From Anaeropeptidivorans aminofermentans (GTDB lineage: Bacteria > Bacillota > Clostridia > Lachnospirales > UBA5962), in assembly GCF_940670685.1 (NCBI RefSeq), contig NZ_OW711693.1:3348001-3412000 (forward strand): 64,000 nt of DNA, written 5' to 3'. The position numbers were made by a program, and so were the translations under genes. Shown here piece by piece: positions 1 through 64,000 of the stretch; the stretch's first letter is position 1, and each line of letters begins with the position of its first letter. Below the pieces are notes generated by a model. That model made no database searches and was not told the origin of the DNA. It saw only the letters and a program-made list of their open reading frames with translations.

Positions 1-2
1 CC

Positions 3-644
3 GTTATATTTTTGCAGGGCTGTAACTTTAACTGTATGTTCTGCCATAACCCTGAAACCATACCTTTTAAAGGTGACGGCGTAAAAAAAATGACGGTTGC
101 CGAAGTGTTTGATGAAATTGGAACAGCCATTAATTTTATACGGGGCATTACAGTTTCAGGCGGTGAAGCAACCCTTCAGCATGAATTTCTGACAGCGCTT
201 TTTAAAGCCGCAAGAATTAAAGGTCTCACAACATTTATAGACAGCAACGGTTCTTTGGATTTGAAAAGCTACCCGGAGCTTATGAAATATACGGATTATG
301 TTATGCTTGATATTAAGTCTTTTGATAATGAAGAGCATCTCAAAATTACAGGAATGCCAAATACAACAGTTTTAAAAAATATGCGCTTTCTGGCGGAAAA
401 AGGAATGCTTTTTGAGGTCCGCACTGTAATATCGCCGAATATGCTTGACTGTGAAAAAACTGTAAGGGCAGTTTCTAAATTCATCGCCCCTTTTAAAACG
501 ATCCGCTATAAACTCATAAAATACCGTGTAAACGGAGTACGGGAAGAATATATAAGACAGATGAAATGCCCCACAAAGGACTTTATGGAGAAGATGCGCT
601 CCATTGCTTTGGCAGAAGGAGTAAAGGATATTGTGGTATTATAA
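3..644 (+). CDS. yjjW: YjjW-like glycyl-radical enzyme activase, 5' truncated by window
   Basis: Radical SAM protein whose start lies upstream of the window; the frame is open from base 3. The Cx3Cx2C cluster motif (CNFNCMFC) near the left edge binds the SAM-reducing 4Fe-4S cluster. The later FIRGITVSGGEAT and DSNG segments match the YjjW activase family, which installs the glycyl radical in YjjI-type partner enzymes. In E. coli YjjW a ferredoxin-like double-cluster insert follows the radical SAM cysteines; here the sequence goes straight from CHNPET to the next core element, so this is a short form. The partner glycyl radical enzyme should lie upstream, outside the window. A strong terminator follows. 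An NrdG/PFL-activase relative is the alternative. Confidence 0.75.
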   Translation, partial: VIFLQGCNFNCMFCHNPETIPFKGDGVKKMTVAEVFDEIGTAINFIRGITVSGGEATLQHEFLTALFKAARIKGLTTFIDSNGSLDLKSYPELMKYTDYVMLDIKSFDNEEHLKITGMPNTTVLKNMRFLAEKGMLFEVRTVISPNMLDCEKTVRAVSKFIAPFKTIRYKLIKYRVNGVREEYIRQMKCPTKDFMEKMRSIALAEGVKDIVVL

Positions 645-708
645 ATAGAGCATTGCTCATTAAAATAAATAATATATTGATTTCTTTTCATTGTTCCCTC
701 TAAAAATA

Positions 709-766
709 ATTCACCCCGATTATGAAACAGTAACTATACTGAATCATAATTGGGGTGAATCTTTTA
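709..766 (+). terminator. Intrinsic terminator after the activase gene
   Basis: The arms ATTCACCCC and GGGGTGAAT, extended by an inner ATTATGA/TCATAAT stem, are followed by a CTTTTATATA tail. It lies 65 nt past the activase stop codon. Confidence 0.75.
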
Positions 767-905
767 TATAATAAATTTCATATAAAGAAGTAACAAAAAC
801 AGATTCCCTACGGATTCAAAAATACGGATTTCCTTCGGAAACAGTACATTTTTGAACCCTCATGAATATATGGTTTTGTTACTGTTTAGCCTTAAATTTA
901 CTATA
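767..905. repeat. Family A intergenic repeat (MITE-like), copy 1
   Basis: About 139 bp with inverted ends (left ATAAATTTCA, right TAAATTTACTATA). Inner inverted arms contain GTAACAAAAAC on the left and GTTTTGTTACTG on the right. The middle (CGGATTTCCTTCGGAAAC) is shared with the copy before hflX. It encodes nothing. Confidence 0.7.
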
Positions 906-1003
906 AGCCGTAATTAGAGATTTAAAAAGCCATTTTATACCAAGGGAACTTGAAAAATTGTACACGCGTAGGCTGGTAAGCAGTTTTTCAATTGTGCCCT
1001 TAC

Positions 1004-1041
1004 TATAGTTAACAAACAAGTATTCAAGTTCGTTAACTATA
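1004..1041. repeat. Short palindromic repeat (TAGTTAACAAAC type)
   Basis: Inverted repeat with arms around TATAGTTAACAAAC and GTTAACTATA. A closely related palindrome occurs at 23778-23813. It lies between two convergent transcription units and may act as a weak terminator. Confidence 0.55.
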
Positions 1042-1079
1042 AAAGAGGTATTGCAAAATAATCTTGCAACACCTCTTTA
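1042..1079 (-). terminator. Terminator of the DUF3343 gene, possibly bidirectional
   Basis: AAAGAGGT and ACCTCTTT arms with an inner TTGCAA/TTGCAA stem, abutting the stop codon of the minus-strand gene. Confidence 0.7.
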
Positions 1080-1325
1080 TTATGCGATTTCTTCCAGATT
1101 GCCTTTTTCGTCCATGATATAGGCCTTTTCAATTTCTATTTCTGAATTTTTGGCAATAGTTTTTGCTGCACCGTAGTCTTCTTCCTTAATCCTTGCTGCC
1201 AGTCCGCAGGAGGCGCTTATGGCCCTTGGAACAGGAATGATTTTAATCCCTATATTATTTTCCATAGCGGCCTTTTCCATATATATAGCCGCATGGGTAT
1301 TATGAAAGGTAAATAAATTATACAT
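1080..1325 (-). CDS. DUF3343 protein (putative Se/S carrier-like), copy 1
   Basis: An 81-residue protein with the family signature: an N-terminal TFH strand and the central PVPRAISASCG segment carrying one conserved cysteine. DUF3343 genes are known to co-occur with selenium and sulfur trafficking genes (SirA/TusA, SelD, EF2568-type desulfurases); the cysteine is thought to carry Se or S. GAGGAC lies just before the ATG. It is divergent from a LysR gene that precedes a cysteine desulfurase, so the three genes form a likely functional set. A second DUF3343 paralog lies at 36249-36503. The biochemical role is inferred from context only. Confidence 0.85.
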   Translation of the reverse strand: MYNLFTFHNTHAAIYMEKAAMENNIGIKIIPVPRAISASCGLAARIKEEDYGAAKTIAKNSEIEIEKAYIMDEKGNLEEIA

Positions 1326-1573
1326 TTTGTCCTCATTCTTTAGATAATATAATCAATTTTATTATTTATCTTTATTATATAATATAAGGCATGGCTTTTT
1401 ATATTGACTTTCTTATACTTTATATTTTTAATTATAAGTTTTATTTATACTTTGTTTTAAATTTATCCCTTTATGCCTGATGAATAGAATGTTCCGGGAA
1501 GAACCCTTATTTTTATAATTCTTTATATTCCTATCTATTTGTTTTTTTTATGATATTGAACAGTTTATTTATT

Positions 1574-1601
1574 TTGCTTATATGATAAAATATGTTATAG
1601 T
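1574..1601 (+). promoter_or_regulatory. Probable promoter of the LysR gene
   Basis: TTGCTT and TATAGT separated by 16 bp, about 75 nt before the LysR start, in a very AT-rich divergent spacer. Confidence 0.4.
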
Positions 1602-1674
1602 ACTAATGTAGATATTTTTATAATTATGTAAAATTATTAACTATAATGTTTATTAAGCATAGAAGGAGCTTCCA

Positions 1675-2556
1675 ATGAATACAAGGCAAATGGAGATATT
1701 TGTAAGCATCATCAGATACGGAAATTTTTCAAATGCGGCTAAAAAGCTTTATTTAAGCCAGCCTGCAGTGAGCGCAAATATCGATCTTTTGGAAAAGGAG
1801 CTTGAATCAAAGCTTCTTATAAGGCAAGGCAGAAAGGCTACTCTTACGGAGAAGGGGAAAATCTTTTATGATTATTGCATTTCTGTTTTAGGAATGACTG
1901 AAAAAACCGTTCAGCTTATTAAAGACAGCGATGAAATTTCCGGTACCCTTCATATAGCGTCAAGCTTTGTGCCGGGACTTTATCTTCTTCCAAAATTCAT
2001 GAATGAATTTAAAGAGGTAAACCCAAACCTTAAATTTGAACTAAATATTAAAAATTCAAAGACCGCTTATGACGGCATTTTAAGCAATAAATATGATATG
2101 GGCTTTGTAGGCTCTTTAAGTAAAAATGACTGTATCCTCCAAAGAAAAATATTTGTAGATCATATGGTCTTAATCGCCCCTAATGTTCCGCCTTATAACG
2201 AATTCCCCCCTGAAATAAGCCTTGATGATATTAAGGACCTTCCTTTTCTCATGCGTACCATAGGCTCCAGCACCTTAAGCATAGCCGAAAAGGAGCTTGC
2301 AAAAAAAGGCCTGGATATCGCTTCTCTCAACACGGTAGCGTCCTTTGACAGCGGAGAGGCCGTGATTCAAGGGGTGCTTAAAAACCTTGGGGTTGCAATC
2401 ATATCTTCCATATGTGTTGAAGATAATCCGAATATTCTTAAATTCCAGATAAAAGACGTTGCTATGAAGAGGGATTTTTATGCTATAATACCTAACAATG
2501 AATACTTATCCCCTAAGGTTACTTCCTTTTACGAATTTTTACCGGATTTATCCTAA
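1675..2556 (+). CDS. LysR-family transcriptional regulator
   Basis: At 293 residues it has the usual LysR length. The N-terminal winged helix-turn-helix is clear (MEIFVSIIRYGNFSNAAKKL then LSQPAVSANI, residues 4-40). A periplasmic-binding-protein-like effector domain fills residues 90-290. AAGGAG sits 7 nt before the ATG. It is divergent from DUF3343 and 112 bp upstream of a co-directional cysteine desulfurase, so it probably controls one or both in response to a sulfur- or selenium-related metabolite. That target is inferred from position; no effector residues are diagnostic. Confidence 0.9.
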   Translation: MNTRQMEIFVSIIRYGNFSNAAKKLYLSQPAVSANIDLLEKELESKLLIRQGRKATLTEKGKIFYDYCISVLGMTEKTVQLIKDSDEISGTLHIASSFVPGLYLLPKFMNEFKEVNPNLKFELNIKNSKTAYDGILSNKYDMGFVGSLSKNDCILQRKIFVDHMVLIAPNVPPYNEFPPEISLDDIKDLPFLMRTIGSSTLSIAEKELAKKGLDIASLNTVASFDSGEAVIQGVLKNLGVAIISSICVEDNPNILKFQIKDVAMKRDFYAIIPNNEYLSPKVTSFYEFLPDLS

Positions 2557-2618
2557 ACCACAGGAATATAAAGTGTTATTCTAAATCTATGTAACACTGC
2601 TTAAAATATGGCCTGAAA

Positions 2619-2652
2619 ATGTTTTGAAGGGGTAATGTATTTTTCAAAACAT
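2619..2652 (+). promoter_or_regulatory. Leader hairpin immediately before the desulfurase RBS
   Basis: Perfect 10-bp arms ATGTTTTGAA and TTCAAAACAT around a 14-nt loop end 3 nt before the GGAGG of the next gene. The loop itself contains GGGG. It could modulate translation or be a weak attenuator. Confidence 0.4.
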
Positions 2653-2668
2653 ATTGGAGGATTCAACT

Positions 2669-3817
2669 ATGGAATATATTCATCTGAATTACGCGGCTAC
2701 TTCTGCAAAAAAGCCCCGTCAAAGTATAGATGCAATGATAAGCTATCTTAATGCAAACAATTCCCTGAGCCCGGGAAGAGGCGGAGAAGCCTCTCTTTCG
2801 GAAGGCAGGCTTGAAATAGAAGCAAGATTAAGCCTCTGCCGCCTTTTTAATGTGAAAAGGCCTGAGGAAATCATATTTACTCAAAACGCCACCACAAGCC
2901 TTAATATGGCTATAAACGGCCTTGTAAGGAAAGGCTGTCACGTTATTACAACCTCTATGGAGCATAACGCAGTTGCAAGGCCCTTAGAGCTTTTAAGACA
3001 GAAGGGCATTATAGAGCTTAGCATTATCCCCTGCAATGCGGACGGAACATTAGGCCCTGAAACAATAAAAGATTATATAAAAGAAAATACAAGGCTTATG
3101 GTAATGACCCATGCCTCAAATCTTACGGGGGCCATACTGGATTATGAAAAAGCCTCCCTAATAGCCAAGGAACACGGCCTTTTCTTTATTCTTGACGCCG
3201 CTCAAAGCGCAGGCTATTGTGCAATAGATTTTGACAACTCAGCTATAGACGTTCTGGCTTTTACAGGCCATAAAAGCCTTATGGGCCCTACGGGAACAGG
3301 GGGCTTTATCATAAAAAAAGAAATTGCAGATGAAATGGAACCCTTTATCACAGGCGGCACAGGAAGCATATCCCATTTGCTTACACAGCCGGATTTTCTG
3401 CCGGATAAATTTGAATCGGGAACTCCTAACATGCTTGGCATCATCGGCCTTAAAGCTTCCGTGGATTTTATATTGGATACAGGCGTCGATAAAATCAGAA
3501 AACATGAAGAGACGCTTACAAGAGCCTTTCTTTCAGGCCTTCAAGACATACCCGTAAAGGTATACGGACCTGAGGATATTTCAATCCATGCCCCTGTAGT
3601 AAGCATTTCTTCCGATAAAATGGATTGCAGTATGCTAAGCTCTGTTCTTTTTGAGGAATACGGAATCATCACAAGGCCGGGGCTTCATTGCTCCCCTCTT
3701 GCCCATAAAACCATCGGCACTTATCCCGAAGGAACCCTTCGTTTTAGCTTTGGATATTTTACTACCATGGAAGAAATTAAATTTGCCTTGAAGGCGCTTT
3801 CGGAGATATTAAAATAA
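2669..3817 (+). CDS. Cysteine desulfurase family protein (class V aminotransferase, EF2568 type)
   Basis: PLP-dependent class V aminotransferase fold of 382 residues. The PLP-lysine segment is AFTGHKSLMGPTGTGG. HASNLTGA and DAAQSAG are the cofactor-contacting motifs, and the catalytic loop cysteine is in RPGLHCSPLAHKT. Members like this (TIGR01977 group) release S or Se from cysteine/selenocysteine and are often linked to SelD and selenium-dependent hydroxylases. The ATG at 2669 is chosen because TTGGAGG lies 8 nt upstream; an in-frame TTG at 2654 would fall inside that RBS. It follows the LysR gene and ends in a hairpin terminator. Confidence 0.85.
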   Translation: MEYIHLNYAATSAKKPRQSIDAMISYLNANNSLSPGRGGEASLSEGRLEIEARLSLCRLFNVKRPEEIIFTQNATTSLNMAINGLVRKGCHVITTSMEHNAVARPLELLRQKGIIELSIIPCNADGTLGPETIKDYIKENTRLMVMTHASNLTGAILDYEKASLIAKEHGLFFILDAAQSAGYCAIDFDNSAIDVLAFTGHKSLMGPTGTGGFIIKKEIADEMEPFITGGTGSISHLLTQPDFLPDKFESGTPNMLGIIGLKASVDFILDTGVDKIRKHEETLTRAFLSGLQDIPVKVYGPEDISIHAPVVSISSDKMDCSMLSSVLFEEYGIITRPGLHCSPLAHKTIGTYPEGTLRFSFGYFTTMEEIKFALKALSEILK

Positions 3818-3839
3818 GAAACTAAAAGCATCATGAGCC

Positions 3840-3890
3840 AGGGTAGTATGGTAAAGCCTGATAAGAAACTTTATGCTGCCCTCTTTTTTA
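3840..3890 (+). terminator. Intrinsic terminator after the desulfurase
   Basis: AGGGTAG and CTGCCCT arms with an inner TAAAG/CTTTA pairing are followed by CTTTTTTTAT. Confidence 0.65.
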
Positions 3891-3978
3891 TCTGCAGGTT
3901 TTGAGTTATTTATATACAATACGAACATTATGCTATCCTAATCACGGCCATATCATAATTGCGTTTGATAGCATTATA

Positions 3979-4103
3979 TATTAACGTGAGTTCGATGGAA
4001 TTAAAATTCTGCTAACTTTAGATTATATTCGTACAAATTTACAGAAAAAACACTGCAAATTGATACTTATAGGGTGAAAAATCCTACGGATTTTCCACGT
4101 TAC
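3979..4103. repeat. Family F mosaic repeat, copy 1
   Basis: It shares three modules with 9841-9999: TAACGTGAGTTCGA (direct), TTCGTACAAATTTACAG...ACTGCAA at 4028-4058 (inverted there), and AAAATCC-ACGGATTTTCCACGTTA (direct). Non-coding. Confidence 0.55.
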
Positions 4104-4195
4104 ATTATACTTTAAATATAGCTTTGTATGGATTTTTTATAATTTGTTTGCCTTTTGCTAATAAGCTGATGAACAATGCAGATGTGAGGTAATGT

Positions 4196-4729
4196 ATGAT
4201 GAAAAAGGGATTTAAAATAGCCTTTTATGTAATAGCTGTCTTCTATGTCTTCTTAATGCTTGATTTGTTTTTTAGAATTAATGTTATTTCCAGCGGCGGC
4301 GGTATAGCCCGCAGTTATAATTTAATCCCCTTCAGGACAATCTGGGGGTACGCAAGCCGGAATATTCATGTATCTAAATCTCTTATTCTAAATAATATCC
4401 TTGGAAATATCGCTGTATTCATTCCCTATGGCCTGTATCTCCAGGTGCTTCTGAAAAACAAAGCTTTCGGTAAATCTCTATTGGCGGTGATTATTACATC
4501 GGTTTCCATAGAGCTGATTCAGTTTATTTTTGTCATAGGGGCTGCTGACATAGATGATTTTATATTAAACGTCTGCGGCGGCATCATTGGTATCCTTGGG
4601 TATAAAGTCCTGCGGAAATTATTTCGTGAAGCAGGTAAAACAAAGACTGCTGTAACTTTAATTTCTCTTATCGTCGGTCTTCCTGTTATGTTTTTATATT
4701 TTATGGTCTGTATCTATAGATACTTTTAA
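4196..4729 (+). CDS. VanZ family membrane protein
   Basis: A 177-residue protein with about five hydrophobic segments. VanZ signatures are NNILGNIAVFIPYG (60s-70s), SIELIQFIF and DIDDFILNVCGG. VanZ proteins are small polytopic membrane proteins; the founding member gives low-level teicoplanin resistance, but most chromosomal members have no assigned role. GAGG precedes two adjacent ATGs (4196 and 4199), either usable. It stands alone, with a gene-poor spacer on each side. Confidence 0.9.
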   Translation: MMKKGFKIAFYVIAVFYVFLMLDLFFRINVISSGGGIARSYNLIPFRTIWGYASRNIHVSKSLILNNILGNIAVFIPYGLYLQVLLKNKAFGKSLLAVIITSVSIELIQFIFVIGAADIDDFILNVCGGIIGILGYKVLRKLFREAGKTKTAVTLISLIVGLPVMFLYFMVCIYRYF

Positions 4730-4918
4730 AATTGGACGCAATGTGCAGTTATCAGGTATTATATTTAATTCAATATAAAATAGCCGTATTGCCGATTTAG
4801 ATTTATTCCGACTGTGTAAATACAGATTGAACTGGCATAAATAAAGCAACTCTAAATTGACAAGGCTTTTTTAAGTACTCCGGCTATAAAGGCAATTGGA
4901 CCCTATATCTATGGAGCA

Positions 4919-6409
4919 TCACGCCTTCACATCAAATTTAATATCTTTAAATGCCTGAGGTGCTTCGCCGAATTTTTCCCCAGGCTCATCGGAAATTAAA
5001 TTAAAGGCCTTTTCCATTTCCATTACGTCAAGGGCAGTGATTTCATATCCTTTTTCCTTTAATAAATTGCCCAGAATCCCCGTGTTTTTTCTTAAAAGCG
5101 TCATGGCTTCCATATTATTCATTCGGAACTGAATATTAAGCCTTTTTTCCGATTTCTGTATGTAAGCTTCTATCCTTCCTATATTTAAGGTATTGAGGGC
5201 AATCAGGGCGGATATAGCGCCGCCTTTTTTCTTTGCGGATTTTTCTCCGAAAACATAAAGCTCCCCTTCCATGGGGCCCTTTAATGTGTGAATGGGAATC
5301 GGCACATATACACAGGTTTTAATTTCATTTAAAAACTCAATATTTTCTTTAAAATTATTTATGATACGGCTGGCTTCGTCCCTTTGCCCGCCTGATTTTT
5401 CTATGATTTCCTCGGCCTTTGAGGCTTTGGTTCTTAAATCATTCAGAAGCTCGTTTATTTCCTCAGGGTTTTCAAATTTCAAGAGGACTTTCTTAATCGC
5501 TTCTTCTTTGGAAAGTATTTTTTCCGGCTCGCCTTCTTTTTTCACCGGGAAAGACATTTCTTCTTTTTCATCTATGATGATTTTTCCCTCAATGTTTTTT
5601 TCAGCGGAAGCGAGGGCTTTATCCTGCTTTATATTTTCTTTGAATAAGCTTTTATCTTCAGGGGCTTTTTCAGCTTCCATATGAATATCTTCAGGAACAG
5701 GCAAATTTATATTTTCGTTTTCCGTAAGGGGAGCTTCTTCCTGATTGAAAGGGGCAGAGGGTAATCCCTGTGTTTTATTCGGCTCTTGGGGAGATGTCTT
5801 CGGTATGCCATTGGTATTTAAGGGCATATCTCGATCAGGAAGAGGAATCGTTCCTTCCTGAAGCATCGTTTTAGGAGAAGGTGCTTCAACATCGGCTTCA
5901 AGAAAAACAGCCTTAAGGGCATGCTTTAAAGGAGATTCCTCCATATTTTCTATAATATTAAGAATATCTGTAAAGCTTTTTATAAGACCGCTCTCTCCTT
6001 TTAAAAGCCTTTCAAGCTTTCCATAAGAAGAGATAGGCATATGGTTTTTAAGCATAAATAAAGCCTTATCTAAAGAAACATCTGGGGAACCGGCGGTCGT
6101 TCTGTCCTCTCCGCCTTCTTTAAATAATTTAACAAGCTGGTTTAGTTTCTGCATATTTTCTTTGCTAACAGGCAGCCTGTTTTTTACGAGGCTTAAAATA
6201 AGCGTCATATTTTCTTCCGTGCCGGAAATATTAAGGCCGGAAAGAAGCTCTGTTAAAGAAGCTTTTAAGCTTTCTTCCGCCAAAACAGCATCAGAAGCCT
6301 TTGAAGAAGCGTTTCCTTTTATTTGCTCCGCAAGCTTTTTAGGATTACTTTCTTCGGCTTTCATAGCTTCTCTTTTAATATTTATATTTCGCAAGGGGTT
6401 TATATCCAT
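4919..6409 (-). CDS. FliK-like (flagellar hook-length control C-terminal domain) protein
   Basis: A 496-residue hydrophilic protein. The N-terminal half is helical and Lys/Glu-rich, and a low-complexity Pro/Glu/Lys stretch runs from about residue 185 to 300. A compact C-terminal domain (about 365-470: VYVPIPIHT, GELYVFGE, LNTLNIGRIEAYI, LNIQFRM, LLKEKGYEI) resembles the FliK/Flg_hook C-terminal domain. There is no signal peptide. Canonical FliK regulates hook length and sits in flagellar operons, but no flagellar genes are near, so a role in flagella is inferred only. It may instead belong to the FliK-like orphan family common in Clostridia. Confidence 0.6.
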   Translation of the reverse strand: MDINPLRNINIKREAMKAEESNPKKLAEQIKGNASSKASDAVLAEESLKASLTELLSGLNISGTEENMTLILSLVKNRLPVSKENMQKLNQLVKLFKEGGEDRTTAGSPDVSLDKALFMLKNHMPISSYGKLERLLKGESGLIKSFTDILNIIENMEESPLKHALKAVFLEADVEAPSPKTMLQEGTIPLPDRDMPLNTNGIPKTSPQEPNKTQGLPSAPFNQEEAPLTENENINLPVPEDIHMEAEKAPEDKSLFKENIKQDKALASAEKNIEGKIIIDEKEEMSFPVKKEGEPEKILSKEEAIKKVLLKFENPEEINELLNDLRTKASKAEEIIEKSGGQRDEASRIINNFKENIEFLNEIKTCVYVPIPIHTLKGPMEGELYVFGEKSAKKKGGAISALIALNTLNIGRIEAYIQKSEKRLNIQFRMNNMEAMTLLRKNTGILGNLLKEKGYEITALDVMEMEKAFNLISDEPGEKFGEAPQAFKDIKFDVKA

Positions 6410-6546
6410 TTTATCACCTGTGCTTATTTCGTTTTAAAACAGATGTTTATTTTAAAATTGCATTAACTTTTCTCAATCGTTATGAGCATTTTAAGTCAAT
6501 TGCCATATTAAAAATATCGGCTTTTTCCCTTCGGGTCTTGATATGC

Positions 6547-7254
6547 TTATTCCTCTACAAAAAGCTGAACCATAATATAGCCGTATTCCGCGCTTTCGCA
6601 TATGCCGACACCCATTTTATTAAACCTTCTGTTTAATATATTTCCTCTGTGGGCAGGGCTTCCCATAATGCTGTCATGGGCCTTTTCAATATTCTTTCCT
6701 CCTGCGATGTTTTCACTTGCGCTGTTATATTCTATCCCCATATTTTTAAGCATTTTAAAGGGTGTGCCGTATTTAGGAGAAAAATGGCCGAAATAGCCCT
6801 CTTCCTCTATATCCTTAGCCTTAAGCAGGGCTATTTCATTAAGCCTTTCATCCCACTGAAAAGGTTTTAATCCTCCTTCAAGCCTTGCTTTATTGGCAAG
6901 GTCAAATAAAATGCCTGCATCCGAAACCCCTTTGTAGCTGCTTTCTGCGTCCCCTTCCATTTCAGGCTCCGTATAAATTTCTGTCACCCTGACGTATTCT
7001 TTATAGACTAATCCTACGGTTTTATCTTCCAGCTGAACAAGATACCATTCGTCCATCGCCCCTAAAATATCAAAGCCTTCTCCCTGATAAATTTCCTTTA
7101 TGATGCCGTGGCCTGTCCCCGGACCTGTTCTCATATTAAGCCCTTCGGAGGCTACCTCTCCCCGCTTTTCAGGAATGCTTTCAAGACCATATGCAAATGC
7201 CCCGGAGGATATTACAAACATCGCCGTAAGGGCAAGTATTACCTTCTTTTTCAT
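6547..7254 (-). CDS. Secreted SH3b-CAP (SCP/YkwD) domain protein
   Basis: A 235-residue protein with a signal peptide (KKKVILALTAMFVISSGAFAYG), a bacterial SH3 domain at about 30-95 (GLNMRTGPGTGHGIIKEIYQGEGFDIL) and a C-terminal CAP domain at about 115-235 (NKARLEGGLKPFQWDERL, YFGHFSP, SENIAGG, SPAHRGNIL). CAP proteins of the YkwD type are extracytoplasmic and of uncertain activity; the SH3b domain probably binds peptidoglycan. The ATG at 7254 has CAGGGAAG just upstream; a TTG at 7275 would place that RBS inside the gene. It is followed by the FliK-like gene in the same direction. Confidence 0.9.
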   Translation of the reverse strand: MKKKVILALTAMFVISSGAFAYGLESIPEKRGEVASEGLNMRTGPGTGHGIIKEIYQGEGFDILGAMDEWYLVQLEDKTVGLVYKEYVRVTEIYTEPEMEGDAESSYKGVSDAGILFDLANKARLEGGLKPFQWDERLNEIALLKAKDIEEEGYFGHFSPKYGTPFKMLKNMGIEYNSASENIAGGKNIEKAHDSIMGSPAHRGNILNRRFNKMGVGICESAEYGYIMVQLFVEE

Positions 7255-7278
7255 TGCGCTTCCCTGCCTTTTCAATTG

Positions 7279-7410
7279 TATAGTAAAACAAATTAATTAC
7301 CGTAAGAAAAACCGTATATTTTAAATAGCTTAAATATAGCATCTTTATATATAAGCCGTTTATAAAAATAGATTTTTGTTACTGCCTTGGAATTGTCTTC
7401 CTGTATACTG
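7279..7410. repeat. Family A repeat, diverged copy
   Basis: The left part contains TATAGTAAAACAAATTAAT and GTAAGAAAAACCGTATATTTTAA. The right part contains AAGCCGTTTATAAAAATAG and TTTTTGTTACTGCC. It occupies the spacer between the CAP gene start and the tRNA promoter. Confidence 0.6.
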
Positions 7411-7652
7411 CGGCAAGCTTTAAAAATAACAAAGACATCTGATGTTTTTAAGTCATAACCTATAGCCATGCCTTTACTGTCCTGATATTTACTTTGCCGT
7501 AATTAGTATATTTACCATTATTGTGAATCAATGGTAAAAAAATATGCTGGAAATCTTTGGCCGGAAGCAGAATGGAATTATAGCAGATAGTATTTTAACC
7601 TTAAAATAAACGCTTTTATTATTTTATGGTGCTGATTATTTATCATTTATTG

Positions 7653-7681
7653 TTGACATGAGGATTCTTATGTATTATAAT
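7653..7681 (+). promoter_or_regulatory. Consensus sigma-A promoter for the tRNA pair
   Basis: TTGACA and TATAAT, both perfect, with a 17-bp spacer. The expected start is 10-12 nt before tRNA-Phe. Confidence 0.9.
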
Positions 7682-7698
7682 GGCTTTTGTTGCAAAGC

Positions 7699-7771
<73 letters not shown>

Positions 7772-7778
7772 TATACTT

Positions 7779-7851
7779 GGGTCACTAGCTCAGTTGGTAG
7801 AGCACTGGACTTTTAATCCAGGCGTCCCGGGTTCGAACCCCGGGTGACTCA
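7779..7851 (+). tRNA. tRNA-Lys (TTT)
   Basis: A 73-nt cloverleaf. Acceptor GGGTCAC pairs with GTGACTC, the anticodon loop is CTTTTAA, and the T-arm is CCGGGTTCGAACCCCGG. CCA is not encoded. It lies 7 nt after tRNA-Phe. Confidence 0.97.
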
Positions 7852-7857
7852 TCTTTT

Positions 7858-7892
7858 ATCCACAAAATAATCCTTGTTTTGTGGATTTTTTG
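7858..7892 (+). terminator. Terminator of the tRNA operon
   Basis: ATCCACAAAA and TTTTGTGGAT arms are followed directly by TTTTTG. Confidence 0.9.
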
Positions 7893-7938
7893 CAATTTAA
7901 ACTTTATTACCTGCACTTTTTCTTTCTAAATTTCAATT

Positions 7939-8025
7939 TTATCCACAGGCTTTACGTAAATTCAGGGTTTATGAACCTTTTCTTTGTGTATAAACCTGTT
8001 GATATGTTGATAAGTCTGTTGACAA
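7939..8025. other. DnaA-box-like cluster in front of the AEC permease
   Basis: TTATCCACA at 7939-7947 matches the DnaA box consensus. TGTGTATAA at 7985-7993 is a consensus box on the other strand. Three further one- or two-mismatch boxes on that strand begin at 7997, 8005 and 8017. The run may instead be part of the permease promoter region. Confidence 0.35.
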
Positions 8026-8077
8026 CTTGTTTATAAGTTGAAGCTGATACTGTTTAAGCTTCTTTCAGGAGGGCGAT

Positions 8078-9034
8078 ATGTTAGATAATTTGATTTTCAG
8101 TCTAAACGCGGTTATGCCTATTTTTCTTGTTATGGTCATTGGTTTTTTTATTAAACGGGCGGGATTTTTCGATAATACCGGCGCAAGGCAGATGAATGCC
8201 CTTGTCTTTAACTTTGCCCTTCCTATAAAGCTTTTCATGGATATCTTCAAATCAGACATGAGCGAAATGATGGATATCCCTCTTATTTTATATTCCGTCT
8301 CCACCAATATCGTCTGGTTTTTCCTTATTTGGGCATTAGCCTTATACATAATAAAAGACAGGAATCACTTAGGCGCCTTTATTCAAGGCTGCTTCAGAAG
8401 CAATTACGCAATCATCGGTCTTCCTTTAGTCGCAAATATCCTTGACGGGCACCTTCCGGGAAAAGCCGCGGTTATAAGCACCTTCGTCATACCTTTGTAT
8501 AATATTATGGCTGTAATTGTGCTTACCATCTATGGAAATAACAAGGAAATTGAAATAAAATCCTCAGTTAAATCGGCACTTCGAAATATTGCAAGAAACC
8601 CCATGATTATAGGAATCCTTCTGGGGGTTATTTTCTCCGGCTTAAAAATTCCTCTTCCGAAGCCTGCCGTATCCTCTCTTAATTATATGGCGGAATTAAG
8701 TACCCCCTTAGCCCTTATATGTATAGGCGGAAGCATCGACCTTTCAAAGGTAAAGGCAAGGTTTAAGCCGGCCCTAAGCGTTTGCTTTCTAAAGCTTGCG
8801 CTGATGCCTCTTTTATTTGTTCCTCCTGCCATAATGCTGGGGCTTCCATCTGACAGCATTATTATACTTTTTGTTCTTTTTGCCGCCCCTACGGCTGTAA
8901 GCAGCTATGTTATGGTTACCTATATGGGCTCCGACGAAGCCCTTGCATCTAATATCCTGGTTATGACAAGCCTCTTTTCGGTATTTACCTATACCATAGG
9001 CGTCTACGTGCTGAAAAGCATCGGAATCATATAA
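8078..9034 (+). CDS. AEC family transporter (auxin efflux carrier type)
   Basis: A 318-residue integral membrane protein with about ten hydrophobic segments and family features NALVFNFALPIKLF near the N-terminus, GCFRSNYAIIGLPL in the middle and AAPTAVSSYVM near the C-terminus. Bacterial AEC members export or exchange small organic acids and amino acid derivatives; the substrate cannot be predicted here. AGGAGGG lies 7 nt before the ATG. It is monocistronic, bounded by the tRNA terminator and its own strong hairpin. Confidence 0.9.
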   Translation: MLDNLIFSLNAVMPIFLVMVIGFFIKRAGFFDNTGARQMNALVFNFALPIKLFMDIFKSDMSEMMDIPLILYSVSTNIVWFFLIWALALYIIKDRNHLGAFIQGCFRSNYAIIGLPLVANILDGHLPGKAAVISTFVIPLYNIMAVIVLTIYGNNKEIEIKSSVKSALRNIARNPMIIGILLGVIFSGLKIPLPKPAVSSLNYMAELSTPLALICIGGSIDLSKVKARFKPALSVCFLKLALMPLLFVPPAIMLGLPSDSIIILFVLFAAPTAVSSYVMVTYMGSDEALASNILVMTSLFSVFTYTIGVYVLKSIGII

Positions 9035-9042
9035 AGCACTGA

Positions 9043-9080
9043 AAAGCCCTCCTGTTTAATAAACAGGAGGGCTTTCTTTT
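9043..9080 (+). terminator. Strong terminator of the AEC gene
   Basis: A 16-bp perfect stem (AAAGCCCTCCTGTTTA and its complement) with a 1-nt centre, followed by CTTTT. Confidence 0.9.
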
Positions 9081-9153
9081 GGTTACCTGTGCGGGAAAAT
9101 GCTGGAAATGCTGTTTAAAAAAGATTAAGCACCTATCCAACTTGCTGTTTTGC

Positions 9154-9226
9154 TGCACTCTGGGGGAATTGAACCCCCGACCTTTCGGTTCGGAGCCGAA
9201 CGCTCTATCCACTGAGCTAAGAGTGC
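9154..9226 (-). tRNA. tRNA-Arg (CCG)
   Basis: Read on the minus strand, acceptor GCACTCT pairs with AGAGTGC, the anticodon loop CTCCGAA gives CCG, and the T-arm is GGGGGTTCAATTCCCCC. It is 73 nt with A discriminator and no encoded CCA. Confidence 0.95.
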
Positions 9227-9257
9227 GAAAGAATCGACTGGAAATTTTTATAAAACC

Positions 9258-9375
9258 CAAATTTGCATCTGCTGAGGCTTGGACCAAGCCTTTATTGCTT
9301 TACCTAAATCCTCTCGGTAGGTACGATGGTCTTTTTCCCATGGGAAGCTACCGCACTGATAGACTTTTTCTATTT
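9258..9375. other. Unassigned structured intergenic segment
   Basis: It contains the near-perfect palindrome GGCTTGG-A-CCAAGCC at 9276-9290, then a CGGTAG...CTACCG long-range pair enclosing CCCATGGG, then ACTTTTTCT. It matches no RNA family I can recognise. It may be a small RNA or the leader of tRNA-Arg on the minus strand. Confidence 0.3.
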
Positions 9376-9445
9376 TATCATACTTTCATTTTAATTTAAA
9401 GGAAAATAGTTTTAAGAAAACAGAAAAACAAAATAAGTAAATTTT

Positions 9446-9475
9446 TTGACAATATCAGGGGTTCATTAGTATACT
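9446..9475 (+). promoter_or_regulatory. Candidate sigma-A promoter far upstream of the first Fn3 gene
   Basis: TTGACA and TATACT with an 18-bp spacer. The next gene starts 578 nt later; 9480-9840 between them is AT-rich and contains no convincing gene. Confidence 0.4.
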
Positions 9476-9840
9476 TAAAAGGTTCATACGTAATATAAAT
9501 TTAATAAAAATAGCTGGCAGAAAATTAGAATTTTGACGATATTATAAATATAGTTTATTCATTATAATACATTAAAAACCTTAGGAACCTTCAAGCATGG
9601 TGTATAAAATACATTTTGAATTCCAAGCACTTATTTTATGTGTCGAAAGATACATAGGAAAAGTCTTTTGGCGGCAATTTGCTTAAATAACACGATTATT
9701 AAGCTATTGGCTGTTTTTTCAAATTATTGCAGGGCCTTTAATTTAATTAAATAAAGCAAGAGTAAGTTCTTGCATGTTCAGCGCAAATTGCTGTAAATTC
9801 TTTTACTGCGGTTAATCCGGCTGATATATATCTTGTATAA

Positions 9841-9999
9841 AATAACGTGAGTTCGACAAAGCGGAACCCCTTGGGTTCGCCAAGGAAAAATCCGAAGGAC
9901 TTTTCATGTTATAAGCATAAAACTTTAAGTACACCTTCAGGTGTGCGCGTTGCAGTGTTTTTCTGCAAATTTGTGCGAATGTTTCATAAGTTCGATGGC
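9841..9999. repeat. Family F mosaic repeat, copy 2
   Basis: Shares ATAACGTGAGTTCGA and AAAAATCCGAAGGACTTTTCATGTTA-like modules with 3979-4103 in the same order. The TTGCAGTG...GTGCGAA module (9950-9979) is inverted relative to copy 1. Confidence 0.55.
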
Positions 10000-10052
10000 G
10001 TTTTTGTACCGCCGAATTTACATTAAAATACTTATTTTTCAGGAGGAATAGA

Positions 10053-13000
10053 ATGAAAAAATTTATTGCAGGGCTCATGGCTTTTATCTTTATATTTAAT
10101 GGCTTTCCCTTTTCTTTGGTTCAGGTATACGCCGCATATTCGGAGGATTTCCAATTAAATTCAAGGTTTGACATGAATCTTAAAACCATATCCGCCTCCG
10201 ACAGCCCCATCATTAACGGTATCCTAACCGATGTACCGGCAGATACGGTTACCCTTGATTTCAGCCTTAAGAATATGACAATCGGCGAAGACCTTGTGCT
10301 GAACTATGCCCTAGACAGAAATACTTTTATAAAGCTCATTTTAAATAAAGATAATGATGAATATATCACAACCAGATTTGAAATGCTGAAATATGAAGGC
10401 AGTGCATGGAACCCCACGGTGTTTGACCCTCTTGTATATTCTTCCAGGGCAAGCAATTATGTGAAAGCCGAGCTCTATGAAAGCGGCGACGGCGACGCCC
10501 ATCAGCTTATAAGAGAGCCTGCAGACCCCGCCCAGCCTTTAACGGGATATTCCTTTAAATTTAAAGAAGATCAAGGCTTTTCCTTTAAGCTTGGCTCTAT
10601 GAGTATTTCGTTTAAGCATACGAAAGGCACAGATAATTTCACCTTTACCACCAATCAAATTAAAAAGGGATTTGTTTATAATTTCATACTCACAGATAAA
10701 ACCGGAGCCATATTTAATTCTTCCAATCAGGTGAAGGTGTATTCCGGTATAAGTCAAGATACCATAGATTTCATTCCCCTTGCCAATGATACTGCCGGCG
10801 GTTATGCCGTTATAAAAAACGATACGAATGATACAATTACCAGCCTTAAAAACAATAATTATGTTCTAAATTATAGCGAAACCGGGAATATTTTTCCGGC
10901 AGGAGAGGACGTAGCCATGGCCGTCCGCTTTGATATGCCTATGGAGCTTCCTACGGCGAGCTTTTTATCAACTCCGCCTACAGGGCCAATTATGCCTGCC
11001 ATTGTCAATAATACCAATTATGATATTGACTTCACTCTTTTAATAAAGCATAATCTCAAGGCCTATGATGAAGGAAAGCTTTATATCAATAATATTCTGG
11101 ACCTTACGGCAAAAGCGTATGCCGATGCATTTGAAATTGCGGAAACTACTAATACAACCTCTACTCCCGCCACGATTCAAGGCCAATTTGATAATCCTGT
11201 AAAAACAGCAGGCGGCCCTGTTTCCACCGCGAGGCTTCTTGAAAAAAACAACACTAGGGCGGAGATTGTCTTAAAGGATTTAAAGCCCGGCATGCTTTTT
11301 AATATTCAGGTAAAATCAGAGCTAAAAAATACAGTGGGCACTGAAAAAATCACCAATTCCGCCGGTTTTTATACGCCTTTGGGAACGGCCTTTACCTTTC
11401 TTGAATACAGGTTCGTTTACGACGGCGTAGAATTTAAAATGCAGTTTGACCCTTACAGCGGCCACAGCGGAGGCTACCGCGTCACAGCGAAGGACGGCGC
11501 CACTCAAATACATACAAGCAACGGGAACATCCCCATTACCGCGCCGATCAACAGGCTCCTGAAGGACGATTTCATTATAGAATTTATGCCCGGATACGCG
11601 GGCGACACCTTTATCGGCATCATATATTCTGAATGGTCCAGCTTTAACGCGAAAGAAGCGCCCTTGGAGCTCGGGGCCGCCAGAGAGTTCACCGTGGAAA
11701 GCCATAACTTGAAGGCCCTCCCAAGCTATGACCCCGGCGAAAGCTATGGTTCAAGAGGAACCCTCGATATGACTTTGAGCTGGCAGCTGGCATTTGCCGA
11801 TGCCATAAAAAACGAGATAAATAAGCAAACCCAGCCTCAAGACAAGAAATTTAATGTTTCTTATAATTTGTTAAAATCCCTTGAAAATAATCATGAGAAG
11901 GCTTTGCCCTTTGCCCATGTAGTTTTGGAAATTTTCCCAGACCCGTCAGACAATGATGTTTATAAGGCAAAATATGAAATATACGATATTGCGGACATAG
12001 AAAACGGAGCCCCCAAAGCCGGCGCTAATCCTGTTTACGAAGACACATCAACCCTTGAAATAAAAGACGAAAGATTCGTAGTCACTATAGACCTTAAGGA
12101 TATTCCCGCCGAGAGAAGAACGGGAACTGTAGAAAACACAGCAGGTTACAAATTTATATATAAAAATATCTATTACCTTGGGGCGGAGACTTTGCCGCCA
12201 ACCACCGGAATTAAGAAAATATCCACCTTTGATACTATGACCTTAAGCGACATTACGGATATGGAGATTCCGCCTCTTAAAAACCTAAGGTCCGTTTCTG
12301 AAAAGCTTGGGGAAACCTCTTTTGAAATGAGATGGTCTGTATCAGGCGAACAGCTTAGAGACTATTATGAAAGCTTCCCCTTTGACATGGATAAAGATAA
12401 TTTTAAATATCACATTTTCGTATCCCATGATGAAAATGCCATTAAAAAGCTTTCAGGAAAGAAATACGAAGATATTTTATCAATGGTAAACTCCTTTGAC
12501 TATGCGGCACCTGTTCCTGCCGGAACAAGCGATTATACAGTGGAATTCAGCCAAAGCCAGTTAAATAACCTCAGAGACGGAAAAATTCTTCATATCAAAG
12601 ATTTAGAAGAAAATAATAAAGCAGATTTTTTAGAAGCAGTAAAAGACGGATTGGATTTTACAAAGTCCATTAGCTTTTTAGGCACCGATAAAAACCAAAC
12701 TTATTACATATATGCCTTATTTGAAATAGACCATATGGATATTGAGAAGGACCCTGATGAAGAGCTTCCTCCCAAATACTCAAAGCTTTCACCGCTTTTC
12801 GGCATAACCACCAAAGGGGATAAAGCGCCCCCAGACGGCACGGATAAAAGGCCCCCGGCCCCTACGGTTTCCATAAAGGATGTGGCTATAGATTCCATGA
12901 CGGCCTATTGGAAGCATGCAGACAGGCCTGCGGAAGGCTCCAGTGAAAAGATTTACTATGAAGTCATAAGAACAAAGGGCAAGCAGATAGACAGCAAATA

Positions 13001-15080
13001 TCTTGACTCTTATGAGGCCTTTGACGATTTTTATAAAAGACTTTCAAGTGAAATGCCCGATACGGAAAAGGTATTCCTGATTACGGATACGGAAGAAGGC
13101 CTTAAGCCCCCTAAAATATTTGACGGAAGAAATTATACCGATTCTTCCGCCGATAAAATGGAAGTCCTTACGACAAAGGCGGAGGTTGAATTAAGGGATA
13201 AAAGCCTTTCCTCCAACAGCATTTATTTCTACTATGTGAGAACCGTAAGAGTCGTGACAGACGAAGAGGGAAATACAAAGAAAATTGTATCCGTATGGAA
13301 TTATAATACAGGAACAACATCAACCGTAGGCATTCCCATAAATCTTAAAGCAGAAAGCTCTGCCTCCGGATATGACCCAAAAACGGAAATGATTATTACC
13401 TTTGATGCACCCCTGGCAAGCCTTACGGCTTTAGGAACGGAATACGGCCTTCAATACACCATCAAGGAAGATGACGGAGACTATGGAAGCCCCGTAACCA
13501 TGGACCACAGCGTCCTTAAAAACGCCGCAAAGGAAGCCGCCTTAAAAGGATATTTTTCCTTTTCCTATAAAATTTCAGGCCTTAAGCCAAACACCATGTA
13601 CAGCATCAGAGTTCGGCTGATTAATTTAAAATCTTCCGATACTTCCATGTGGTCTAATATTGCCGTTTCCAAAACCCATATGGATCAGGACGACTATTTC
13701 AACGATAAGGAAGTCGGCTCATGGCTTGATTATTACAAAGAAAACCTTACGGCACTTTTTAAAAACAATTATTGGGTTACCCAAAACGCTAAGAATAAAT
13801 TTTCCGCAGTTTACAGGCCCACGATGTTTGAAAGCCTTTTATCAGGAACAACAGGCACAGGAATTGAAATGCCTACGGGAATATTTGAATCGGGGAGCCT
13901 TACCTACTATATTCCTGCTTCAAGCATAGCCCAGGCAAATTCAGCTCAAAAGGGATTTGTTCTTGAAAAGGGGAATCTCCAGATTATAGCCTCCCCCGAT
14001 ATGGTAAATACGGATCTTAACGAAAGCATTAAAAAGCTTACGGATAGAATAGCTAAAAATGACATAAAGGATTATTATGTTGTAATGAATATTGAGTTTA
14101 GAGCCTATAGCCAAAGCATTAACGGGCAGAACCCTCTTTCAGAAAACATGGTAATCAATTTAAGCGTTGAAGGAAGCACCATTGCTTCTGCCACCTGGGA
14201 TAACGAAAGACTTGCGGAATATCTTGAAAAAATAGAGAGCGAAGCAAAATCCGAAAGCGTACGGAAAAGAATCTCCTCTATGATAGAAAACAAAAGCGCC
14301 AATGAAGATATCGTAAAATATATCTCCTCTCTCGTTTCAGATTTTGAGAAGGATATGGTAAAGAAAAACGAAGCTTCTTTTAAAAAGACATTGAAGCTAA
14401 GAGAAAGGCTTCAAGTCTTTGACGGCACAATGATTATGGTCCTCAGGGCGGAGCAGCCGGGGCTTCAGGCCTCAGGCTACCGCTTAGATTCTGTATCTAC
14501 CCCTTTGCAAACCATTGCCTACGGTACGGGGAAAGCCTTTTACGTAAATTCCCCCGGCTCTTATATCTTTGCAGGCCTTGTCATAGACCTGCAGGGAATG
14601 CCGAATCAGCCAAACGCCGGCACGACCTACGCCATTGTGGGAAAATACGGCCTTTCGGAGTTTCTTGGATATAACGGAAGCATCAACACTGCCCAAAATG
14701 CTTCAAGAAAAGCCCTTTTAGGAAGCGCCGCAAGAATGGCCGGTGCCCCTCAAGGAAGCGACCCTATACAGTTTTTTAAAGCCAAGGGATATAATATCTC
14801 TGGGGCAGGCCTTGACAATATCGCCACAAATCAGGAAACCATCTATATTATCATGGCTGTGTATGAAGCCAAAACCAACACCAAGGTTTCTACCTTAAAA
14901 GTCAGAAATTACGGTGTTCTGAACGGTGTATCAGGAATAAACGAAACTTACAAGAAAAGTATCTATGCTGCCTATGAGCTTGGCATATATACAGAGAAGC
15001 CCTTTGCCCCAAGAGGCCCCGTATCTATAAAAAATCTGCTCGATATGCTTACAAGGCTTGATTCCAGGGCAAATCTTTAG
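10053..15080 (+). CDS. Giant secreted fibronectin type III surface protein 1
   Basis: 1675 residues with a signal peptide (MKKFIAGLMAFIFIFNGF, cleavage probably after VYAA). The body is beta-rich. Fn3-like units are recognisable near residues 735-930 (PPLKNL...), 933-1085 (PPAPTVSIKDVAIDS) and 1090-1207 (ending in LKPNTMYSIRVRL and MWSNIAVSKT). A C-terminal region from about 1455 ends in an SLH-like unit (YAAYELGIYTEK, RGPVSIKNLLDMLTRL). There is no LPXTG sorting signal, so the degenerate SLH part probably anchors it to wall polymer. AGGAGG lies 7 nt before the ATG. It is paralogous in architecture to the gene at 15578. It is perhaps an adhesin or S-layer-associated structural protein; no enzymatic motif was seen. 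Confidence 0.85.
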   Translation: MKKFIAGLMAFIFIFNGFPFSLVQVYAAYSEDFQLNSRFDMNLKTISASDSPIINGILTDVPADTVTLDFSLKNMTIGEDLVLNYALDRNTFIKLILNKDNDEYITTRFEMLKYEGSAWNPTVFDPLVYSSRASNYVKAELYESGDGDAHQLIREPADPAQPLTGYSFKFKEDQGFSFKLGSMSISFKHTKGTDNFTFTTNQIKKGFVYNFILTDKTGAIFNSSNQVKVYSGISQDTIDFIPLANDTAGGYAVIKNDTNDTITSLKNNNYVLNYSETGNIFPAGEDVAMAVRFDMPMELPTASFLSTPPTGPIMPAIVNNTNYDIDFTLLIKHNLKAYDEGKLYINNILDLTAKAYADAFEIAETTNTTSTPATIQGQFDNPVKTAGGPVSTARLLEKNNTRAEIVLKDLKPGMLFNIQVKSELKNTVGTEKITNSAGFYTPLGTAFTFLEYRFVYDGVEFKMQFDPYSGHSGGYRVTAKDGATQIHTSNGNIPITAPINRLLKDDFIIEFMPGYAGDTFIGIIYSEWSSFNAKEAPLELGAAREFTVESHNLKALPSYDPGESYGSRGTLDMTLSWQLAFADAIKNEINKQTQPQDKKFNVSYNLLKSLENNHEKALPFAHVVLEIFPDPSDNDVYKAKYEIYDIADIENGAPKAGANPVYEDTSTLEIKDERFVVTIDLKDIPAERRTGTVENTAGYKFIYKNIYYLGAETLPPTTGIKKISTFDTMTLSDITDMEIPPLKNLRSVSEKLGETSFEMRWSVSGEQLRDYYESFPFDMDKDNFKYHIFVSHDENAIKKLSGKKYEDILSMVNSFDYAAPVPAGTSDYTVEFSQSQLNNLRDGKILHIKDLEENNKADFLEAVKDGLDFTKSISFLGTDKNQTYYIYALFEIDHMDIEKDPDEELPPKYSKLSPLFGITTKGDKAPPDGTDKRPPAPTVSIKDVAIDSMTAYWKHADRPAEGSSEKIYYEVIRTKGKQIDSKYLDSYEAFDDFYKRLSSEMPDTEKVFLITDTEEGLKPPKIFDGRNYTDSSADKMEVLTTKAEVELRDKSLSSNSIYFYYVRTVRVVTDEEGNTKKIVSVWNYNTGTTSTVGIPINLKAESSASGYDPKTEMIITFDAPLASLTALGTEYGLQYTIKEDDGDYGSPVTMDHSVLKNAAKEAALKGYFSFSYKISGLKPNTMYSIRVRLINLKSSDTSMWSNIAVSKTHMDQDDYFNDKEVGSWLDYYKENLTALFKNNYWVTQNAKNKFSAVYRPTMFESLLSGTTGTGIEMPTGIFESGSLTYYIPASSIAQANSAQKGFVLEKGNLQIIASPDMVNTDLNESIKKLTDRIAKNDIKDYYVVMNIEFRAYSQSINGQNPLSENMVINLSVEGSTIASATWDNERLAEYLEKIESEAKSESVRKRISSMIENKSANEDIVKYISSLVSDFEKDMVKKNEASFKKTLKLRERLQVFDGTMIMVLRAEQPGLQASGYRLDSVSTPLQTIAYGTGKAFYVNSPGSYIFAGLVIDLQGMPNQPNAGTTYAIVGKYGLSEFLGYNGSINTAQNASRKALLGSAARMAGAPQGSDPIQFFKAKGYNISGAGLDNIATNQETIYIIMAVYEAKTNTKVSTLKVRNYGVLNGVSGINETYKKSIYAAYELGIYTEKPFAPRGPVSIKNLLDMLTRLDSRANL

Positions 15081-15152
15081 ATTGAATGCATTACAGGCTT
15101 TTCAAAATTCTTTAAAAAAGCACTGATGAACGCCTGAACGGATAAGTTTACG

Positions 15153-15187
15153 CTTATTATAAAATGCCCAGGGCATTTTATAATAAG
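15153..15187 (+). terminator. 17-bp perfect hairpin after Fn3 protein 1
   Basis: CTTATTATAAAATGCCC and its complement around a single A. There is no long T-run after it, so it may be a weak terminator or a palindromic repeat. Confidence 0.5.
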
Positions 15188-15299
15188 CAGTTTTAACAAA
15201 AAGATTGCATCTTCGTTAAAAGGTTTTTAAAGCACAAGCCTTTTTTGTAAAAAGATACTATGCTGATTTTCAATATGCCGGATATAGTCAATTTGCTTT

Positions 15300-15428
15300 T
15301 ATAGTAATATAGCTTTAAGGCAGTAACAAAAACCTATTTTTCATAAACGGCTTCATCTATAGAAGCGCTTAAATGAAGCTATTCAAAATATACGCTTTTT
15401 GTTACCCTATTTAAGGTATATTACTATA
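15300..15428. repeat. Family A repeat, well preserved copy
   Basis: 129 bp with perfect 12-bp ends TATAGTAATATA/TATATTACTATA. The inner arms are GTAACAAAAACCTATTTTTC and ATATACGCTTTTTGTTAC. Non-coding, between the two Fn3 genes. Confidence 0.75.
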
Positions 15429-15577
15429 TACCACTGTAAGAATTTGGTTCCAGAGAGCATGAAATAAGAAAAAAGTAAATTGACAATGCTGGTATTTCAT
15501 TTGAATTTAAATATAGTGCATGAAAGGCCGGTATCTTTTCTTTCAGGCCGTGCCCTGAGTATTTTAAGGAGGACTTC

Positions 15578-18500
15578 ATGAGAAATTTATATAAGAAATT
15601 AATACCCCTTTTAATGGCTTTTGTCCTTATCTTAGGCTCTGTTCCGCCTGTACCCGTATTTGCCGCCCCCGGAACATCCCTATCCATTACTACCCATGCT
15701 TCCGCAAACAATAATTACGACGTAAGCCTTTCCTTTACCCCGCCTTCTATACCGAATCTGGTTCGATATAAAGTAACTTATGAAAACGTTACAAGAGGCG
15801 GTGTTCAGTCCTTTGAAACCAATAATGCGGCAAGCACCATAACATTTACAAGAAACCTTGACCCCGGCTCCTTATATACCTTTAAAGTATATCCCATATC
15901 TTATACCACAGATGCCCAGGGAAACACCGTTTACCATACCAGCTCGGAAAGCGCCGGAGACTTTGCCGCTCTTACGAATATCACGGTAGACGCCATAGGC
16001 TCCGGGAACTCCATATCTGTTACCTTTGACGTTCCCCGGGTAAAAAATGCAGACTTCTTTCAGCAGTATAAAATATATTTTGCTACTATAGGCGTAGCAA
16101 ATATGGACGGCAACCTGGAATGGACAAATATGCCTGAAACTGTCGATGCGTCTTCCCTTAAAATAGAAAATAACAAGGCCACCTATACCTATTACAATAG
16201 TGCTTTTAAGCCGGGAAAGCTATTCGCCATAAAAGTAGAGCCTGTTCTTAATAACAATGAAAGAGATAATATCTCCCCTACTCAAATAATTTCCAATCTT
16301 GGCAGCTTTACCTTTGCAACCGACCGCACCGTGGATTATCACACAGGCAAGGCCTATATCAGGCCCTCTTTAGTCATAAACGACAACAGCCTTACCAATA
16401 TCGATTTAATATGGGATAGCCTTGATAAAGAGCTTCTGTCATCGAAGCTTTCATCTTTGGATATTTATCAATACACGCCCCATAATAATGTAACTGATAA
16501 CATTTTGCACCTTGGGAATGATTTCTTCTCAACCACCTCTGTTTCCATACCAAAGCCCGATGCGCCGGTTACGGAATTTTTCATGAGGGCAGTATATAAC
16601 GACGTAAGCTATAAGATTAAGAACAAATCCTATAACCTCGGCAACGTTACGATAGAAAGCGCACGGGTTCAGTATATGCAAAAAGAGGAAGCCTTTGCCC
16701 CCTATAGCCCTCATATATACGATATCAGCCATACGGGAACGACGAACGCTTCCATGGCAATTACATGGGAAGGCTTTTTAAGAAATCCGCTGAACGCCAT
16801 TGAAGAAGAATACGAAGACACAGGAAAGCATTTCGATAAAAACATCACTTACGACATCTATATCACCGATGATCCTGTGAATTTTTCTTCCATGCGCAAA
16901 GAACATGCTCTCTCTCTTTTAGGAACCGGCATACCTGTAGTTAAAATTGATAACAAACCCTATTTTAAATATAACTTTGCAAATTACTACACCAATGACG
17001 GCTCAGGGCTTGTTCAAAAGGCCTTTGTACAGAATAAAATCTATTATATAAAAATAGTTGCTTCAAGGGGCCAGGAAACCTCCACTCCGGCCTACGGCTC
17101 TTATTACATCATGCCTACGGATAAAATTCCCGTGGAGCCTAATATTCTTGCTTCACCGCCTTTACGGATAAAGGTTTTAAACGGCGCAGAAGTCATCACT
17201 GAAAACTCCATTACGGTGGAATGGGACGAGCAATGGATAGAAATTTTCAAGCCGGGCCCATCCGGTAAGCCGGAGGACGGAAAATGGTTTTCAAAAATCG
17301 GCATCTCCAACGGCAGCCTCCTTTACGGCAGTGACACCATAAAAGACAGCGATAATATCCTTCTTAAGAACAGGGTCTTAAAAGACGATGGAACCATCGA
17401 TAAGCTTGCAACCTTTGATAAAATAAAAGAAGCCCTTAAAGACTTCTTTCCTGAATCACCAGCGGACCCTACGAATATTCTTGTTTTAAGGCTGGCAGAT
17501 ATTTCCGGCGTTTCCTATAAACTCCATAACGCGGAATACGCTCTTGTAGGAGATTTGGGCTATACAGAATATTATGATGAAATATCAAGGGCAGAGACCA
17601 CTTATCAATGGGAAAATATTAGCCCTAAAAAATCCGGCCCTATTACCATGGAATTTACCGTTACTGCAAGCCATAACCCTCCCTTAAACACTTTAAAAGC
17701 AGGGACCCCTTATGCCATCTTTATAAGGCCTTTTGCATCCTTCGGCTCCGAGGAAAGGCTTGCATCTTACCCGGCATACGTAACCTCCACCACCCTAACG
17801 GGAAGAGACCCTGTTGAAATAAACCCGGTTGTTCCCATTCTTGAGCCTGTTTCATCAACAGATATCAGCGTTACGGTACGCTTTGAATATTTAGATGACC
17901 TTCAATATGAATTAAGGATAAGCGATTTATATACGGCCTATTCCACCGGGGGAACCCCTATCACAAACGAAGAGCTTTTGAAAAACGGCATTAAAAAAAT
18001 AGATACTGCAACAGGAAAGCTTTATATGGAATATACTATAAACGGGCTTTTTCCCGAAACCCGCTATTACTTATGGATACGCTCCGCCTCCGGGGGGAAA
18101 CAGTCCAACTGGTCTAACCCTATAGAAATGAAAACCCTGGAGCTTTCGGCTCCCGAAGCGCCGAGGGGCCTTGGCCTTGCTTCAAAGCTTAGCGTAAATA
18201 CCTATAATCAGGAAAAGAAAACCGATTACCTCCCTTCGGATAAGGATTATATTATCGTTGAATGGCTCAGAATAAACGCCGATATTGATTTAGCCCCGAA
18301 AGATTCCGAAAGCACAGGGGGCGGCGGAGATAAGACCGCGGCGGCGGAGTTCCTTTTTAATCCTGCCATTAAAGAAAGCTACATGGTTAAATTTAATGAG
18401 CTTATCAGCAGCAAGCTTTATTACATAAGGGCAAAAACAAGGCTTACAGTATCAAAAAACGGCATGCTTTCTGAAAGAGCCTATTCCTACATTGTTGAAA

Positions 18501-19816
18501 TAAGCCTTGAGCCGGATTTTAAGGATGCGCTTTCCATAGAGGTTCCCTTATCTGCTGAAATAAAGGAAGGCTCCATCTATAAAGAGTCTGAATGGGTAAG
18601 CGTACAGCTTTTTTCTGAAAAAAGCGACTCAGAATACGACGGAGATAAGGACCCTAACACTTATCCTTTGCCCCATTCCGATTTTGAAATCATCTACGAT
18701 AACAAAACATCAACTTTAACTTATCGCTTCCGTTCAAATGAAACGGGAAAAGACGGAAAAAAAGATAATCTCGTAGATGAACGCTTTATTTCAAGGCTTG
18801 TATCAAATAAAACATTCGTATATGAAATCGATATTTCAAAATACAATCATATAAGCCCCTTAAACAGGCAGGTGGAATTTCCATATACCATCATATCAGC
18901 TTTTAACGAAAGGAAAATATCTCTTAAAATAAAAGCCGATAATTTCACCGTTACATTCCAGCCGGGAAGCTTTAACACAACAGAGGTAAACGCTCTTACG
19001 GGCCTGAATAAAAATGCCAAGGTTCATATTCATTTAAACCAAAACCCCTTTGGCATACCTCTTACGGATAATTATATTTCTTCTCCTCAGAAGCTTTCCA
19101 CTACAGTAGCTTCTCAGCAAAAAGCAGTAAACATAATAAATTATGCAAAGCCTGTAATGATTAATCTTTCCCTTTCAGGTAAGTTTATAGAAAACGCCAC
19201 GAATTTAGGGGCCTATGTCATAGACGAAAACACCGGCGGCTGGCAAAGGCTTCCTGCATCCTATGATATTGTTTCAAAATCCCTGAATGCCTCTTCCTAT
19301 AAGGCGGCAACCTACTCTGCCATAGGCATCGTTACCCCGGGGGCTGTTACGGGAGAAACACTGAATCAACTTTATCGGGTAAATTCAAAGCTTGTAATTG
19401 CCGATATGGGCGTTTACAACGAAAATACGGCCCTCCACGCCAATCAGTTTAACCAGATTACAGCGGCAGTTTTGAAAGGAAGTTCTACCGTATACATGAA
19501 TGAGCCTCTTTCTCAGGAAAATTATGATGCGCTTGGAAAGGGTAAGCTTCTTGTTTCAGGATCCGGCGTTTCCAGAGAAGCCGGAATCAGCGCTCTCGTC
19601 CGCCTATATGAAATAAAGGCCAAAAGAGCCGTTACCGGATACCCTTCCTTAAATGAAACAGGCTATCAGGATATCTCGGGGGCCGACGAAAAATACAGAG
19701 TTCCTTTATTAAAAGCAGTCGACCTGGGCTTTTACAGAGAAACTTATGCAAAGCCCAAAAATATCATGACCTTCGGCGATTTAATGCATATCCTTGATAT
19801 TATATTAAGCTATTAG
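15578..19816 (+). CDS. Giant secreted fibronectin type III surface protein 2
   Basis: 1412 residues. The signal peptide (KKLIPLLMAFVLILGS, cleavage after VFAA) leads into serial Fn3-like units near 30-130 (LDPGSLYTFKVYPISY), 515-735 (LKAGTPYAIFIRPFAS), 750-855 (LFPETRYYLWIRSASGG then WSNPIEMKT) and 857-985. A non-Fn3 beta region at about 990-1190 follows. The C-terminal 220 residues contain GAYVIDENTGGWQRLPASY and SLH-like motifs (VSREAGISALVRLYEIKAK; YQDISGADEKY, LLKAVDLGFYRE). AAGGAGG precedes the ATG. It is probably co-displayed with protein 1 on the cell surface. Function unknown. Confidence 0.85.
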   Translation: MRNLYKKLIPLLMAFVLILGSVPPVPVFAAPGTSLSITTHASANNNYDVSLSFTPPSIPNLVRYKVTYENVTRGGVQSFETNNAASTITFTRNLDPGSLYTFKVYPISYTTDAQGNTVYHTSSESAGDFAALTNITVDAIGSGNSISVTFDVPRVKNADFFQQYKIYFATIGVANMDGNLEWTNMPETVDASSLKIENNKATYTYYNSAFKPGKLFAIKVEPVLNNNERDNISPTQIISNLGSFTFATDRTVDYHTGKAYIRPSLVINDNSLTNIDLIWDSLDKELLSSKLSSLDIYQYTPHNNVTDNILHLGNDFFSTTSVSIPKPDAPVTEFFMRAVYNDVSYKIKNKSYNLGNVTIESARVQYMQKEEAFAPYSPHIYDISHTGTTNASMAITWEGFLRNPLNAIEEEYEDTGKHFDKNITYDIYITDDPVNFSSMRKEHALSLLGTGIPVVKIDNKPYFKYNFANYYTNDGSGLVQKAFVQNKIYYIKIVASRGQETSTPAYGSYYIMPTDKIPVEPNILASPPLRIKVLNGAEVITENSITVEWDEQWIEIFKPGPSGKPEDGKWFSKIGISNGSLLYGSDTIKDSDNILLKNRVLKDDGTIDKLATFDKIKEALKDFFPESPADPTNILVLRLADISGVSYKLHNAEYALVGDLGYTEYYDEISRAETTYQWENISPKKSGPITMEFTVTASHNPPLNTLKAGTPYAIFIRPFASFGSEERLASYPAYVTSTTLTGRDPVEINPVVPILEPVSSTDISVTVRFEYLDDLQYELRISDLYTAYSTGGTPITNEELLKNGIKKIDTATGKLYMEYTINGLFPETRYYLWIRSASGGKQSNWSNPIEMKTLELSAPEAPRGLGLASKLSVNTYNQEKKTDYLPSDKDYIIVEWLRINADIDLAPKDSESTGGGGDKTAAAEFLFNPAIKESYMVKFNELISSKLYYIRAKTRLTVSKNGMLSERAYSYIVEISLEPDFKDALSIEVPLSAEIKEGSIYKESEWVSVQLFSEKSDSEYDGDKDPNTYPLPHSDFEIIYDNKTSTLTYRFRSNETGKDGKKDNLVDERFISRLVSNKTFVYEIDISKYNHISPLNRQVEFPYTIISAFNERKISLKIKADNFTVTFQPGSFNTTEVNALTGLNKNAKVHIHLNQNPFGIPLTDNYISSPQKLSTTVASQQKAVNIINYAKPVMINLSLSGKFIENATNLGAYVIDENTGGWQRLPASYDIVSKSLNASSYKAATYSAIGIVTPGAVTGETLNQLYRVNSKLVIADMGVYNENTALHANQFNQITAAVLKGSSTVYMNEPLSQENYDALGKGKLLVSGSGVSREAGISALVRLYEIKAKRAVTGYPSLNETGYQDISGADEKYRVPLLKAVDLGFYRETYAKPKNIMTFGDLMHILDIILSY

Positions 19817-19824
19817 TAAAAGAC

Positions 19825-19865
19825 GGGGTTGTCGCAAAACGAATTTTGCAACAGCCCCTTTTTGT
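19825..19865 (+). terminator. Terminator of Fn3 protein 2
   Basis: GGGGTTGTCGCAAAA and TTTTGCAACAGCCCC arms (one G-T pair and one G/A mismatch) followed by TTTTTG. Confidence 0.85.
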
Positions 19866-20062
19866 TTAAAGTGCAAGAGCGCTTTAAACGAACTTCTATA
19901 GGAATACATAGCTATTCCATCGCTTTTCTTAGCTAAAGCCACGAAATACGCTGTTTTCCTCAATGGAGCAAAGCCCCATTTGCGGAATTAATTTAAAACG
20001 CTACGCATTCCTTAGGCTTTCGGCTATATTGAAGTTATGAGTGTTAATTTTGCAACAGCCCC
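19825..20062. repeat. 238-bp element with GGGGYTGTYGCAAAA-type ends
   Basis: The right end repeats TTTTGCAACAGCCCC (20048-20062), inverted relative to the left end GGGGTTGTCGCAAAA at 19825. Ends of this form resemble terminal inverted repeats of several IS families. The interior has a GTTTAAAG/CTTTAAAC hairpin and no gene. It may be a MITE, or a duplicated terminator. Confidence 0.45.
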
Positions 20063-20448
20063 TTTTTTATTCATACACAGGGTACAAATTTAGAGAAGCA
20101 GAGTAGAAATGATTTAAATCTTCCCTTTGAGTTTAGAAAGTATCGGTATAGGCTTGCAAAGCAAGTCTATATTTTGTTATTGAGCTTATCTTTAAAACTA
20201 AATTAATATATTATCTTAAATATAATAAATTTAAAATGGAACAGGGGCAAAACTGTATCTTCATGTAGACTTAAAAATACATTTTAGAATAAATAAGTAT
20301 GTTATGAATCGATTTTTGTTACTTCTTATGGGCACTATAAACCTAAAAACAAAAAGACTGCTTTCAAGTTTAATAAGTATGTTTGCACTTTACTATATTT
20401 AGTGTATTATAAGAATATTGAAAATTATACTATACCAAGGTGAACGCT
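20063..20448. other. Gene-free spacer with degraded repeats
   Basis: Contains AATGGAACAGG (family C fragment, near 20236) and GATTTTTGTTACTTCTT (family A fragment, near 20311). No gene or clear promoter was recognised. Confidence 0.4.
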
Positions 20449-21162
20449 ATGAAATTGTTTAATTCAGGCTGTATTTTATGCGGCAAAAAATTAATTTATT
20501 TTGAGAAGGAAAAGAAGCTCCAATGCCAATTTTGTAAAAACGAATTTACGGCAAATGCCTCCTGTGAAGATGGTCATTTTATCTGTGATCAATGCCACAT
20601 GGAAAAGGGATATGAGATAATTACCGATTTGGCTCTTTCTTCTGAGGAGCATAACCCTTTAAATCTTGCTCTTAAAATGATGAAAAATCCTTTTATAAAT
20701 ATCCACGGCCCTGAACATCATTATCTTGTACCTGCATGCCTGCTTTCAGCATATAAAAATACTGTAAAAGATTTTGACCTTCAGGAAGGTCTTTTAAAGG
20801 CCCGACAAAGGGCCGAGAAGGTTCCCGGAGGAATATGCGGCTTCTGGGGAAGCTGCGGCGCTGGGATAGGCACAGGGATATTTATAAGCATTATAACAGA
20901 GGCCACACCTCTTTCTTATGAGCCCTGGGGAAAAGCAAATTATATGACTTCCTTATCCTTAAATGCCATCGCCCGTAACGGCGGCCCCAGATGCTGCAAG
21001 CGGAATTCCTTCTTAAGCCTTATAGAAGCCGTTAACTATTTAAAGGAAAGCTTCGGCATTGATTTTAATAGAGAAGAAAGCATAAAATGCCCGTTTTTTA
21101 TGAAAAATAAAGAATGCAGAAAGGAAGAATGCACTTTTTATCCTTATCATAAAGCTTTATAA
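20449..21162 (+). CDS. DUF5714 domain protein with N-terminal zinc-ribbon cysteines
   Basis: A 237-residue protein. The first 50 residues hold three CxxC pairs (CILCGKK, CQFCKN, CDQC), probably binding zinc or a cluster. The DUF5714 core follows (NPLNLALKMMKNP, HGPEHHYLVPA, GGICGFWGSCGAG, RNGGPRCCKR), then a Cys-rich tail (CPFFMKNKECRKEEC). DUF5714 is found in methanogens and clostridia, sometimes with methyltransferase-like partners; its activity is unknown. ATG 20449 is preferred over GTG 20440 because AAGGTGA spans the GTG. Monocistronic. Confidence 0.75.
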   Translation: MKLFNSGCILCGKKLIYFEKEKKLQCQFCKNEFTANASCEDGHFICDQCHMEKGYEIITDLALSSEEHNPLNLALKMMKNPFINIHGPEHHYLVPACLLSAYKNTVKDFDLQEGLLKARQRAEKVPGGICGFWGSCGAGIGTGIFISIITEATPLSYEPWGKANYMTSLSLNAIARNGGPRCCKRNSFLSLIEAVNYLKESFGIDFNREESIKCPFFMKNKECRKEECTFYPYHKAL

Positions 21163-21200
21163 TAGAATCATATTCAATTTCAATACTGTATTTTCCGTAA

Positions 21201-21339
21201 TACAGTAAATTTATCATGAAGAAGTAGCAAAAGCCTATTCCCTTAAGGCTCAAAAACACGGATTTCCTTCGGAAACGGTACATTTTTGAGCCTTCGTGAA
21301 TATACGGCTTTGCTACTGTTTAACTTTAAATTTACTATT
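21201..21339. repeat. Family A repeat directly upstream of hflX
   Basis: Ends ACAGTAAATTTATC and TAAATTTACTATT; inner arms GTAGCAAAAGCC and GGCTTTGCTACTG; shared core CGGATTTCCTTCGGAAACGG. It ends about 19 nt before the hflX start codon, so it supplies part of the hflX leader. Confidence 0.75.
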
Positions 21340-21357
21340 CACTTAAAAGGAGAAACT

Positions 21358-22617
21358 ATGCACGAAACGAAAATGGAATTAGATCAATTGATATTAGTTG
21401 GAATAGATACAGACGAAGGGGCCATGGCGGCCGATGAAAGCCTTTTAGAATTAAAAGAGCTTGTGGAAACAACAGGGGCCGTTGTTTCCGATATGCTTAT
21501 GCAAAAAAGAGAATATCCCCACCCCGGCCATTATCTTGGAAAGGGGAAAATCGACGAGCTTAAAGACTTAATATCCCTCCATAACGCCACAGGCATCGTC
21601 TGTGATGATGAGCTTTCAGCGGTTCAACTAAGAAACCTTTCAAATTTACTGGATGTAAAAATCCTCGACAGAACATTAGTCATTCTTGATATCTTTGCTT
21701 CCAGAGCCTCTTCTGCAGAAGGTAAAGTTCAGGTGGAACTTGCCCAGCAAAAATACAGGCTTTCAAGATTAAGCGGCCTTGGAAAAAGCCTTTCCCGATT
21801 AGGCGGCGGTATCGGAACAAGAGGCCCCGGAGAAAAAAAGCTTGAAACAGATAGAAGGCATATAAGAAACCGTATTTCAGAGCTTGAGGACCAGCTTAAG
21901 CAAATAGAGCTTCACAGGGCTGTTCTAAGAGACAAAAGGGAAAGAAATTCAGAAATTGTCATAAGCCTTGTAGGATATACCAACGCAGGCAAATCCACTC
22001 TTTTAAACTGTCTTTCCGATTCCTCTGTATACGCCTCAAATCAGCTCTTTGCAACCTTAGACACTACCGCCCGCTCCATAAGCTTTGGAAACAGCTCCAA
22101 GGCAATCCTCACAGATACCGTAGGCTTTATCAGCAAACTTCCCCATAATTTGATTAAGGCCTTCCGCTCAACCCTTGATGAGCTTAAATATTCAGACATT
22201 CTTCTGCATGTAGTAGATGCCTCAAGCCCTTCAAGAAGCGAGCATATGGCAGTTGTATATAGCACCCTTAAAGAGCTCTCCGTGCTGGATAAACCCATCA
22301 TAACCATATACAACAAAATGGACCGTGATGTGGATTTACCGCTTCCATCAGACATTCATGCGAGAAAAGAAGTAAAAATGTCTGCTCTTTCAGGGGAGGG
22401 AAAAGACATTTTATTTACAGCCATTGAAGGAATTTTACAGGAAATGCGAATAAAGATTTCAGCCTTAATTCCCTACAACGAAGGCGCTCTTTCGAATATG
22501 CTAAGGCAGAAATCCGAAATTATTTCTGAGGAATATGTCGAAAACGGCCTATTTATAGAGGCCTATGTCAACCGTGAACTGTATAACAGACTATCCCCTT
22601 ATATGGCAAAAAGATAG
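21358..22617 (+). CDS. hflX: GTPase HflX
   Basis: A 419-residue ribosome-associated GTPase that splits stalled or hibernating 70S ribosomes. The N-terminal HflX domain contains HPGHYLGKGKIDEL. A coiled linker (GTRGPGEKKLETDRR) follows, then the G domain with G1 GYTNAGKST (about 205-213), DTVGF (G3) and NKMD (G4). ATG 21358 follows AAAGGAGA; an in-frame TTG at 21286 would be inside the repeat and lacks an RBS. Terminated by a hairpin at 22675. Confidence 0.95.
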   Translation: MHETKMELDQLILVGIDTDEGAMAADESLLELKELVETTGAVVSDMLMQKREYPHPGHYLGKGKIDELKDLISLHNATGIVCDDELSAVQLRNLSNLLDVKILDRTLVILDIFASRASSAEGKVQVELAQQKYRLSRLSGLGKSLSRLGGGIGTRGPGEKKLETDRRHIRNRISELEDQLKQIELHRAVLRDKRERNSEIVISLVGYTNAGKSTLLNCLSDSSVYASNQLFATLDTTARSISFGNSSKAILTDTVGFISKLPHNLIKAFRSTLDELKYSDILLHVVDASSPSRSEHMAVVYSTLKELSVLDKPIITIYNKMDRDVDLPLPSDIHARKEVKMSALSGEGKDILFTAIEGILQEMRIKISALIPYNEGALSNMLRQKSEIISEEYVENGLFIEAYVNRELYNRLSPYMAKR

Positions 22618-22674
22618 AAAATCCTACAATTGTCTTATAAAATGTATCCTGCATAATAATTTTATTTTTATCGT

Positions 22675-22720
22675 AAAAAAGCAAAAAATTTTTTCTCGCG
22701 AAATATTTTTTGCTTTTTTA
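22675..22720 (+). terminator. Terminator of hflX
   Basis: AAAAAAGCAAAAAAT pairs with ATTTTTTGCTTTTTT, ending in a T-run. Confidence 0.8.
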
Positions 22721-22804
22721 TGTGTTTTATAAAAACCTTTTTCGAACAATCATCGTTATATGTCGATTATTTGTCGAAAAGGCGAAAATTGCTAACAGTT
22801 TGTC

Positions 22805-22833
22805 TTACAATTGTATCTTACATATAGTATAAT
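22805..22833 (+). promoter_or_regulatory. Candidate promoter of the DUF6514 gene
   Basis: TTACAA and TATAAT with a 17-bp spacer. It implies a leader of about 200 nt before the start at 23047; no strong structure was seen in that leader. Confidence 0.5.
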
Positions 22834-23046
22834 CTTTGAAAAGAGTTTTTTCATTTTTTCTTATTTTATACAATATATTGTTATTTTTCATAATCTGACG
22901 TCTATATGTATTTTTAGAGATGTATTTTCATAAAAATACAAATTAATACAAATTAGTACATCTTAAAATCTCATTATTTCGAACAACGTTTGGATTAGGC
23001 ATCCGTGATATATAGCGATCCGATAATATTTGTTGGGAGGGATATC

Positions 23047-23400
23047 ATGTTTCAAAAAAATATTGTGCGAAGCAGTGAGGCCGTAACCTGTGAAGGAAAG
23101 GAAATCCTCCTCGTATATTCTCTTATAGCAGAATTCAGCGACACCATGTTTTCAAACGAGTCCCCTACAGGTCTTGTTTTTGGAGTTTCCGTAGAAAAGT
23201 ACGCCGCCGACTGCCAATACTCAAAATTTGAAGAATCTGAAGTAGTCAAGAAGATAACCTACGACAAAAACTTTGCCCTTTCTTTAATAGACATCCTTGC
23301 AGACAATACCGTAACCCCTATGAGTCTCATAAATATCATTGACGACCTTGTTTCTGAAGTAATTGATACTGACAGTGTCAGCTACAGCATGGCTAATTAG
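23047..23400 (+). CDS. DUF6514 family small protein
   Basis: A 117-residue soluble protein. The ATG at 23047 has GGGAGGG 6 nt upstream; an in-frame codon at 23005 has none. The C-terminal segment (LIDILADNTVTPMSLINIIDDLV) is the hallmark of the clostridial DUF6514 family. An N-terminal beta region (ILLVYSLIAEF, GLVFGVSVEKY) carries two cysteines. The family has no known function. Single gene with its own promoter. Confidence 0.7.
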   Translation: MFQKNIVRSSEAVTCEGKEILLVYSLIAEFSDTMFSNESPTGLVFGVSVEKYAADCQYSKFEESEVVKKITYDKNFALSLIDILADNTVTPMSLINIIDDLVSEVIDTDSVSYSMAN

Positions 23401-23777
23401 CCAGTATACTTCTTAAGTTTTGATCTTATAGTCCCTTGAAAATATACTGTAATCTTATAAAGCAAACAGTCTGCATTGCGGCTTCATGTTTCACAATAAA
23501 ATTTCTTAATTGTCTTCTATGATAGCCGTTAAAACCGGCTCTATTCCTAAAAATCATCTTAAAACCTCTTTATCACGATATTATAAGAATATAGCCTGAC
23601 CTTATTTTATGCTAAGCCGGTTTGAAAGCTTTTTTAAGTGAACTTCCCCCTAAACTTAAAGAAGCTTTCCCTGAGTCATCAAAGTTTAAAAGAAGCCTTT
23701 ATGAATTAAGCCCTATTTTAAAATAATAGCTTAAATTCATAAATCTTAAATTGATAGCGATGACTAACCCTTCCTTA
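23401..23777. other. Gene-free spacer
   Basis: Only a partial AAGCTTTTTTAAG/CTTAAAGAAGCTT inverted pair near 23628-23668 was seen, possibly terminating DUF6514. No gene. Confidence 0.35.
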
Positions 23778-23813
23778 ATAGTTAACAAACTTGAGTTCAA
23801 GTTTGTTAACTAT
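23778..23813. repeat. Near-perfect palindrome between convergent genes
   Basis: ATAGTTAACAAACTTGA and its complement around one G: 17-bp arms. Related to 1004-1041. It could terminate both DUF6514 and DUF2461 transcripts. Confidence 0.6.
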
Positions 23814-23831
23814 ATAAAAAACAGCTTATAC

Positions 23832-24500
23832 TCATCCAGATATTTTATCAAGATATTGATATACAGGGTGTATTGCTTTAATATCATTAAACACACTATC
23901 TACAAGCTCAGGGCTATACAAAAGCTCGTCGTTTCCGCAGCTTTTTATGAAAGTAAGGCTTTTTCTTTGCAGCCAGTCATTTTTTTCCTCTGGAAGCTCC
24001 GGAAAAAAAATTTTTTTATACATATCTCCTTCAAGCTCAAAGGCATTTTGCTTTTTATAGGCCTTTAACGCTTCCTCAAAGCCAGCGGCTCCTTTAGCCA
24101 TAGATCGAGCCCTCAGAAGACCCATTCCCCCCGGCCCCGGCCAGAAGCCAAGCCCATACATATAACCGTCGGGGGTTATTTCAAAAAAGTAATTGGGCCT
24201 ATGATATTCTATGGTTGAAATATTGCCCTTTCTTAAAAAAAACCATTTGCTTTCCTTATAGGGAGATTTATTTTTTGAAAAGCGTATATCTCTGTTTGCC
24301 CTGGATATTTTTATTTCATCGCCGAAATCCTTGTCCATATCTTTAATTTTATCAAGAAGATTTTCGGCTAAAAGCTTTATCGGCTCATGAACATAAGACG
24401 CATATTCGTCTTTTATACTATGAAAAAACTCTTTATTATTATTAAATCTTATTTCTAAAAGAATTTTTGTGCTTTTTTGATAAAATCCTTCAAATTTCAT
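23832..24500 (-). CDS. DUF2461 domain protein
   Basis: A 222-residue cytoplasmic protein. Family markers are FLxxLxxNNxKEF-like FNNNKEFFHSIKDEYASYV near the N-terminus, the central NRDIRFSKNKSPYK, and FEITPDGYMYGLGFW. The DUF2461 (TIGR02453) family is widespread and uncharacterised. The start is the ATG at 24500. The upstream region holds a cluster of DnaA-box-like 9-mers, so expression might respond to DnaA. Confidence 0.9.
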   Translation of the reverse strand: MKFEGFYQKSTKILLEIRFNNNKEFFHSIKDEYASYVHEPIKLLAENLLDKIKDMDKDFGDEIKISRANRDIRFSKNKSPYKESKWFFLRKGNISTIEYHRPNYFFEITPDGYMYGLGFWPGPGGMGLLRARSMAKGAAGFEEALKAYKKQNAFELEGDMYKKIFFPELPEEKNDWLQRKSLTFIKSCGNDELLYSPELVDSVFNDIKAIHPVYQYLDKISG

Positions 24501-24531
24501 TCATTATTCACCAACCTAATATAATTTCTCC

Positions 24532-24636
24532 GGTGGATAAAAATAATAAGTTATCCACATTATCCACAGAGTTATTCACAAGCTTAATAAATCAGCCATT
24601 TATTTTTGTTGATACTGTTCTTAAATATGTGGATAT
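24532..24636. other. Cluster of five DnaA-box-like 9-mers
   Basis: Two abutting TTATCCACA at 24551-24559 and 24560-24568, then TTATTCACA at 24572-24580. GGTGGATAA at 24532-24540 and TGTGGATAT at 24628-24636 are on the other strand. The run is upstream of DUF2461 in AT-rich DNA. No dnaA or dnaN is in the window, so this is more likely a DnaA-binding regulatory cluster than the main origin. Confidence 0.55.
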
Positions 24637-24909
24637 GCTCTGCATAACATTTTTGTTAAATTTGACGTTGAAATATTAAAAATATTACTGTATTAATTTA
24701 AGTAAAGCCAAAGGCTTCTTTGCTCAGTATAGTAAATTAAATTGAAAATACTTCTTGTCAATTTACTTTTACTTTATTTTATAATGTCCAGAGCTTCTTT
24801 TGTATCATCGGAACAAAATTTAACTCACTATAAGGGCTCTTACTTAAAAATAATTTGCAATAAGCCCATTATCTATTCGGTTCTTCCGTGATTTTAAAAC
24901 TAAAGTTCA

Positions 24910-24942
24910 AAACGCCGTAAGCTCTAGGCTTAGCGGCGTTTA
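24910..24942 (-). terminator. Terminator of the DtxR-family gene
   Basis: AAACGCCG and CGGCGTTT arms with inner TAAGC/GCTTA, about 30 nt past the regulator's stop. Confidence 0.75.
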
Positions 24943-24973
24943 ATCTTCCTCTGCAGAATAAATATGTCCTGTC

Positions 24974-25381
24974 TTACTCAACGTTTGAATTTTTATAGCC
25001 GAATTTTTCCGTAAGAAATTCTTCCAGCTTGGAAGCCGTTTCAAGGCTCATGGCATGTTCAAGAAGGCATGCTTCCCTTTCGCTGGTCTTTTCATCAACA
25101 CCTAAGTAATTTCTTAAAAAGTCCCTTAAAAGAATATGCCTTTTAGCAACGTCTGCGGCAACCTTTGCCCCCTTTTGGGTAAGGCTTAAAAGGCCGTAAT
25201 GCTCATGGTTTACAAGCCCGTTTTCCTTTAGGATATTAATCGCCTTATTGACGCTGGGCTTTGAAATATCAAGCTCCATAGCAACATCTGTAACTCTTAC
25301 ATTGCCGTTTCTTTTTTGAAGAAAATAAATTGCTTCAAGATAGTCTTCCAATGAAGGTGTAATGTTGAAATCATTTTTCAC
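24974..25381 (-). CDS. DtxR/MntR-family metal-dependent regulator
   Basis: A 135-residue repressor lacking the C-terminal SH3-like domain, as in MntR. A winged helix (residues 25-70: DVAMELDISKPSVNKAINIL) precedes the metal-binding dimerisation domain. Comparison with MntR places D13 and E16 at its Asp8/Glu11 positions and H82 at His77. C105, E108 and H109 instead follow the DtxR/IdeR Cys-x2-Glu-His pattern. The ligand set is thus mixed, and Mn versus Fe specificity is uncertain. It stands alone; targets are not adjacent. Confidence 0.9.
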   Translation of the reverse strand: MKNDFNITPSLEDYLEAIYFLQKRNGNVRVTDVAMELDISKPSVNKAINILKENGLVNHEHYGLLSLTQKGAKVAADVAKRHILLRDFLRNYLGVDEKTSEREACLLEHAMSLETASKLEEFLTEKFGYKNSNVE

Positions 25382-25760
25382 TGTATCATCTGCCTTTCCT
25401 TAAATCCTTCGCTTTTATCTATTCCCCCGTAACCAATCATAAAAGCGCTGGATTAATTATACCATAAGCATGGTTCTGCTTATACATTGCCAACCGATAG
25501 AAATACATCTCTAAATAAAATGAAGTAAACCTTCATTTATATTTTACCACAAAGGAGTGCTTCACTCCTATATTTCTTTTTAAGAAATATTATTTGTAAA
25601 GACAAATTATTTTTTAAAGGTCTTATCTTATGCGAAATACAAATATAATACATATTTGTATTTTTCTTAAATAAAAAAGACAAGCCCATTTTTATATTGT
25701 ATTTTTTAAAGGATTGTTTTTTATCGATAAAACAATTTATCGCCTTCGTATTAAACTCTA
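25382..25760. other. Regulatory spacer of the DtxR-family gene
   Basis: Holds the dyad at 25518-25538, an AGGAGTG/CACTCCT hairpin near 25553-25569, and an ATTGTTTT/AAAACAAT stem near 25713-25736 that may terminate comB. No gene. Confidence 0.4.
25518..25538. promoter_or_regulatory. Dyad, possible repressor operator
   Basis: AAATGAAG and CTTCATTT separated by 5 bp, 137 nt upstream of the regulator start. Autoregulation by the DtxR-like protein is a guess. Confidence 0.3.
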
Positions 25761-26465
25761 TTAAATGAGTATAAATCCCTCTTTATAATAGGGGACAAGG
25801 GGTATCATATCCCTTTGAAGGCAGTATTCAACATCTTTTTCATACCCTTCTTTCATTAGGGCATTATAATGCCGGCAGTTTTTAAGCAAATGCCTTAAGT
25901 CTCCTTTGCCACTTTTATAATATTCAAGAGAAATCGCCGCGGAATCACTAAGCTCTGCTTTTTTATTAGAAAGGATATATTCTATGGCAGCTCCTGCACA
26001 AAGAGTATCGTCTATGGTAACCTTCCCCGCTGTTCCGGCACAGGCAAGAATGAGGGCACTGCTTCTTTCCATGAAAATATCACAGGCAGCGCTAAGGTTC
26101 AGAAAGCTTAAAATATAGATATTTTCAGAGCCTTTTGCATTTTCTATGGCCTGAGTTCCGTTAGTTGTGGTAAACCCTATGGGCTTTCCTTTGACGAACT
26201 TATATTCCAGCGGAGAATTGCCAAAATCAAATCCTTCGATTTTAACTTTATTTCTTTCTCCCCCTAAAAGGGCCTGACCTCCGGTGCTTTTTCTGAATTC
26301 CAAGGCTTCTTCTATGGTTTTAAAAGGCTTTATATATTCTGCCCCATTATTCATGGCAGTAGTAATAACGCTTGTGGCTCGGAATACATCTATGACAGCA
26401 GTGTCTTTTCCTTTAAGCTCCGTATTTAAAAGCCCGTCTGCCGTAAAAATAACATCAATATACAT
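25761..26465 (-). CDS. comB: 2-phosphosulfolactate phosphatase family protein (ComB)
   Basis: A 234-residue Mg-dependent phosphatase of the ComB fold. Motifs in order are VIDVFRATSVI, LLGGERNKVKIEGFDFGNSP and FTTTNGTQA. In methanogens ComB makes sulfolactate for coenzyme M; in clostridia, which lack that pathway, the substrate is unknown. The length is normal for the family. It is transcribed toward the DtxR-like gene but separated from it by about 380 bp. Confidence 0.9.
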   Translation of the reverse strand: MYIDVIFTADGLLNTELKGKDTAVIDVFRATSVITTAMNNGAEYIKPFKTIEEALEFRKSTGGQALLGGERNKVKIEGFDFGNSPLEYKFVKGKPIGFTTTNGTQAIENAKGSENIYILSFLNLSAACDIFMERSSALILACAGTAGKVTIDDTLCAGAAIEYILSNKKAELSDSAAISLEYYKSGKGDLRHLLKNCRHYNALMKEGYEKDVEYCLQRDMIPLVPYYKEGFILI

Positions 26466-26918
26466 ACGCCGCCTCCATACGTAAAAATTTTAGCTAACTA
26501 TAATATAGCACACTTCTTCTCTTCTTTCAAAATAATAAAAACGCTCTGGCTCTTAATAAATCTAAAATATCAATAAAAGATAGATGCATTTTCTAATAAT
26601 TTCTTATTTTAAGACTTCCTTATTCGTTGCATCGTTTCTATATATAGAAGTATTTCTTTTAATTTTTCTTACGATGTAGGAATACCGCCTTTCAATGTGA
26701 TATACTATAAAGAAATAAAGCTTTGCTTGATTTTCTTCATAAAGGCATTTCATAAGAAAAATGCAGGAAGGAAACAGGGTTATATAGAATCGTAATAAAA
26801 TGGAAATCCTATACTTATTGCATTTAATATGAAATATATAATCCAATTATGGCGTTTTAAATTCCCTGTTAATCTTACTTTAAAGGGATTTTAAAAAATC
26901 TACCTCCAAGGAGGCTTT
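26466..26918. other. Gene-free AT-rich spacer
   Basis: Divergent promoter region between comB and cls. I see no gene, repeat copy or clear hairpin. Confidence 0.5.
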
Positions 26919-28391
26919 ATGCTTACAAATATTTTAAGTCTTCTTTTTCAAATAACGTTTTTTGTTAATATTATCTTTGCTGCAATCATCGTTTTCCTTG
27001 AACGGAAAAACCCTGCCGTTACATGGGCATGGCTTATGGTTGTGCTTATATTTCCCTATATTGGCTTTATCGTATACCTGATTCTTGGTATGGAGCCGAA
27101 AAAGCACAAAACCTTTTTTGAAAAGTCCAAGGAAGACGAAATTATCCTTAAAAATTATGCTCTTTTGGACATTAATAAGGATACCCTCATTAAAAAGCAA
27201 AGAAGCCTCATGAATAAAAAAAATATCATGGATATTACAGGAACGGCTCATTTAAATGATTTGGTATATCTTAATCTTATGTCCGGAAACGCTCTATACA
27301 CCTGCAATAACAGTATCGATATATTTCATGAGGGAAATTCAAAGTTTGAAGCCATGTTAAAGGATATAAAAAATGCCAAAAGCTTCATACATCTGCAATA
27401 TTATATCGTTAGAAACAGCGATATTTCCAAAAGACTTATAGATGCCCTTTCTGAAAAAGCCCGTGAAGGAGTGGAAGTAAAGCTTCTTATAGACGGTATG
27501 GGCTCCCTTGCGACCCCTAAAAAGCTTTATGAACCCTTAATAGAAGCAGGGGGCAAGCTTGGAATATTCCTTCCGCCTTATTTCGTAAGAATAAATTACC
27601 GTAACCACAGGAAAATCTGCGTTATAGACGGTCTGTACGGCTACGTAGGCGGCCTTAACATAGGCGATGAATATTTAGGAAAGTCAAAACGCTTCGGCAA
27701 TTGGAGAGACTGCCATATCCGCATCGAAGGGGACGGCGTTCATTCCCTCGAAACAAGGTTTATAATGGACTGGAATTATTATGCGCCCCATGCAAAGGTA
27801 GAAGTCAAGAGTATGTATTTTCCTTCTGTAAAAAGGCCTAAGGGTGTAAGTATGCAGGTCGTTTCCAGCGGACCCGATACAAAATGGCCCGCAATCCACG
27901 ATAGCTTTATTAAAATGATTTCAGAAGCGAATAAATCCATTTATATACAGACGCCTTATTTCGTTCCCGATGATACCATATTGGAGTCTCTTCGCATAGC
28001 GGCCCTTTCGGGAATCGATATCCGCATCATGATTCCTGCTCATCCGGACCATCCCTTTGTCTACTGGGCGGCTCTCTCTTACCTGGGAGAACTTCTGGAT
28101 GCGGGAGTTAAATGCTATCAGTATGAAAACGGCTTTGTCCATTCAAAGCTTGTGATGATAGATTCTCTTATTGCAAGCGTCGGAACGGCCAATCTTGACA
28201 TACGCTCCTTTAAGCTTAATTTTGAGATTACGGCCTTTATATATGACAGCGATAAAACCAAGGCTTTTGAAAAGCAGTTTCTTGAAGATATGAACCATTG
28301 TACCCAGATTGACTTTGAATATTATAAAAACCGTTCCACTATGACTAAAATAAAAGAAGCCGTATCAAGGCTCCTTTCTCCTCTTTTATAA
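26919..28391 (+). CDS. cls: Cardiolipin synthase (phospholipase D family)
   Basis: A 490-residue membrane enzyme joining two phosphatidylglycerols into cardiolipin. Two N-terminal membrane helices (about 5-27 and 33-57) precede two HKD catalytic motifs: NHRKICVID near residue 230 and VHSKLVMID near residue 407, each followed by the expected G/N-rich loops (GGLNIGDEYLG; GTANLDIRSF). AAGGAGG lies 5 nt before the ATG. Single gene. Confidence 0.95.
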   Translation: MLTNILSLLFQITFFVNIIFAAIIVFLERKNPAVTWAWLMVVLIFPYIGFIVYLILGMEPKKHKTFFEKSKEDEIILKNYALLDINKDTLIKKQRSLMNKKNIMDITGTAHLNDLVYLNLMSGNALYTCNNSIDIFHEGNSKFEAMLKDIKNAKSFIHLQYYIVRNSDISKRLIDALSEKAREGVEVKLLIDGMGSLATPKKLYEPLIEAGGKLGIFLPPYFVRINYRNHRKICVIDGLYGYVGGLNIGDEYLGKSKRFGNWRDCHIRIEGDGVHSLETRFIMDWNYYAPHAKVEVKSMYFPSVKRPKGVSMQVVSSGPDTKWPAIHDSFIKMISEANKSIYIQTPYFVPDDTILESLRIAALSGIDIRIMIPAHPDHPFVYWAALSYLGELLDAGVKCYQYENGFVHSKLVMIDSLIASVGTANLDIRSFKLNFEITAFIYDSDKTKAFEKQFLEDMNHCTQIDFEYYKNRSTMTKIKEAVSRLLSPLL

Positions 28392-28505
28392 ATACAGTAA
28401 ACTTAAAATTTAACGGTAGCAAAAACCATATATTGCTTGGCCAAAAATAGAAGGTTTTTGAAAATCTATATCTTTTAGCCAGACAACTAGGTTTTAGTTA
28501 TCTCT
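28392..28505. repeat. Family A repeat, degraded copy
   Basis: ACAGTAAACTTAAAATT end and GTAGCAAAAACCATATATTG arm are visible; the right arm is decayed. Confidence 0.4.
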
Positions 28506-28594
28506 TTAAGTGAAAGTTTTTTTATATATTTTTATGGGGTAGGGCATCTCTGCCTTATCCTTATTTCAGGTAAATTTTCTAAGGATGTGTTTGA

Positions 28595-29347
28595 ATGAAA
28601 GAAAGATTTTGTTCCGAATTTTATATTGATTATCAGGGGGTAGACGAAAATCTTTGTACAAGCTTTCCAAGGCTTATGGGATATATTCAGGAGACTTCCC
28701 TCTTACATACGGAAAATTCGGGATACTCCATGAGCTGGTTTGCGGAAAATGAAAAGGCTTTTATACTTACCAACTGGGAAATTGAATGTATAAAGCTCCC
28801 CAAATGGGGCGATAAAATTAAAATATACACATGGCCTTCTTTTTTCAAAGGAATCTTGGCCACAAGAAGCTTTATAGCTTTTGACGAAGACGAACATGTT
28901 CTTCTCAAAGCGGATTCTCAATGGATTTATACAGACCTTATAAAAAAGAAGCCCTTAAAAATACAAGAAGATATGGTTAAAAATTACGGTGCCGTATACC
29001 CCGGGCATTTTGAAAAGGAGAACTTTCCTGATTTGGAAGGGTATTCTTTGGTAAATTCATCGATGGAAAAAGTAAAAAGAAGTGACACGGATTCTAATCA
29101 CCATGCAAACAATGTAAGCTATATCCGCTGGATTACAGACAGTATAGCTGATGAAATATATAACAGCAGAAGCTTAAATAAAATAAGCATAAAATATAAG
29201 AAAGAATGCAAGCTTAACGATAATATTGTAATAGAAAATTATGCGAAAGACGATTCCTTTTTAGATTTTGTAACCATCGTCAGAGAACCTGAAGATAAAG
29301 ATGCAGTACACTGCATAGCTCGAAGCCTATGGAATAAAATAAATTGA
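28595..29347 (+). CDS. Acyl-ACP thioesterase (FatA/FatB-like)
   Basis: A 250-residue double hot-dog thioesterase that releases fatty acids from acyl-ACP. The first hot-dog (residues 1-140) has FPRLMGYIQETSLLH and the second has SDTDSNHHANNVSYIRW, the conserved Asn/His catalytic stretch. The length matches bacterial members. AAGGATG lies before the ATG. It follows cls in the same direction about 200 bp downstream; both act in lipid metabolism, but a family A fragment separates them. Confidence 0.9.
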   Translation: MKERFCSEFYIDYQGVDENLCTSFPRLMGYIQETSLLHTENSGYSMSWFAENEKAFILTNWEIECIKLPKWGDKIKIYTWPSFFKGILATRSFIAFDEDEHVLLKADSQWIYTDLIKKKPLKIQEDMVKNYGAVYPGHFEKENFPDLEGYSLVNSSMEKVKRSDTDSNHHANNVSYIRWITDSIADEIYNSRSLNKISIKYKKECKLNDNIVIENYAKDDSFLDFVTIVREPEDKDAVHCIARSLWNKIN

Positions 29348-29486
29348 GTTTTAAAACCCTTAATACCTATTTGAAATGAATTTAATTTTTATGAATACAG
29401 CCAATAGCTTATGCTGCTTTATGCTATAGTCAATTTGCTTTTATTCTATTGTAAGTAATAAGCTAGAGAGAGTATAAAAGATACTA

Positions 29487-29783
29487 GGGCATGTCTGAAA
29501 GCTCCAAACTCTAGGATTTGCCATAAAAGTGCAGCTTCATCGTCGTAAATCCTCAAAATATGCCGTACAGGTTTACCCTGGGTAAACCTGCACGCTCAAC
29601 ATTTTTGCATAAAGCAAAAATGTAAATGCATGCTATCTTTGCGGTTTTCTCCTCGAATTCACACTTCCTTACAAACAATACCTTTTTAGCTTACAAGCTG
29701 AAAAATGTATTTCTGCTGTAAAATATAAATAAACTTTAGTTTATTTATTATTCTTGTCGGTTTGACCGTTTTCAGACACTGCC
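29487..29783. mobile_element. Family D MITE, copy 1 (297 bp)
   Basis: Ends GGGCATGTCTGAAA and TTTCAGACACTGCC form imperfect inverted repeats (11 of 14), and TA flanks both sides. The interior has nested hairpins (CAGGTTTACC/GGTAAACCTG; CATTTTTGC/GCAAAAATG) and a right half nearly identical to copy 2 (AATTCACA, TGTATTTCTGCTGTAAAAT). Non-coding. TA flanks suggest an IS630/Tc1-mariner-type transposase acting in trans. Confidence 0.7.
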
Positions 29784-31172
29784 TAGGCAAATTTCAAAAA
29801 TTACTTACAGGTCTATGCCTGTGTAATTTTTAAAGCGTGGGCCCTTTTAAAGCAGGCAAATACCTTTTTGTTTTTGTTCAATTTTTAAAAAACAAATTGA
29901 CAATGCTTTTATTTCATATAGATTCAGGGCATTATAAATCAAGTGGAATCTAAGTATAAAAATATGCTTCTTCTCACCGGCGTATCTGTATCTTCAGCTA
30001 TGAACAAATATTGATTTTCACTTATCGCTTTCAATTTACTATAAATTTTAATACTGTGGTTTTACGGATTATACCTATAAAAATAAAATTCGGATTCCTT
30101 CCCTGCCTAAATTGTCATACGCTAGGTTTGCAGGGGAACTTTTCGTCTATCTGCTTATTCTATAAATTCGTGCTTTTCATAATTCATAAAATTTCTCCGG
30201 TTCATCACATAAATAACTGACCGGAGAAATATATTGTAGATATAATGAAGTTAAAGATAACTAGCCTATATTTCAATCGAATTATCAGGAAAAACCATAT
30301 ATCAATGCTTTTGAAAAATGCACTGTTTTCGATAACACTATGTTTTAAAGCTTATAGGCATAGGTTTTACTACTTCCTTATAAGAATTTACCATAAGCTT
30401 ACAATATCTTAAATATCCATGCCGGAATTGTGTTTTTATACAGAATTTAAAATAAAATAATAGGCCTTCCATTTTGTATCAATGCAAATTGTCTATGCTG
30501 CAAAACAGCTTTTTATTCTTTAGATTACGTCCTTTTTGTCATATTTTACTAAAATCCTGCCCCTTAAAATCAAATAATTTAATTTAATATGTATTTAAAG
30601 CACTTTTTTTATTTTATAGTTGCTTTTTTGTGAAATTGAATATAAAATATCTCCTAAGGACTTTTTATACAATATAATATTGCCTAAAATCATTTCGTCC
30701 TTATCTAAGCTTCTCTTTATCAATAGTAATTCTTGTTAAAAATATTATGGTATTTTTAATTTCCTATGTTTATTTATCCAATTAGTTCGTTTTCTTCAAT
30801 AATATAATATTGTTTGATTTGATTATTTTTTAAGAGTAATAGTATTTTGTTATAAATATTAATATTACCCTTCAATTTAACTATAATAAGGCTGAAGTTT
30901 TTCCTTGATTATTCATAAATATTATGCTTTAATATATACATAGTTTTTGCCTATGTTAATTATTTATATCTTTTTCAATTATCGTCCACTTGTTTTTATC
31001 ACATACGTACATTGGTTTTGGTTTAGTTACTGCTGCTTTGTATTTCAGCTTAAAAATCATATAAGGTTTATGTATAAATATTATATTATTTATGCATATT
31101 GTTATGATGTGTTTAAGCTTAAATATATGCCGAAAGGCAAATCATTTTTATGATTGGGGAGGTTGCTTTACA
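29784..31172. other. 1.4-kb gene-free AT-rich spacer
   Basis: Contains a family C end fragment near 29890 (AAATTGACAATGC), a hairpin at 29800-29834, the hairpin at 30191-30230 and a degraded family A copy at about 30285-30410. 30560-31150 is extremely AT-rich with no credible gene; it may contain the promoter of the DUF3100 operon. Confidence 0.5.
30191..30230. terminator. Isolated perfect hairpin
   Basis: ATTTCTCCGGT and ACCGGAGAAAT arms around 18 nt; on the minus strand a TTTTATG tail follows. There is no adjacent gene to terminate, so it may mark an unannotated transcript. Confidence 0.35.
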
Positions 31173-32018
31173 ATGACAGAAACAAAAAAAGGACTTTTTA
31201 GCGACTGGAAGGTGCATCTTTTATGTATCGTTCTCGTTATAGTCGCAGAATTCATCGGGAACAAAAGATTTGCTTTTGAAATCGGAAGCTTTCCAATGAG
31301 TTTTACGCTTCTGCCTATGCTTTACGTTCTTATCATAGGACTTATCCTCGGCGGATTTAAACTCATCGATCAAGAAAGCATGAAAACCGCGTCGCCTTAT
31401 ATCGGAATATCCGTTATGTGGCTCATCGCTAAAATGGGCGCTCAGATCGGTCCTAATATTGAGCCGGTTCTTGCCGCGGGTCCTATCCTTATCCTTCAGG
31501 AAATAGGTAACCTTGGACCAGTATTCTTTTCAATGCCCGTCGCCGTATATGTGTTTAAAATGGGTAGGCAGGCCGTCGGCGCCAGTTTCTCCATATCCCG
31601 TGAGGGCGGTATCGCCATCATCGGCAGCCTTTACGGTCTTGACTCTCCAGAAGGTCAGGGTGTTATGGGTGCTTACATAACAGGTACGGTTATCGGTACT
31701 ATATTCAATGCAATCATGGCTTCCGTTCTTCTTGCAACAGGTGTATTTAGCCCTGAAGCTCTTGGTATGGCCGCCGGAACAGGTTCCGCCTCCATGATGG
31801 CTGCCGCTCTTGCTCCTGTAGTTGAGGCATTCCCTCACATGGCTGACGAGCTTTCCGCTTATGCTGCTGCAAGTCAGGTTCTTACAGCCTTTGACGGCCT
31901 TTATATTAACCTTTTCGTTGCTCTTCCTGTAGCTAACTGGCTTTATAAAGTTTGCGGCGGCGCCGAAAAACACGCTGCTAACGAAGCAAAGAAAGCTGCG
32001 AAAAAGGCAAGAGGTTAA
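31173..32018 (+). CDS. DUF3100 integral membrane protein
   Basis: A 281-residue protein with about eight transmembrane segments. It has a DUF3100-type N-terminal half (EFIGNKRFAFEIGSFPMSFTLLPMLYVLIIG) and a conserved Gly/Ala-rich second half (SREGGIAIIGSLYGLDSPEGQG, AAGTGSASMMAAALAP). The basic tail is KKAAKKARG. The start at 31173 follows GGGGAGG by 10 nt; an upstream ATG at 31092 lacks an RBS. It forms an operon with the membrane gene 34 nt downstream. Probably a two-protein transporter; substrate unknown. Confidence 0.85.
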   Translation: MTETKKGLFSDWKVHLLCIVLVIVAEFIGNKRFAFEIGSFPMSFTLLPMLYVLIIGLILGGFKLIDQESMKTASPYIGISVMWLIAKMGAQIGPNIEPVLAAGPILILQEIGNLGPVFFSMPVAVYVFKMGRQAVGASFSISREGGIAIIGSLYGLDSPEGQGVMGAYITGTVIGTIFNAIMASVLLATGVFSPEALGMAAGTGSASMMAAALAPVVEAFPHMADELSAYAAASQVLTAFDGLYINLFVALPVANWLYKVCGGAEKHAANEAKKAAKKARG

Positions 32019-32052
32019 TTGTCTTACTATTATTGGATATGGAGGTTAAAAA

Positions 32053-32685
32053 ATGGGTAACAATAAAGATGATAAAGTTAATGCCCCGAAGGACAGAGAC
32101 TATACATTAGAAGAATTAAAAAAGGCCACCATTAAAGATTCTGATGCGTTTCAGGATGAATTTGAAATGGTTGCTGAAGAAGTAGAGCTTAAGGCAGGCG
32201 TTGACGAAAAAGAGCTTTGGATAGTTAGAATTAAGGTTCTTCTTTTATCAGGTATTTTCGCCATGATAGGAAATTATATAAATACCATGAAATCAGGAAA
32301 CCCTATTTCTCCTATTGAAATACTCCCTGCCATGCTTGCTATGTTTGTAATTATCATTGTAAGCTGCTTCCTTGATGACTTCTTAAGAAAAAACACTAAA
32401 ATCAGCTTACCTACCATCGTTTATATTTCTCTTATTGCTATGATATTAAGTATCCCCGGCGTTCCTTTCTCAGACGCTTTCGTTGAGGGAACAAACAAAA
32501 TAGGCCTTCTTCCTTTATGTACGCCGATTCTTGCCTATGCAGGTATTGCTTTAGGCAAAGACCTTGACGATTTCAAAAAGCAAGGTATCGGTATTGTTGT
32601 AGTTGCATGTATGGCCTTCGTTGGTACTTATGTTTCTTCAGCAATCGTATCCGAAGTTCTCCTTAGACTTTTCGGAAGAGTTTAA
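32053..32685 (+). CDS. Membrane partner of the DUF3100 protein
   Basis: 210 residues. A charged cytoplasmic N-terminus (about 55 residues, Asp/Glu/Lys-rich) is followed by about five membrane helices (LLLSGIFAMIGNYI; EILPAMLAMFVIIIVSCF; IVYISLIAMILSIPG; LCTPILAYAGIALG; IGIVVVACMAFVGTYV). GGAGG lies before the ATG. I do not recognise a named family with confidence; tight coupling to DUF3100 and the shared terminator suggest they form one complex. Confidence 0.75.
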   Translation: MGNNKDDKVNAPKDRDYTLEELKKATIKDSDAFQDEFEMVAEEVELKAGVDEKELWIVRIKVLLLSGIFAMIGNYINTMKSGNPISPIEILPAMLAMFVIIIVSCFLDDFLRKNTKISLPTIVYISLIAMILSIPGVPFSDAFVEGTNKIGLLPLCTPILAYAGIALGKDLDDFKKQGIGIVVVACMAFVGTYVSSAIVSEVLLRLFGRV

Positions 32686-32696
32686 TATTAATATTC

Positions 32697-32722
32697 AAAG
32701 GCGGCTTAAGCCGCCTTTTTTA
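32697..32722 (+). terminator. Terminator of the DUF3100 operon
   Basis: AAAGGCGGCTT and AAGCCGCCTTT arms followed by TTTAA. Confidence 0.9.
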
Positions 32723-33206
32723 ATTTCTTTGTTATGCAGTTAATTTCCTTTTATTCCGAAGGAAATATTTGAACTGAGATGGTTTAAAATAAGAGAAAAG
32801 CAATAAGAATTTTGCTACGCAAAATACCGTAGAATTAAAATACCATAAAGAGTATTTTAATTCCGCCAGGACTTTCCTTTTTTATTTGACCATAATGCGA
32901 TTTCATATTAAATCAAGTATAGAAAGCAAAAATATGTCTTTGGGATATGCTGAGGGCAATGCTGCCAAGCAGCGGCTCTGCATTACCTATGAAAACAAAC
33001 AGTAATAGGAACAAGTATAGGAAAAATAAAATACTGCAAATAAACCTTATATTTATTGTGCGTATAAAATAAGAATTAAGCTGTTTATGGCATAAAAGAA
33101 CGATGCCCACCTGCAGAGCTCCTAGCATTACATAATCCTTTATTATCTTCCTGCTTAGGGCCAGCGCTTACCATAAAATTATCTTTTTATTACCCTATTT
33201 AATTTT
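32723..33206. other. Spacer holding a family C repeat
   Basis: The repeat occupies 32787-32912. The rest is AT-rich. A minus-strand 71-codon hydrophobic frame at 32913-33128 has a weak AAGGA but no recognisable family, so it is not called a gene. Confidence 0.4.
32787..32912 (-). repeat. Family C repeat, inverted copy
   Basis: On the minus strand it reads as the copies at 58183 and 61780: an ATATGAAAT-type end, then GGATTAAAATA-like, TACGGTATTTTGC and AAAATTCTTATTGCTTTTCT. It contains the hairpin AATTAAAATAC/GTATTTTAATT. Confidence 0.65.
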
Positions 33207-33920
33207 CTACCCTTTTATAAATTTAATTATTTTCTTTTCTTCCGCTTCGGGATTCAGGATTCGTATTTGACTCCGTATTTTTTCTTCCGCCTCTTGAGGA
33301 ATTATTTCTGTCGCCTTTTGGAAAATATCTTCTCCAAAAAACCGCTCCGTTGTACAAAAGACCGTGGAAGACCAGCCGTATTCCTCTCCCTTTTTCGATA
33401 CCTTCTGCTGCCTTCCGCACATGGTTATAAACATTTTCATTTGAAGCTCCGTTATGGCGGCATCGAATTTGCTTTTGTCTTCTTTTCCAAATCCCCCAAG
33501 GGCCTTAATGCCATGAAGCGGCAAAGCCTCATATTCAGAAATAAATTCATATATTTTCTTAGCCATATTACTTACAAGACCGTTTTCATAACTCTCTGAA
33601 AAATCCATGGACTGCCTTCTAACTGCCAGAAAATAAGGATACCATTCTTTCGTTATGTAGCCGCTCTTTTTAAAAAACACTTTTCCGTAGGCAATGTCTT
33701 CTCTTTCGTCTAAAACCCGCATTCTCCATTCCCATGGGTCTGTTTCACTGTCTCCCGTATGCCATTTTACAGGAGTGTCATAGGGCGGATTTTCGTCCCA
33801 GCTCCAAGGGATTATAGTATATATGCCCTCACCTTTTCCGCCTCCCATAGAAAAGCCCGCTTTCTCCAAGGTTTCTATAAAATCCCCGTAATTTTGTATC
33901 TGCCTTTTTGTAAAATCCAT
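33207..33920 (-). CDS. AlkZ-related protein
   Basis: A 237-residue protein related to the AlkZ/YcaQ glycosylase group by family markers KWHTGDSETDPWEWRMRV, YGKVFFKKSGYITKEWYPYFLAVRR and YENGLVSNMAKKIYEF. AlkZ proteins excise alkylated or crosslinked bases; this short form lacks most of the HTH_42 repeats, so glycosylase activity is unproven. The ATG at 33920 has GGGAGGG 6 nt upstream. The minus-strand neighbour AdaA, and Tag at 38 kb, make an alkylation-response context plausible. A family D element separates it from adaA. Confidence 0.75.
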   Translation of the reverse strand: MDFTKRQIQNYGDFIETLEKAGFSMGGGKGEGIYTIIPWSWDENPPYDTPVKWHTGDSETDPWEWRMRVLDEREDIAYGKVFFKKSGYITKEWYPYFLAVRRQSMDFSESYENGLVSNMAKKIYEFISEYEALPLHGIKALGGFGKEDKSKFDAAITELQMKMFITMCGRQQKVSKKGEEYGWSSTVFCTTERFFGEDIFQKATEIIPQEAEEKIRSQIRILNPEAEEKKIIKFIKG

Positions 33921-33980
33921 AGATGGCCCTCCCATATATATTTAATAAGATAATCCTTATATCTTTTTTATTTCTCCTTA

Positions 33981-34288
33981 GGGCATGAAATCCAAACAAA
34001 AATCTATTTTGCTGTAAAATCGTGACTTCTTCATCGAAAATACTCGAAATGGCCCTGATATGTTTGCGTTTTTCTTCTCAGAACTTTTGCTTCGCAAAAG
34101 CCTGAGTATAATGCCAAAGGCATTATACTTAACGTCCGGTCTTCTCTCCGGTTTTACTCGAATTCACATTTTCTTGCAAACAATGCATTTTCAGCTTTAA
34201 AGCTGAAAATGTATTTCTGCTGTAAAATAATAAATAAACTTTAATTTATATATTATTTTTAGCGGTTTGACTATTTTCAAACACTGCC
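33981..34288. mobile_element. Family D MITE, copy 2 (308 bp)
   Basis: Starts GGGCATGAAA after TA and ends TTTTCAAACACTGCC before TA. Its right half (from about 34148) closely matches copy 1: AATTCACATTTTCTTGCAAAC, TGTATTTCTGCTGTAAAAT, GGTTTGAC. The left half is more diverged, with hairpins TTTTGCTTCGCAAAA and TAATGCCAAAGGCATTA. No coding potential. Confidence 0.7.
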
Positions 34289-34423
34289 TAGTATAGATAA
34301 ATATTAAAATATCTTTATCAAATTCAAATAAACCCTTGCTTTAAAAAGATTTATAAGCTTAAAGTTCTATTCTTTGCCGCAAGAACACTTTTCTATGGCT
34401 TTTGAAAAAACCTTCTGCAAAGC

Positions 34424-34978
34424 TTAATTTATTTTACTTTCCTTTTGGCGAAATTCTCCGGGAGACAGGCCTGTTGATTTATGAAACTGAATATAAAAGG
34501 AAGACTGGTTTTTAAAGCCGCTTTCCATGGCAATATGAAGAATATTGCTTTCACTCTCTAGAAGAAGCTTTTTCGCATGGCCTATACGGAGCTCATTCAG
34601 ATATTCCGAAGGGGTTTTTCCGTAATAATTATGGAATAAGCGTATCATACGGTTACGGCCGATACAAAGCTTTTGCATCTCTTTTTTTAACATATCTGCG
34701 TCTGTAAAGTATTTAAGGCATATATCTTTTATTTTTCCTGCTTCTTCCTTTTGGGTCTGAAATTCCGGAAGATCGGGACGGCATCGCTTACAGGGACGAA
34801 GGCCCGACCTTTGTGCTTCCTCCAGACTATCGAAAAAAAGAACGTTTTCCATTTTAGGGCTTTTTGATTTGCAGGATGGGCGGCAAAAGATACCCGTGGT
34901 CTTTACCCCATAGAAAAACTTTCCGTCGTAGGATGCATCACAGGCGATAGAAGCCTTCCATTTTTCTTCCTTCGTCAC
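34424..34978 (-). CDS. adaA: AdaA-type methyl-accepting AraC regulator
   Basis: 184 residues. The N-terminal Ada zinc-binding domain has four cysteines (C32, C36, C63, C66 in FCRPSCKSKSP and RPCKRCRPD); one is expected to accept methyl groups from DNA phosphotriesters. An AraC-type double helix-turn-helix follows (residues 95-180: YYGKTPSEYLNELRIGHAKKLL, GFKNQSSFYIQFHKSTGLSPGEFR). This matches Bacillus AdaA, an activator of alkylation-repair genes; the methyltransferase half (AdaB) is not adjacent. Confidence 0.9.
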   Translation of the reverse strand: MTKEEKWKASIACDASYDGKFFYGVKTTGIFCRPSCKSKSPKMENVLFFDSLEEAQRSGLRPCKRCRPDLPEFQTQKEEAGKIKDICLKYFTDADMLKKEMQKLCIGRNRMIRLFHNYYGKTPSEYLNELRIGHAKKLLLESESNILHIAMESGFKNQSSFYIQFHKSTGLSPGEFRQKESKIN

Positions 34979-35274
34979 GGTCCCTCGCCTCCTTTAATAG
35001 ATTCGTTAAGGCTAGCCTTAGCTGCTGCTGTTTTATAATAAGTTTTAATGGCCTTATTTATAAAAATATATTTAATAGATTGTATAAAGGGGTAACTTAA
35101 ACTTCAAAAACTATATTTTATCTATAATAACAAGACTTAAATAAAAGCTCATATTCTGGAGTAGGAAAAGATAAAAAAACAGAATTCTACCCAGCAGGCT
35201 TTGCAAATATTCGCAATTTACCCTGATGATTTACCTAATGATAAATATCTTCAAAGTATTGCTCAGCTTTCAGC

Positions 35275-35736
35275 TTATTTTTTCTTTGCAGAAGGCGGGC
35301 GGTTTTTCCCTCTTTTGATATTAATTTCAAGTTCCTGTAAAACTTCATAGGCATTATGAACTTCATCAAGAACACCGGAAAGCTTATGAGAAGGAATTCT
35401 TTCGGATAAAACCTCATCTGCGGCTTTTCTATAGTCGGCCTTATGCCTGGCATTAATTTCGGTCCAGTTAACTTCCCTGAAATACCCTATTGTCTCCGTA
35501 TTATAGGGAATTTTCCCTTGAAGCATTAATACTGCGATGATAGGGTATCCGGCATATCCTTGCCAATAAGTTCCGTTATCGCTTGAAGTATAGGTGTTTT
35601 CATTCCACGTAACTATATAGGTTTTGGAACGGCTTGAGGAAAGAACCTCTCCCTGATTTTCAAAAATTGCAATACGACCATCTGCAATAGCACTGTAGGC
35701 CTCATATATTTTTTCAATCGGCGGCAGTTTATCCAT
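35275..35736 (-). CDS. Conserved hypothetical protein
   Basis: A 153-residue soluble protein I do not recognise. A strong GGAGG lies before the ATG, which supports it as real. Features are an N-terminal helix, an alpha/beta core (KTYIVTWNENTYTSSDNGTY, GYAGYPIIAVLMLQG), and a Lys-rich C-terminus (KRGKNRPPSAKKK) that could bind nucleic acid. It lies between adaA and the selenium operon, with spacers of about 300 and 500 bp. Confidence 0.65.
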   Translation of the reverse strand: MDKLPPIEKIYEAYSAIADGRIAIFENQGEVLSSSRSKTYIVTWNENTYTSSDNGTYWQGYAGYPIIAVLMLQGKIPYNTETIGYFREVNWTEINARHKADYRKAADEVLSERIPSHKLSGVLDEVHNAYEVLQELEINIKRGKNRPPSAKKK

Positions 35737-35871
35737 AGGGCTTCCTCCATAAATTCATATTTTAAATTTACTTAGTACATACTATACTATTTTTATTTTA
35801 TCCTGTCTTCCTGTTTTTCACCTTATAATTTTATCACATTTTCTATGATTCCCATAGATATCGTGAAATAG

Positions 35872-36051
35872 CCTTAAGGGTAGTAACAAAATCCTATTTT
35901 TCATAGACGGCTTAATATACTAGAAGATCTTTATTGACTATAAGAGGACATTCACCTGAAAACACTTTTACAGCTTCACTACAAATGTTTTTAGGTTCAC
36001 TAAATATAAAATATACGACTTTTGTTCCTGTGATTAAACTATTCTACTATA
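35872..36051. repeat. Family A repeat interrupted by a nested insert
   Basis: Outer parts match family A (GTAACAAAATCCTATTTTTC left, ATATACGACTTTTGTTCCTG right). The middle, about 35927-36002, is extra and resembles, inverted, the extra middle at 41175-41290 (CTTTATT, GAAAACACTTTTACAG). Confidence 0.55.
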
Positions 36052-36148
36052 AATGAAATCTAGATTGCTTTCCAAGCCAAACTGTTATTTACTTAGTTTC
36101 AAGGCCTTTATAAAGCATATTTGCCGTATGCTCTAGGCTTGCGCCTAT

Positions 36149-36203
36149 TTATAATTAATAAAAGCCATAGGATAAATTATCCTATGGCTTTTATTAATTA
36201 TAA
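36149..36203 (-). terminator. Terminator of the yedE-tusA-DUF3343 operon
   Basis: 27-bp perfect arms around a single A, core AAAAGCCATAGGATAA/TTATCCTATGGCTTTT. It lies 45 nt past the DUF3343 stop. Confidence 0.8.
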
Positions 36204-36248
36204 ACTTAGATTTTTCTTATACATTTCCCGAAGAGAAACGTATTCATG

Positions 36249-36503
36249 TCATTCTCTTACCGTAAAAAGTGCATATTGCTCATTTGCACCGAAGGTGTAT
36301 ATTTCTTCCCACTCGATATCGTTTAAGTCCATATATTCTTTAAACTCGGCAGGCTCTTTGCCTTTGATTATTGCACAATACCCGCAGGAGGAACTTAAGG
36401 CCCTGGGAACAGGCACTATTTTGCATTCCATCTCCTTGTCTTTCATTATTTTATCAAGATATAATGCTGAGCTTACAGAATGAAAGGTGATTAATACATT
36501 CAT
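36249..36503 (-). CDS. DUF3343 protein, copy 2
   Basis: 84 residues with TFHS at the N-terminus and VPVPRALSSSCG in the middle, the same conserved cysteine motif as copy 1 (1080-1325). It overlaps tusA by 1 nt (TAATG) and is thus translationally coupled as the last gene of a three-gene operon after yedE and tusA. The family is thought to carry selenium or sulfur as a cysteine persulfide/selenide; direct evidence is lacking. Confidence 0.9.
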   Translation of the reverse strand: MNVLITFHSVSSALYLDKIMKDKEMECKIVPVPRALSSSCGYCAIIKGKEPAEFKEYMDLNDIEWEEIYTFGANEQYALFTVRE

Positions 36504-36718
36504 TAACTTAATACCTTTATGTAACAGCCGTCTTCTTTTTCCTCTATGGCAGTTTTTCTGCCGGCCCCTTCAATAAGGCCAAGTACATTATCTCTTGCGT
36601 TAGGGGAGCTTACGGCTATAGTAAATTCTTTACCGGAATATTCTTTCAATGCGTCTTTCGCCATTAAAACAGGCTCAGGGCAGGAAAGCCCTCTTGCGTC
36701 TACAAAATTCTCCTTCAT
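36503..36718 (-). CDS. TusA/SirA-like sulfurtransferase
   Basis: A 71-residue single-domain protein with the TusA signature ARGLSCPEPVLMAK; C13 would carry persulfide or selenide. It lacks the C-terminal DsrE part of full YedF. The start codon immediately follows the yedE stop (0-nt gap) and its stop overlaps DUF3343, so the three are made together. In selenium-associated clusters, TusA-like proteins hand Se/S from a transporter or desulfurase to acceptors. Confidence 0.9.
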   Translation of the reverse strand: MKENFVDARGLSCPEPVLMAKDALKEYSGKEFTIAVSSPNARDNVLGLIEGAGRKTAIEEKEDGCYIKVLS

Positions 36719-37783
36719 TTAATTAACGCTCCTTTTCCGTATATTCATAAATGCGATTATGCTTACAAATAAAATGCCTATGATAACAGCTATCTGTCCG
36801 TTTACAGGAACCCCTGCTGGGGATGCTGCCAAGCCGAAGTTATGGGCAGTTGCTCCCCCTAAAAGAAGACCGGCAAAGCAGATTGCGGCGTCGGCGTTTC
36901 CTTCTCCCGCCATAATCGTCTGTCTTAAAGGGCAGCCGCCTAAAAGCGTTGAACCGTAGCCAACTAAAGTCATGCCGAGGAAATTCCATACAAAACTCGT
37001 ATGGGCTATGGGCTGTTCAGCAAAACCAAGCTTAAATTTGCTTAAAGCTATATTTGCCACAAGCGCTACCGCAAAAATAGCAAGATAGCCTAAAGCCATG
37101 GAAGGATTTTTAATCAGTATAAGGTCGCGTATTCCCCCTGCCATACACATACGGCTTCTTTGAGCAAGAGCGCCTACTGTAAGGCCGGCTAAAAGGGCTA
37201 TTATAAGAGGCGCATGCATGGAGCCGGGGCCTTCTTCGCTGAATTTAATAAATGCAGGTCTTGCTATTAAAAACACAAGCAAGGCTACTGCTATGGCAGG
37301 CATAATATATCCGCTTACTGCAGGCTGGTTTTGCGCTCTGCCAAGGGAAAAGCCTTTTTTAAGGAAATATGCTCCCACAGCTATGCCAAAGGTAAATCCT
37401 GCAAGGCCTACAAGGGCATTAAGGTCGCCTCCGGCAAGCCTTAAAACCATACGGAGCGGACAGCCTAAAAATACTAAGGCCCCTATCATGACAAAAAAGG
37501 ATACGGAAAACCGTACAAAAGGTGCGGAACCTCCTGTGGGTTTAAATTCCTTCCTAAAAAGGGAAAGCAGAAAAGCTCCCAAAATAAAGCCTATAATCTC
37601 AGGTCTTATGTACTGAACATTGGCCGCGGCATCGAGGCCTAAGGCGCCTGCCGTATCTCTTATGAAGCATGCTACGCAGATACCCATATTCGGCGGATTA
37701 CCCATAACGGTAAGAATAACAGCTAAAAGGCCGATAACTCCTCCCGTTAAAATAATAAGAGTAAGATGTTTCTTATTATTCAT
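36719..37783 (-). CDS. yedE: YedE-type putative selenium/sulfur transporter
   Basis: A 354-residue polytopic membrane protein of the YeeE/YedE (sulf_transp) family with about nine helices. Two repeats each carry a Gly-Cys-Pro-Leu-Arg motif (FLGCPLRMVLRLAGGD near 108 and LLGGCPLRQTIMAGEG near 284), which in relatives line the thiosulfate/sulfur path. The family member linked to YedF is annotated as a selenium metabolism permease. It is first gene of the operon with tusA and DUF3343. An extra conserved cysteine pair (GICVAC) lies near the N-terminus. Confidence 0.9.
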   Translation of the reverse strand: MNNKKHLTLIILTGGVIGLLAVILTVMGNPPNMGICVACFIRDTAGALGLDAAANVQYIRPEIIGFILGAFLLSLFRKEFKPTGGSAPFVRFSVSFFVMIGALVFLGCPLRMVLRLAGGDLNALVGLAGFTFGIAVGAYFLKKGFSLGRAQNQPAVSGYIMPAIAVALLVFLIARPAFIKFSEEGPGSMHAPLIIALLAGLTVGALAQRSRMCMAGGIRDLILIKNPSMALGYLAIFAVALVANIALSKFKLGFAEQPIAHTSFVWNFLGMTLVGYGSTLLGGCPLRQTIMAGEGNADAAICFAGLLLGGATAHNFGLAASPAGVPVNGQIAVIIGILFVSIIAFMNIRKRSVN

Positions 37784-37911
37784 TTAAAACTCCTCCTATA
37801 AAATATATTTACAGGACGAATTATAACATATGCATAATATCTTATCATTATATAATGCCCGTTTGTGCATTTTATATATTTATGGCGTTTTGTTCTAACT
37901 ATAATATTTTT

Positions 37912-38478
37912 TTATACATTTCGGCAAATGCAGCTTTCCTCATGATCATTTACCATGCCGATAGCCTGCATATAGGCATAGATGATTGTAGAGCCTACAA
38001 AATTAAAGCCAAGTTTTTTCAAATCCTTAGATATTCTGTCGGAAAGCTCTGTTTTGGCAGGAGCTTCTTTATAGGATTTAAAATGATTGATTATAGGCGT
38101 ATAATCAACGTATTTCCATAAAAAGTCATCTAAAGTGAAGCCCTCTTCCTTAAGCGCCATATATCTTCCGGCATTATTGATTGCAGATTTTATTTTAAGC
38201 TTGTTTCTGATGATACCGGGGTTATTCATAAGTTCTTCTATTTTTTCTTCTTCATAGCGGGCAATTTTTTCGGGGTTAAAATTATCGTAGGCCTCTCGCA
38301 TGTTCTCTCTTTTTTTGAGAATGGTAATCCATGAAAGCCCTGCCTGCTGGCCTTCAAGAATAAGCATCTCAAAAAGCCTGTTTTCATCGTGGAGGGGTCT
38401 CCCCCATTCTTTGTCATGATAATCCACATAAATCTGCTCGCTTCCTGCCCAGCCGCACCTTGAACCTTTTTCACACAT
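37912..38478 (-). CDS. tag: DNA-3-methyladenine glycosylase I
   Basis: A 188-residue base-excision enzyme removing 3-methyladenine. The N-terminal CGWAGSEQIYVDYHDKEWG and the GLSWITILKKR pocket are diagnostic. The zinc-snap residues (early Cys, His in YHD, late HEESC) are present. ATG 38478 is taken because GAGGGGGA lies just upstream; a codon at 38502 lies before that RBS. It is 128 bp upstream of yedE in the same direction and may share transcripts with it. Confidence 0.95.
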   Translation of the reverse strand: MCEKGSRCGWAGSEQIYVDYHDKEWGRPLHDENRLFEMLILEGQQAGLSWITILKKRENMREAYDNFNPEKIARYEEEKIEELMNNPGIIRNKLKIKSAINNAGRYMALKEEGFTLDDFLWKYVDYTPIINHFKSYKEAPAKTELSDRISKDLKKLGFNFVGSTIIYAYMQAIGMVNDHEESCICRNV

Positions 38479-38847
38479 AAAAGTCCCCCTCTTCCTCTGC
38501 AATATAATTTCTTTATGATTCTCGTCCTGTTTGCTTATACTCTATAACATTATAATTTAAAGAGAATAAAATATACAGAGGTTTTATTTAAGATAAAAAG
38601 CTATTGCATAATCCTATATTTTAAAAGGTATCCTGTATAGCTGCTTTACTTCTATTCTTCCCTGTCACCGCCGCCTGAGACGGCACGAAATAAAATAAAA
38701 GTAAATTGGTAAGAGTCTTTTTAAGTCCCCCTACTATAAGAGACATTTGTTTCTATGAAAAAGGTTTTTTATAAAATAAAATCGATTTTTGCTTTCAGGG
38801 TATGCCCTTATAAAAAGTATTCATGAATACTTTAATTGTGGTATACT

Positions 38848-38921
38848 ATATCCATAGTATAAACAAAATTAAGCAAGCTTAATTTTGTTTACGAATACAT
38901 TTTCAAAGGGAAATGTATTCG
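38848..38921 (+). promoter_or_regulatory. Two tandem hairpins in the leader of the amidotransferase-like gene
   Basis: AAACAAAATTAAGC/GCTTAATTTTGTTT (38861-38890) is followed by CGAATACATTT/AAATGTATTCG (38892-38921). GGTATACTATA lies just upstream as a possible -10. The gene starts at 38968. Confidence 0.4.
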
Positions 38922-38967
38922 CAGAACTTACATATACAATATACATTAACTTATTGGAGGTTATCTT

Positions 38968-39702
38968 ATGAATAAGCCTATTATAGGCATTCTTGCAAGC
39001 TCTAGTCATATGCCGGCAGGGGATTTCGGAAGCATCTGGAAAATAACGCTTAATAAGGCCTACTCCGATGCAATATTAAATAACGGAGGCATTCCTCTGA
39101 TTATAAACCCGTCTTCCGATTTTGAGGTTTTAAGGCCGCTTTTAGATGTATGCTCGGGCCTTTTATTCCCCGGCGGCGAAGATGTTGACCCTGCCTATTT
39201 CAATGAAGACCCTCACCCCCTTCTCGGTGTTATCCGGCCGGAGATTGACGAATTTTCCTTCGTCTGTGCAAAATATGCCTTTGAAAAACATATGCCCATT
39301 TTAGGCATATGCCGGGGAATGCAATTATTAAACGTTGCAAAGGGCGGAAGCCTTTATCAGGACCTTTCCTTAAGGCCTGTTGAAAATATACTTCATGCGC
39401 AGAGTTATAATCGTTCTTACCTTGTTCATAAAGTAGATATAAAGGAGCATACTCTGCTCCATAAGATATTTAATAAAAATACTATATCTGTAAACACCAT
39501 GCACCATCAAGCCGTAAATAAGCTGGGAGAAGGCCTTATTATATCTGCAGTTGCCCCGGACGGCATTGCAGAAGCCATTGAAAGCCCCTGCGGAAATATT
39601 TTAGCCGTTCAGTGGCACCCTGAGGAGCTTACGGTTTCCGCTCCTGAAATGAATTTGCTTTTTAAGCATCTCATTGAAAAAGCGAAGGAATTCAATAACT
39701 AA
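38968..39702 (+). CDS. Gamma-glutamyl-GABA hydrolase family (class I glutamine amidotransferase-like)
   Basis: A 244-residue peptidase C26 hydrolase. Nucleophile C115 is in ILGICRGMQ, and the His/Glu pair (H217, E219) is in VQWHPEE. LFPGGEDVDPAYF forms the oxyanion region. PuuD relatives cleave gamma-glutamyl amides such as gamma-glutamyl-GABA. There are no putrescine-pathway neighbours, so the substrate is open. GGAGG precedes the ATG. Confidence 0.9.
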   Translation: MNKPIIGILASSSHMPAGDFGSIWKITLNKAYSDAILNNGGIPLIINPSSDFEVLRPLLDVCSGLLFPGGEDVDPAYFNEDPHPLLGVIRPEIDEFSFVCAKYAFEKHMPILGICRGMQLLNVAKGGSLYQDLSLRPVENILHAQSYNRSYLVHKVDIKEHTLLHKIFNKNTISVNTMHHQAVNKLGEGLIISAVAPDGIAEAIESPCGNILAVQWHPEELTVSAPEMNLLFKHLIEKAKEFNN

Positions 39703-39945
39703 ATTTAAAGTTCAATCATAACAAAACCGTGTATTCACTTGGGCTTAAAAATGTACCGTTTTTGAAGGAAATCCGTGTTTTTATACTATGCGAACTTGCA
39801 AAAGGATGCAGGCGCAGGCCTGTAAATCTTTTTTAAGTGAGCGTTTTCTTATCATTATCAAACTTGTTTTTTATGTTGGTAACGATGAGTCTATAGTGAA
39901 TGGGCTTTTGTTACTTCTTTAGAAGAAATCTACTGCAATTCCCAT
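39703..39945. repeat. Family A repeat with an internal insert
   Basis: The left part (ATAACAAAACCGTGTATTCAC, AAAATGTACCG, GAAGGAAATCCGTG) matches the inverted hflX-side copy. After about 110 extra bases (near 39785-39895) the right part resumes with GGGCTTTTGTTACTTC. Confidence 0.55.
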
Positions 39946-39958
39946 AAGGAGGAATATC

Positions 39959-40540
39959 ATGCTCTATCTAAACCAATTAGATTATCCTGAAATGTATTAC
40001 CCCACCAATGCAAAAGAAGAAGGCGGATTGGGCGAGGGAAAAAACAATGTTAAAACTGCCGGCTGCGGCCTTTGCAGCCTTTGCATGGTGGTTGAAAATA
40101 TGACCCTGAATAAATTTCCTTTGGAAGAATGCCTTCAAATGTCTCTTGAGCTTAAAGCAAATTTAGACCCAGGAACAAATCTTAAAATTCTTGCCCCTGC
40201 CGTGGCAGAAAAATTCGATTTAGCCTATACTACAACAAGCGATGAAAATGACCTCTTAGACCACCTTCGCTCCGGGGGCATGGCTATAGCAAATACCGGC
40301 GGCGACAGGGAAGGCTATAATGCCGTATTTTCCCATGGGGGCCATTACATAGTTCTTCTTTCCTGCAAGCAAAATACTGTTTGCGTCCTTGACCCTTCCC
40401 AGAAAGAGGATAAATTTGAAACCCCTGAAAGAAGCACTAAGGTTACAGTAAAAGGGAATTTCATTTATACGGATATAAGCGTTTTAAAGCAGGATACATC
40501 CAACAGGACCCCTTCCTTTTATCTTTTTGCAAGAAAGTAA
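39959..40540 (+). CDS. C39-like cysteine peptidase domain protein
   Basis: 193 residues, whole protein one papain-like domain. Candidate triad is C36 (TAGCGLCSLCMVV), H129 (SHGGHYIVLL) and D145 (VLDPSQ). The C39_2 family includes bacteriocin-leader peptidases and peptidoglycan-associated peptidases. It lacks a signal peptide or ABC transporter, so it probably acts in the cytoplasm on an unknown substrate. AGGAGG precedes the ATG. Strong terminator follows. Confidence 0.75.
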   Translation: MLYLNQLDYPEMYYPTNAKEEGGLGEGKNNVKTAGCGLCSLCMVVENMTLNKFPLEECLQMSLELKANLDPGTNLKILAPAVAEKFDLAYTTTSDENDLLDHLRSGGMAIANTGGDREGYNAVFSHGGHYIVLLSCKQNTVCVLDPSQKEDKFETPERSTKVTVKGNFIYTDISVLKQDTSNRTPSFYLFARK

Positions 40541-40545
40541 AAAAC

Positions 40546-40592
40546 AATCCCCCTGTGAAGGCCTTTTATGCCTTCACAGGGGGATTTATAAT
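40546..40592 (+). terminator. Terminator of the C39-like gene
   Basis: AATCCCCCTGTGAAGGC and its complement around CTTTTAT, followed by TATAATAAGG. Confidence 0.85.
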
Positions 40593-41125
40593 AAGGTTTT
40601 AATCCTCTTTATTTTGACGTAAGAGAATAAGGCATAAAGCCTCTTGATATTAGACTGCCTTTGCAAATCAGAAAACCGGTCGGATTTTTGCTTGAAAAAT
40701 GAAAGTTTAAGTAGGGCAGTTAAGAGACTCGTTCGGATTAAAATACCCGGAAAAATGTTTTAATCTTACGATATTTTGTCAAGCAAAACTTTTGAGAAAA
40801 GGCGCAGAAATGCTCTTTAAGTTTTTTCCTTCCCTCGGAAGAGAAAACCGCTTTTATAAAAATCTATTGAAAGCCTATTGGATTTCATATTATGCAAATA
40901 AACCAAGGTTTGAAATTTGCAAACAGGCTGCAGAGTTTTAAAATGTAATTTATGTAAGGCCCTAAATGCATTGTTTTATCCGATGCAAACACAGCCCTAA
41001 TCTCTTTTCCATGTTTGATATTTAATCAAGGTTTTTTTCATTGCCTCATTTGCAAAAACCCCTTATAATTATTATACCGTTTTGAAATTTAAAGATTATG
41101 CCGTATTTTATAATAATCTTTAAAC
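40593..41125. other. Gene-free spacer
   Basis: Contains a weak family C fragment at about 40735-40805 (GGATTAAAATACC, GATATTTTGTCAAGCAAAA) and otherwise nothing recognisable. Confidence 0.4.
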
Positions 41126-41345
41126 TATAGTGAAATAAATTAATTACCGTAACAAAAACTGTATATTTTATACTTAAGGAATCTGAAAACACTTACAGTG
41201 AATCTAGGTGGACGTTTTCTCATAGCTAATAAAGAGCTTTTCATCTTTGTTGATTATGAATGGATTAATATAGGGTTTTGCATAGTTAAACCTTTTATAA
41301 AAAATAGGTTTTTGTTCCTGCCTTAATCTTATTTTACTGTATATC
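41126..41345. repeat. Family A repeat with nested insert, upstream of brnQ
   Basis: Left ACTATAGTGAAAT and GTAACAAAAACTGTATATTTT; right CTTTTATAAAAAATAGG and TTTTTGTTCCTG then TTTTACTGTATA. The middle (41175-41290) is extra sequence related to that at 35927-36002. Confidence 0.55.
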
Positions 41346-41471
41346 AATTCAAAACTTAACCAATATTTATAAAAATGTATTCAGGCGTATCTAAAAGGCC
41401 AAAGCACTATATCCACCCTTCAAAACTTAAGGGCATAGTTTCAAAACATAATTTATACAGGAGTGAATCAC

Positions 41472-42821
41472 TTGAATCAGAAATTATCCTTTTCATCTTA
41501 CATTGCCGTAGGCTCTATGCTTTTCGGACTGTTTTTCGGCGCCGGAAACCTGATATTTCCCGTTTTAATGGGGCAGCAGTCGGGAAGCCAGGTATATATA
41601 GCCTCTATGGGCTTTATCATTACTGCGGTGGGACTCCCCTTTCTGGGCGTCGTTGCAATGGGCTTTTCTCAAAGCAGCGGCCTTTTTGAGCTGGCAAGCA
41701 GAGTACATCCCTATTATTCCTATGGCTTTACGGTTCTTTTGTATCTTACTATAGGGCCTTTTTTCGCTCTTCCAAGAACAGCTACGGTTTCTTATGAAAT
41801 AGGCCTTGCTCCTTATATCCCTGATAATTACAGGGCATTTGGCCTTGCGCTTTTTACTTTGCTGTTTTTCGGCGGGGCATTGTTTTTTTCGTTAAGGCCC
41901 AACAAAATATTAACATGGGTTGGAAAAATACTAAATCCCCTTTTTCTTGTGTTTTTAAGCTTTTTAATTATTGCAAGCCTTGTGTTTCCCATGGGAAGCA
42001 CAGCAATGGCCCCTGTTCATGAAGCATATGCCAACGCCTCATTTTTCAAGGGGTTTACGGAAGGCTATAATACCATGGATGCTTTGGCCGCCCTTGCCTT
42101 CGGCATAATTGTTGTGCAGAACATAAAGGCCCTCGGCGTTACAGACCCTAAGGGCATAGCTCTTGGAACATTAAAAGCCGGCATTTTAAGCGTAATACTT
42201 ATGAGCATTATATATCTTTTTCTTGCGCTCATCGGCTCAACAAGCACAAGCATCATGGCGCCTGCCCCAAACGGAGGAATCGCCCTTGCTAAAATAGCGA
42301 ATCATTATTTCGGCGCCTTCGGAAGCATTCTCCTTGCCGTAATCGTTACCCTTGCCTGCCTTAAAACTGCTATCGGCCTTATAACCGCCTGCTCTGAAAC
42401 ATTTCAGCAGATGTTTCCAAATACCCTTAGCTATAAGGCCTATGTAATACTATTTACTGCATTTTCATGTCTTGTAGCAAACATTGGCCTTACCCAGCTG
42501 ATAGCCCTTTCCATACCTGTTTTAATGTTTATTTATCCTCTTGCCATCGGATTAATAATACTTGCTTTAATTTCTCCCATTTTTAAAGGAAGAAGATGCG
42601 TTTACCTTTCCGCAACGCTCTTTACCATGTTTGTAAGCATTGCAGACGGCCTTAATGCCATGCCGGAATTTATAAGAAACACGTCCTGGGCAGATGCTAT
42701 CATAAATTTTTATAAAAATTGCGTGCCCTTTTTCAATTTGGGCATGGGCTGGGTAATCCCCTTACTTTTAGGAACCGTTACAGGAATTATAATCTCGCAT
42801 TTTCTGCCGGAAAAATCATAA
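41472..42821 (+). CDS. brnQ: Branched-chain amino acid:cation symporter BrnQ
   Basis: A 449-residue LIVCS-family carrier with 12 predicted helices. The N-terminal SMLFGLFFGAGNLIFPV and SETFQQMFPNTLSY segments are typical. It imports Leu, Ile and Val with Na+ or H+. The TTG at 41472 is preferred: AGGAG ends 8 nt upstream, whereas GTG 41463 overlaps that RBS. No leucine leader or T-box is seen. It sits before luxS but a 140-bp gap suggests a separate promoter. Confidence 0.9.
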   Translation: MNQKLSFSSYIAVGSMLFGLFFGAGNLIFPVLMGQQSGSQVYIASMGFIITAVGLPFLGVVAMGFSQSSGLFELASRVHPYYSYGFTVLLYLTIGPFFALPRTATVSYEIGLAPYIPDNYRAFGLALFTLLFFGGALFFSLRPNKILTWVGKILNPLFLVFLSFLIIASLVFPMGSTAMAPVHEAYANASFFKGFTEGYNTMDALAALAFGIIVVQNIKALGVTDPKGIALGTLKAGILSVILMSIIYLFLALIGSTSTSIMAPAPNGGIALAKIANHYFGAFGSILLAVIVTLACLKTAIGLITACSETFQQMFPNTLSYKAYVILFTAFSCLVANIGLTQLIALSIPVLMFIYPLAIGLIILALISPIFKGRRCVYLSATLFTMFVSIADGLNAMPEFIRNTSWADAIINFYKNCVPFFNLGMGWVIPLLLGTVTGIIISHFLPEKS

Positions 42822-42960
42822 GATATTGAGATACAAAAAATAGCTTAAATAGAATATTCAGACTTGTTCATATCCCATACCAAAGGCTTTTTTAATCAAA
42901 ATATTAAGATTGAAATCATACGCTACCTTTTAAAACCAAATTCCATGAAGGAGGATTTAT

Positions 42961-43437
42961 ATGGAAAAAATACCGAGTTTTACCGTCAACCATCTTGACC
43001 TTTTACCTGGAATATATATTTCCAGAAAAGATACCGTAGGAAATACTGTCATAACCACTTTCGACCTTCGTTTTACAAGGCCTAATACAGAGCCTGTAAT
43101 GAATACAGCAGAAATACACGCCATAGAACATTTGGGGGCAACTTTTTTAAGAAATTCTTCCTTTAAGGACCATATTGTATATTTCGGCCCTATGGGCTGC
43201 CGTACAGGATTTTATCTTTTGCTTAAAGGCGATTTCAAGCCCATGGATATTGGCAGCCTCCTGAAGGATATGTGCGGTTTTATCATGGATTTTGAAGCGC
43301 CTATCCCCGGAGCCTCCCCCAGAGACTGCGGAAATTATCTGGACCTTAATCTTCCCATGGCAAAATATTATGCTAAAAAATATATGACGGAAGTGCTTCA
43401 ATGCTTAAGCGAGAAAAACACCGTTTATCCTGAATAG
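42961..43437 (+). CDS. luxS: S-ribosylhomocysteine lyase LuxS
   Basis: A 158-residue metalloenzyme converting S-ribosylhomocysteine to homocysteine and the AI-2 precursor DPD. Metal ligands H53, H57 (HAIEH) and C123 (RDCGNY) are present, as is catalytic C80 (GPMGCRTGF). GAAGGAGG precedes the ATG. Followed by a strong terminator; no Pfs gene nearby. Confidence 0.97.
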   Translation: MEKIPSFTVNHLDLLPGIYISRKDTVGNTVITTFDLRFTRPNTEPVMNTAEIHAIEHLGATFLRNSSFKDHIVYFGPMGCRTGFYLLLKGDFKPMDIGSLLKDMCGFIMDFEAPIPGASPRDCGNYLDLNLPMAKYYAKKYMTEVLQCLSEKNTVYPE

Positions 43438-43526
43438 GAATAGGTATGCTTATTAAACTGAATCTTTTATGACAGAAGGGTAGCTTTAGGTAAAGCTAAA
43501 GGCCTATCTTCCCTTGCCCGTAAATT

Positions 43527-43570
43527 AAAAACACCGCAGGCTTTGTTAAAGTGCCTGCGGTGTTTTTAAT
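43527..43570 (+). terminator. Terminator of luxS
   Basis: AAAAACACCGCAGGC and GCCTGCGGTGTTTTT arms around an 11-nt loop. Confidence 0.9.
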
Positions 43571-43800
43571 ATGCCTTTTTGAAATTCATACAAACCTAAA
43601 GGTAGGAGAGCTTCCGCCCTTACCTTTGCCAAATATTATACCCTCTTCTTTAAGCTATCGGCCCTTATAATTCCAAAATCCCTTTTTGTCTCATTGAAAT
43701 TTAAGTATAATATTTGGAACCCTTACAAATTACTTTTAATAACACAGCACTCTATCTCTTCTCCTTTGGAGTTCCCTTTTATTTTAAAGTCGCTTAATAG

Positions 43801-44538
43801 CTATTCCCTTATTTCTTTTTCGGCCCTTATAAGCAGCATCATCGGCCGGCGCATTTCGTCAGCCATCCCTGAAAGATTTTGCATATCCTCTTCCGGCATA
43901 GCTTCTTCAACAGCCTTAATATTAAATCCGGCATTAATAAGGCCCATTAAAATCTGGGTTAAAGTGTGATGCTGTTTTATGATATTTTGCCCAAGAAAGC
44001 ATACTGACCTTTCCCCCGGATAAAAATAATTATCAACAGGCCAATATTTAGGCTTTCCGTCGGAATCATAAATCCAGTCTTGGTTTATGCCTGATGTGAA
44101 AACTGGGTGTTCGATATTAAGAAGAAAACTGCCCTCTGGTTTCAGGGTCCTATACACCTTTTTAAAAATTGCATCCATATCTGCGACATAATGGAGTACC
44201 AGATTAGAAATCACACAGTCATATGTGTCGGCAGGATAGCTATAATCATCAAGGCCTCCTACCTGATAGGTAATTTCAGGGCTTAGATTTATCTCCATGG
44301 CTTTTTGAATCATTTTTTCGCTTAAGTCAATTCCCATTACCTCTTTTGCCCCGCATGCTACGGCATATTTACAGTGCCAGCCATAGCCGCACCCAAGGTC
44401 AAGAACATTTTTATCCTTTAAATCGGGAAAGTGGGCTTTAAATTGGTGCCATTCGCCGGCTTTGGATAATCCCCCTTGGCTTCGGGACATATTAGCATAC
44501 TGTTCAAAAAAATTCTTATCGTCATAAATATTATTCAT
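43801..44538 (-). CDS. Class I SAM-dependent methyltransferase
   Basis: A 245-residue Rossmann methyltransferase. Motif I is VLDLGCGYGWH (about 45-55), GIDLSEKMI follows, then DCVISNLVLHYV and LKPEGSFLLNIEHP. The UbiE-like pattern suggests a small-molecule substrate, but none can be named. AAGGTGA precedes the ATG. Convergent with luxS and divergent from the alcohol dehydrogenase. Confidence 0.9.
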   Translation of the reverse strand: MNNIYDDKNFFEQYANMSRSQGGLSKAGEWHQFKAHFPDLKDKNVLDLGCGYGWHCKYAVACGAKEVMGIDLSEKMIQKAMEINLSPEITYQVGGLDDYSYPADTYDCVISNLVLHYVADMDAIFKKVYRTLKPEGSFLLNIEHPVFTSGINQDWIYDSDGKPKYWPVDNYFYPGERSVCFLGQNIIKQHHTLTQILMGLINAGFNIKAVEEAMPEEDMQNLSGMADEMRRPMMLLIRAEKEIRE

Positions 44539-44791
44539 ATTTTCACCTTATTCATTTTTTATATGTTCTGCAGATTTTAAGCAGATACTTGAAAAACATC
44601 ATGAGCTGTTTTTATAAACTGCTACTTCCAATGGACATTCGCCGTGAAAAACCGGATTTGTTCCATATCCAAAATTTCCTTGTAAGTTTATTTTTAGACT
44701 CTCAATGATGCATAGGCTTTCTATGGAGATGCAGTGAACTTTGCCTTTGTCCTTTAGATACCCTATAATTAAAATTTTTATTTCAAAAGTC

Positions 44792-44822
44792 TTGACCTAA
44801 ACCTTACTTTAGGTTCTATTAT
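44792..44822 (+). promoter_or_regulatory. MerR-type promoter upstream of the alcohol dehydrogenase
   Basis: TTGACC and TATTAT separated by 19 bp. The stretched spacer contains the perfect dyad ACCTAAA-CCTTAC-TTTAGGT (44795-44814). A 19-bp spacer with a central dyad is the hallmark of MerR-activated promoters. The same 20 bp recur at 57681-57700 beside a merR gene. Transcription would reach adh about 280 nt downstream through a CCGGTAT/ATACCGG hairpin near 44984-45001. Confidence 0.7.
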
Positions 44823-45102
44823 ATATAATATAAATTCGTTTTACTTCTGTCAAGCTTCGTTAGACCTCAGAAAAAGGAAGCTTATATTTTTAAAATGAAC
44901 CTTTCCCCAAAACTAAGGTTCTTTAGGAAATTTTATCAGCTTGCATTTGTCAAAATACATGCAGAACGTCAATTCAGCTGGAAAGACCGGTATTCCATAC
45001 CGGCTGCTGTCCATTGACAAGGATAGTTTCTTTACTCACACAGGCAATAGCTTTCTTAGGTTATAGATAAATAATATATACAATCAATAGGAGGAATTGA
45101 AA

Positions 45103-46272
45103 GTGTTTAATATGTATGTACCTACCCGTTTTATATTTGGAAGCGGCCGTTTAAAAGAACTTCATCAGCAGAAGCTCCCCGGAAAAAAGGCCATGGTTGC
45201 CATATCCAACGGCAAATCTGTACAGGAAAACGGCACTCTGGACCGCACTTTATCAGAGCTTAGAAAAGCAGGGATTGAATCGGCTGTATTTAGCGGCATA
45301 GGGTCAAACCCTACAAAATCTGCTGTTATGGAAGGAGCAAAATTTGCCCGTGATAACGGCTGTGATTTTATTCTTGCCTTAGGTGGTGGGAGTGTTATGG
45401 ACGCTTCTAAGGCTATCGCCATGATGGCGGTAAATGACGGTGACCTGTGGGATTATGTTGGCGGAAAAACTGGAAAGACCCTCCCTCTAAAGAACGACCC
45501 TCTTCCCATCGTCTGTATTACAACAACTGCCGGAACAGGAAGCGAGGCTGATCAATGGGGAGTTGTAACCAATGAGGAAACCCATGAAAAAATCGGCGTA
45601 GGAGGATACGATTCATCATTTCCTGTACTGTCCATTATTGACCCGGAGCTGATGGTATCGGTTCCCCCTAAGTTTACTGCTTATCAAGGTTTTGATGCAC
45701 TTTTTCATGCCACAGAAAGCTATGTCTCTGCTTTTGCGAGCCATATGAGCGATATGTATGCCCTTACAGCAATCGAAAATGTAGGAAAATATCTTCTTCG
45801 TGCTGTTAAAGGCGGAAATGACATAAAAGCACGGGAAGGAATGGCTTTTGCCAATACTCTTTCCGGCGTGGCAATGACCATAAGCGTCACAACCGCGGAG
45901 CATTCTTTAGAGCATGCCATGTCCGCCTATCACCCTGAGCTTCCTCATGGTGCAGGACTGATTATGATTTCCAAAGCCTTTTATGAATTCTTCATTGAAA
46001 AACATGCTTGCGATGAACGCTTTATCCGTATGGCCCAAGCCCTCGGCATGAAAGATGCTTCTAAGCCTTCGGATTTCATTACCATGCTTGTGAAATTGCA
46101 GGAAGATTGCGGCGTATCAGATTTAAAAATGAGTGATTATAATATTACCTCCGATGAGTTTGACAAGCTTGCCCTCAATGCCCGGGAAACTATGGGCGGG
46201 CTCTTTCAAGCCAATCCTTGTGAAATGACCCATGAGGACTGTGTGGCAGTTTTTAGAAAATCCTATCGTTAA
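45103..46272 (+). CDS. Iron-containing alcohol dehydrogenase
   Basis: A 389-residue group III dehydrogenase. The NAD(P) GGGS motif is LALGGGSVMDASKAIA. Metal ligands are in GFDALFHATES (Asp, His) and HAMSAYHPELPHGAG (two His). AGGAGG ends 8 nt before GTG 45103, which is preferred over a TTG at 45097 that is too close to it. Butanol- or aldehyde-reducing members look alike. The MerR-type promoter upstream suggests induction by aldehydes or electrophiles. Monocistronic with its own terminator. Confidence 0.9.
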   Translation: MFNMYVPTRFIFGSGRLKELHQQKLPGKKAMVAISNGKSVQENGTLDRTLSELRKAGIESAVFSGIGSNPTKSAVMEGAKFARDNGCDFILALGGGSVMDASKAIAMMAVNDGDLWDYVGGKTGKTLPLKNDPLPIVCITTTAGTGSEADQWGVVTNEETHEKIGVGGYDSSFPVLSIIDPELMVSVPPKFTAYQGFDALFHATESYVSAFASHMSDMYALTAIENVGKYLLRAVKGGNDIKAREGMAFANTLSGVAMTISVTTAEHSLEHAMSAYHPELPHGAGLIMISKAFYEFFIEKHACDERFIRMAQALGMKDASKPSDFITMLVKLQEDCGVSDLKMSDYNITSDEFDKLALNARETMGGLFQANPCEMTHEDCVAVFRKSYR

Positions 46273-46353
46273 CATTAAGAAAAAGATACGGAAATAAGTC
46301 ATTAACTCTCAGAATACATCAAGCAGAAATAATGCTATAAGAAAATTTAAAAA

Positions 46354-46400
46354 GCAGAAAATCAACGGCAAGGTTACAGTTGATTTTCTGCCTTTCTTAT
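46354..46400 (+). terminator. Terminator of the alcohol dehydrogenase
   Basis: GCAGAAAATCAAC and GTTGATTTTCTGC arms followed by CTTTCTTATTTT. The remaining spacer to 46692 shows nothing further. Confidence 0.85.
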
Positions 46401-46692
46401 TTTACGAGATGCTGTCTGTTATGCTGACAGGTATCAGATAATAATTTAAGAAAAACAAGCCTTCGACAGGAGGCCTGGATTTAATAGGCTTCAAATAAAA
46501 CCGCGCTGTCATGTTTATAAAATGGCATATTATACTGGTGGCTATAAAACAGAATCTTCTATAAAAATTACTGCTGCTCCTGAAAACTTTTCATAGGCTA
46601 TATAATTTCTTAGATAAAATCATTATAATTTATACCTCATTTCCAGGGGAAAAGCATCCGTAGAGAGAATAAAAGATCCGTTCTGTGCTTTA

Positions 46693-48201
46693 TCATCTTC
46701 GCGCTATATCCGTTTCTCCCGTGAAAATAGTAACTTTATTTTTCCCTGCGCCTTTAGAATGATACATTGCGGCATCTGCCTTTTTAATAATGCGGATTAT
46801 GGAGTTTGTTCCAAGAATCAGGCTGTTGGCTATGCCGATGCTAAGGGTTAGCCTTTGATTTTTGGCATAATGGCTAATGTCCATATTGTTCACGCGAATG
46901 CGGATATCTTCTGCAAACCTATAGGCATCATCAATAGATGTGTTTTCAAGTAAAATGATGAATTCGTCACCGCCGAACCGAAATATTTTAGAATCCCTTG
47001 GAATACTTTCTTTGATGCATTGAGCAAGAAGCTTCAGTATTTTATCCCCCGCTATATGTCCGTATGAGTCATTTATAGATTTAAAATCATCAATATCAAT
47101 AAATAAAAGGGAAAACTCATTTCCCGGATTATGAGTATTGTTTTCGTAGCACTCGATGCAATACTGCTTTGTATAAAAGCCGGTTAATGAATCTGTAATG
47201 GATTTTTTAAGCAGAAGTTCCTTTTCCTTTTTTAAACTTGTTACATCGACAAGTCTCATAATCTTTACCGAATTGCGGTCTTCCGGGTCAATGGGGTATT
47301 GTGTGATAGAAAGCTGAATTTCTCCTTCTTCTGCAGAAAAGGCGGCTTCATGCTGGCTGTAGTTTATATCAAAATTATAGGCCGGAATATAACAGGCTAC
47401 CATGTCTCCCATTTCAATATCATCATTTCGAAGAAGCCTTTTTGCAGCATCATTTATACATATAATTCTGCGGTTTTTATTAATTAGAATAATTGCCTCC
47501 GGAGAGCTTATTAAAAGTTTCCGGTAAATATATTCCGACTTCATATTCAGAAACTTATACTTCATAATAGAAATAAATATAAAGACAACAAAAATAAGAA
47601 TTGCCACATACATAAGCCCGGGGCCAATATGAACTTGAAAAACAGCCGGGAGTACATATTCAGAAATAACGCTTAACAGACCCGCGAAACCCATTCCCCA
47701 AAAAGTGTATTTCAGCTGGGCCTTTTGCCGCTGATCCTTTGACGAAAGATATTTTTTTACCACAAGAAAGAGCGCATAAACGGCAGGTATCGTAAAGGTT
47801 GCGGACATCAAAGGGGCCACTACCGGCAAGGAAAGCCGCCAAAATGTCGGTTCGGAATAATCCATAGGGAAAAGATAGCGAATAAAAATAGTCAAGGTAT
47901 TGATTCCTACCATGATATAAAAAAATATATCCAGCTTTTTTTCAATTAGCTTATAGCTAAACAGCAAAAAAAGCACGGAAAGATTCATCATGCTTAGCCA
48001 ATAAACCGTTTTTAGTGCAAGCCCTGCAAAGGAGCTGTCACTATAGGCATTACACATACTCAAAATCATCCACAATATAACAAGGCTCATAAAATACAAA
48101 AATGTCTGATTCACCTTGTCATTGCTCTTATTTAAGTAAACAAAGGTCCAAATGAACATCATTATGCTGTAAATGATTGCAAAAATTATGAATTGGAGCA
48201 T
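46693..48201 (-). CDS. Membrane diguanylate cyclase (7TM-PAS-GGDEF)
   Basis: 502 residues. Seven hydrophobic segments in residues 1-225 resemble the histidine-kinase-type 7TM sensor module. A PAS-like domain follows (about 235-320, SSPEAIILINKNRRIICINDAA), then a GGDEF domain (about 345-495) with intact RFGGDEF and SIGIA motifs. It should make cyclic di-GMP. The inhibitory RxxD site before GGDEF is not present, so feedback inhibition may be absent. It is a single gene, minus strand, near the chemotaxis set. Confidence 0.9.
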   Translation of the reverse strand: MLQFIIFAIIYSIMMFIWTFVYLNKSNDKVNQTFLYFMSLVILWMILSMCNAYSDSSFAGLALKTVYWLSMMNLSVLFLLFSYKLIEKKLDIFFYIMVGINTLTIFIRYLFPMDYSEPTFWRLSLPVVAPLMSATFTIPAVYALFLVVKKYLSSKDQRQKAQLKYTFWGMGFAGLLSVISEYVLPAVFQVHIGPGLMYVAILIFVVFIFISIMKYKFLNMKSEYIYRKLLISSPEAIILINKNRRIICINDAAKRLLRNDDIEMGDMVACYIPAYNFDINYSQHEAAFSAEEGEIQLSITQYPIDPEDRNSVKIMRLVDVTSLKKEKELLLKKSITDSLTGFYTKQYCIECYENNTHNPGNEFSLLFIDIDDFKSINDSYGHIAGDKILKLLAQCIKESIPRDSKIFRFGGDEFIILLENTSIDDAYRFAEDIRIRVNNMDISHYAKNQRLTLSIGIANSLILGTNSIIRIIKKADAAMYHSKGAGKNKVTIFTGETDIARR

Positions 48202-48363
48202 GGAGCCCTTACCCCCTGTATTTTATGCAGTTTATATAGATATTGGCATGCAGCTAAGGTCTTTGTCTCTTAGGCTATTATTAATAATTTTAGAAATTCA
48301 GGCTGAAGCATCATTTCCAAACACAGGGTCATAAATATGGTTTCCTGTTTAAAATAATCCATA

Positions 48364-48726
48364 TCAATAATTAACTTTAAATTTACTAAACATTAAAGAA
48401 CAATTGCCATATTTCTCTATACCTGCAAAATCGTGAAGTTTAGCCGGAAAGAAGCATGCCGCATAAATGATTACAGTTATACTGCTTAGTATACCATTAA
48501 TATACTCATTTGAATATGTAAAGTAAATAATAGGGATTATAAGAGCCGTTATAGGCTTGGGAAGATAAAGCATGTTTACAGTCAATATAAAATAAGCATT
48601 CATATAATACATAAAAGCCTTGAAATAGACTTGCTTTTTACTAATTTCATGGAACCGCTTCTTCTTTCTATACCGCTTAATTATATTCATACTTAAGGTG
48701 TCTTTAAAAGCTTGAAATTTTGACAT
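48364..48726 (-). CDS. Possible small membrane protein
   Basis: 120 codons from ATG 48726, with GAGG 6 nt upstream. The N-terminus is basic (KRYRKKKRFHE), and two or three hydrophobic stretches follow (YFILTVNMLYL; ALIIPIIYFTY; SSITVIIYAACFF). The last residues come from a sequence resembling a repeat end (AGTAAATTTAAAG). I recognise no family. It could be a decayed gene or chance frame. Confidence 0.35.
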   Translation of the reverse strand: MSKFQAFKDTLSMNIIKRYRKKKRFHEISKKQVYFKAFMYYMNAYFILTVNMLYLPKPITALIIPIIYFTYSNEYINGILSSITVIIYAACFFPAKLHDFAGIEKYGNCSLMFSKFKVNY

Positions 48727-49182
48727 GCCCTGCCTCTTGTAAGAAAGAACCCTTTTTAATATGAAAGTGAAACCGTATTTTTGCGTTGCCTCGAAAAGAT
48801 CTGCCTTCCGAAAGAAAACCATGTTTTTAAGGCTATCGTAAATAGGTATTTTTCCCTCTTTAATAAGAAATTTACCATAACAAACATCTTTTTATCTTTG
48901 TTCACTGCGAGAGAAAAGCAAATTGACTATGGACTATTTCATATGAATTTAAGTATAAGCGCCTTCGCAAAAATATCCACGTTCCGAAAAAAATCCATGT
49001 CTGTGAGCAGTAAAAGCAGTAAAAAAAGATGGGAATTTAGAGAACAGGATAGCTGTGGCTCAAAGATAGTCTATGAAGATACAGCTTCCTTTTTCGTATT
49101 TCTCAAATAATTCCCACCTTTAACCCCTTGAAAGAAAACCGCACCATCGCCTGTAAGTCTCTTTCAAATGTATATCTCCTTA
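48727..49182. other. Gene-free spacer with a family C end fragment
   Basis: GCAAATTGACTATGG...ATTTCATATGAATTTAAGTATA at about 48916-48958 corresponds to the inverted end of the family C copy at 61780. No gene. Confidence 0.4.
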
Positions 49183-49216
49183 AAAAATGATATAAGCTTC
49201 TGGCAATATCATTTTT
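49183..49216 (-). terminator. Terminator of the MCP gene
   Basis: AAAAATGATAT and ATATCATTTTT arms, about 110 nt past the MCP stop. Confidence 0.55.
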
Positions 49217-49326
49217 AAAGGTCATTTTGTATAAAATATATGTTTATTTTTCATATAGGTTCGCACTTTTCATACTGTATATGTAAAATTCCATACTGCG
49301 TGTCTATTTTATAAAGTTCTTTGGTT

Positions 49327-51105
49327 TTAATACTTTCCTAAGGAAAATGAGGTGTCAGGCAATAGCTCTTTTAAATCATGAAACTTACTTGATAGTGGTG
49401 TTTCAGTAAAATAATCTTTTGCCGGATTTCCGGCGAGCCTAAACCTTCCAACCTCCTGGCGTAATGCTGCGGCCTGAGCAGACATTTCCTCGCTTGTGGC
49501 AGAGTTTTCCTCTGCTGTTGCAGCATTCGTCTGTACGACGGCTGAAATTTGAGAAAGCCCCTGCCTGATTTGCTCGATAGCATCTGCTTGCCTTGAGGTC
49601 ACTTCTTCTATCTTTGCAAATCCTTCTGTTACCTTGACGGATTTTTCTCTTGCACCGTGTAAAATCTCCGCTGTTTGGGCGGTAACTCTAGTACCTTTTG
49701 CAACAGAAGAAACCGACGCCTGAATCAGCGTATTTGTTTCCTTGGCGGCTTCCGCAGACCTTGCGGCAAGGGAACGGATTTCGTCTGCTACTATGGCAAA
49801 GCCCTTTCCGGCAGTTCCTGCACGGGCCGCCTCTATGGCTGCATTAAGGGCAAGTATATTCGTCTGAAAAGCAATATCCTCAATAACCTTTGTAATATTA
49901 GCAATCTTTTTAGAAGCTTCACCGATGTCTGCCATTGCCTTGGTAAGCTCTTCCATACGCTTATTGCCTTCCTGCAGGCCTTCATTTGACTGCTCAATAT
50001 ATTCAGCAGAGGCATTGACAATTTCCAAGTTTTCCACCGATTGCTCTGAAATCCTTTCAACAGAAGCAGAAAGCTCTTCTATGGAAGACGCCTGCTCATT
50101 AGTGCCTTCCGCAAGGGCCTGGGCTCCGGCGGATACCTGGTCTGCTCCTGTGCTTACTTGTTCGGTGGCCATGTTAATATTGCTCAAGGTGCCGTTTAAA
50201 GAGGAGATAATCGTTTTAAGGGCGTGATGGATTGGGGCAAAGTCTCCTATATATTCCATGTCGGCCTTTAAATTAATATTGCCTTCGGCAATTTGGATAA
50301 GCTTCTCGGAAATATCGCTGATATATTCCCTCAATGTGGTCCGGGTATTATGGATAGAATAAACCATCATACCAATCTCAGAGCTATCAGATTCAAGAGA
50401 AAAATCGGAAGATAAATTGCCCTTTGAAATCTCCTGCATTTCTGCTTCCACAGCCGCAATAGGGCGCAGTATCTTTTTTCCCATCATGCGAAAGGTTAAT
50501 ATTTGTATTGCACCAACCATCAAAATCATGGCAAAGGTAGATATCTCCAGCATAAGGTTAATACCTGTAAGCCTATGAATCTCATTGCTTGTGCGGGTAT
50601 CCAGCATATTAAGGAAATCTTCCTTGATTTCACTGATTTTTTTAATAGCGGCGCTATACTCGGCACCGTAAACATACTGAATGGCGTCGTCCATCTGTCC
50701 TGCGCCGGCGTCTTCCATGGCCTTTTCTTCCAAAGGTACAAGTTCGTTTGAAAGGGCGGACATTTCGTCAATTTTTTGCTGCTCTTCAGCCGTAATGCCT
50801 ATCTCCTTCATATTGTAAACGCCTATGTCACGGTTTTTCAGGTTTTGAATTTCATTATAGTAATTATCCTTATGCTCCTTATTGCCGGTTGCAGCATAGG
50901 CACGCACTTCATTAGTCAGATATGCCGAGCCGTTCATAAAGCGGTTCGCATTTTGGGTAAGCGTAAACTTGTCTTCATTTGCCTTAGAGATACGTGCGTT
51001 CATCTGAAATACAAAGAAAAAGGAAATTACAACGCCTAAGAGCATAAGCACTGCGCTGCCACTCAGAATATAAGTTAAAGTAGATTGTTTCATTGCTTTT
51101 TTCAT
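49327..51105 (-). CDS. Methyl-accepting chemotaxis protein
   Basis: 592 residues. An N-terminal membrane helix (about 9-32) is followed by a helical extracellular sensor (35-185) of four-helix-bundle type, a second helix (186-208) and HAMP-like segments (210-310). A long signalling coiled coil has the conserved hairpin tip [23 protein letters not shown]. Two likely methylation regions flank the tip. No C-terminal CheR-tethering pentapeptide is seen. AAAGGAGG precedes the ATG. The gene lies 41 nt after DUF2442 and downstream of cheR/cheB, all co-directional. Confidence 0.95.
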
Positions 51106-51146
51106 AAAATACAGAACCTCCTTTGGATAATAAAAGTCCTTATTAT

Positions 51147-51425
51147 TTATTTGCTTCTATCAATTAAAACAAGGTCCATAAACTCAGAAGCAGTGATTTT
51201 AACAGGCATCATTCCTTCTTTATAAAATATCAGGTAATCTCCGTCTGTCTCCACACTTTGAAATAATGCCTCATCAATAAGCATTCCAAATCGTGCAGTA
51301 TTTAGCTTAGGACGAAAATCAAAACGGATAATCGAGCCTGTCTCCATAATTACCTCCAGATGATGCGCCGGCATGGCGCGTACGCTTCTGAAATAGCTGC
51401 CTTTCTTTTTTTGCCCTATACTCAA
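51147..51425 (-). CDS. DUF2442 domain protein in the chemoreceptor operon
   Basis: A 92-residue protein starting at TTG 51425, with AAGGAGG 8 nt upstream. The beta-rich core ([38 protein letters not shown]) matches DUF2442. The family is found beside toxin-like and regulatory genes; here the 41-nt gap to the MCP suggests a shared mRNA and perhaps an accessory role in receptor signalling. That role is inferred. Confidence 0.7.
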
Positions 51426-51452
51426 AATCTTTGCCTCCTTCCATGACTGTAC

Positions 51453-51478
51453 TTATTCGCTTTGAAATAGGCTCTTTA
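51453..51478 (-). promoter_or_regulatory. Possible SigD-type promoter for DUF2442-MCP
   Basis: On the minus strand TAAA, 14 bp, GCGAATAA (6 of 8 to the SigD -10 GCCGATAA). It lies 28 nt upstream of the TTG start. Motility sigma control would fit a chemoreceptor. Confidence 0.3.
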
Positions 51479-51700
51479 TTTTAAAGTGAAATAAGTTTTC
51501 TTAATATTAATAGTAAGATATGCCTATTGCTAAACTTCTGTTTCTTCCTTTCAGAAGGCAAATCGGCAGACAGCAGCCGGGCTTGATTTAAATATGAAAT
51601 TTATAACAGAAATATTTCCTTGCTTCATTCTGTAGGATTTCTAAAAAAGGCCTTATTCTTAAAACAATCTTTATAATATCAAATTCTTGCCGGATATAAT

Positions 51701-52723
51701 CTACCCCAAGAGATTAATCAGCACCTGAGGAATATTCTCCAATGATGCCTGCATCTCCACGCCGCCGATATCAAAGGCGACCTTCGGCATACCATATACA
51801 ATAGATGAGGCTTCATCCTGCCCGATGGTTCTCCCGCCTTTAGACCGAATAGAAAGAAGCCCTTTTGCCCCGTCATGGCCCATGCCCGTAAGCAATATAC
51901 CAATAGCGGAGTTTCCTGCTTCTTTTGCCACAGACTCAAAAAGGACATCTACCGAGGGGCAATGTCCGCTTACCTTATCCCCCTGAACACATTCCACCTT
52001 ATACCGTTTACCGATTTTTCTTATTTTCATATGCCGGTCCCCCGGTGCAATAAGGACCTTGCCCTCCTCCACATAATCTCCGATTTCTGCTTCTTTAACA
52101 TGAAGATCAGTCTGATTATTCATTCGCTCTGCAAACATTCTTGAAAATATTGGAGGGATATGCTGCACAATTACAATGCCGGGAATCCCAGAAGGCAAAG
52201 ACTTGAGTATGCTGAATATGGCCTCTGTTCCGCCGGTGGAAGCACCTATGGCTATAATTCGCTCCGTATTATTAAGCATATTGCCTGAAACCTTTACAGA
52301 GGCCGCTGCCAGCTTGGCAGGCGGAGATTTTACCGCGGCCGCCGCCTTTATTTTTTGTATTAAATCTGCGGCAAACCGCTCGTTATCCTTTGACTGAACG
52401 CCGGGCTTTTCAACGAAATCTACAGCCCCTGCCCCCATAGCCTCAAAAACAGCACTATTTATGGTGCTTACCATAATAACAGGGAAAAAATGCCGCGGCA
52501 GCAGCCAGCGCAGAAAATCTATTCCGTTCATTTTAGGCATTTCCACATCACAGATAATCACATCGGGAACCGTCTCTATAATTTTATCCCTTGCCTCAAA
52601 GGGGTCTGATGCAACAGCAATTACTTCTATCTGCGAATCTGAGGAGAGAACCTTGACAAGCATTTCACGGAACAGCAAACTGTCGTCAATTACCAAAACT
52701 TTAATATTCTTTAGCGTATACAT
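51701..52723 (-). CDS. cheB: Chemotaxis methylesterase/deamidase CheB
   Basis: 340 residues: receiver domain (1-120) with phosphoacceptor D59 (VIICDVEMPKMNG), a linker rich in Ala/Lys, and a methylesterase domain with catalytic S162 (AIGASTGGT), H188 (VQHIPPIF) and D284 (GMGHDGAKG). It removes methyl groups from receptor glutamates. AAAGGAG precedes the ATG, 6 nt after the cheR stop. Confidence 0.97.
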   Translation of the reverse strand: MYTLKNIKVLVIDDSLLFREMLVKVLSSDSQIEVIAVASDPFEARDKIIETVPDVIICDVEMPKMNGIDFLRWLLPRHFFPVIMVSTINSAVFEAMGAGAVDFVEKPGVQSKDNERFAADLIQKIKAAAAVKSPPAKLAAASVKVSGNMLNNTERIIAIGASTGGTEAIFSILKSLPSGIPGIVIVQHIPPIFSRMFAERMNNQTDLHVKEAEIGDYVEEGKVLIAPGDRHMKIRKIGKRYKVECVQGDKVSGHCPSVDVLFESVAKEAGNSAIGILLTGMGHDGAKGLLSIRSKGGRTIGQDEASSIVYGMPKVAFDIGGVEMQASLENIPQVLINLLG

Positions 52724-52729
52724 ATGAAT

Positions 52730-53545
52730 CTACTCCTTTCTGTATACGGCAGGCATTACATATTTATACCGTGTCCTATCACGGTTCAGGCTTTCCGAAT
52801 GGCCTATAAAGAGAAAGCCTCCCGGCTCAGTAATATCATAAAGACGCTCTGCAAGCCTTTCCTTCGTCTCATTATCAAAATAAATCATAACATTTCGGCA
52901 GAAAATAACATGCATTTTTCTTCTGAAGGGAAATGTATGGTCCATAAGATTAATACTGCTGAAAATTACCTCGTTTCTGATTTTTTCCGATATAATATAA
53001 TTTTCGCTGTCATGATTTTTAAAATACCGCCTTATCCAGCTTTCCGGCAGGTCCTTAATCCTCTCGCTGCTGTAAATGCCTGCCTTGGCAACAGAAAGAA
53101 CCGCCTGTGAAATATCCGTAGCTAAAATTTTCGTATCCCAGCCTATTTTTGCCGGCCCAAAGAATTCATCTATAATCATTGCCAAGGTATACGGCTCTTC
53201 TCCCGAGGAGCATGCCGCGCTCCATATCCTTAGATCTTTATCCCTTACAGTTTTTGACAGATAGGGCAGCACCATATCCTTGAAATATTGAAAATGCGCC
53301 GGCTCCCTCATGAAAAAGGTATGGTTTGTTGTAATTTTATTCAGCATAACAGATGCCGCCTGCCCCGTTTTATCGCTCTTTACATAATGCATATATTCTG
53401 TCAGGCTTTTAAAATTCAGGCTTGACATTAAATTGCCCAGCCTTCCTTCAATCAATGTCTTCTTTTCATCTTTGAAGTAGATGCCGTAATTGGATTTTAT
53501 ATAATCGGCAAACTGCCGAAACTCCTGTTCCGTTATTCTTACCAT
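52730..53545 (-). CDS. cheR: Chemotaxis methyltransferase CheR
   Basis: 271 residues from ATG 53545 (AGGCAGGT upstream; a codon at 53584 lies before this RBS). The N-terminal helical domain (EQEFRQFADYIKSNYGIYF) and SAM domain (IWSAACSSGEEPYTLAMI; CRNVMIYFD; GFLFIGHSE) are complete. It methylates receptor glutamates. In an operon with cheB; no cheA, cheW, cheY or cheC appears in the window. Confidence 0.97.
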   Translation of the reverse strand: MVRITEQEFRQFADYIKSNYGIYFKDEKKTLIEGRLGNLMSSLNFKSLTEYMHYVKSDKTGQAASVMLNKITTNHTFFMREPAHFQYFKDMVLPYLSKTVRDKDLRIWSAACSSGEEPYTLAMIIDEFFGPAKIGWDTKILATDISQAVLSVAKAGIYSSERIKDLPESWIRRYFKNHDSENYIISEKIRNEVIFSSINLMDHTFPFRRKMHVIFCRNVMIYFDNETKERLAERLYDITEPGGFLFIGHSESLNRDRTRYKYVMPAVYRKE

Positions 53546-53708
53546 ATTTTTACCTGCCTTTAATAATAAGGGAAGCCTTATCACAGGTTATCCCCTCTCT
53601 TTGATTTTCAATTGCCCATTCTTAATCCGAAAAATAGTATTCAGCCTATTTAAATCCTTAATAATTAATACTTTCTAAGGTCCATATTGTTTACCATAAC
53701 TTTTCTTA

Positions 53709-53959
53709 TTAAATTGATTCTTCCTTATGCTCTCCGGCATCGGCTAAGGCCGTTTCAAAAAGGTCTAGTCTATTGGGGCTTTCTAAAAAGATGTGCTTAT
53801 TCTTTCCATATTTTTTAATCCATTTACCGAATTTGTATAGGCAAAGCTATAGGTGCTTCCCATATGGGTCATGCTCATAATGCCTGCAGCACCTATTACA
53901 CCGGCTAGAAACCCAGCATTTTTGGCACTGATTTTTAAGTTATTAAACCATTTTCCCAT
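53709..53959 (-). pseudogene. Truncated chemoreceptor N-terminus and following remnant
   Basis: From ATG 53959 (GAGG 8 nt upstream) a 58-codon frame ending at 53783 reads like an MCP N-terminus: MGKWFNNLKISAK, a shortened membrane helix, then TYSFAYTNSVNGLKNMERIS. A stop then interrupts it. In another frame the DNA continues coherently to 53709 with ESPNRLDLFETALADAGEHK before a stop. The helix appears shortened by a deletion. A decayed receptor gene is the best reading; a functional micro-protein is possible. Confidence 0.5.
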
Positions 53960-54055
53960 TAAGATATCCTCTGCCTATTCAATGATGCTGTCAATCGTTT
54001 TAGCCTTAGAAATAAAACGTCTTAAATTTACTATGCTTATATCCTTTACATAAAT

Positions 54056-54085
54056 ATTCCGTTGTATAGAATCATACAACGGAAT
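54056..54085 (-). terminator. Hairpin downstream of the MalT-like gene
   Basis: ATTCCGTTGTAT and ATACAACGGAAT arms, about 45 nt past the stop; only a weak T tail. Confidence 0.55.
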
Positions 54086-54129
54086 AAGGTTCTTGTCTTA
54101 CTACTTTCAGTAGGAAATTACATTTTTCG

Positions 54130-56700
54130 TCAAAATTTTCTTGCTATCAATTCACTTCTGGAATGAATTTCAAGCTTGCCGTATACACTTCTCAAAGTAG
54201 ATTTAACTGTTGTTTCGGATATATAGAGCTTAGCAGCAATCTCTTTTGCGCTCATCCTATCTTTTGCAAGAAGGGCAATTTCTCTTTCTCTCGGGGTTAA
54301 AAGGGATTTATCCCCAAGAAATGCCTTCTTTATTATGCTTATGCCTTTGGCTTGGCGTTTACAAAGGGTCATTAAATCTGTAAAGCTTCCCTGCTCCCCT
54401 CGAAGGGGCCTGCCTATGGGGCTTTTAAGCGCCTTTTCATAAGGCAGTAGAGTTCTATCCAAGGCCTTCTCTTCATGAAAACTATATCCATTCAGCCCTA
54501 AAAGTAAATCTCCCATGCATTCATGGTCTGCAAAAGGCAGATAAACCTGATCTATAAGAGCCATGTCAGCGGCCTCTTTAAGATAGCCAAGGGCTTTGGT
54601 GGTATTTCCATTGTGATAGACCGCAACTGCAAGAAAAATCAAATAATATACCCGAGGCATTCTATATTTTGCATTTCCGCTGGAATTTTCGAGGATATCC
54701 AGTGCAAAAAGGCTGGCTTCACAAAGCTCATTATACCGCTTATCCGCCAGCAGAAGCTGGAAATACAATACTCTTGCAAAAGGAACAACGGGGGCGTATA
54801 CGGACTGCTCTATGCTCTCCATACTGTAAAGCCACGGAGCAACATGGTCCTTTCTGCCCAGCAGCAGGCTTATCATAGACATGCATAAATCTACCATTTT
54901 GCAAATCGGCAGCTCTGGATTTTTCTCTCCATACCCTTGAATATTTTTAACTGTAGCTAAAAACTTTTCCGTATCCCCCCGCAGAATAAAAATTCGCGCA
55001 AGATTAAATTCTGCATAAAGGCTGATGCTTGTCTGCCCACAGCTGCGAGCCTTATAAAGAGATTTATGACAGAGAATCTCCGCCTCGTCATCATCTCCTT
55101 TTAAAAGCATGGCCTCTGCCCATACCAAATGGCTGAAGCCGGTTCCCTTGCCTTTGCTGTATTTGCGGTACAAAGCCCTGATTTCGTCCATGGTCTTTAA
55201 TGTTTGGTTCAGCCCGCCGGGTTCACGCCAGAACATTCCTAAAGCAGTAGGAAAAACAGACAGCCACTGGGTACTCTCTTTAAGCATATAAGAATGGGCA
55301 CCGAGCATCTCCCATGCATCACCAAGGCTCCCTTTCATTTTAGAAAGATCATTAAATTCACCAAACGCCTTTAAAATGATAAACTCTCCGGTAAGCTTCT
55401 GAATCTCCTCTTTTGTCATATCCCTTTTTTCTTTCAGAACCTTTCGTAAAAGCCTGCAAAGCCTTTCATAGGTATCATAATAGTCGTTTAGAAAAACATA
55501 GTACCCAAAAACAATCATGGTAAAGGGATACTTGCATAAGGTATCTTCCGAGCATTCCCCAATGATTGCCTTGATGAATTCTGCCTGGCACTTTTCCTTT
55601 TGCTTTTCAATATAAGCTCTTGTAAAGGGTAAGGATAAAAGCCCATCAAAATCTCCTACTTTATAGAAAAAACGGGCGGCGATACAATACTCTCCCTCTG
55701 CGGCACAGGATATACCTGCTTTATGTAATATATGGTCCTGGTACTCCTTGGGCATATGATAGTAAAATCGATTTCTCAAATAATCAAGCAATATACTATG
55801 AATGATAAAAAGGCGCTTATCCGGTATAAAGCGTATGAAGTCGCTGGTCCTAAGGTCTTCTTCAATTTCAACGGGAATGACGTTTTCGTCAACCATTGCC
55901 GCCGCCTGCTGAGCCGTAAAGCTGTCAAAAACCGATACTGTAAGCAGAAAATCCTGCTCCGTAGGCTTAAGGCGGTTCCAGACGGCAGTTTCTACCAGAT
56001 TCTCAATACCGGCTGAGCAAACTAAAGCGCCTGTTTCCTTAAAGTGAATCATCTGAAGCCGAATAGCCGCTACCCAGCCTTCCGTAGTTATGAATATGTT
56101 TTCAATCTCTTCTTCCGTAAGGCGAAGACCCTCCATGCGAAAGAAAGCAGCAATGCCTTCCCTGTCAAAAAAGAAGGAGGGCCCCTCAATCATATAAATA
56201 TTGTTATTATGTATGAAAGGCTGCTGCCTTGATTTAAGCTGCTGAGTAATAAATATCATATGCAGCTTGGCACATTCATGCATGGAAAAAGCATTCATCA
56301 GCTCCCGGTGAATACTGCAGTTTAGAAGATGGTAATTATCAATTACTAAATAAGTTTCTTCCTCACACTGTATATTTCTAAGATAAGATGCAATATAAAA
56401 CAATGTGTCTATGGTGGGGGGATTCAAATCCTTAAGATCGTCTGCCACCTGCCGGTTTAGATTTGAAAACAGCTCACAAATGCTAATCCATGCCGTAGAA
56501 GCGGATTCTCCCAAACAGGTATACCATATGCAGGAAGCCTTTGAAAGCTCATTTTTCAAATACTCTCTTACAGCCGTCGTTTTCCCAAAACCCGACGGTG
56601 CTTCAACCACAGTCAAAGGATATCGTGATATCTGGCTTAACTGTCTGTTAAGCTTGTCCGAAAAATAGTATTTATTCTGGTTACTGATTCTTGCGCTCAT
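54130..56700 (-). CDS. MalT-type LuxR-family ATP-dependent regulator
   Basis: 856 residues of the STAND/MalT architecture. The P-loop is APSGFGKTT (34-42), DNYHLL lies in the NTPase core, a long TPR-like helical sensor spans about 350-770, and a C-terminal LuxR helix-turn-helix ends the protein (LTPREREIALLAKDRMSAKEIAAKLYISE, about 798-826). Such proteins bind an inducer and ATP, oligomerise and activate promoters. GGAGG precedes the ATG. The inducer is unknown; adjacent targets could be the chemoreceptor set downstream. Confidence 0.95.
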   Translation of the reverse strand: MSARISNQNKYYFSDKLNRQLSQISRYPLTVVEAPSGFGKTTAVREYLKNELSKASCIWYTCLGESASTAWISICELFSNLNRQVADDLKDLNPPTIDTLFYIASYLRNIQCEEETYLVIDNYHLLNCSIHRELMNAFSMHECAKLHMIFITQQLKSRQQPFIHNNNIYMIEGPSFFFDREGIAAFFRMEGLRLTEEEIENIFITTEGWVAAIRLQMIHFKETGALVCSAGIENLVETAVWNRLKPTEQDFLLTVSVFDSFTAQQAAAMVDENVIPVEIEEDLRTSDFIRFIPDKRLFIIHSILLDYLRNRFYYHMPKEYQDHILHKAGISCAAEGEYCIAARFFYKVGDFDGLLSLPFTRAYIEKQKEKCQAEFIKAIIGECSEDTLCKYPFTMIVFGYYVFLNDYYDTYERLCRLLRKVLKEKRDMTKEEIQKLTGEFIILKAFGEFNDLSKMKGSLGDAWEMLGAHSYMLKESTQWLSVFPTALGMFWREPGGLNQTLKTMDEIRALYRKYSKGKGTGFSHLVWAEAMLLKGDDDEAEILCHKSLYKARSCGQTSISLYAEFNLARIFILRGDTEKFLATVKNIQGYGEKNPELPICKMVDLCMSMISLLLGRKDHVAPWLYSMESIEQSVYAPVVPFARVLYFQLLLADKRYNELCEASLFALDILENSSGNAKYRMPRVYYLIFLAVAVYHNGNTTKALGYLKEAADMALIDQVYLPFADHECMGDLLLGLNGYSFHEEKALDRTLLPYEKALKSPIGRPLRGEQGSFTDLMTLCKRQAKGISIIKKAFLGDKSLLTPREREIALLAKDRMSAKEIAAKLYISETTVKSTLRSVYGKLEIHSRSELIARKF

Positions 56701-57018
56701 CTCATTCCTCCAATTCCCATGGGGGAAAATTTCATGCAGCTCGTAGAGTAATTTTTCGTTTTGATGCTTTTATATCAAATAAACTTAAAGAGCATACAGC
56801 GCAAGTCATAAAAGCAATAGATTGCCATTTTTAAGTCTCTGTATACTTAATTTAAACCTATAAATTTAACATCGGCTTTTTCGAAATACCGTCGATAGCC
56901 GTCTGTTTTTCTACTGCAGAAAAGCCGGCATTTAAAGCGTAATTTTTACTCTGCAATATATCTTTTACAGTATTTTGCAAAACAAAGACTCTTTTAGGCA
57001 AAATACAGCTTTGCAAGG

Positions 57019-57465
57019 CTAATCCAAACAATCATCAACTTTATATTTAAGGACGTCTTCCGGTATTTTATCAGGGTTTAAATCCTTAAGGGCTTTCTCG
57101 CTTCCAAAAGAAACCGCCGTATCATAATACCAGCATTTAAATCTAAGGGTATTCATAGTTTTTTGGAGCTCTTCAATTTGCTTTTCTACTACGCCAAGGC
57201 GTTCATAAAACAGCTCCCGCCTTTCCTCTAAGGTGCTGTCACCTTCCTGGCACCAATCAAGAAAAAGCTTTATCGCCTTAATCGATAAGCCGGAGTTCTT
57301 CAGGCATTCAATTATTCTGAGGCTTTCCATCTCTGCCTCATTAAACCTGCGAATGCCTCCGTTGCCGCGTTCCATATTCGGAAACAAGCCTTCACGGTCA
57401 TAATAGCGTAAAGTTGAAATTGTGATACCAGTAATACTGGCTACTTCGCCAATGGAATATTTCAT
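57019..57465 (-). CDS. MerR-family regulator (AdhR/NmlR-like)
   Basis: A 148-residue protein with the MerR winged helix (YSIGEVASITGITISTLRYYDREGL, residues 3-27) and dimerisation coil but no ligand-binding domain, as in aldehyde- and thiol-stress regulators. C54 (IIECLKNSGLSIKAI) is near the reactive cysteine of AdhR/NmlR, and a further cysteine lies in RFKCWYYD. AAGGAG precedes the ATG. A dyad identical to that at the alcohol dehydrogenase promoter lies 215 nt upstream, so adh is a probable target. Confidence 0.9.
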   Translation of the reverse strand: MKYSIGEVASITGITISTLRYYDREGLFPNMERGNGGIRRFNEAEMESLRIIECLKNSGLSIKAIKLFLDWCQEGDSTLEERRELFYERLGVVEKQIEELQKTMNTLRFKCWYYDTAVSFGSEKALKDLNPDKIPEDVLKYKVDDCLD

Positions 57466-57680
57466 AATGGAACTCCTTTTCCAATTTTAAAAACCTGTTA
57501 AAGTATGCTGCAAACTTCAGGCTTGTGGCTGAATTCAAATAAAATAGGAACATTGTCAAATGGAACAGGAAAAACTCCTGAGCGGTATAAAAGCAAATTC
57601 ACTATACGTATTTTTAATTCAACTATAATAAAGCTTTATATTCTATAAAAATGCCCCTTTTCCAGCCTGCAGTACCTTCA

Positions 57681-57700
57681 ACCTAAACCTTACTTTAGGT
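57681..57700. promoter_or_regulatory. MerR-type dyad upstream of merR, identical to the adh operator
   Basis: ACCTAAA-CCTTAC-TTTAGGT, same 20 bp as 44795-44814. On the plus strand TTCAAC and ACATAC lie 19 bp apart around it, a poor -10, and no plus-strand gene follows for 1.7 kb. It may serve autoregulation or be the remnant of a lost divergent target. Confidence 0.6.
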
Positions 57701-57752
57701 TACATACTAAAGATACCTTATAGTCCATTTTCTGTCAAGAAAACCCATTATA

Positions 57753-57882
57753 TATAGTAAATTTCACACAAGGATGCAATAAAAATCTATTTTTCATAAA
57801 CGGCTTAAACATATAAAACCCCTGTGTTTAAGCCATTCAAAACAGACGACTTTTATTACTGTTTCATCTGAAATTTACTATA
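57753..57882. repeat. Family A MITE, 130 bp, perfect ends
   Basis: 14-bp perfect inverted ends TATAGTAAATTTCA/TGAAATTTACTATA. Inside are AATAAAAATCTATTTTTCAT, GGCTTAAAC...GTTTAAGCC and GACTTTTATTACTG. It aligns, inverted, with 61904-62033. Confidence 0.8.
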
Positions 57883-58182
57883 GATGTCAACCTTAAAAAG
57901 TTTTATAACCTCATCCTTGTATCTTTTTTAAAGTTCACTTAGTATAAAAAAGAGCGCAAAAAAGGCCGCTTATAGAGTAAATCTCCTAATGGGCCTTTGG
58001 GGATATTTAAACCATCTATATTTGTCATCAATTTAAATATATAAAAATTACCAAGGCTTCGGCTAAAAATTTCTTTCCTTTATCCCTTTATTTTATGTGA
58101 AATGCCTTAAACAAAGCAAATGTTTTTATATGCCTGAGATTGCAAGCTAAACTCTTGTGGTCTCTCATATCGTTTAGTATGG

Positions 58183-58300
58183 CTGAAATCATAGTATTGC
58201 CAAATGGAACAGGAAAGAAATCCTGACTGGATTAAAATACCCTTTACGGCATTTTACGAAACAAAAATTCTTATTGATTTTCTCTTATTTTATGTCTTCT
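58183..58300 (+). repeat. Family C repeat, left of the DUF5058 locus
   Basis: ATTGCCAAATGGAACAGGA, CTGGATTAAAATACC, GCATTTTACGAAACAAAAAT, TTCTTATTGATTTTCTC. Same orientation as the copy at 61780. A partial copy (TTGTCAAATGGAACAGGA) lies near 57554. Confidence 0.7.
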
Positions 58301-58561
58301 TAGAGCCAAATACTTACTACGGAATAAAATCTATTTGACTATATAATAAAGACAGTATTTCTATCATAAAATATCCGCACATGCAATCTGTCTACACATT
58401 AGGAACAAAATATACTGGTCTTTTTATTTTATCAAAGGCATACAATCCTATTAAGCTAGTATCCTCATTATTAAACATATAAGTATTTAGTGAAAAATCT
58501 ATGTTTTCTATATTTCTAAAAACTTCGCTAATCAAGCGAAATTTCCTTTAAAAGCGGCGGA

Positions 58562-59002
58562 CTATAAGCCGAATGATGCAAATATCTTAATCATCCACAC
58601 TACCCCAAAGCCCATGGCTATTAACATTAACAAATCGATTATAATAATAGGCAAAGAAAATTTCTTCCATCTATAGGGCAGCTTCTTTACAGTATATTCC
58701 GTAGATGCAGCTATTTTTACAAATATCATCATAATACCCATAAAACAAAATACCAGTATAATCCACCGGATAATTTGATTTGACATTGTGCCAAGAAGTA
58801 TGGCCGATATGTATATCAAGCTGAACATGAGTACTGTCTTGGCAGAGCTTTCTGAATATTTACGCAAAGCCCCCTTAATTTCTTCTGCCATGTCAATGTG
58901 CTTGCTTTTGTAAAACATCTCACCTATGCTTATAATAATTGACCAGCAGATCGCAAAAGCGGCAACAGGCGAAGCGCAGATACTATAGATAAATTGCATC
59001 AT
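58562..59002 (-). CDS. Small integral membrane protein, unknown family
   Basis: 146 residues from ATG 59002, chosen because GGGAGG lies 6 nt upstream. Four hydrophobic segments (FIYSICASPVAAFAICW; TVLMFSLIYISAILLG; WIILVFCFMGIMMIFV; SLPIIIIDLLMLIAMGFG) with short charged loops. I recognise no family. It is divergent from the DUF5058 operon, sharing its 470-bp upstream spacer. Confidence 0.6.
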   Translation of the reverse strand: MMQFIYSICASPVAAFAICWSIIISIGEMFYKSKHIDMAEEIKGALRKYSESSAKTVLMFSLIYISAILLGTMSNQIIRWIILVFCFMGIMMIFVKIAASTEYTVKKLPYRWKKFSLPIIIIDLLMLIAMGFGVVWMIKIFASFGL

Positions 59003-59475
59003 TTCAAGCCTCCCAACCATTATTCTATGTCTCATTATATTAGCATAGCTCTTAGAATAAAACCTCTGTTTCCATAGGCATATATGGCCTTTATATGTTA
59101 CAGCCTCTATACATCAGGCAAGATATTCTGTTTTTTAACTTCATATCTTTTTATTCGGTTTTCAAGAAATATTTTATTTCGGGCTAAAATTTATCACATT
59201 TTCCATTCACATTAATAAGTATGAGGACTTTGCATGGCGAATACTGAATCTTTCATTTCTACACAAAATAAAGTATTCGTAATTATGGTTTTCAGGATTC
59301 TGCCAGATATCCAGATATAGCAGAATGCATTTCAATCCGAAGTGCCTATAGCTTAAAACACAAAATATCCTCTGATATTTTGCAGCACTCTGTCACTTCG
59401 GCTTCAAGGTAATTCAGCTATAAACCGCAAAAAAGGCCTCTTGCTTATATAACATTAAAAAAGAGGAGGGTGTAA
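59003..59475. other. Divergent spacer containing the DUF5058 leader
   Basis: The left part (59003-59290) is AT-rich with no gene. The right part is the structured leader described separately. Confidence 0.5.
59297..59470 (+). promoter_or_regulatory. Structured leader with SD-pairing potential, possible riboswitch-like element
   Basis: Hairpin 1: ATTCTGC/GCAGAAT (59297-59303/59320-59326). Stem 2: CCGAAGTG/CACTTCGG (59337-59344/59394-59401) enclosing CAAAATATC-CTCT-GATATTTTG (59361-59382). TATAGCT (59347-59353) can also pair with AGCTATA (59416-59422), crossing stem 2 as a pseudoknot. CCTCTT (59437-59442) can pair with AAGAGG (59461-59466), covering part of the GAGGAGG ribosome site. It matches no riboswitch class I know. 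Confidence 0.4.
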
Positions 59476-60201
59476 ATGACACAGGAATATTCTGATATGG
59501 CTAATAGTATCGTCATGTGGATTGCTTGTGCACCAGGGGTTTTAATAGTACTTTTTCAATCTTTTTTGTTTTTTAAGAAAAGCAAAGCAGATGCTATTAA
59601 AATCGGATTAACCCAGAAGCAGGTTACAAGCGCCGTCAGAAGCGCTGCCGTAACCTCTATCGGTCCTTGCTTTGTAATGCTGACCGCTATGCTGACTCTA
59701 ATCCTTTATGTAGGGGCACCCCTTGCATGGCTTAGAGTTGATTTCATCGGCTCTGTTTCTTACGAACTACAAGGCGCTGATTTCGCAGCCAAAGGTATGG
59801 GCATTGAATTAGGTTCTGCCGCTATGGATGCAAACTACTTAGCCACTGCTGCAATTGTGATGGCCGGCGGCTGCATTGGCTGGGTTATATTTGCAGCGCT
59901 GTTTGCCGATAAGATGGATAAGGTTAATCATCTTATGTCAGGCGGGAACGCCGCTCTTGTACCTATCCTTGGCACAGGTGCCCTAATCGGTGTTTTTTCA
60001 TCTCTTACCACAGACAGGGTTTATCCTTTTAGAAACCAAGCCTTTGCCGTAATTATTTCAGGTCTTATTATGTTTATAATCCAAAAGTATAACAAAAAGG
60101 CAAATAAGCAGTGGGTTAAAGAATGGGGCCTTACGATTTGCATGATTGTGGGCATGGTGGGCGCAACTATACTTGAAGGATTGAATGTGCTGCCAAAATA
60201 A
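59476..60201 (+). CDS. DUF5058 membrane protein
   Basis: A 241-residue protein with about six transmembrane segments. Family-like features are ANSIVMWIACAPGVLIVLFQS at the N-terminus and KKSKADAIKIGLTQKQV with SAAVTSIGPCFVMLTAML. DUF5058 proteins usually occur with a second membrane protein and amino-acid- or peptide-handling enzymes, suggesting a transporter subunit. A strong GAGGAGG precedes the ATG. First gene of a three-gene run, 20 nt before the next. Confidence 0.8.
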   Translation: MTQEYSDMANSIVMWIACAPGVLIVLFQSFLFFKKSKADAIKIGLTQKQVTSAVRSAAVTSIGPCFVMLTAMLTLILYVGAPLAWLRVDFIGSVSYELQGADFAAKGMGIELGSAAMDANYLATAAIVMAGGCIGWVIFAALFADKMDKVNHLMSGGNAALVPILGTGALIGVFSSLTTDRVYPFRNQAFAVIISGLIMFIIQKYNKKANKQWVKEWGLTICMIVGMVGATILEGLNVLPK

Positions 60202-60221
60202 AGGAAGGATGTGATTGCATA

Positions 60222-60926
60222 ATGAATGCTGAACAACAAAAAGTATTCGATAATGATTATATGCCTTATATTATTAAATGGGGTAAAATTACCTGCTGGC
60301 TCTCAATACCGCTGATTTTTATACCGGCTTTTGCCCTAGCCATTTTTTATGGCGCCGCTCCTTCTATCGGGGGCATTATGACAGGCCTGATTGCATTGGT
60401 TTCAGCTATGGTTGCATGGTATGTAGTTGACCCTATAACGCTGTTTCCTATTTTGCATGTACCCGGAATGTATCTTACTTATATCGCCGGAAACTCTAAA
60501 GAAATTCGGGCTCCTGCGGCCACCTCTGCTTTATCTTCTGCAGACGTTCAGGCAGGTACCCCTCAGGGAACGGTTATAAGCTGTATTGCTATTTCAACCT
60601 CTATATTTATAAGCATTGCCGTTATGACTTTGGTTGCTATTGCAGGCCAATTTATATTAAGTTTATTGCCAAGTGCCGTAATAAGCTCCCTAAACTACTT
60701 ACTGCCTGCTCTTTTCGGTGCAATGCTTGTTCAAAGAATTATGATGGATTATAAAACCTCTGCTATTGTTATACCTGCGGCCTTTTTCTTCCGCTGGTGT
60801 ACCCTTCAGGGATTCTTCTCCTGGCTTCCATGGGGAGGAGGGTATGCACAAATCCTTCTTTGTGTAATAGCAGGGACTATTGCAGCAAGAAAGGTTCATG
60901 CTAAGATTATAAACCAAAGCAAATAA
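60222..60926 (+). CDS. Membrane partner of DUF5058
   Basis: A 234-residue protein with about six hydrophobic segments (CWLSIPLIFIPAFALAIFYG; GGIMTGLIALVSAMVAWYV; ISCIAISTSIFISIAVMTLVAIAG). A conserved-looking cytoplasmic loop is GNSKEIRAPAATSALSSADV. AAGGAAGG precedes the ATG, 20 nt after DUF5058. I cannot assign a named family with confidence; the pair probably forms one transporter. Confidence 0.7.
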   Translation: MNAEQQKVFDNDYMPYIIKWGKITCWLSIPLIFIPAFALAIFYGAAPSIGGIMTGLIALVSAMVAWYVVDPITLFPILHVPGMYLTYIAGNSKEIRAPAATSALSSADVQAGTPQGTVISCIAISTSIFISIAVMTLVAIAGQFILSLLPSAVISSLNYLLPALFGAMLVQRIMMDYKTSAIVIPAAFFFRWCTLQGFFSWLPWGGGYAQILLCVIAGTIAARKVHAKIINQSK

Positions 60927-61048
60927 TTTTATAGTAAATTTAAAGCATTATGAAACACGGCTCATAATGCCTATAAATACTTTAAAATATTTAAGAATAT
61001 ATCTTTAAATATACTTTTCCAAGCAAATTATTAAAGGGGGATTAACAA

Positions 61049-61744
61049 ATGGGATTTAATGAAAAAGTTCATGCGTTTATAGCGGCTAAATTTTATGTGC
61101 ATTTGACAGAAGAATTCGGTGAGAGAGGTAAAAAAGCTTTTATCCACGCCACACAATATTACGCTGAGCAAAGAGGACGGAGAATGGCTCAGAGGGCTAT
61201 CCGTGACGGCTATGATTTAACCTATGAAACTTATCTTCAATATGGGGAATGGGTTAACACACAGTATACTATTGAAAATGAAGTTTCCAATCAATCAAAA
61301 ATTGAAGAAATCAGCCCACATTATTTAATACATATCCACCGCTGCCCATGGCATGCCCAGTTTAAAGAAATGGGCCTTATTGAAGCAGGCCATGAATACT
61401 GCGAGCATTTAGATAACTCTATCTGCCGGGGCTTTAACCCCTATCTTACCTATGAGGTTGACCAGACGCTTCATAAAAGCGACTATTGCATTCATAGAAT
61501 TTTAAATACCAATTATAAAGAGATTCCCCAAAAACCTAAAAAAGCAGCATATCTTCAAAGCTTCGATTACCACTGCGGCCATTCCTATTGGTCCTATGCA
61601 GAGGTAACAGGGGCTATCTTTGCTGAAAAAGGTGAGCAAGTAAACACTCAGGTTCTTAAGGACTTTACGGATGAATATGGACAGGAAATGGCAGATAAAT
61701 TAGTTTCTTATAAAAATACAAATTTTAATGTGACAAATTGCTAA
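61049..61744 (+). CDS. L-2-amino-thiazoline-4-carboxylic acid hydrolase family protein
   Basis: A 231-residue protein of the ATC hydrolase family: N-terminal helical half (EEFGERGKKAFIHATQYYAEQRG) and a Cys/His-rich C-terminal half (HIHRCPWHAQFKEMGL, YCEHLDNSICRGFNPYL). In Pseudomonas the family enzyme opens the thiazoline ring of L-ATC on the way to cysteine, but clostridial members are diverse and mostly untested. AAAGGGGG precedes the ATG, about 120 nt after the membrane pair. It probably processes what the pair imports. Confidence 0.8.
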   Translation: MGFNEKVHAFIAAKFYVHLTEEFGERGKKAFIHATQYYAEQRGRRMAQRAIRDGYDLTYETYLQYGEWVNTQYTIENEVSNQSKIEEISPHYLIHIHRCPWHAQFKEMGLIEAGHEYCEHLDNSICRGFNPYLTYEVDQTLHKSDYCIHRILNTNYKEIPQKPKKAAYLQSFDYHCGHSYWSYAEVTGAIFAEKGEQVNTQVLKDFTDEYGQEMADKLVSYKNTNFNVTNC

Positions 61745-61779
61745 ATTAAATATCCATATCCTTTTATATACTTAAATTC

Positions 61780-61890
61780 ATATGAAATAGCGGCATTGCC
61801 AAATGGAACAGGAGAAAATCCTGGCTGGATTAAAATATCGTAAACGGTATTTTGCAAAGCAAAAATTCTTATTGCTTTTCTCCTGTTTAA
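61780..61890 (+). repeat. Family C repeat, right of the ATC locus
   Basis: CATATGAAATAGCGGCATTG, CCAAATGGAACAGGA, GGATTAAAATATCGTAAACG, TATTTTGCAAAGCAAAAATT, TTATTGCTTTTCTCC. Same orientation as 58183; inverted to 32787. Confidence 0.75.
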
Positions 61891-61903
61891 TGCTTTTTAA
61901 GTC

Positions 61904-62033
61904 TATAGTAAATTTCAAATTAAGCGGTAATAAAAATCGTATATTTTGAATGGCTTAAACATGGGGATTTTATATGTTTAAGCCTTTTATGAAAAATAGA
62001 TTTTTATTACATCCTTCAGTGAAATTTACTATA
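61904..62033. repeat. Family A MITE, 130 bp, perfect ends
   Basis: 14-bp perfect ends TATAGTAAATTTCA/TGAAATTTACTATA, exactly the same length as 57753-57882 and inverted relative to it. Inside is GGCTTAAAC...GTTTAAGCC. Confidence 0.8.
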
Positions 62034-62142
62034 AATGCTTATAAGTTTATAAAAGCAAATTGACTATACAATCTATAAAATTTGGATTGCGAGGCAATCC
62101 AAACCGTTCCTAATTAAATTCATGCCTTTTTATCATTATCAA

Positions 62143-62181
62143 AAAAGAAAGGTTATAGCCTAGGCTATAACCTTTCTTTTT
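62143..62181 (-). terminator. Terminator of tRNA-Arg(CCT)
   Basis: Perfect palindrome of AAAGAAAGGTTATAGCC and its complement with no loop bases, a T-run on the minus strand, 3 nt past the tRNA. Confidence 0.85.
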
Positions 62182-62184
62182 AAG

Positions 62185-62257
62185 CGTCCCCGAGACGACT
62201 CGAACGTCCGACCCTTCGCTTAGGAGGCGAATGCTCTATCCACTGAGCTACGGAGAC
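62185..62257 (-). tRNA. tRNA-Arg (CCT)
   Basis: Read on the minus strand, acceptor GTCTCCG pairs with CGGGGAC (one G-T), the anticodon loop CTCCTAA gives CCT, and the T-arm is TTCGAGTC-type. It is 73 nt with G discriminator and no encoded CCA. Confidence 0.95.
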
Positions 62258-62417
62258 ATGAAGCCAAGACAAGCCTCAGCTTTTTAACGCAATAGCTATT
62301 ATACTATATAATATTATTTAGCGCAATAGTTAAATACCTCATCTATAAGGGCAACCCCTGTCATGGGTTTGCCGTGGTTTCCTATATGCCACAAAGAAGG
62401 CATTTATCTGCGGCCTT

Positions 62418-64000
62418 TTACATACCTTCCCCGAAAAGCCATGCTTTAAAGCCGATGAGCTTGCTTCCTAGGGGAATGGCTCTAAGCTCTCTTTCACCCA
62501 ATCCGTTTATCATAAGCATCGCAAGGCCATAGGCAACGATTCCTACAAATATGGAGATAATAAGGGCGATGGCATTGCTTGGATATAGGCTGTATATTAA
62601 ATAATAGGATACATAGCATATTCCGGACATAAATATAGAGGCGAAAAGCGGTTTAACAAAAATACCTTTAAAATCAATTTTTGCTCCCGTATAGCGGTAA
62701 GCCAAAAATACATTTATGGGAGCCGCAACTGCATAGCATACAAAGGTTCCGAAAACGGCGCCTAAAATATTCAGCTGAGGTATGGAAAGAAGAACGTAAT
62801 TCACAGGGATTTTTATTAGACAGCCCACAAGCGCGGACATAACGGGAACTTTAACCTGCCCTATTCCTTGAAGAATACCCGTTGATATTTGGTATAAGGA
62901 TAAGAATATAATCGTAGGGAAACCAAAAGCAAGCAAATATCCGCCGGCAGGCGCCCCGGGAAAAATCAGTTTATATATCTGATCTGCAAATATACCCATA
63001 CCGAAGGAAGCAGGCACACATATAATCATGGCAAGCCTTAAGGCAAGATTCGTCTTCTCCCCTACGGAAGCATGGTCTTTTAAGGCAACGCTTGCAGAAA
63101 TATTCGGTATTACAGCAGTAGCCATGGTTGAAGCAATGGCTACTGGTAAAGTCGTAAGGGCATTGAATTTATTGGAAAGCAGACCAAAAAAAGCCAATGC
63201 CTCGTTATAGCTAAAGCCTCCAACCTGTATTCTTGATATAACCATAAGGCTGTCGATAATACCTGTAAAGCTGAAGATGGCCGTACCTGCGATAATGGGA
63301 AAAGCCGTCCGTAAAATTTCTTTTAATATGGCGCTTTTGCTTTCATATTCGGCGTAGCTTTTTCTTCTTTTTATTTTTCTGAATATCCTGCCCCTTGCCA
63401 TGGCATAAATAAGCATAATGGATAAAAGCCCTATAAGAGCCCCTATTCCCGTGCCGGCGTTGCCGCCGCCCGCCGCTATGGAAATATCATCTGTTCTTTT
63501 CATTAATACATATACCAGAAGAATACTGAATACGGCATTAAATATCTGTTCAATAATTTGGCTTATGGCTGTGGGGATAGTGTTTCCCATGCCTTGAAAA
63601 TATCCTCTGAAGGAGCTTAATACAGACGTAATCAAAACTGTAGGGGCAAGGGCTATGAGGGAATAATAAGCGTCCGGGCTGTTAATCAGACTGGAAAAAA
63701 AGCCTGCGCCAAAAAAAAGCACAAGACTGCTTATGAGACCTATGATAAGGGCAAATTTTAAAGATACCTTAAAAACCTCATGGGCATTCCCGTTTTGTTT
63801 CAGGGCAAGCCTTGCAGAAACCATTCGGGAAACAGCGGCAGGAAGCCCCGCCGAGGAAAGGATATAAAAGAAATTATATACAACCCCGCCCATGCCGTAA
63901 ATCCCTATGCCTTCGTCGCCGATCATATTGATAATAGGAAGCTTGTAAAGAAAGCCCATAACCCTCGTAATGATAGCGGCGGCGGCAAGTATAAAAGCCT
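62418..64000 (-). CDS. SpoVB/MurJ-type polysaccharide flippase, 5' end beyond window
   Basis: At least 527 residues; the frame stays open past the ATG at 63959 to the edge (AFILAAAAIITRVMGFLYK), which is the family's usual start of the first helix. It has about 14 membrane segments with MOP-superfamily motifs (GDEGIGIYGMGGVVYNFFYILSSAGLP without a break, SSFRGYFQGMGN, GILQGIGQVKVP). Members flip lipid-linked oligosaccharides; SpoVB acts in spore cortex synthesis. A role in sporulation is likely but another lipid-II flippase role is possible. Confidence 0.9.
   Translation of the reverse strand, partial: AFILAAAAIITRVMGFLYKLPIINMIGDEGIGIYGMGGVVYNFFYILSSAGLPAAVSRMVSARLALKQNGNAHEVFKVSLKFALIIGLISSLVLFFGAGFFSSLINSPDAYYSLIALAPTVLITSVLSSFRGYFQGMGNTIPTAISQIIEQIFNAVFSILLVYVLMKRTDDISIAAGGGNAGTGIGALIGLLSIMLIYAMARGRIFRKIKRRKSYAEYESKSAILKEILRTAFPIIAGTAIFSFTGIIDSLMVISRIQVGGFSYNEALAFFGLLSNKFNALTTLPVAIASTMATAVIPNISASVALKDHASVGEKTNLALRLAMIICVPASFGMGIFADQIYKLIFPGAPAGGYLLAFGFPTIIFLSLYQISTGILQGIGQVKVPVMSALVGCLIKIPVNYVLLSIPQLNILGAVFGTFVCYAVAAPINVFLAYRYTGAKIDFKGIFVKPLFASIFMSGICYVSYYLIYSLYPSNAIALIISIFVGIVAYGLAMLMINGLGERELRAIPLGSKLIGFKAWLFGEGM

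Follow-up and report, generated by a model that had tools for sequence, protein, structure and literature searches.

The window, a stretch of 64,000 nucleotides from the genome of Anaeropeptidivorans aminofermentans, contains genes for two membrane proteins followed by a gene for an enzyme of the Pfam family named for L-ATC hydrolase. Two questions are raised by this locus. The first is what the three genes do together, and the second is whether the repeats which flank them carried the segment as a unit.

Organization of the locus

The initial annotation had described two membrane proteins encoded 20 nt apart and an enzyme of the ATC-hydrolase family after them. The open reading frames, their order and their families were all confirmed, and the spacing between the gene for the first membrane protein, DUF5058, and that of the second, here called the partner, is 20 nt (Table 1). 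The small membrane protein encoded on the opposite strand has a homologue with 27% identity directly downstream of the enzyme gene in L110, a locus of another species in which the same trio is found. In a search of the region for RNA families a tRNA was the only match, and promoter matches were not above those of shuffled sequence.

Table 1. Features of the locus, with positions in the window
Feature	Position	Strand	Description
A repeat, left	57753..57882	+	MITE-like, 126 bp plus TA on each side (130 bp); incidental
C repeat, left	58176..58303	+	belongs to a set of about 40 related genome sequences; incidental
Small membrane protein	58562..59035	-	157 aa, divergent from operon; possibly an accessory gene
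DUF5058 membrane protein (PF16481)	59476..60201	+	241 aa with several hydrophobic stretches; putative first half of a two-protein transporter
Partner membrane protein	60222..60926	+	234 aa, no Pfam or NCBIfam match; proposed second half of transporter
Inverted repeat	60945..60970	+	9-bp arms without mismatch (GCATTATGA and TCATAATGC) around an 8-nt loop, within the partner-enzyme gap
ATC_hydrolase-family enzyme (PF14196)	61049..61744	+	231 aa, no hydrophobic segments
C repeat, right	61775..61903	+	abuts right A element; incidental
A repeat, right	61904..62033	-	inverted relative to left A; incidental

Conservation of the trio in other genomes

Relatives of the enzyme were collected by scanning one genome per species with the enzyme alignment, which gave 77 loci. 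The complete trio (DUF5058, partner and enzyme), with gene order and strand unchanged, was found in 13 loci, of which 12 belong to other species and one (L093) to the near-identical metagenome-assembled genome (MAG) UBA11329. The 12 other-species hosts are Oscillospiraceae-type and Erysipelotrichaceae genomes. Their gaps are short, with 1-72 bp between DUF5058 and partner and 11-62 bp between partner and enzyme, and the linkage of the three families is conserved across these loci. Within the order to which the host of the window belongs, the enzyme was found in 4 and the partner in 33 of 295 sampled genomes. The partner is thus commoner than the enzyme, which indicates that the DUF5058-partner pair is used with other enzymes too. 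In the enzyme tree the host families are mixed and Synergistota is placed among Bacillota, with many inner branches weak. Such a topology would fit horizontal transfer, but the trio may also have arisen only once.

Neighbouring genes and a probable link to cysteine

The genes around the enzyme point repeatedly to cysteine as a product. In four trio loci (L107, L108, L110 and L112) the order is M20 amidohydrolase, DUF5058, partner and enzyme. In L103, L107, L108, L111 and L112 the enzyme gene is immediately followed by a gene of the cysteine desulfidase CyuA type; in L123 such a gene immediately precedes it, and in L144 and L160 one belongs to the cluster of the enzyme. No DUF5058 gene was found in the stretch examined in L123, L144 and L160. 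Since downstream, upstream and in-cluster placements all occur, at least three gene arrangements link the enzyme with CyuA. In L110 the CyuA-type gene has the opposite orientation and stands about 4 kb off.

The linked genes were assigned to CyuA by their match to PF03313, and the CyuA-type protein of L107 matches solved L-cysteine desulfidases. All CyuA-type proteins of the loci examined (10/10), including the copy of the genome studied here (L173), carry a GCTE motif, the cysteine and glutamic acid of which are essential in CyuA and absent from serine dehydratases (PMC12647591). The CyuA-type copy of L160 reads as two overlapping frames.

Amidohydrolases form the second recurrent group of neighbours. 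An M20 gene is situated within 6 kb of the enzyme in 15 loci, and L128 and L131 have a C-S lyase of the PatB family, above the curated cut-off, in the vicinity of the enzyme. The links to M20 and PatB, like that to CyuA, also occur where DUF5058 is absent. In the nearest family member (G003) an amidase gene, instead of the DUF5058 pair, lies directly upstream of the enzyme gene. In two rhizobial replicons the PF14196 gene is directly followed by a gene for a hydantoinase/carbamoylase-family amidase, as one would expect for the known ATC pathway, in which carbamoyl-cysteine is an intermediate (PMC10821248). Isoleucyl-tRNA synthetase (IleRS) is found near the enzyme in 9 loci, and such clade-specific synteny inflates some of the neighbourhood counts.

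Neither an M20 nor a CyuA gene was found beside the trio in the window. At 2.87 Mb the genome has a gene for a CyuA-type protein, 44-47% identical to the linked ones of the relatives. There are 17 M20 matches elsewhere in the genome, and three M20 proteins are 41-43% identical to the linked M20 protein of L107.

The PF14196 enzyme

The enzyme matches PF14196 with 62.4 bits against a cut-off of 28.1, over profile positions 5-136 of 145. Residues C99, C118, D122, C147 and H175 are invariant among 67 homologues of the enzyme. In the rhizobial members C99, D122, G128 and C147 are identical, while C118 is not kept at that column. The rhizobial members are nearer to the core of PF14196 (140 bits for the protein of the one replicon scanned), and the window enzyme is only 26% identical to them. 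The C-terminal helical part of the window enzyme (residues 172-219), which carries the invariant H175, is absent from the two rhizobial members examined. Together with the low identity, this suggests that the substrate may differ between the two groups.

The structure of the enzyme was modelled with confidence (pLDDT 97, pTM 0.93). The best structural matches of the model are Bet3/TRAPPC3 proteins and the phenol-sensor domains of MopR and PoxR. With E values of 0.004 and above and TM scores of about 0.3-0.5 the similarity is weak, and the matched proteins serve in sensing or trafficking and none is a hydrolase; a relation to the V4R/Bet3-type fold is therefore taken as a lead only. Sequence comparison gave no significant solved relative for the enzyme, DUF5058 or the partner.

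The DUF5058-partner pair

The window DUF5058 protein is a full-length member of its family (211 bits, PF16481 profile positions 1-222 of 222). In the loci around partner matches, DUF5058 and partner genes are always neighbours; the partner of L087 was found only by a more sensitive search. Among the genes which adjoin the pair are those for M20 proteins, a carbamoylase-family amidase and Amidohydro_3-family amidohydrolases; in L082 a glycyl-radical enzyme and the activase for it are encoded there. The DUF5058 family, which has no known function, is here tied consistently to one partner gene, and amidohydrolases recur beside it. From the constant pairing, the adjoining genes and the hydrophobic profile we infer that DUF5058 and the partner may act as a two-protein importer.

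Homology between DUF5058 and the partner was also considered and rejected, as profile comparison of the two gave no significant match. The structure model of DUF5058 was poor (pLDDT 70), and a Foldseek search with this low-confidence model returned noise only and matched no known transporter. No paper mentioning DUF5058 was found in a literature search.

Proposed role of the trio

Taken with the neighbourhoods described above, the trio is probably a conserved catabolic cassette (we put the probability at roughly 0.55), in which an importer of a cysteine-type compound, either cyclic or N-substituted, would be joined to a ring-opening hydrolase yielding cysteine. The initial annotation had suggested import and hydrolysis of a cyclic or thiazoline amino-acid-like compound as a possible cysteine source, and gene neighbourhoods in many genomes now lend support to this idea, the substrate being a prediction. 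The compound imported by DUF5058 and the partner would be a small amino acid of the cysteine type, cyclic or with a substituted nitrogen, for which L-2-aminothiazoline-4-carboxylate (ATC) is the leading candidate; other masked cysteine or ring compounds are possible. The PF14196 enzyme would open the ring to give an N- or S-carbamoyl-cysteine-type product, from which an M20-family amidohydrolase could strip the carbamoyl or acyl group. CyuA would then convert cysteine to pyruvate, ammonia and sulfide. The families, the gene order with its conserved linkage and the conserved residues are observed; transport, the choice of ATC, the ring opening, cysteine as product and the flow of the pathway are all predictions. 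Several observations speak against the proposal: the absence of M20 and CyuA genes beside the trio in the window, the divergence and C-terminal extension of the enzyme, the poor model of DUF5058, the synteny which inflates some counts, and the many enzyme loci, that of G003 included, where DUF5058 is not nearby. Cyanide and cystine give rise to ATC in animals (PMC11269370), and the compound could thus be available in the gut.

A route from L-ATC to L-cysteine is known in Pseudomonas, where it consists of ATC racemase, L-ATC hydrolase and carbamoyl-cysteine amidohydrolase and has N- or S-carbamoyl-cysteine as intermediate (review, PMC10821248). The window enzyme falls in the Pfam family which takes its name from the hydrolase of this route, and its relatives adjoin M20 amidohydrolases or a carbamoylase-family amidase. 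However, the hosts of the trio are anaerobic gut Firmicutes, the enzyme is divergent and extended at its C-terminus, the M20 gene is not adjacent to the trio in the window, and the trio is tied to an uncharacterised two-protein membrane system and a cysteine desulfidase. The second known system is cyuP-cyuA of E. coli, a dedicated cysteine importer with a desulfidase (PMC9040844). As in this system, the importer genes of the relatives share an operon with CyuA, in a setting of anaerobic cysteine breakdown. The importer here would be DUF5058 with the partner, and a hydrolase is placed between import and desulfidase, which suggests a masked cysteine as the substrate.

A bolder form of this proposal, which we regard as speculative and rather unlikely to hold in full, would make DUF5058 and the partner a new family of two-protein importers for amino acids masked by cyclization or by an N-carbamoyl or N-acyl group. 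Gut anaerobes would pair it with the PF14196 enzyme, M20 amidohydrolase and CyuA, and so turn ATC, a product of cyanide detoxification, into cysteine and hydrogen sulfide. The proposal gives a testable role to a membrane family without a known function and to an unannotated partner family, and it would offer gut bacteria a way of regaining sulfur from masked cysteine, perhaps from ATC. If true, diet, cyanide detoxification and hydrogen sulfide of the gut would be linked.

Among the other explanations, the one which survives best is that the Pfam name misleads, and that the cassette imports and hydrolyses another nitrogenous ring or N-acyl compound, such as a hydantoin, an N-carbamoyl amino acid or a thiohydantoin, with a product other than cysteine. 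This is a serious possibility, to which we give a chance of somewhat more than one in three. The divergence and the C-terminal extension of the window enzyme fit with it, and so does the occurrence of the DUF5058 pair with unrelated amidohydrolases and a glycyl-radical enzyme. Members of the enzyme clade also stand beside a fumarate-reductase-like flavoprotein and a 2Fe-2S protein (L144, L160, L153 and L155), and the enzyme locus of L092 is adjoined by a Liv-type ABC transporter. The repeated linkage to the cysteine-specific CyuA, in its several arrangements, and to the PatB C-S lyase nevertheless points to cysteine.

It is improbable that the membrane pair and the enzyme are neighbours by descent only and functionally unconnected. 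The majority of the 77 enzyme loci lack DUF5058 in their neighbourhood, and clade-specific synteny of the kind seen for IleRS is present in the data set, but the order, strand and short gaps of the trio are kept across three families while the surrounding genes differ.

The A and C repeats

Comparison of the flanking sequences agreed with the earlier description of two inverted A copies and of C copies outside the trio. The A pair is 89% complementary (matched spans 57750-57884 and 61902-62036) and both copies have the ends TATAGTAAATTTC/GAAATTTACTATA. The left and right C copies are about 80% identical (matched spans 58176-58303 and 61775-61901).

A is an abundant element. At least 40 near-full-length copies are dispersed over the 3.76-Mb genome, and most of those listed share 89-95% identity with the left copy. 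A search for the exact inverted ends, correctly spaced, gave 23 sites, one of them with unrelated internal sequence, and the 13-base terminus has 675 matches with at most one mismatch against 28 for a reversed control. In an alignment of 30 copies nearly all measure 126 bp between the flanking TA, each copy carries its own TA on both sides, and the sequence beyond the TA is unrelated. The short inverted-repeat body, the flanking TA and the many dispersed copies give A the anatomy of a MITE with TA as target site, non-coding like other such elements. As for a parent transposase, the genome has no match to DDE_3 (PF13358, IS630-type), the one transposase family searched, and an IS630-type parent was rejected on this ground. 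A plasmid search found no A copy.

The initial annotation had supposed that the inverted A copies could have moved the segment as a unit. Two complete inverted copies on either side of the 4.3-kb segment are indeed what the ends of a composite mobile unit would look like, but this explanation is very improbable and was rejected. Against it stand the number of dispersed A copies, each with its own TA, and the lack of a DDE_3 transposase in the genome. The 40 listed A copies include two neighbouring pairs with a spacing of no more than 4.3 kb, both inverted: the pair which flanks the trio and another at 1.72 Mb with copies 4 kb apart. In a simulation with random placement of 40 copies, a mean of 1.7 close pairs and 0.86 inverted pairs within 4.3 kb was obtained, and at least one inverted pair occurred in 58% of the runs. 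An A bracket around the trio is thus expected by chance.

Comparison with relatives leads to the same conclusion. The near-identical MAG UBA11329, compared in view of a possible empty site, has the site occupied by the same segment; an assembly gap of two N inside its right C/A block makes that block unreadable. None of the 12 other-species trio loci contains A or C sequence. These trios in relatives without the repeats come close to what the initial annotation would have counted as a refutation, although they stand at other sites and not at the same one. Across the 12 loci and the sister MAG, the segment was met neither elsewhere nor missing from its own site with A ends at the junction. The A and C copies on either side are best seen as separate insertions of elements that are abundant and dispersed in the genome, and very probably did not carry the cassette.

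A third, partial C copy, missing from the initial list, is present at 57532-57592. The gap between partner and enzyme is 122 bp in the window against 11-62 bp in the other species, and a 19-bp sequence next to the inverted repeat in this gap also occurs at other sites of the genome. This inverted repeat is possibly a decayed small inverted-repeat element that lengthened the gap.

Repeat ends and possible inserted elements around the operon

Termini of the TATAGTAAATTT type were found in hundreds in the whole genome, and one element possesses the same ends as this set around an unrelated interior sequence. On this basis, the sequences suggest the presence of several MITE families which share one common set of ends. 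A search of the genome for the DDE_3 family found no parent transposase of the MITEs.

Within the operon, the gap between the partner and enzyme genes is 122 bp in the window and 11-62 bp in other species. A 19-bp sequence at the start of this gap is also present at six other genome sites, and a perfect 9-bp hairpin is situated inside it. The gap possibly holds a decayed small inverted-repeat element.

The tRNA-Arg(CCT) gene is broken in the near-identical MAG UBA11329 at the point equal to window position 62226. The insert carries regulatory genes along with an integrase, named from its sequence as tyrosine-recombinase type, and looks like an integrative element with tRNA-Arg(CCT) as its site.

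Features of the operon locus and of compared loci
Feature	Position	Remark
Small membrane protein	58562-59035	Divergent from operon; without Pfam family
Homologue of small membrane protein	L110 (other-species trio locus), 6751-7188	Directly downstream of enzyme
Partner-enzyme gap region	60927-61030	19-bp shared sequence and hairpin
tRNA-Arg(CCT) gene	62184-62257	Adjoins operon locus; intact in window
Inserted segment	L093 (UBA11329 locus), 6962 onward	Interrupts tRNA-Arg(CCT)
TATAGTAAATTT-type ends, example site	G000:C1:2947048-2947182 (genome coordinates)	

Gene neighbourhood in other genomes

The L110 copy is the sole homologue of the small membrane protein detected outside this species. In four loci of other genomes (L144, L160, L153 and L155), the enzyme is adjoined by a flavoprotein that resembles fumarate reductase, together with a 2Fe-2S protein, and L144 and L160 possess CyuA and M20 genes as well. 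The flavoprotein/2Fe-2S/CyuA/M20 neighbourhood of the enzyme suggests part of a larger pathway. In L082, the neighbours of the DUF5058 pair include an M20 gene and an unassigned glycyl-radical enzyme with its activase; this glycyl-radical enzyme scores under every reported NCBIfam equivalog cut-off. The gene order of L083 resembles that of L082.
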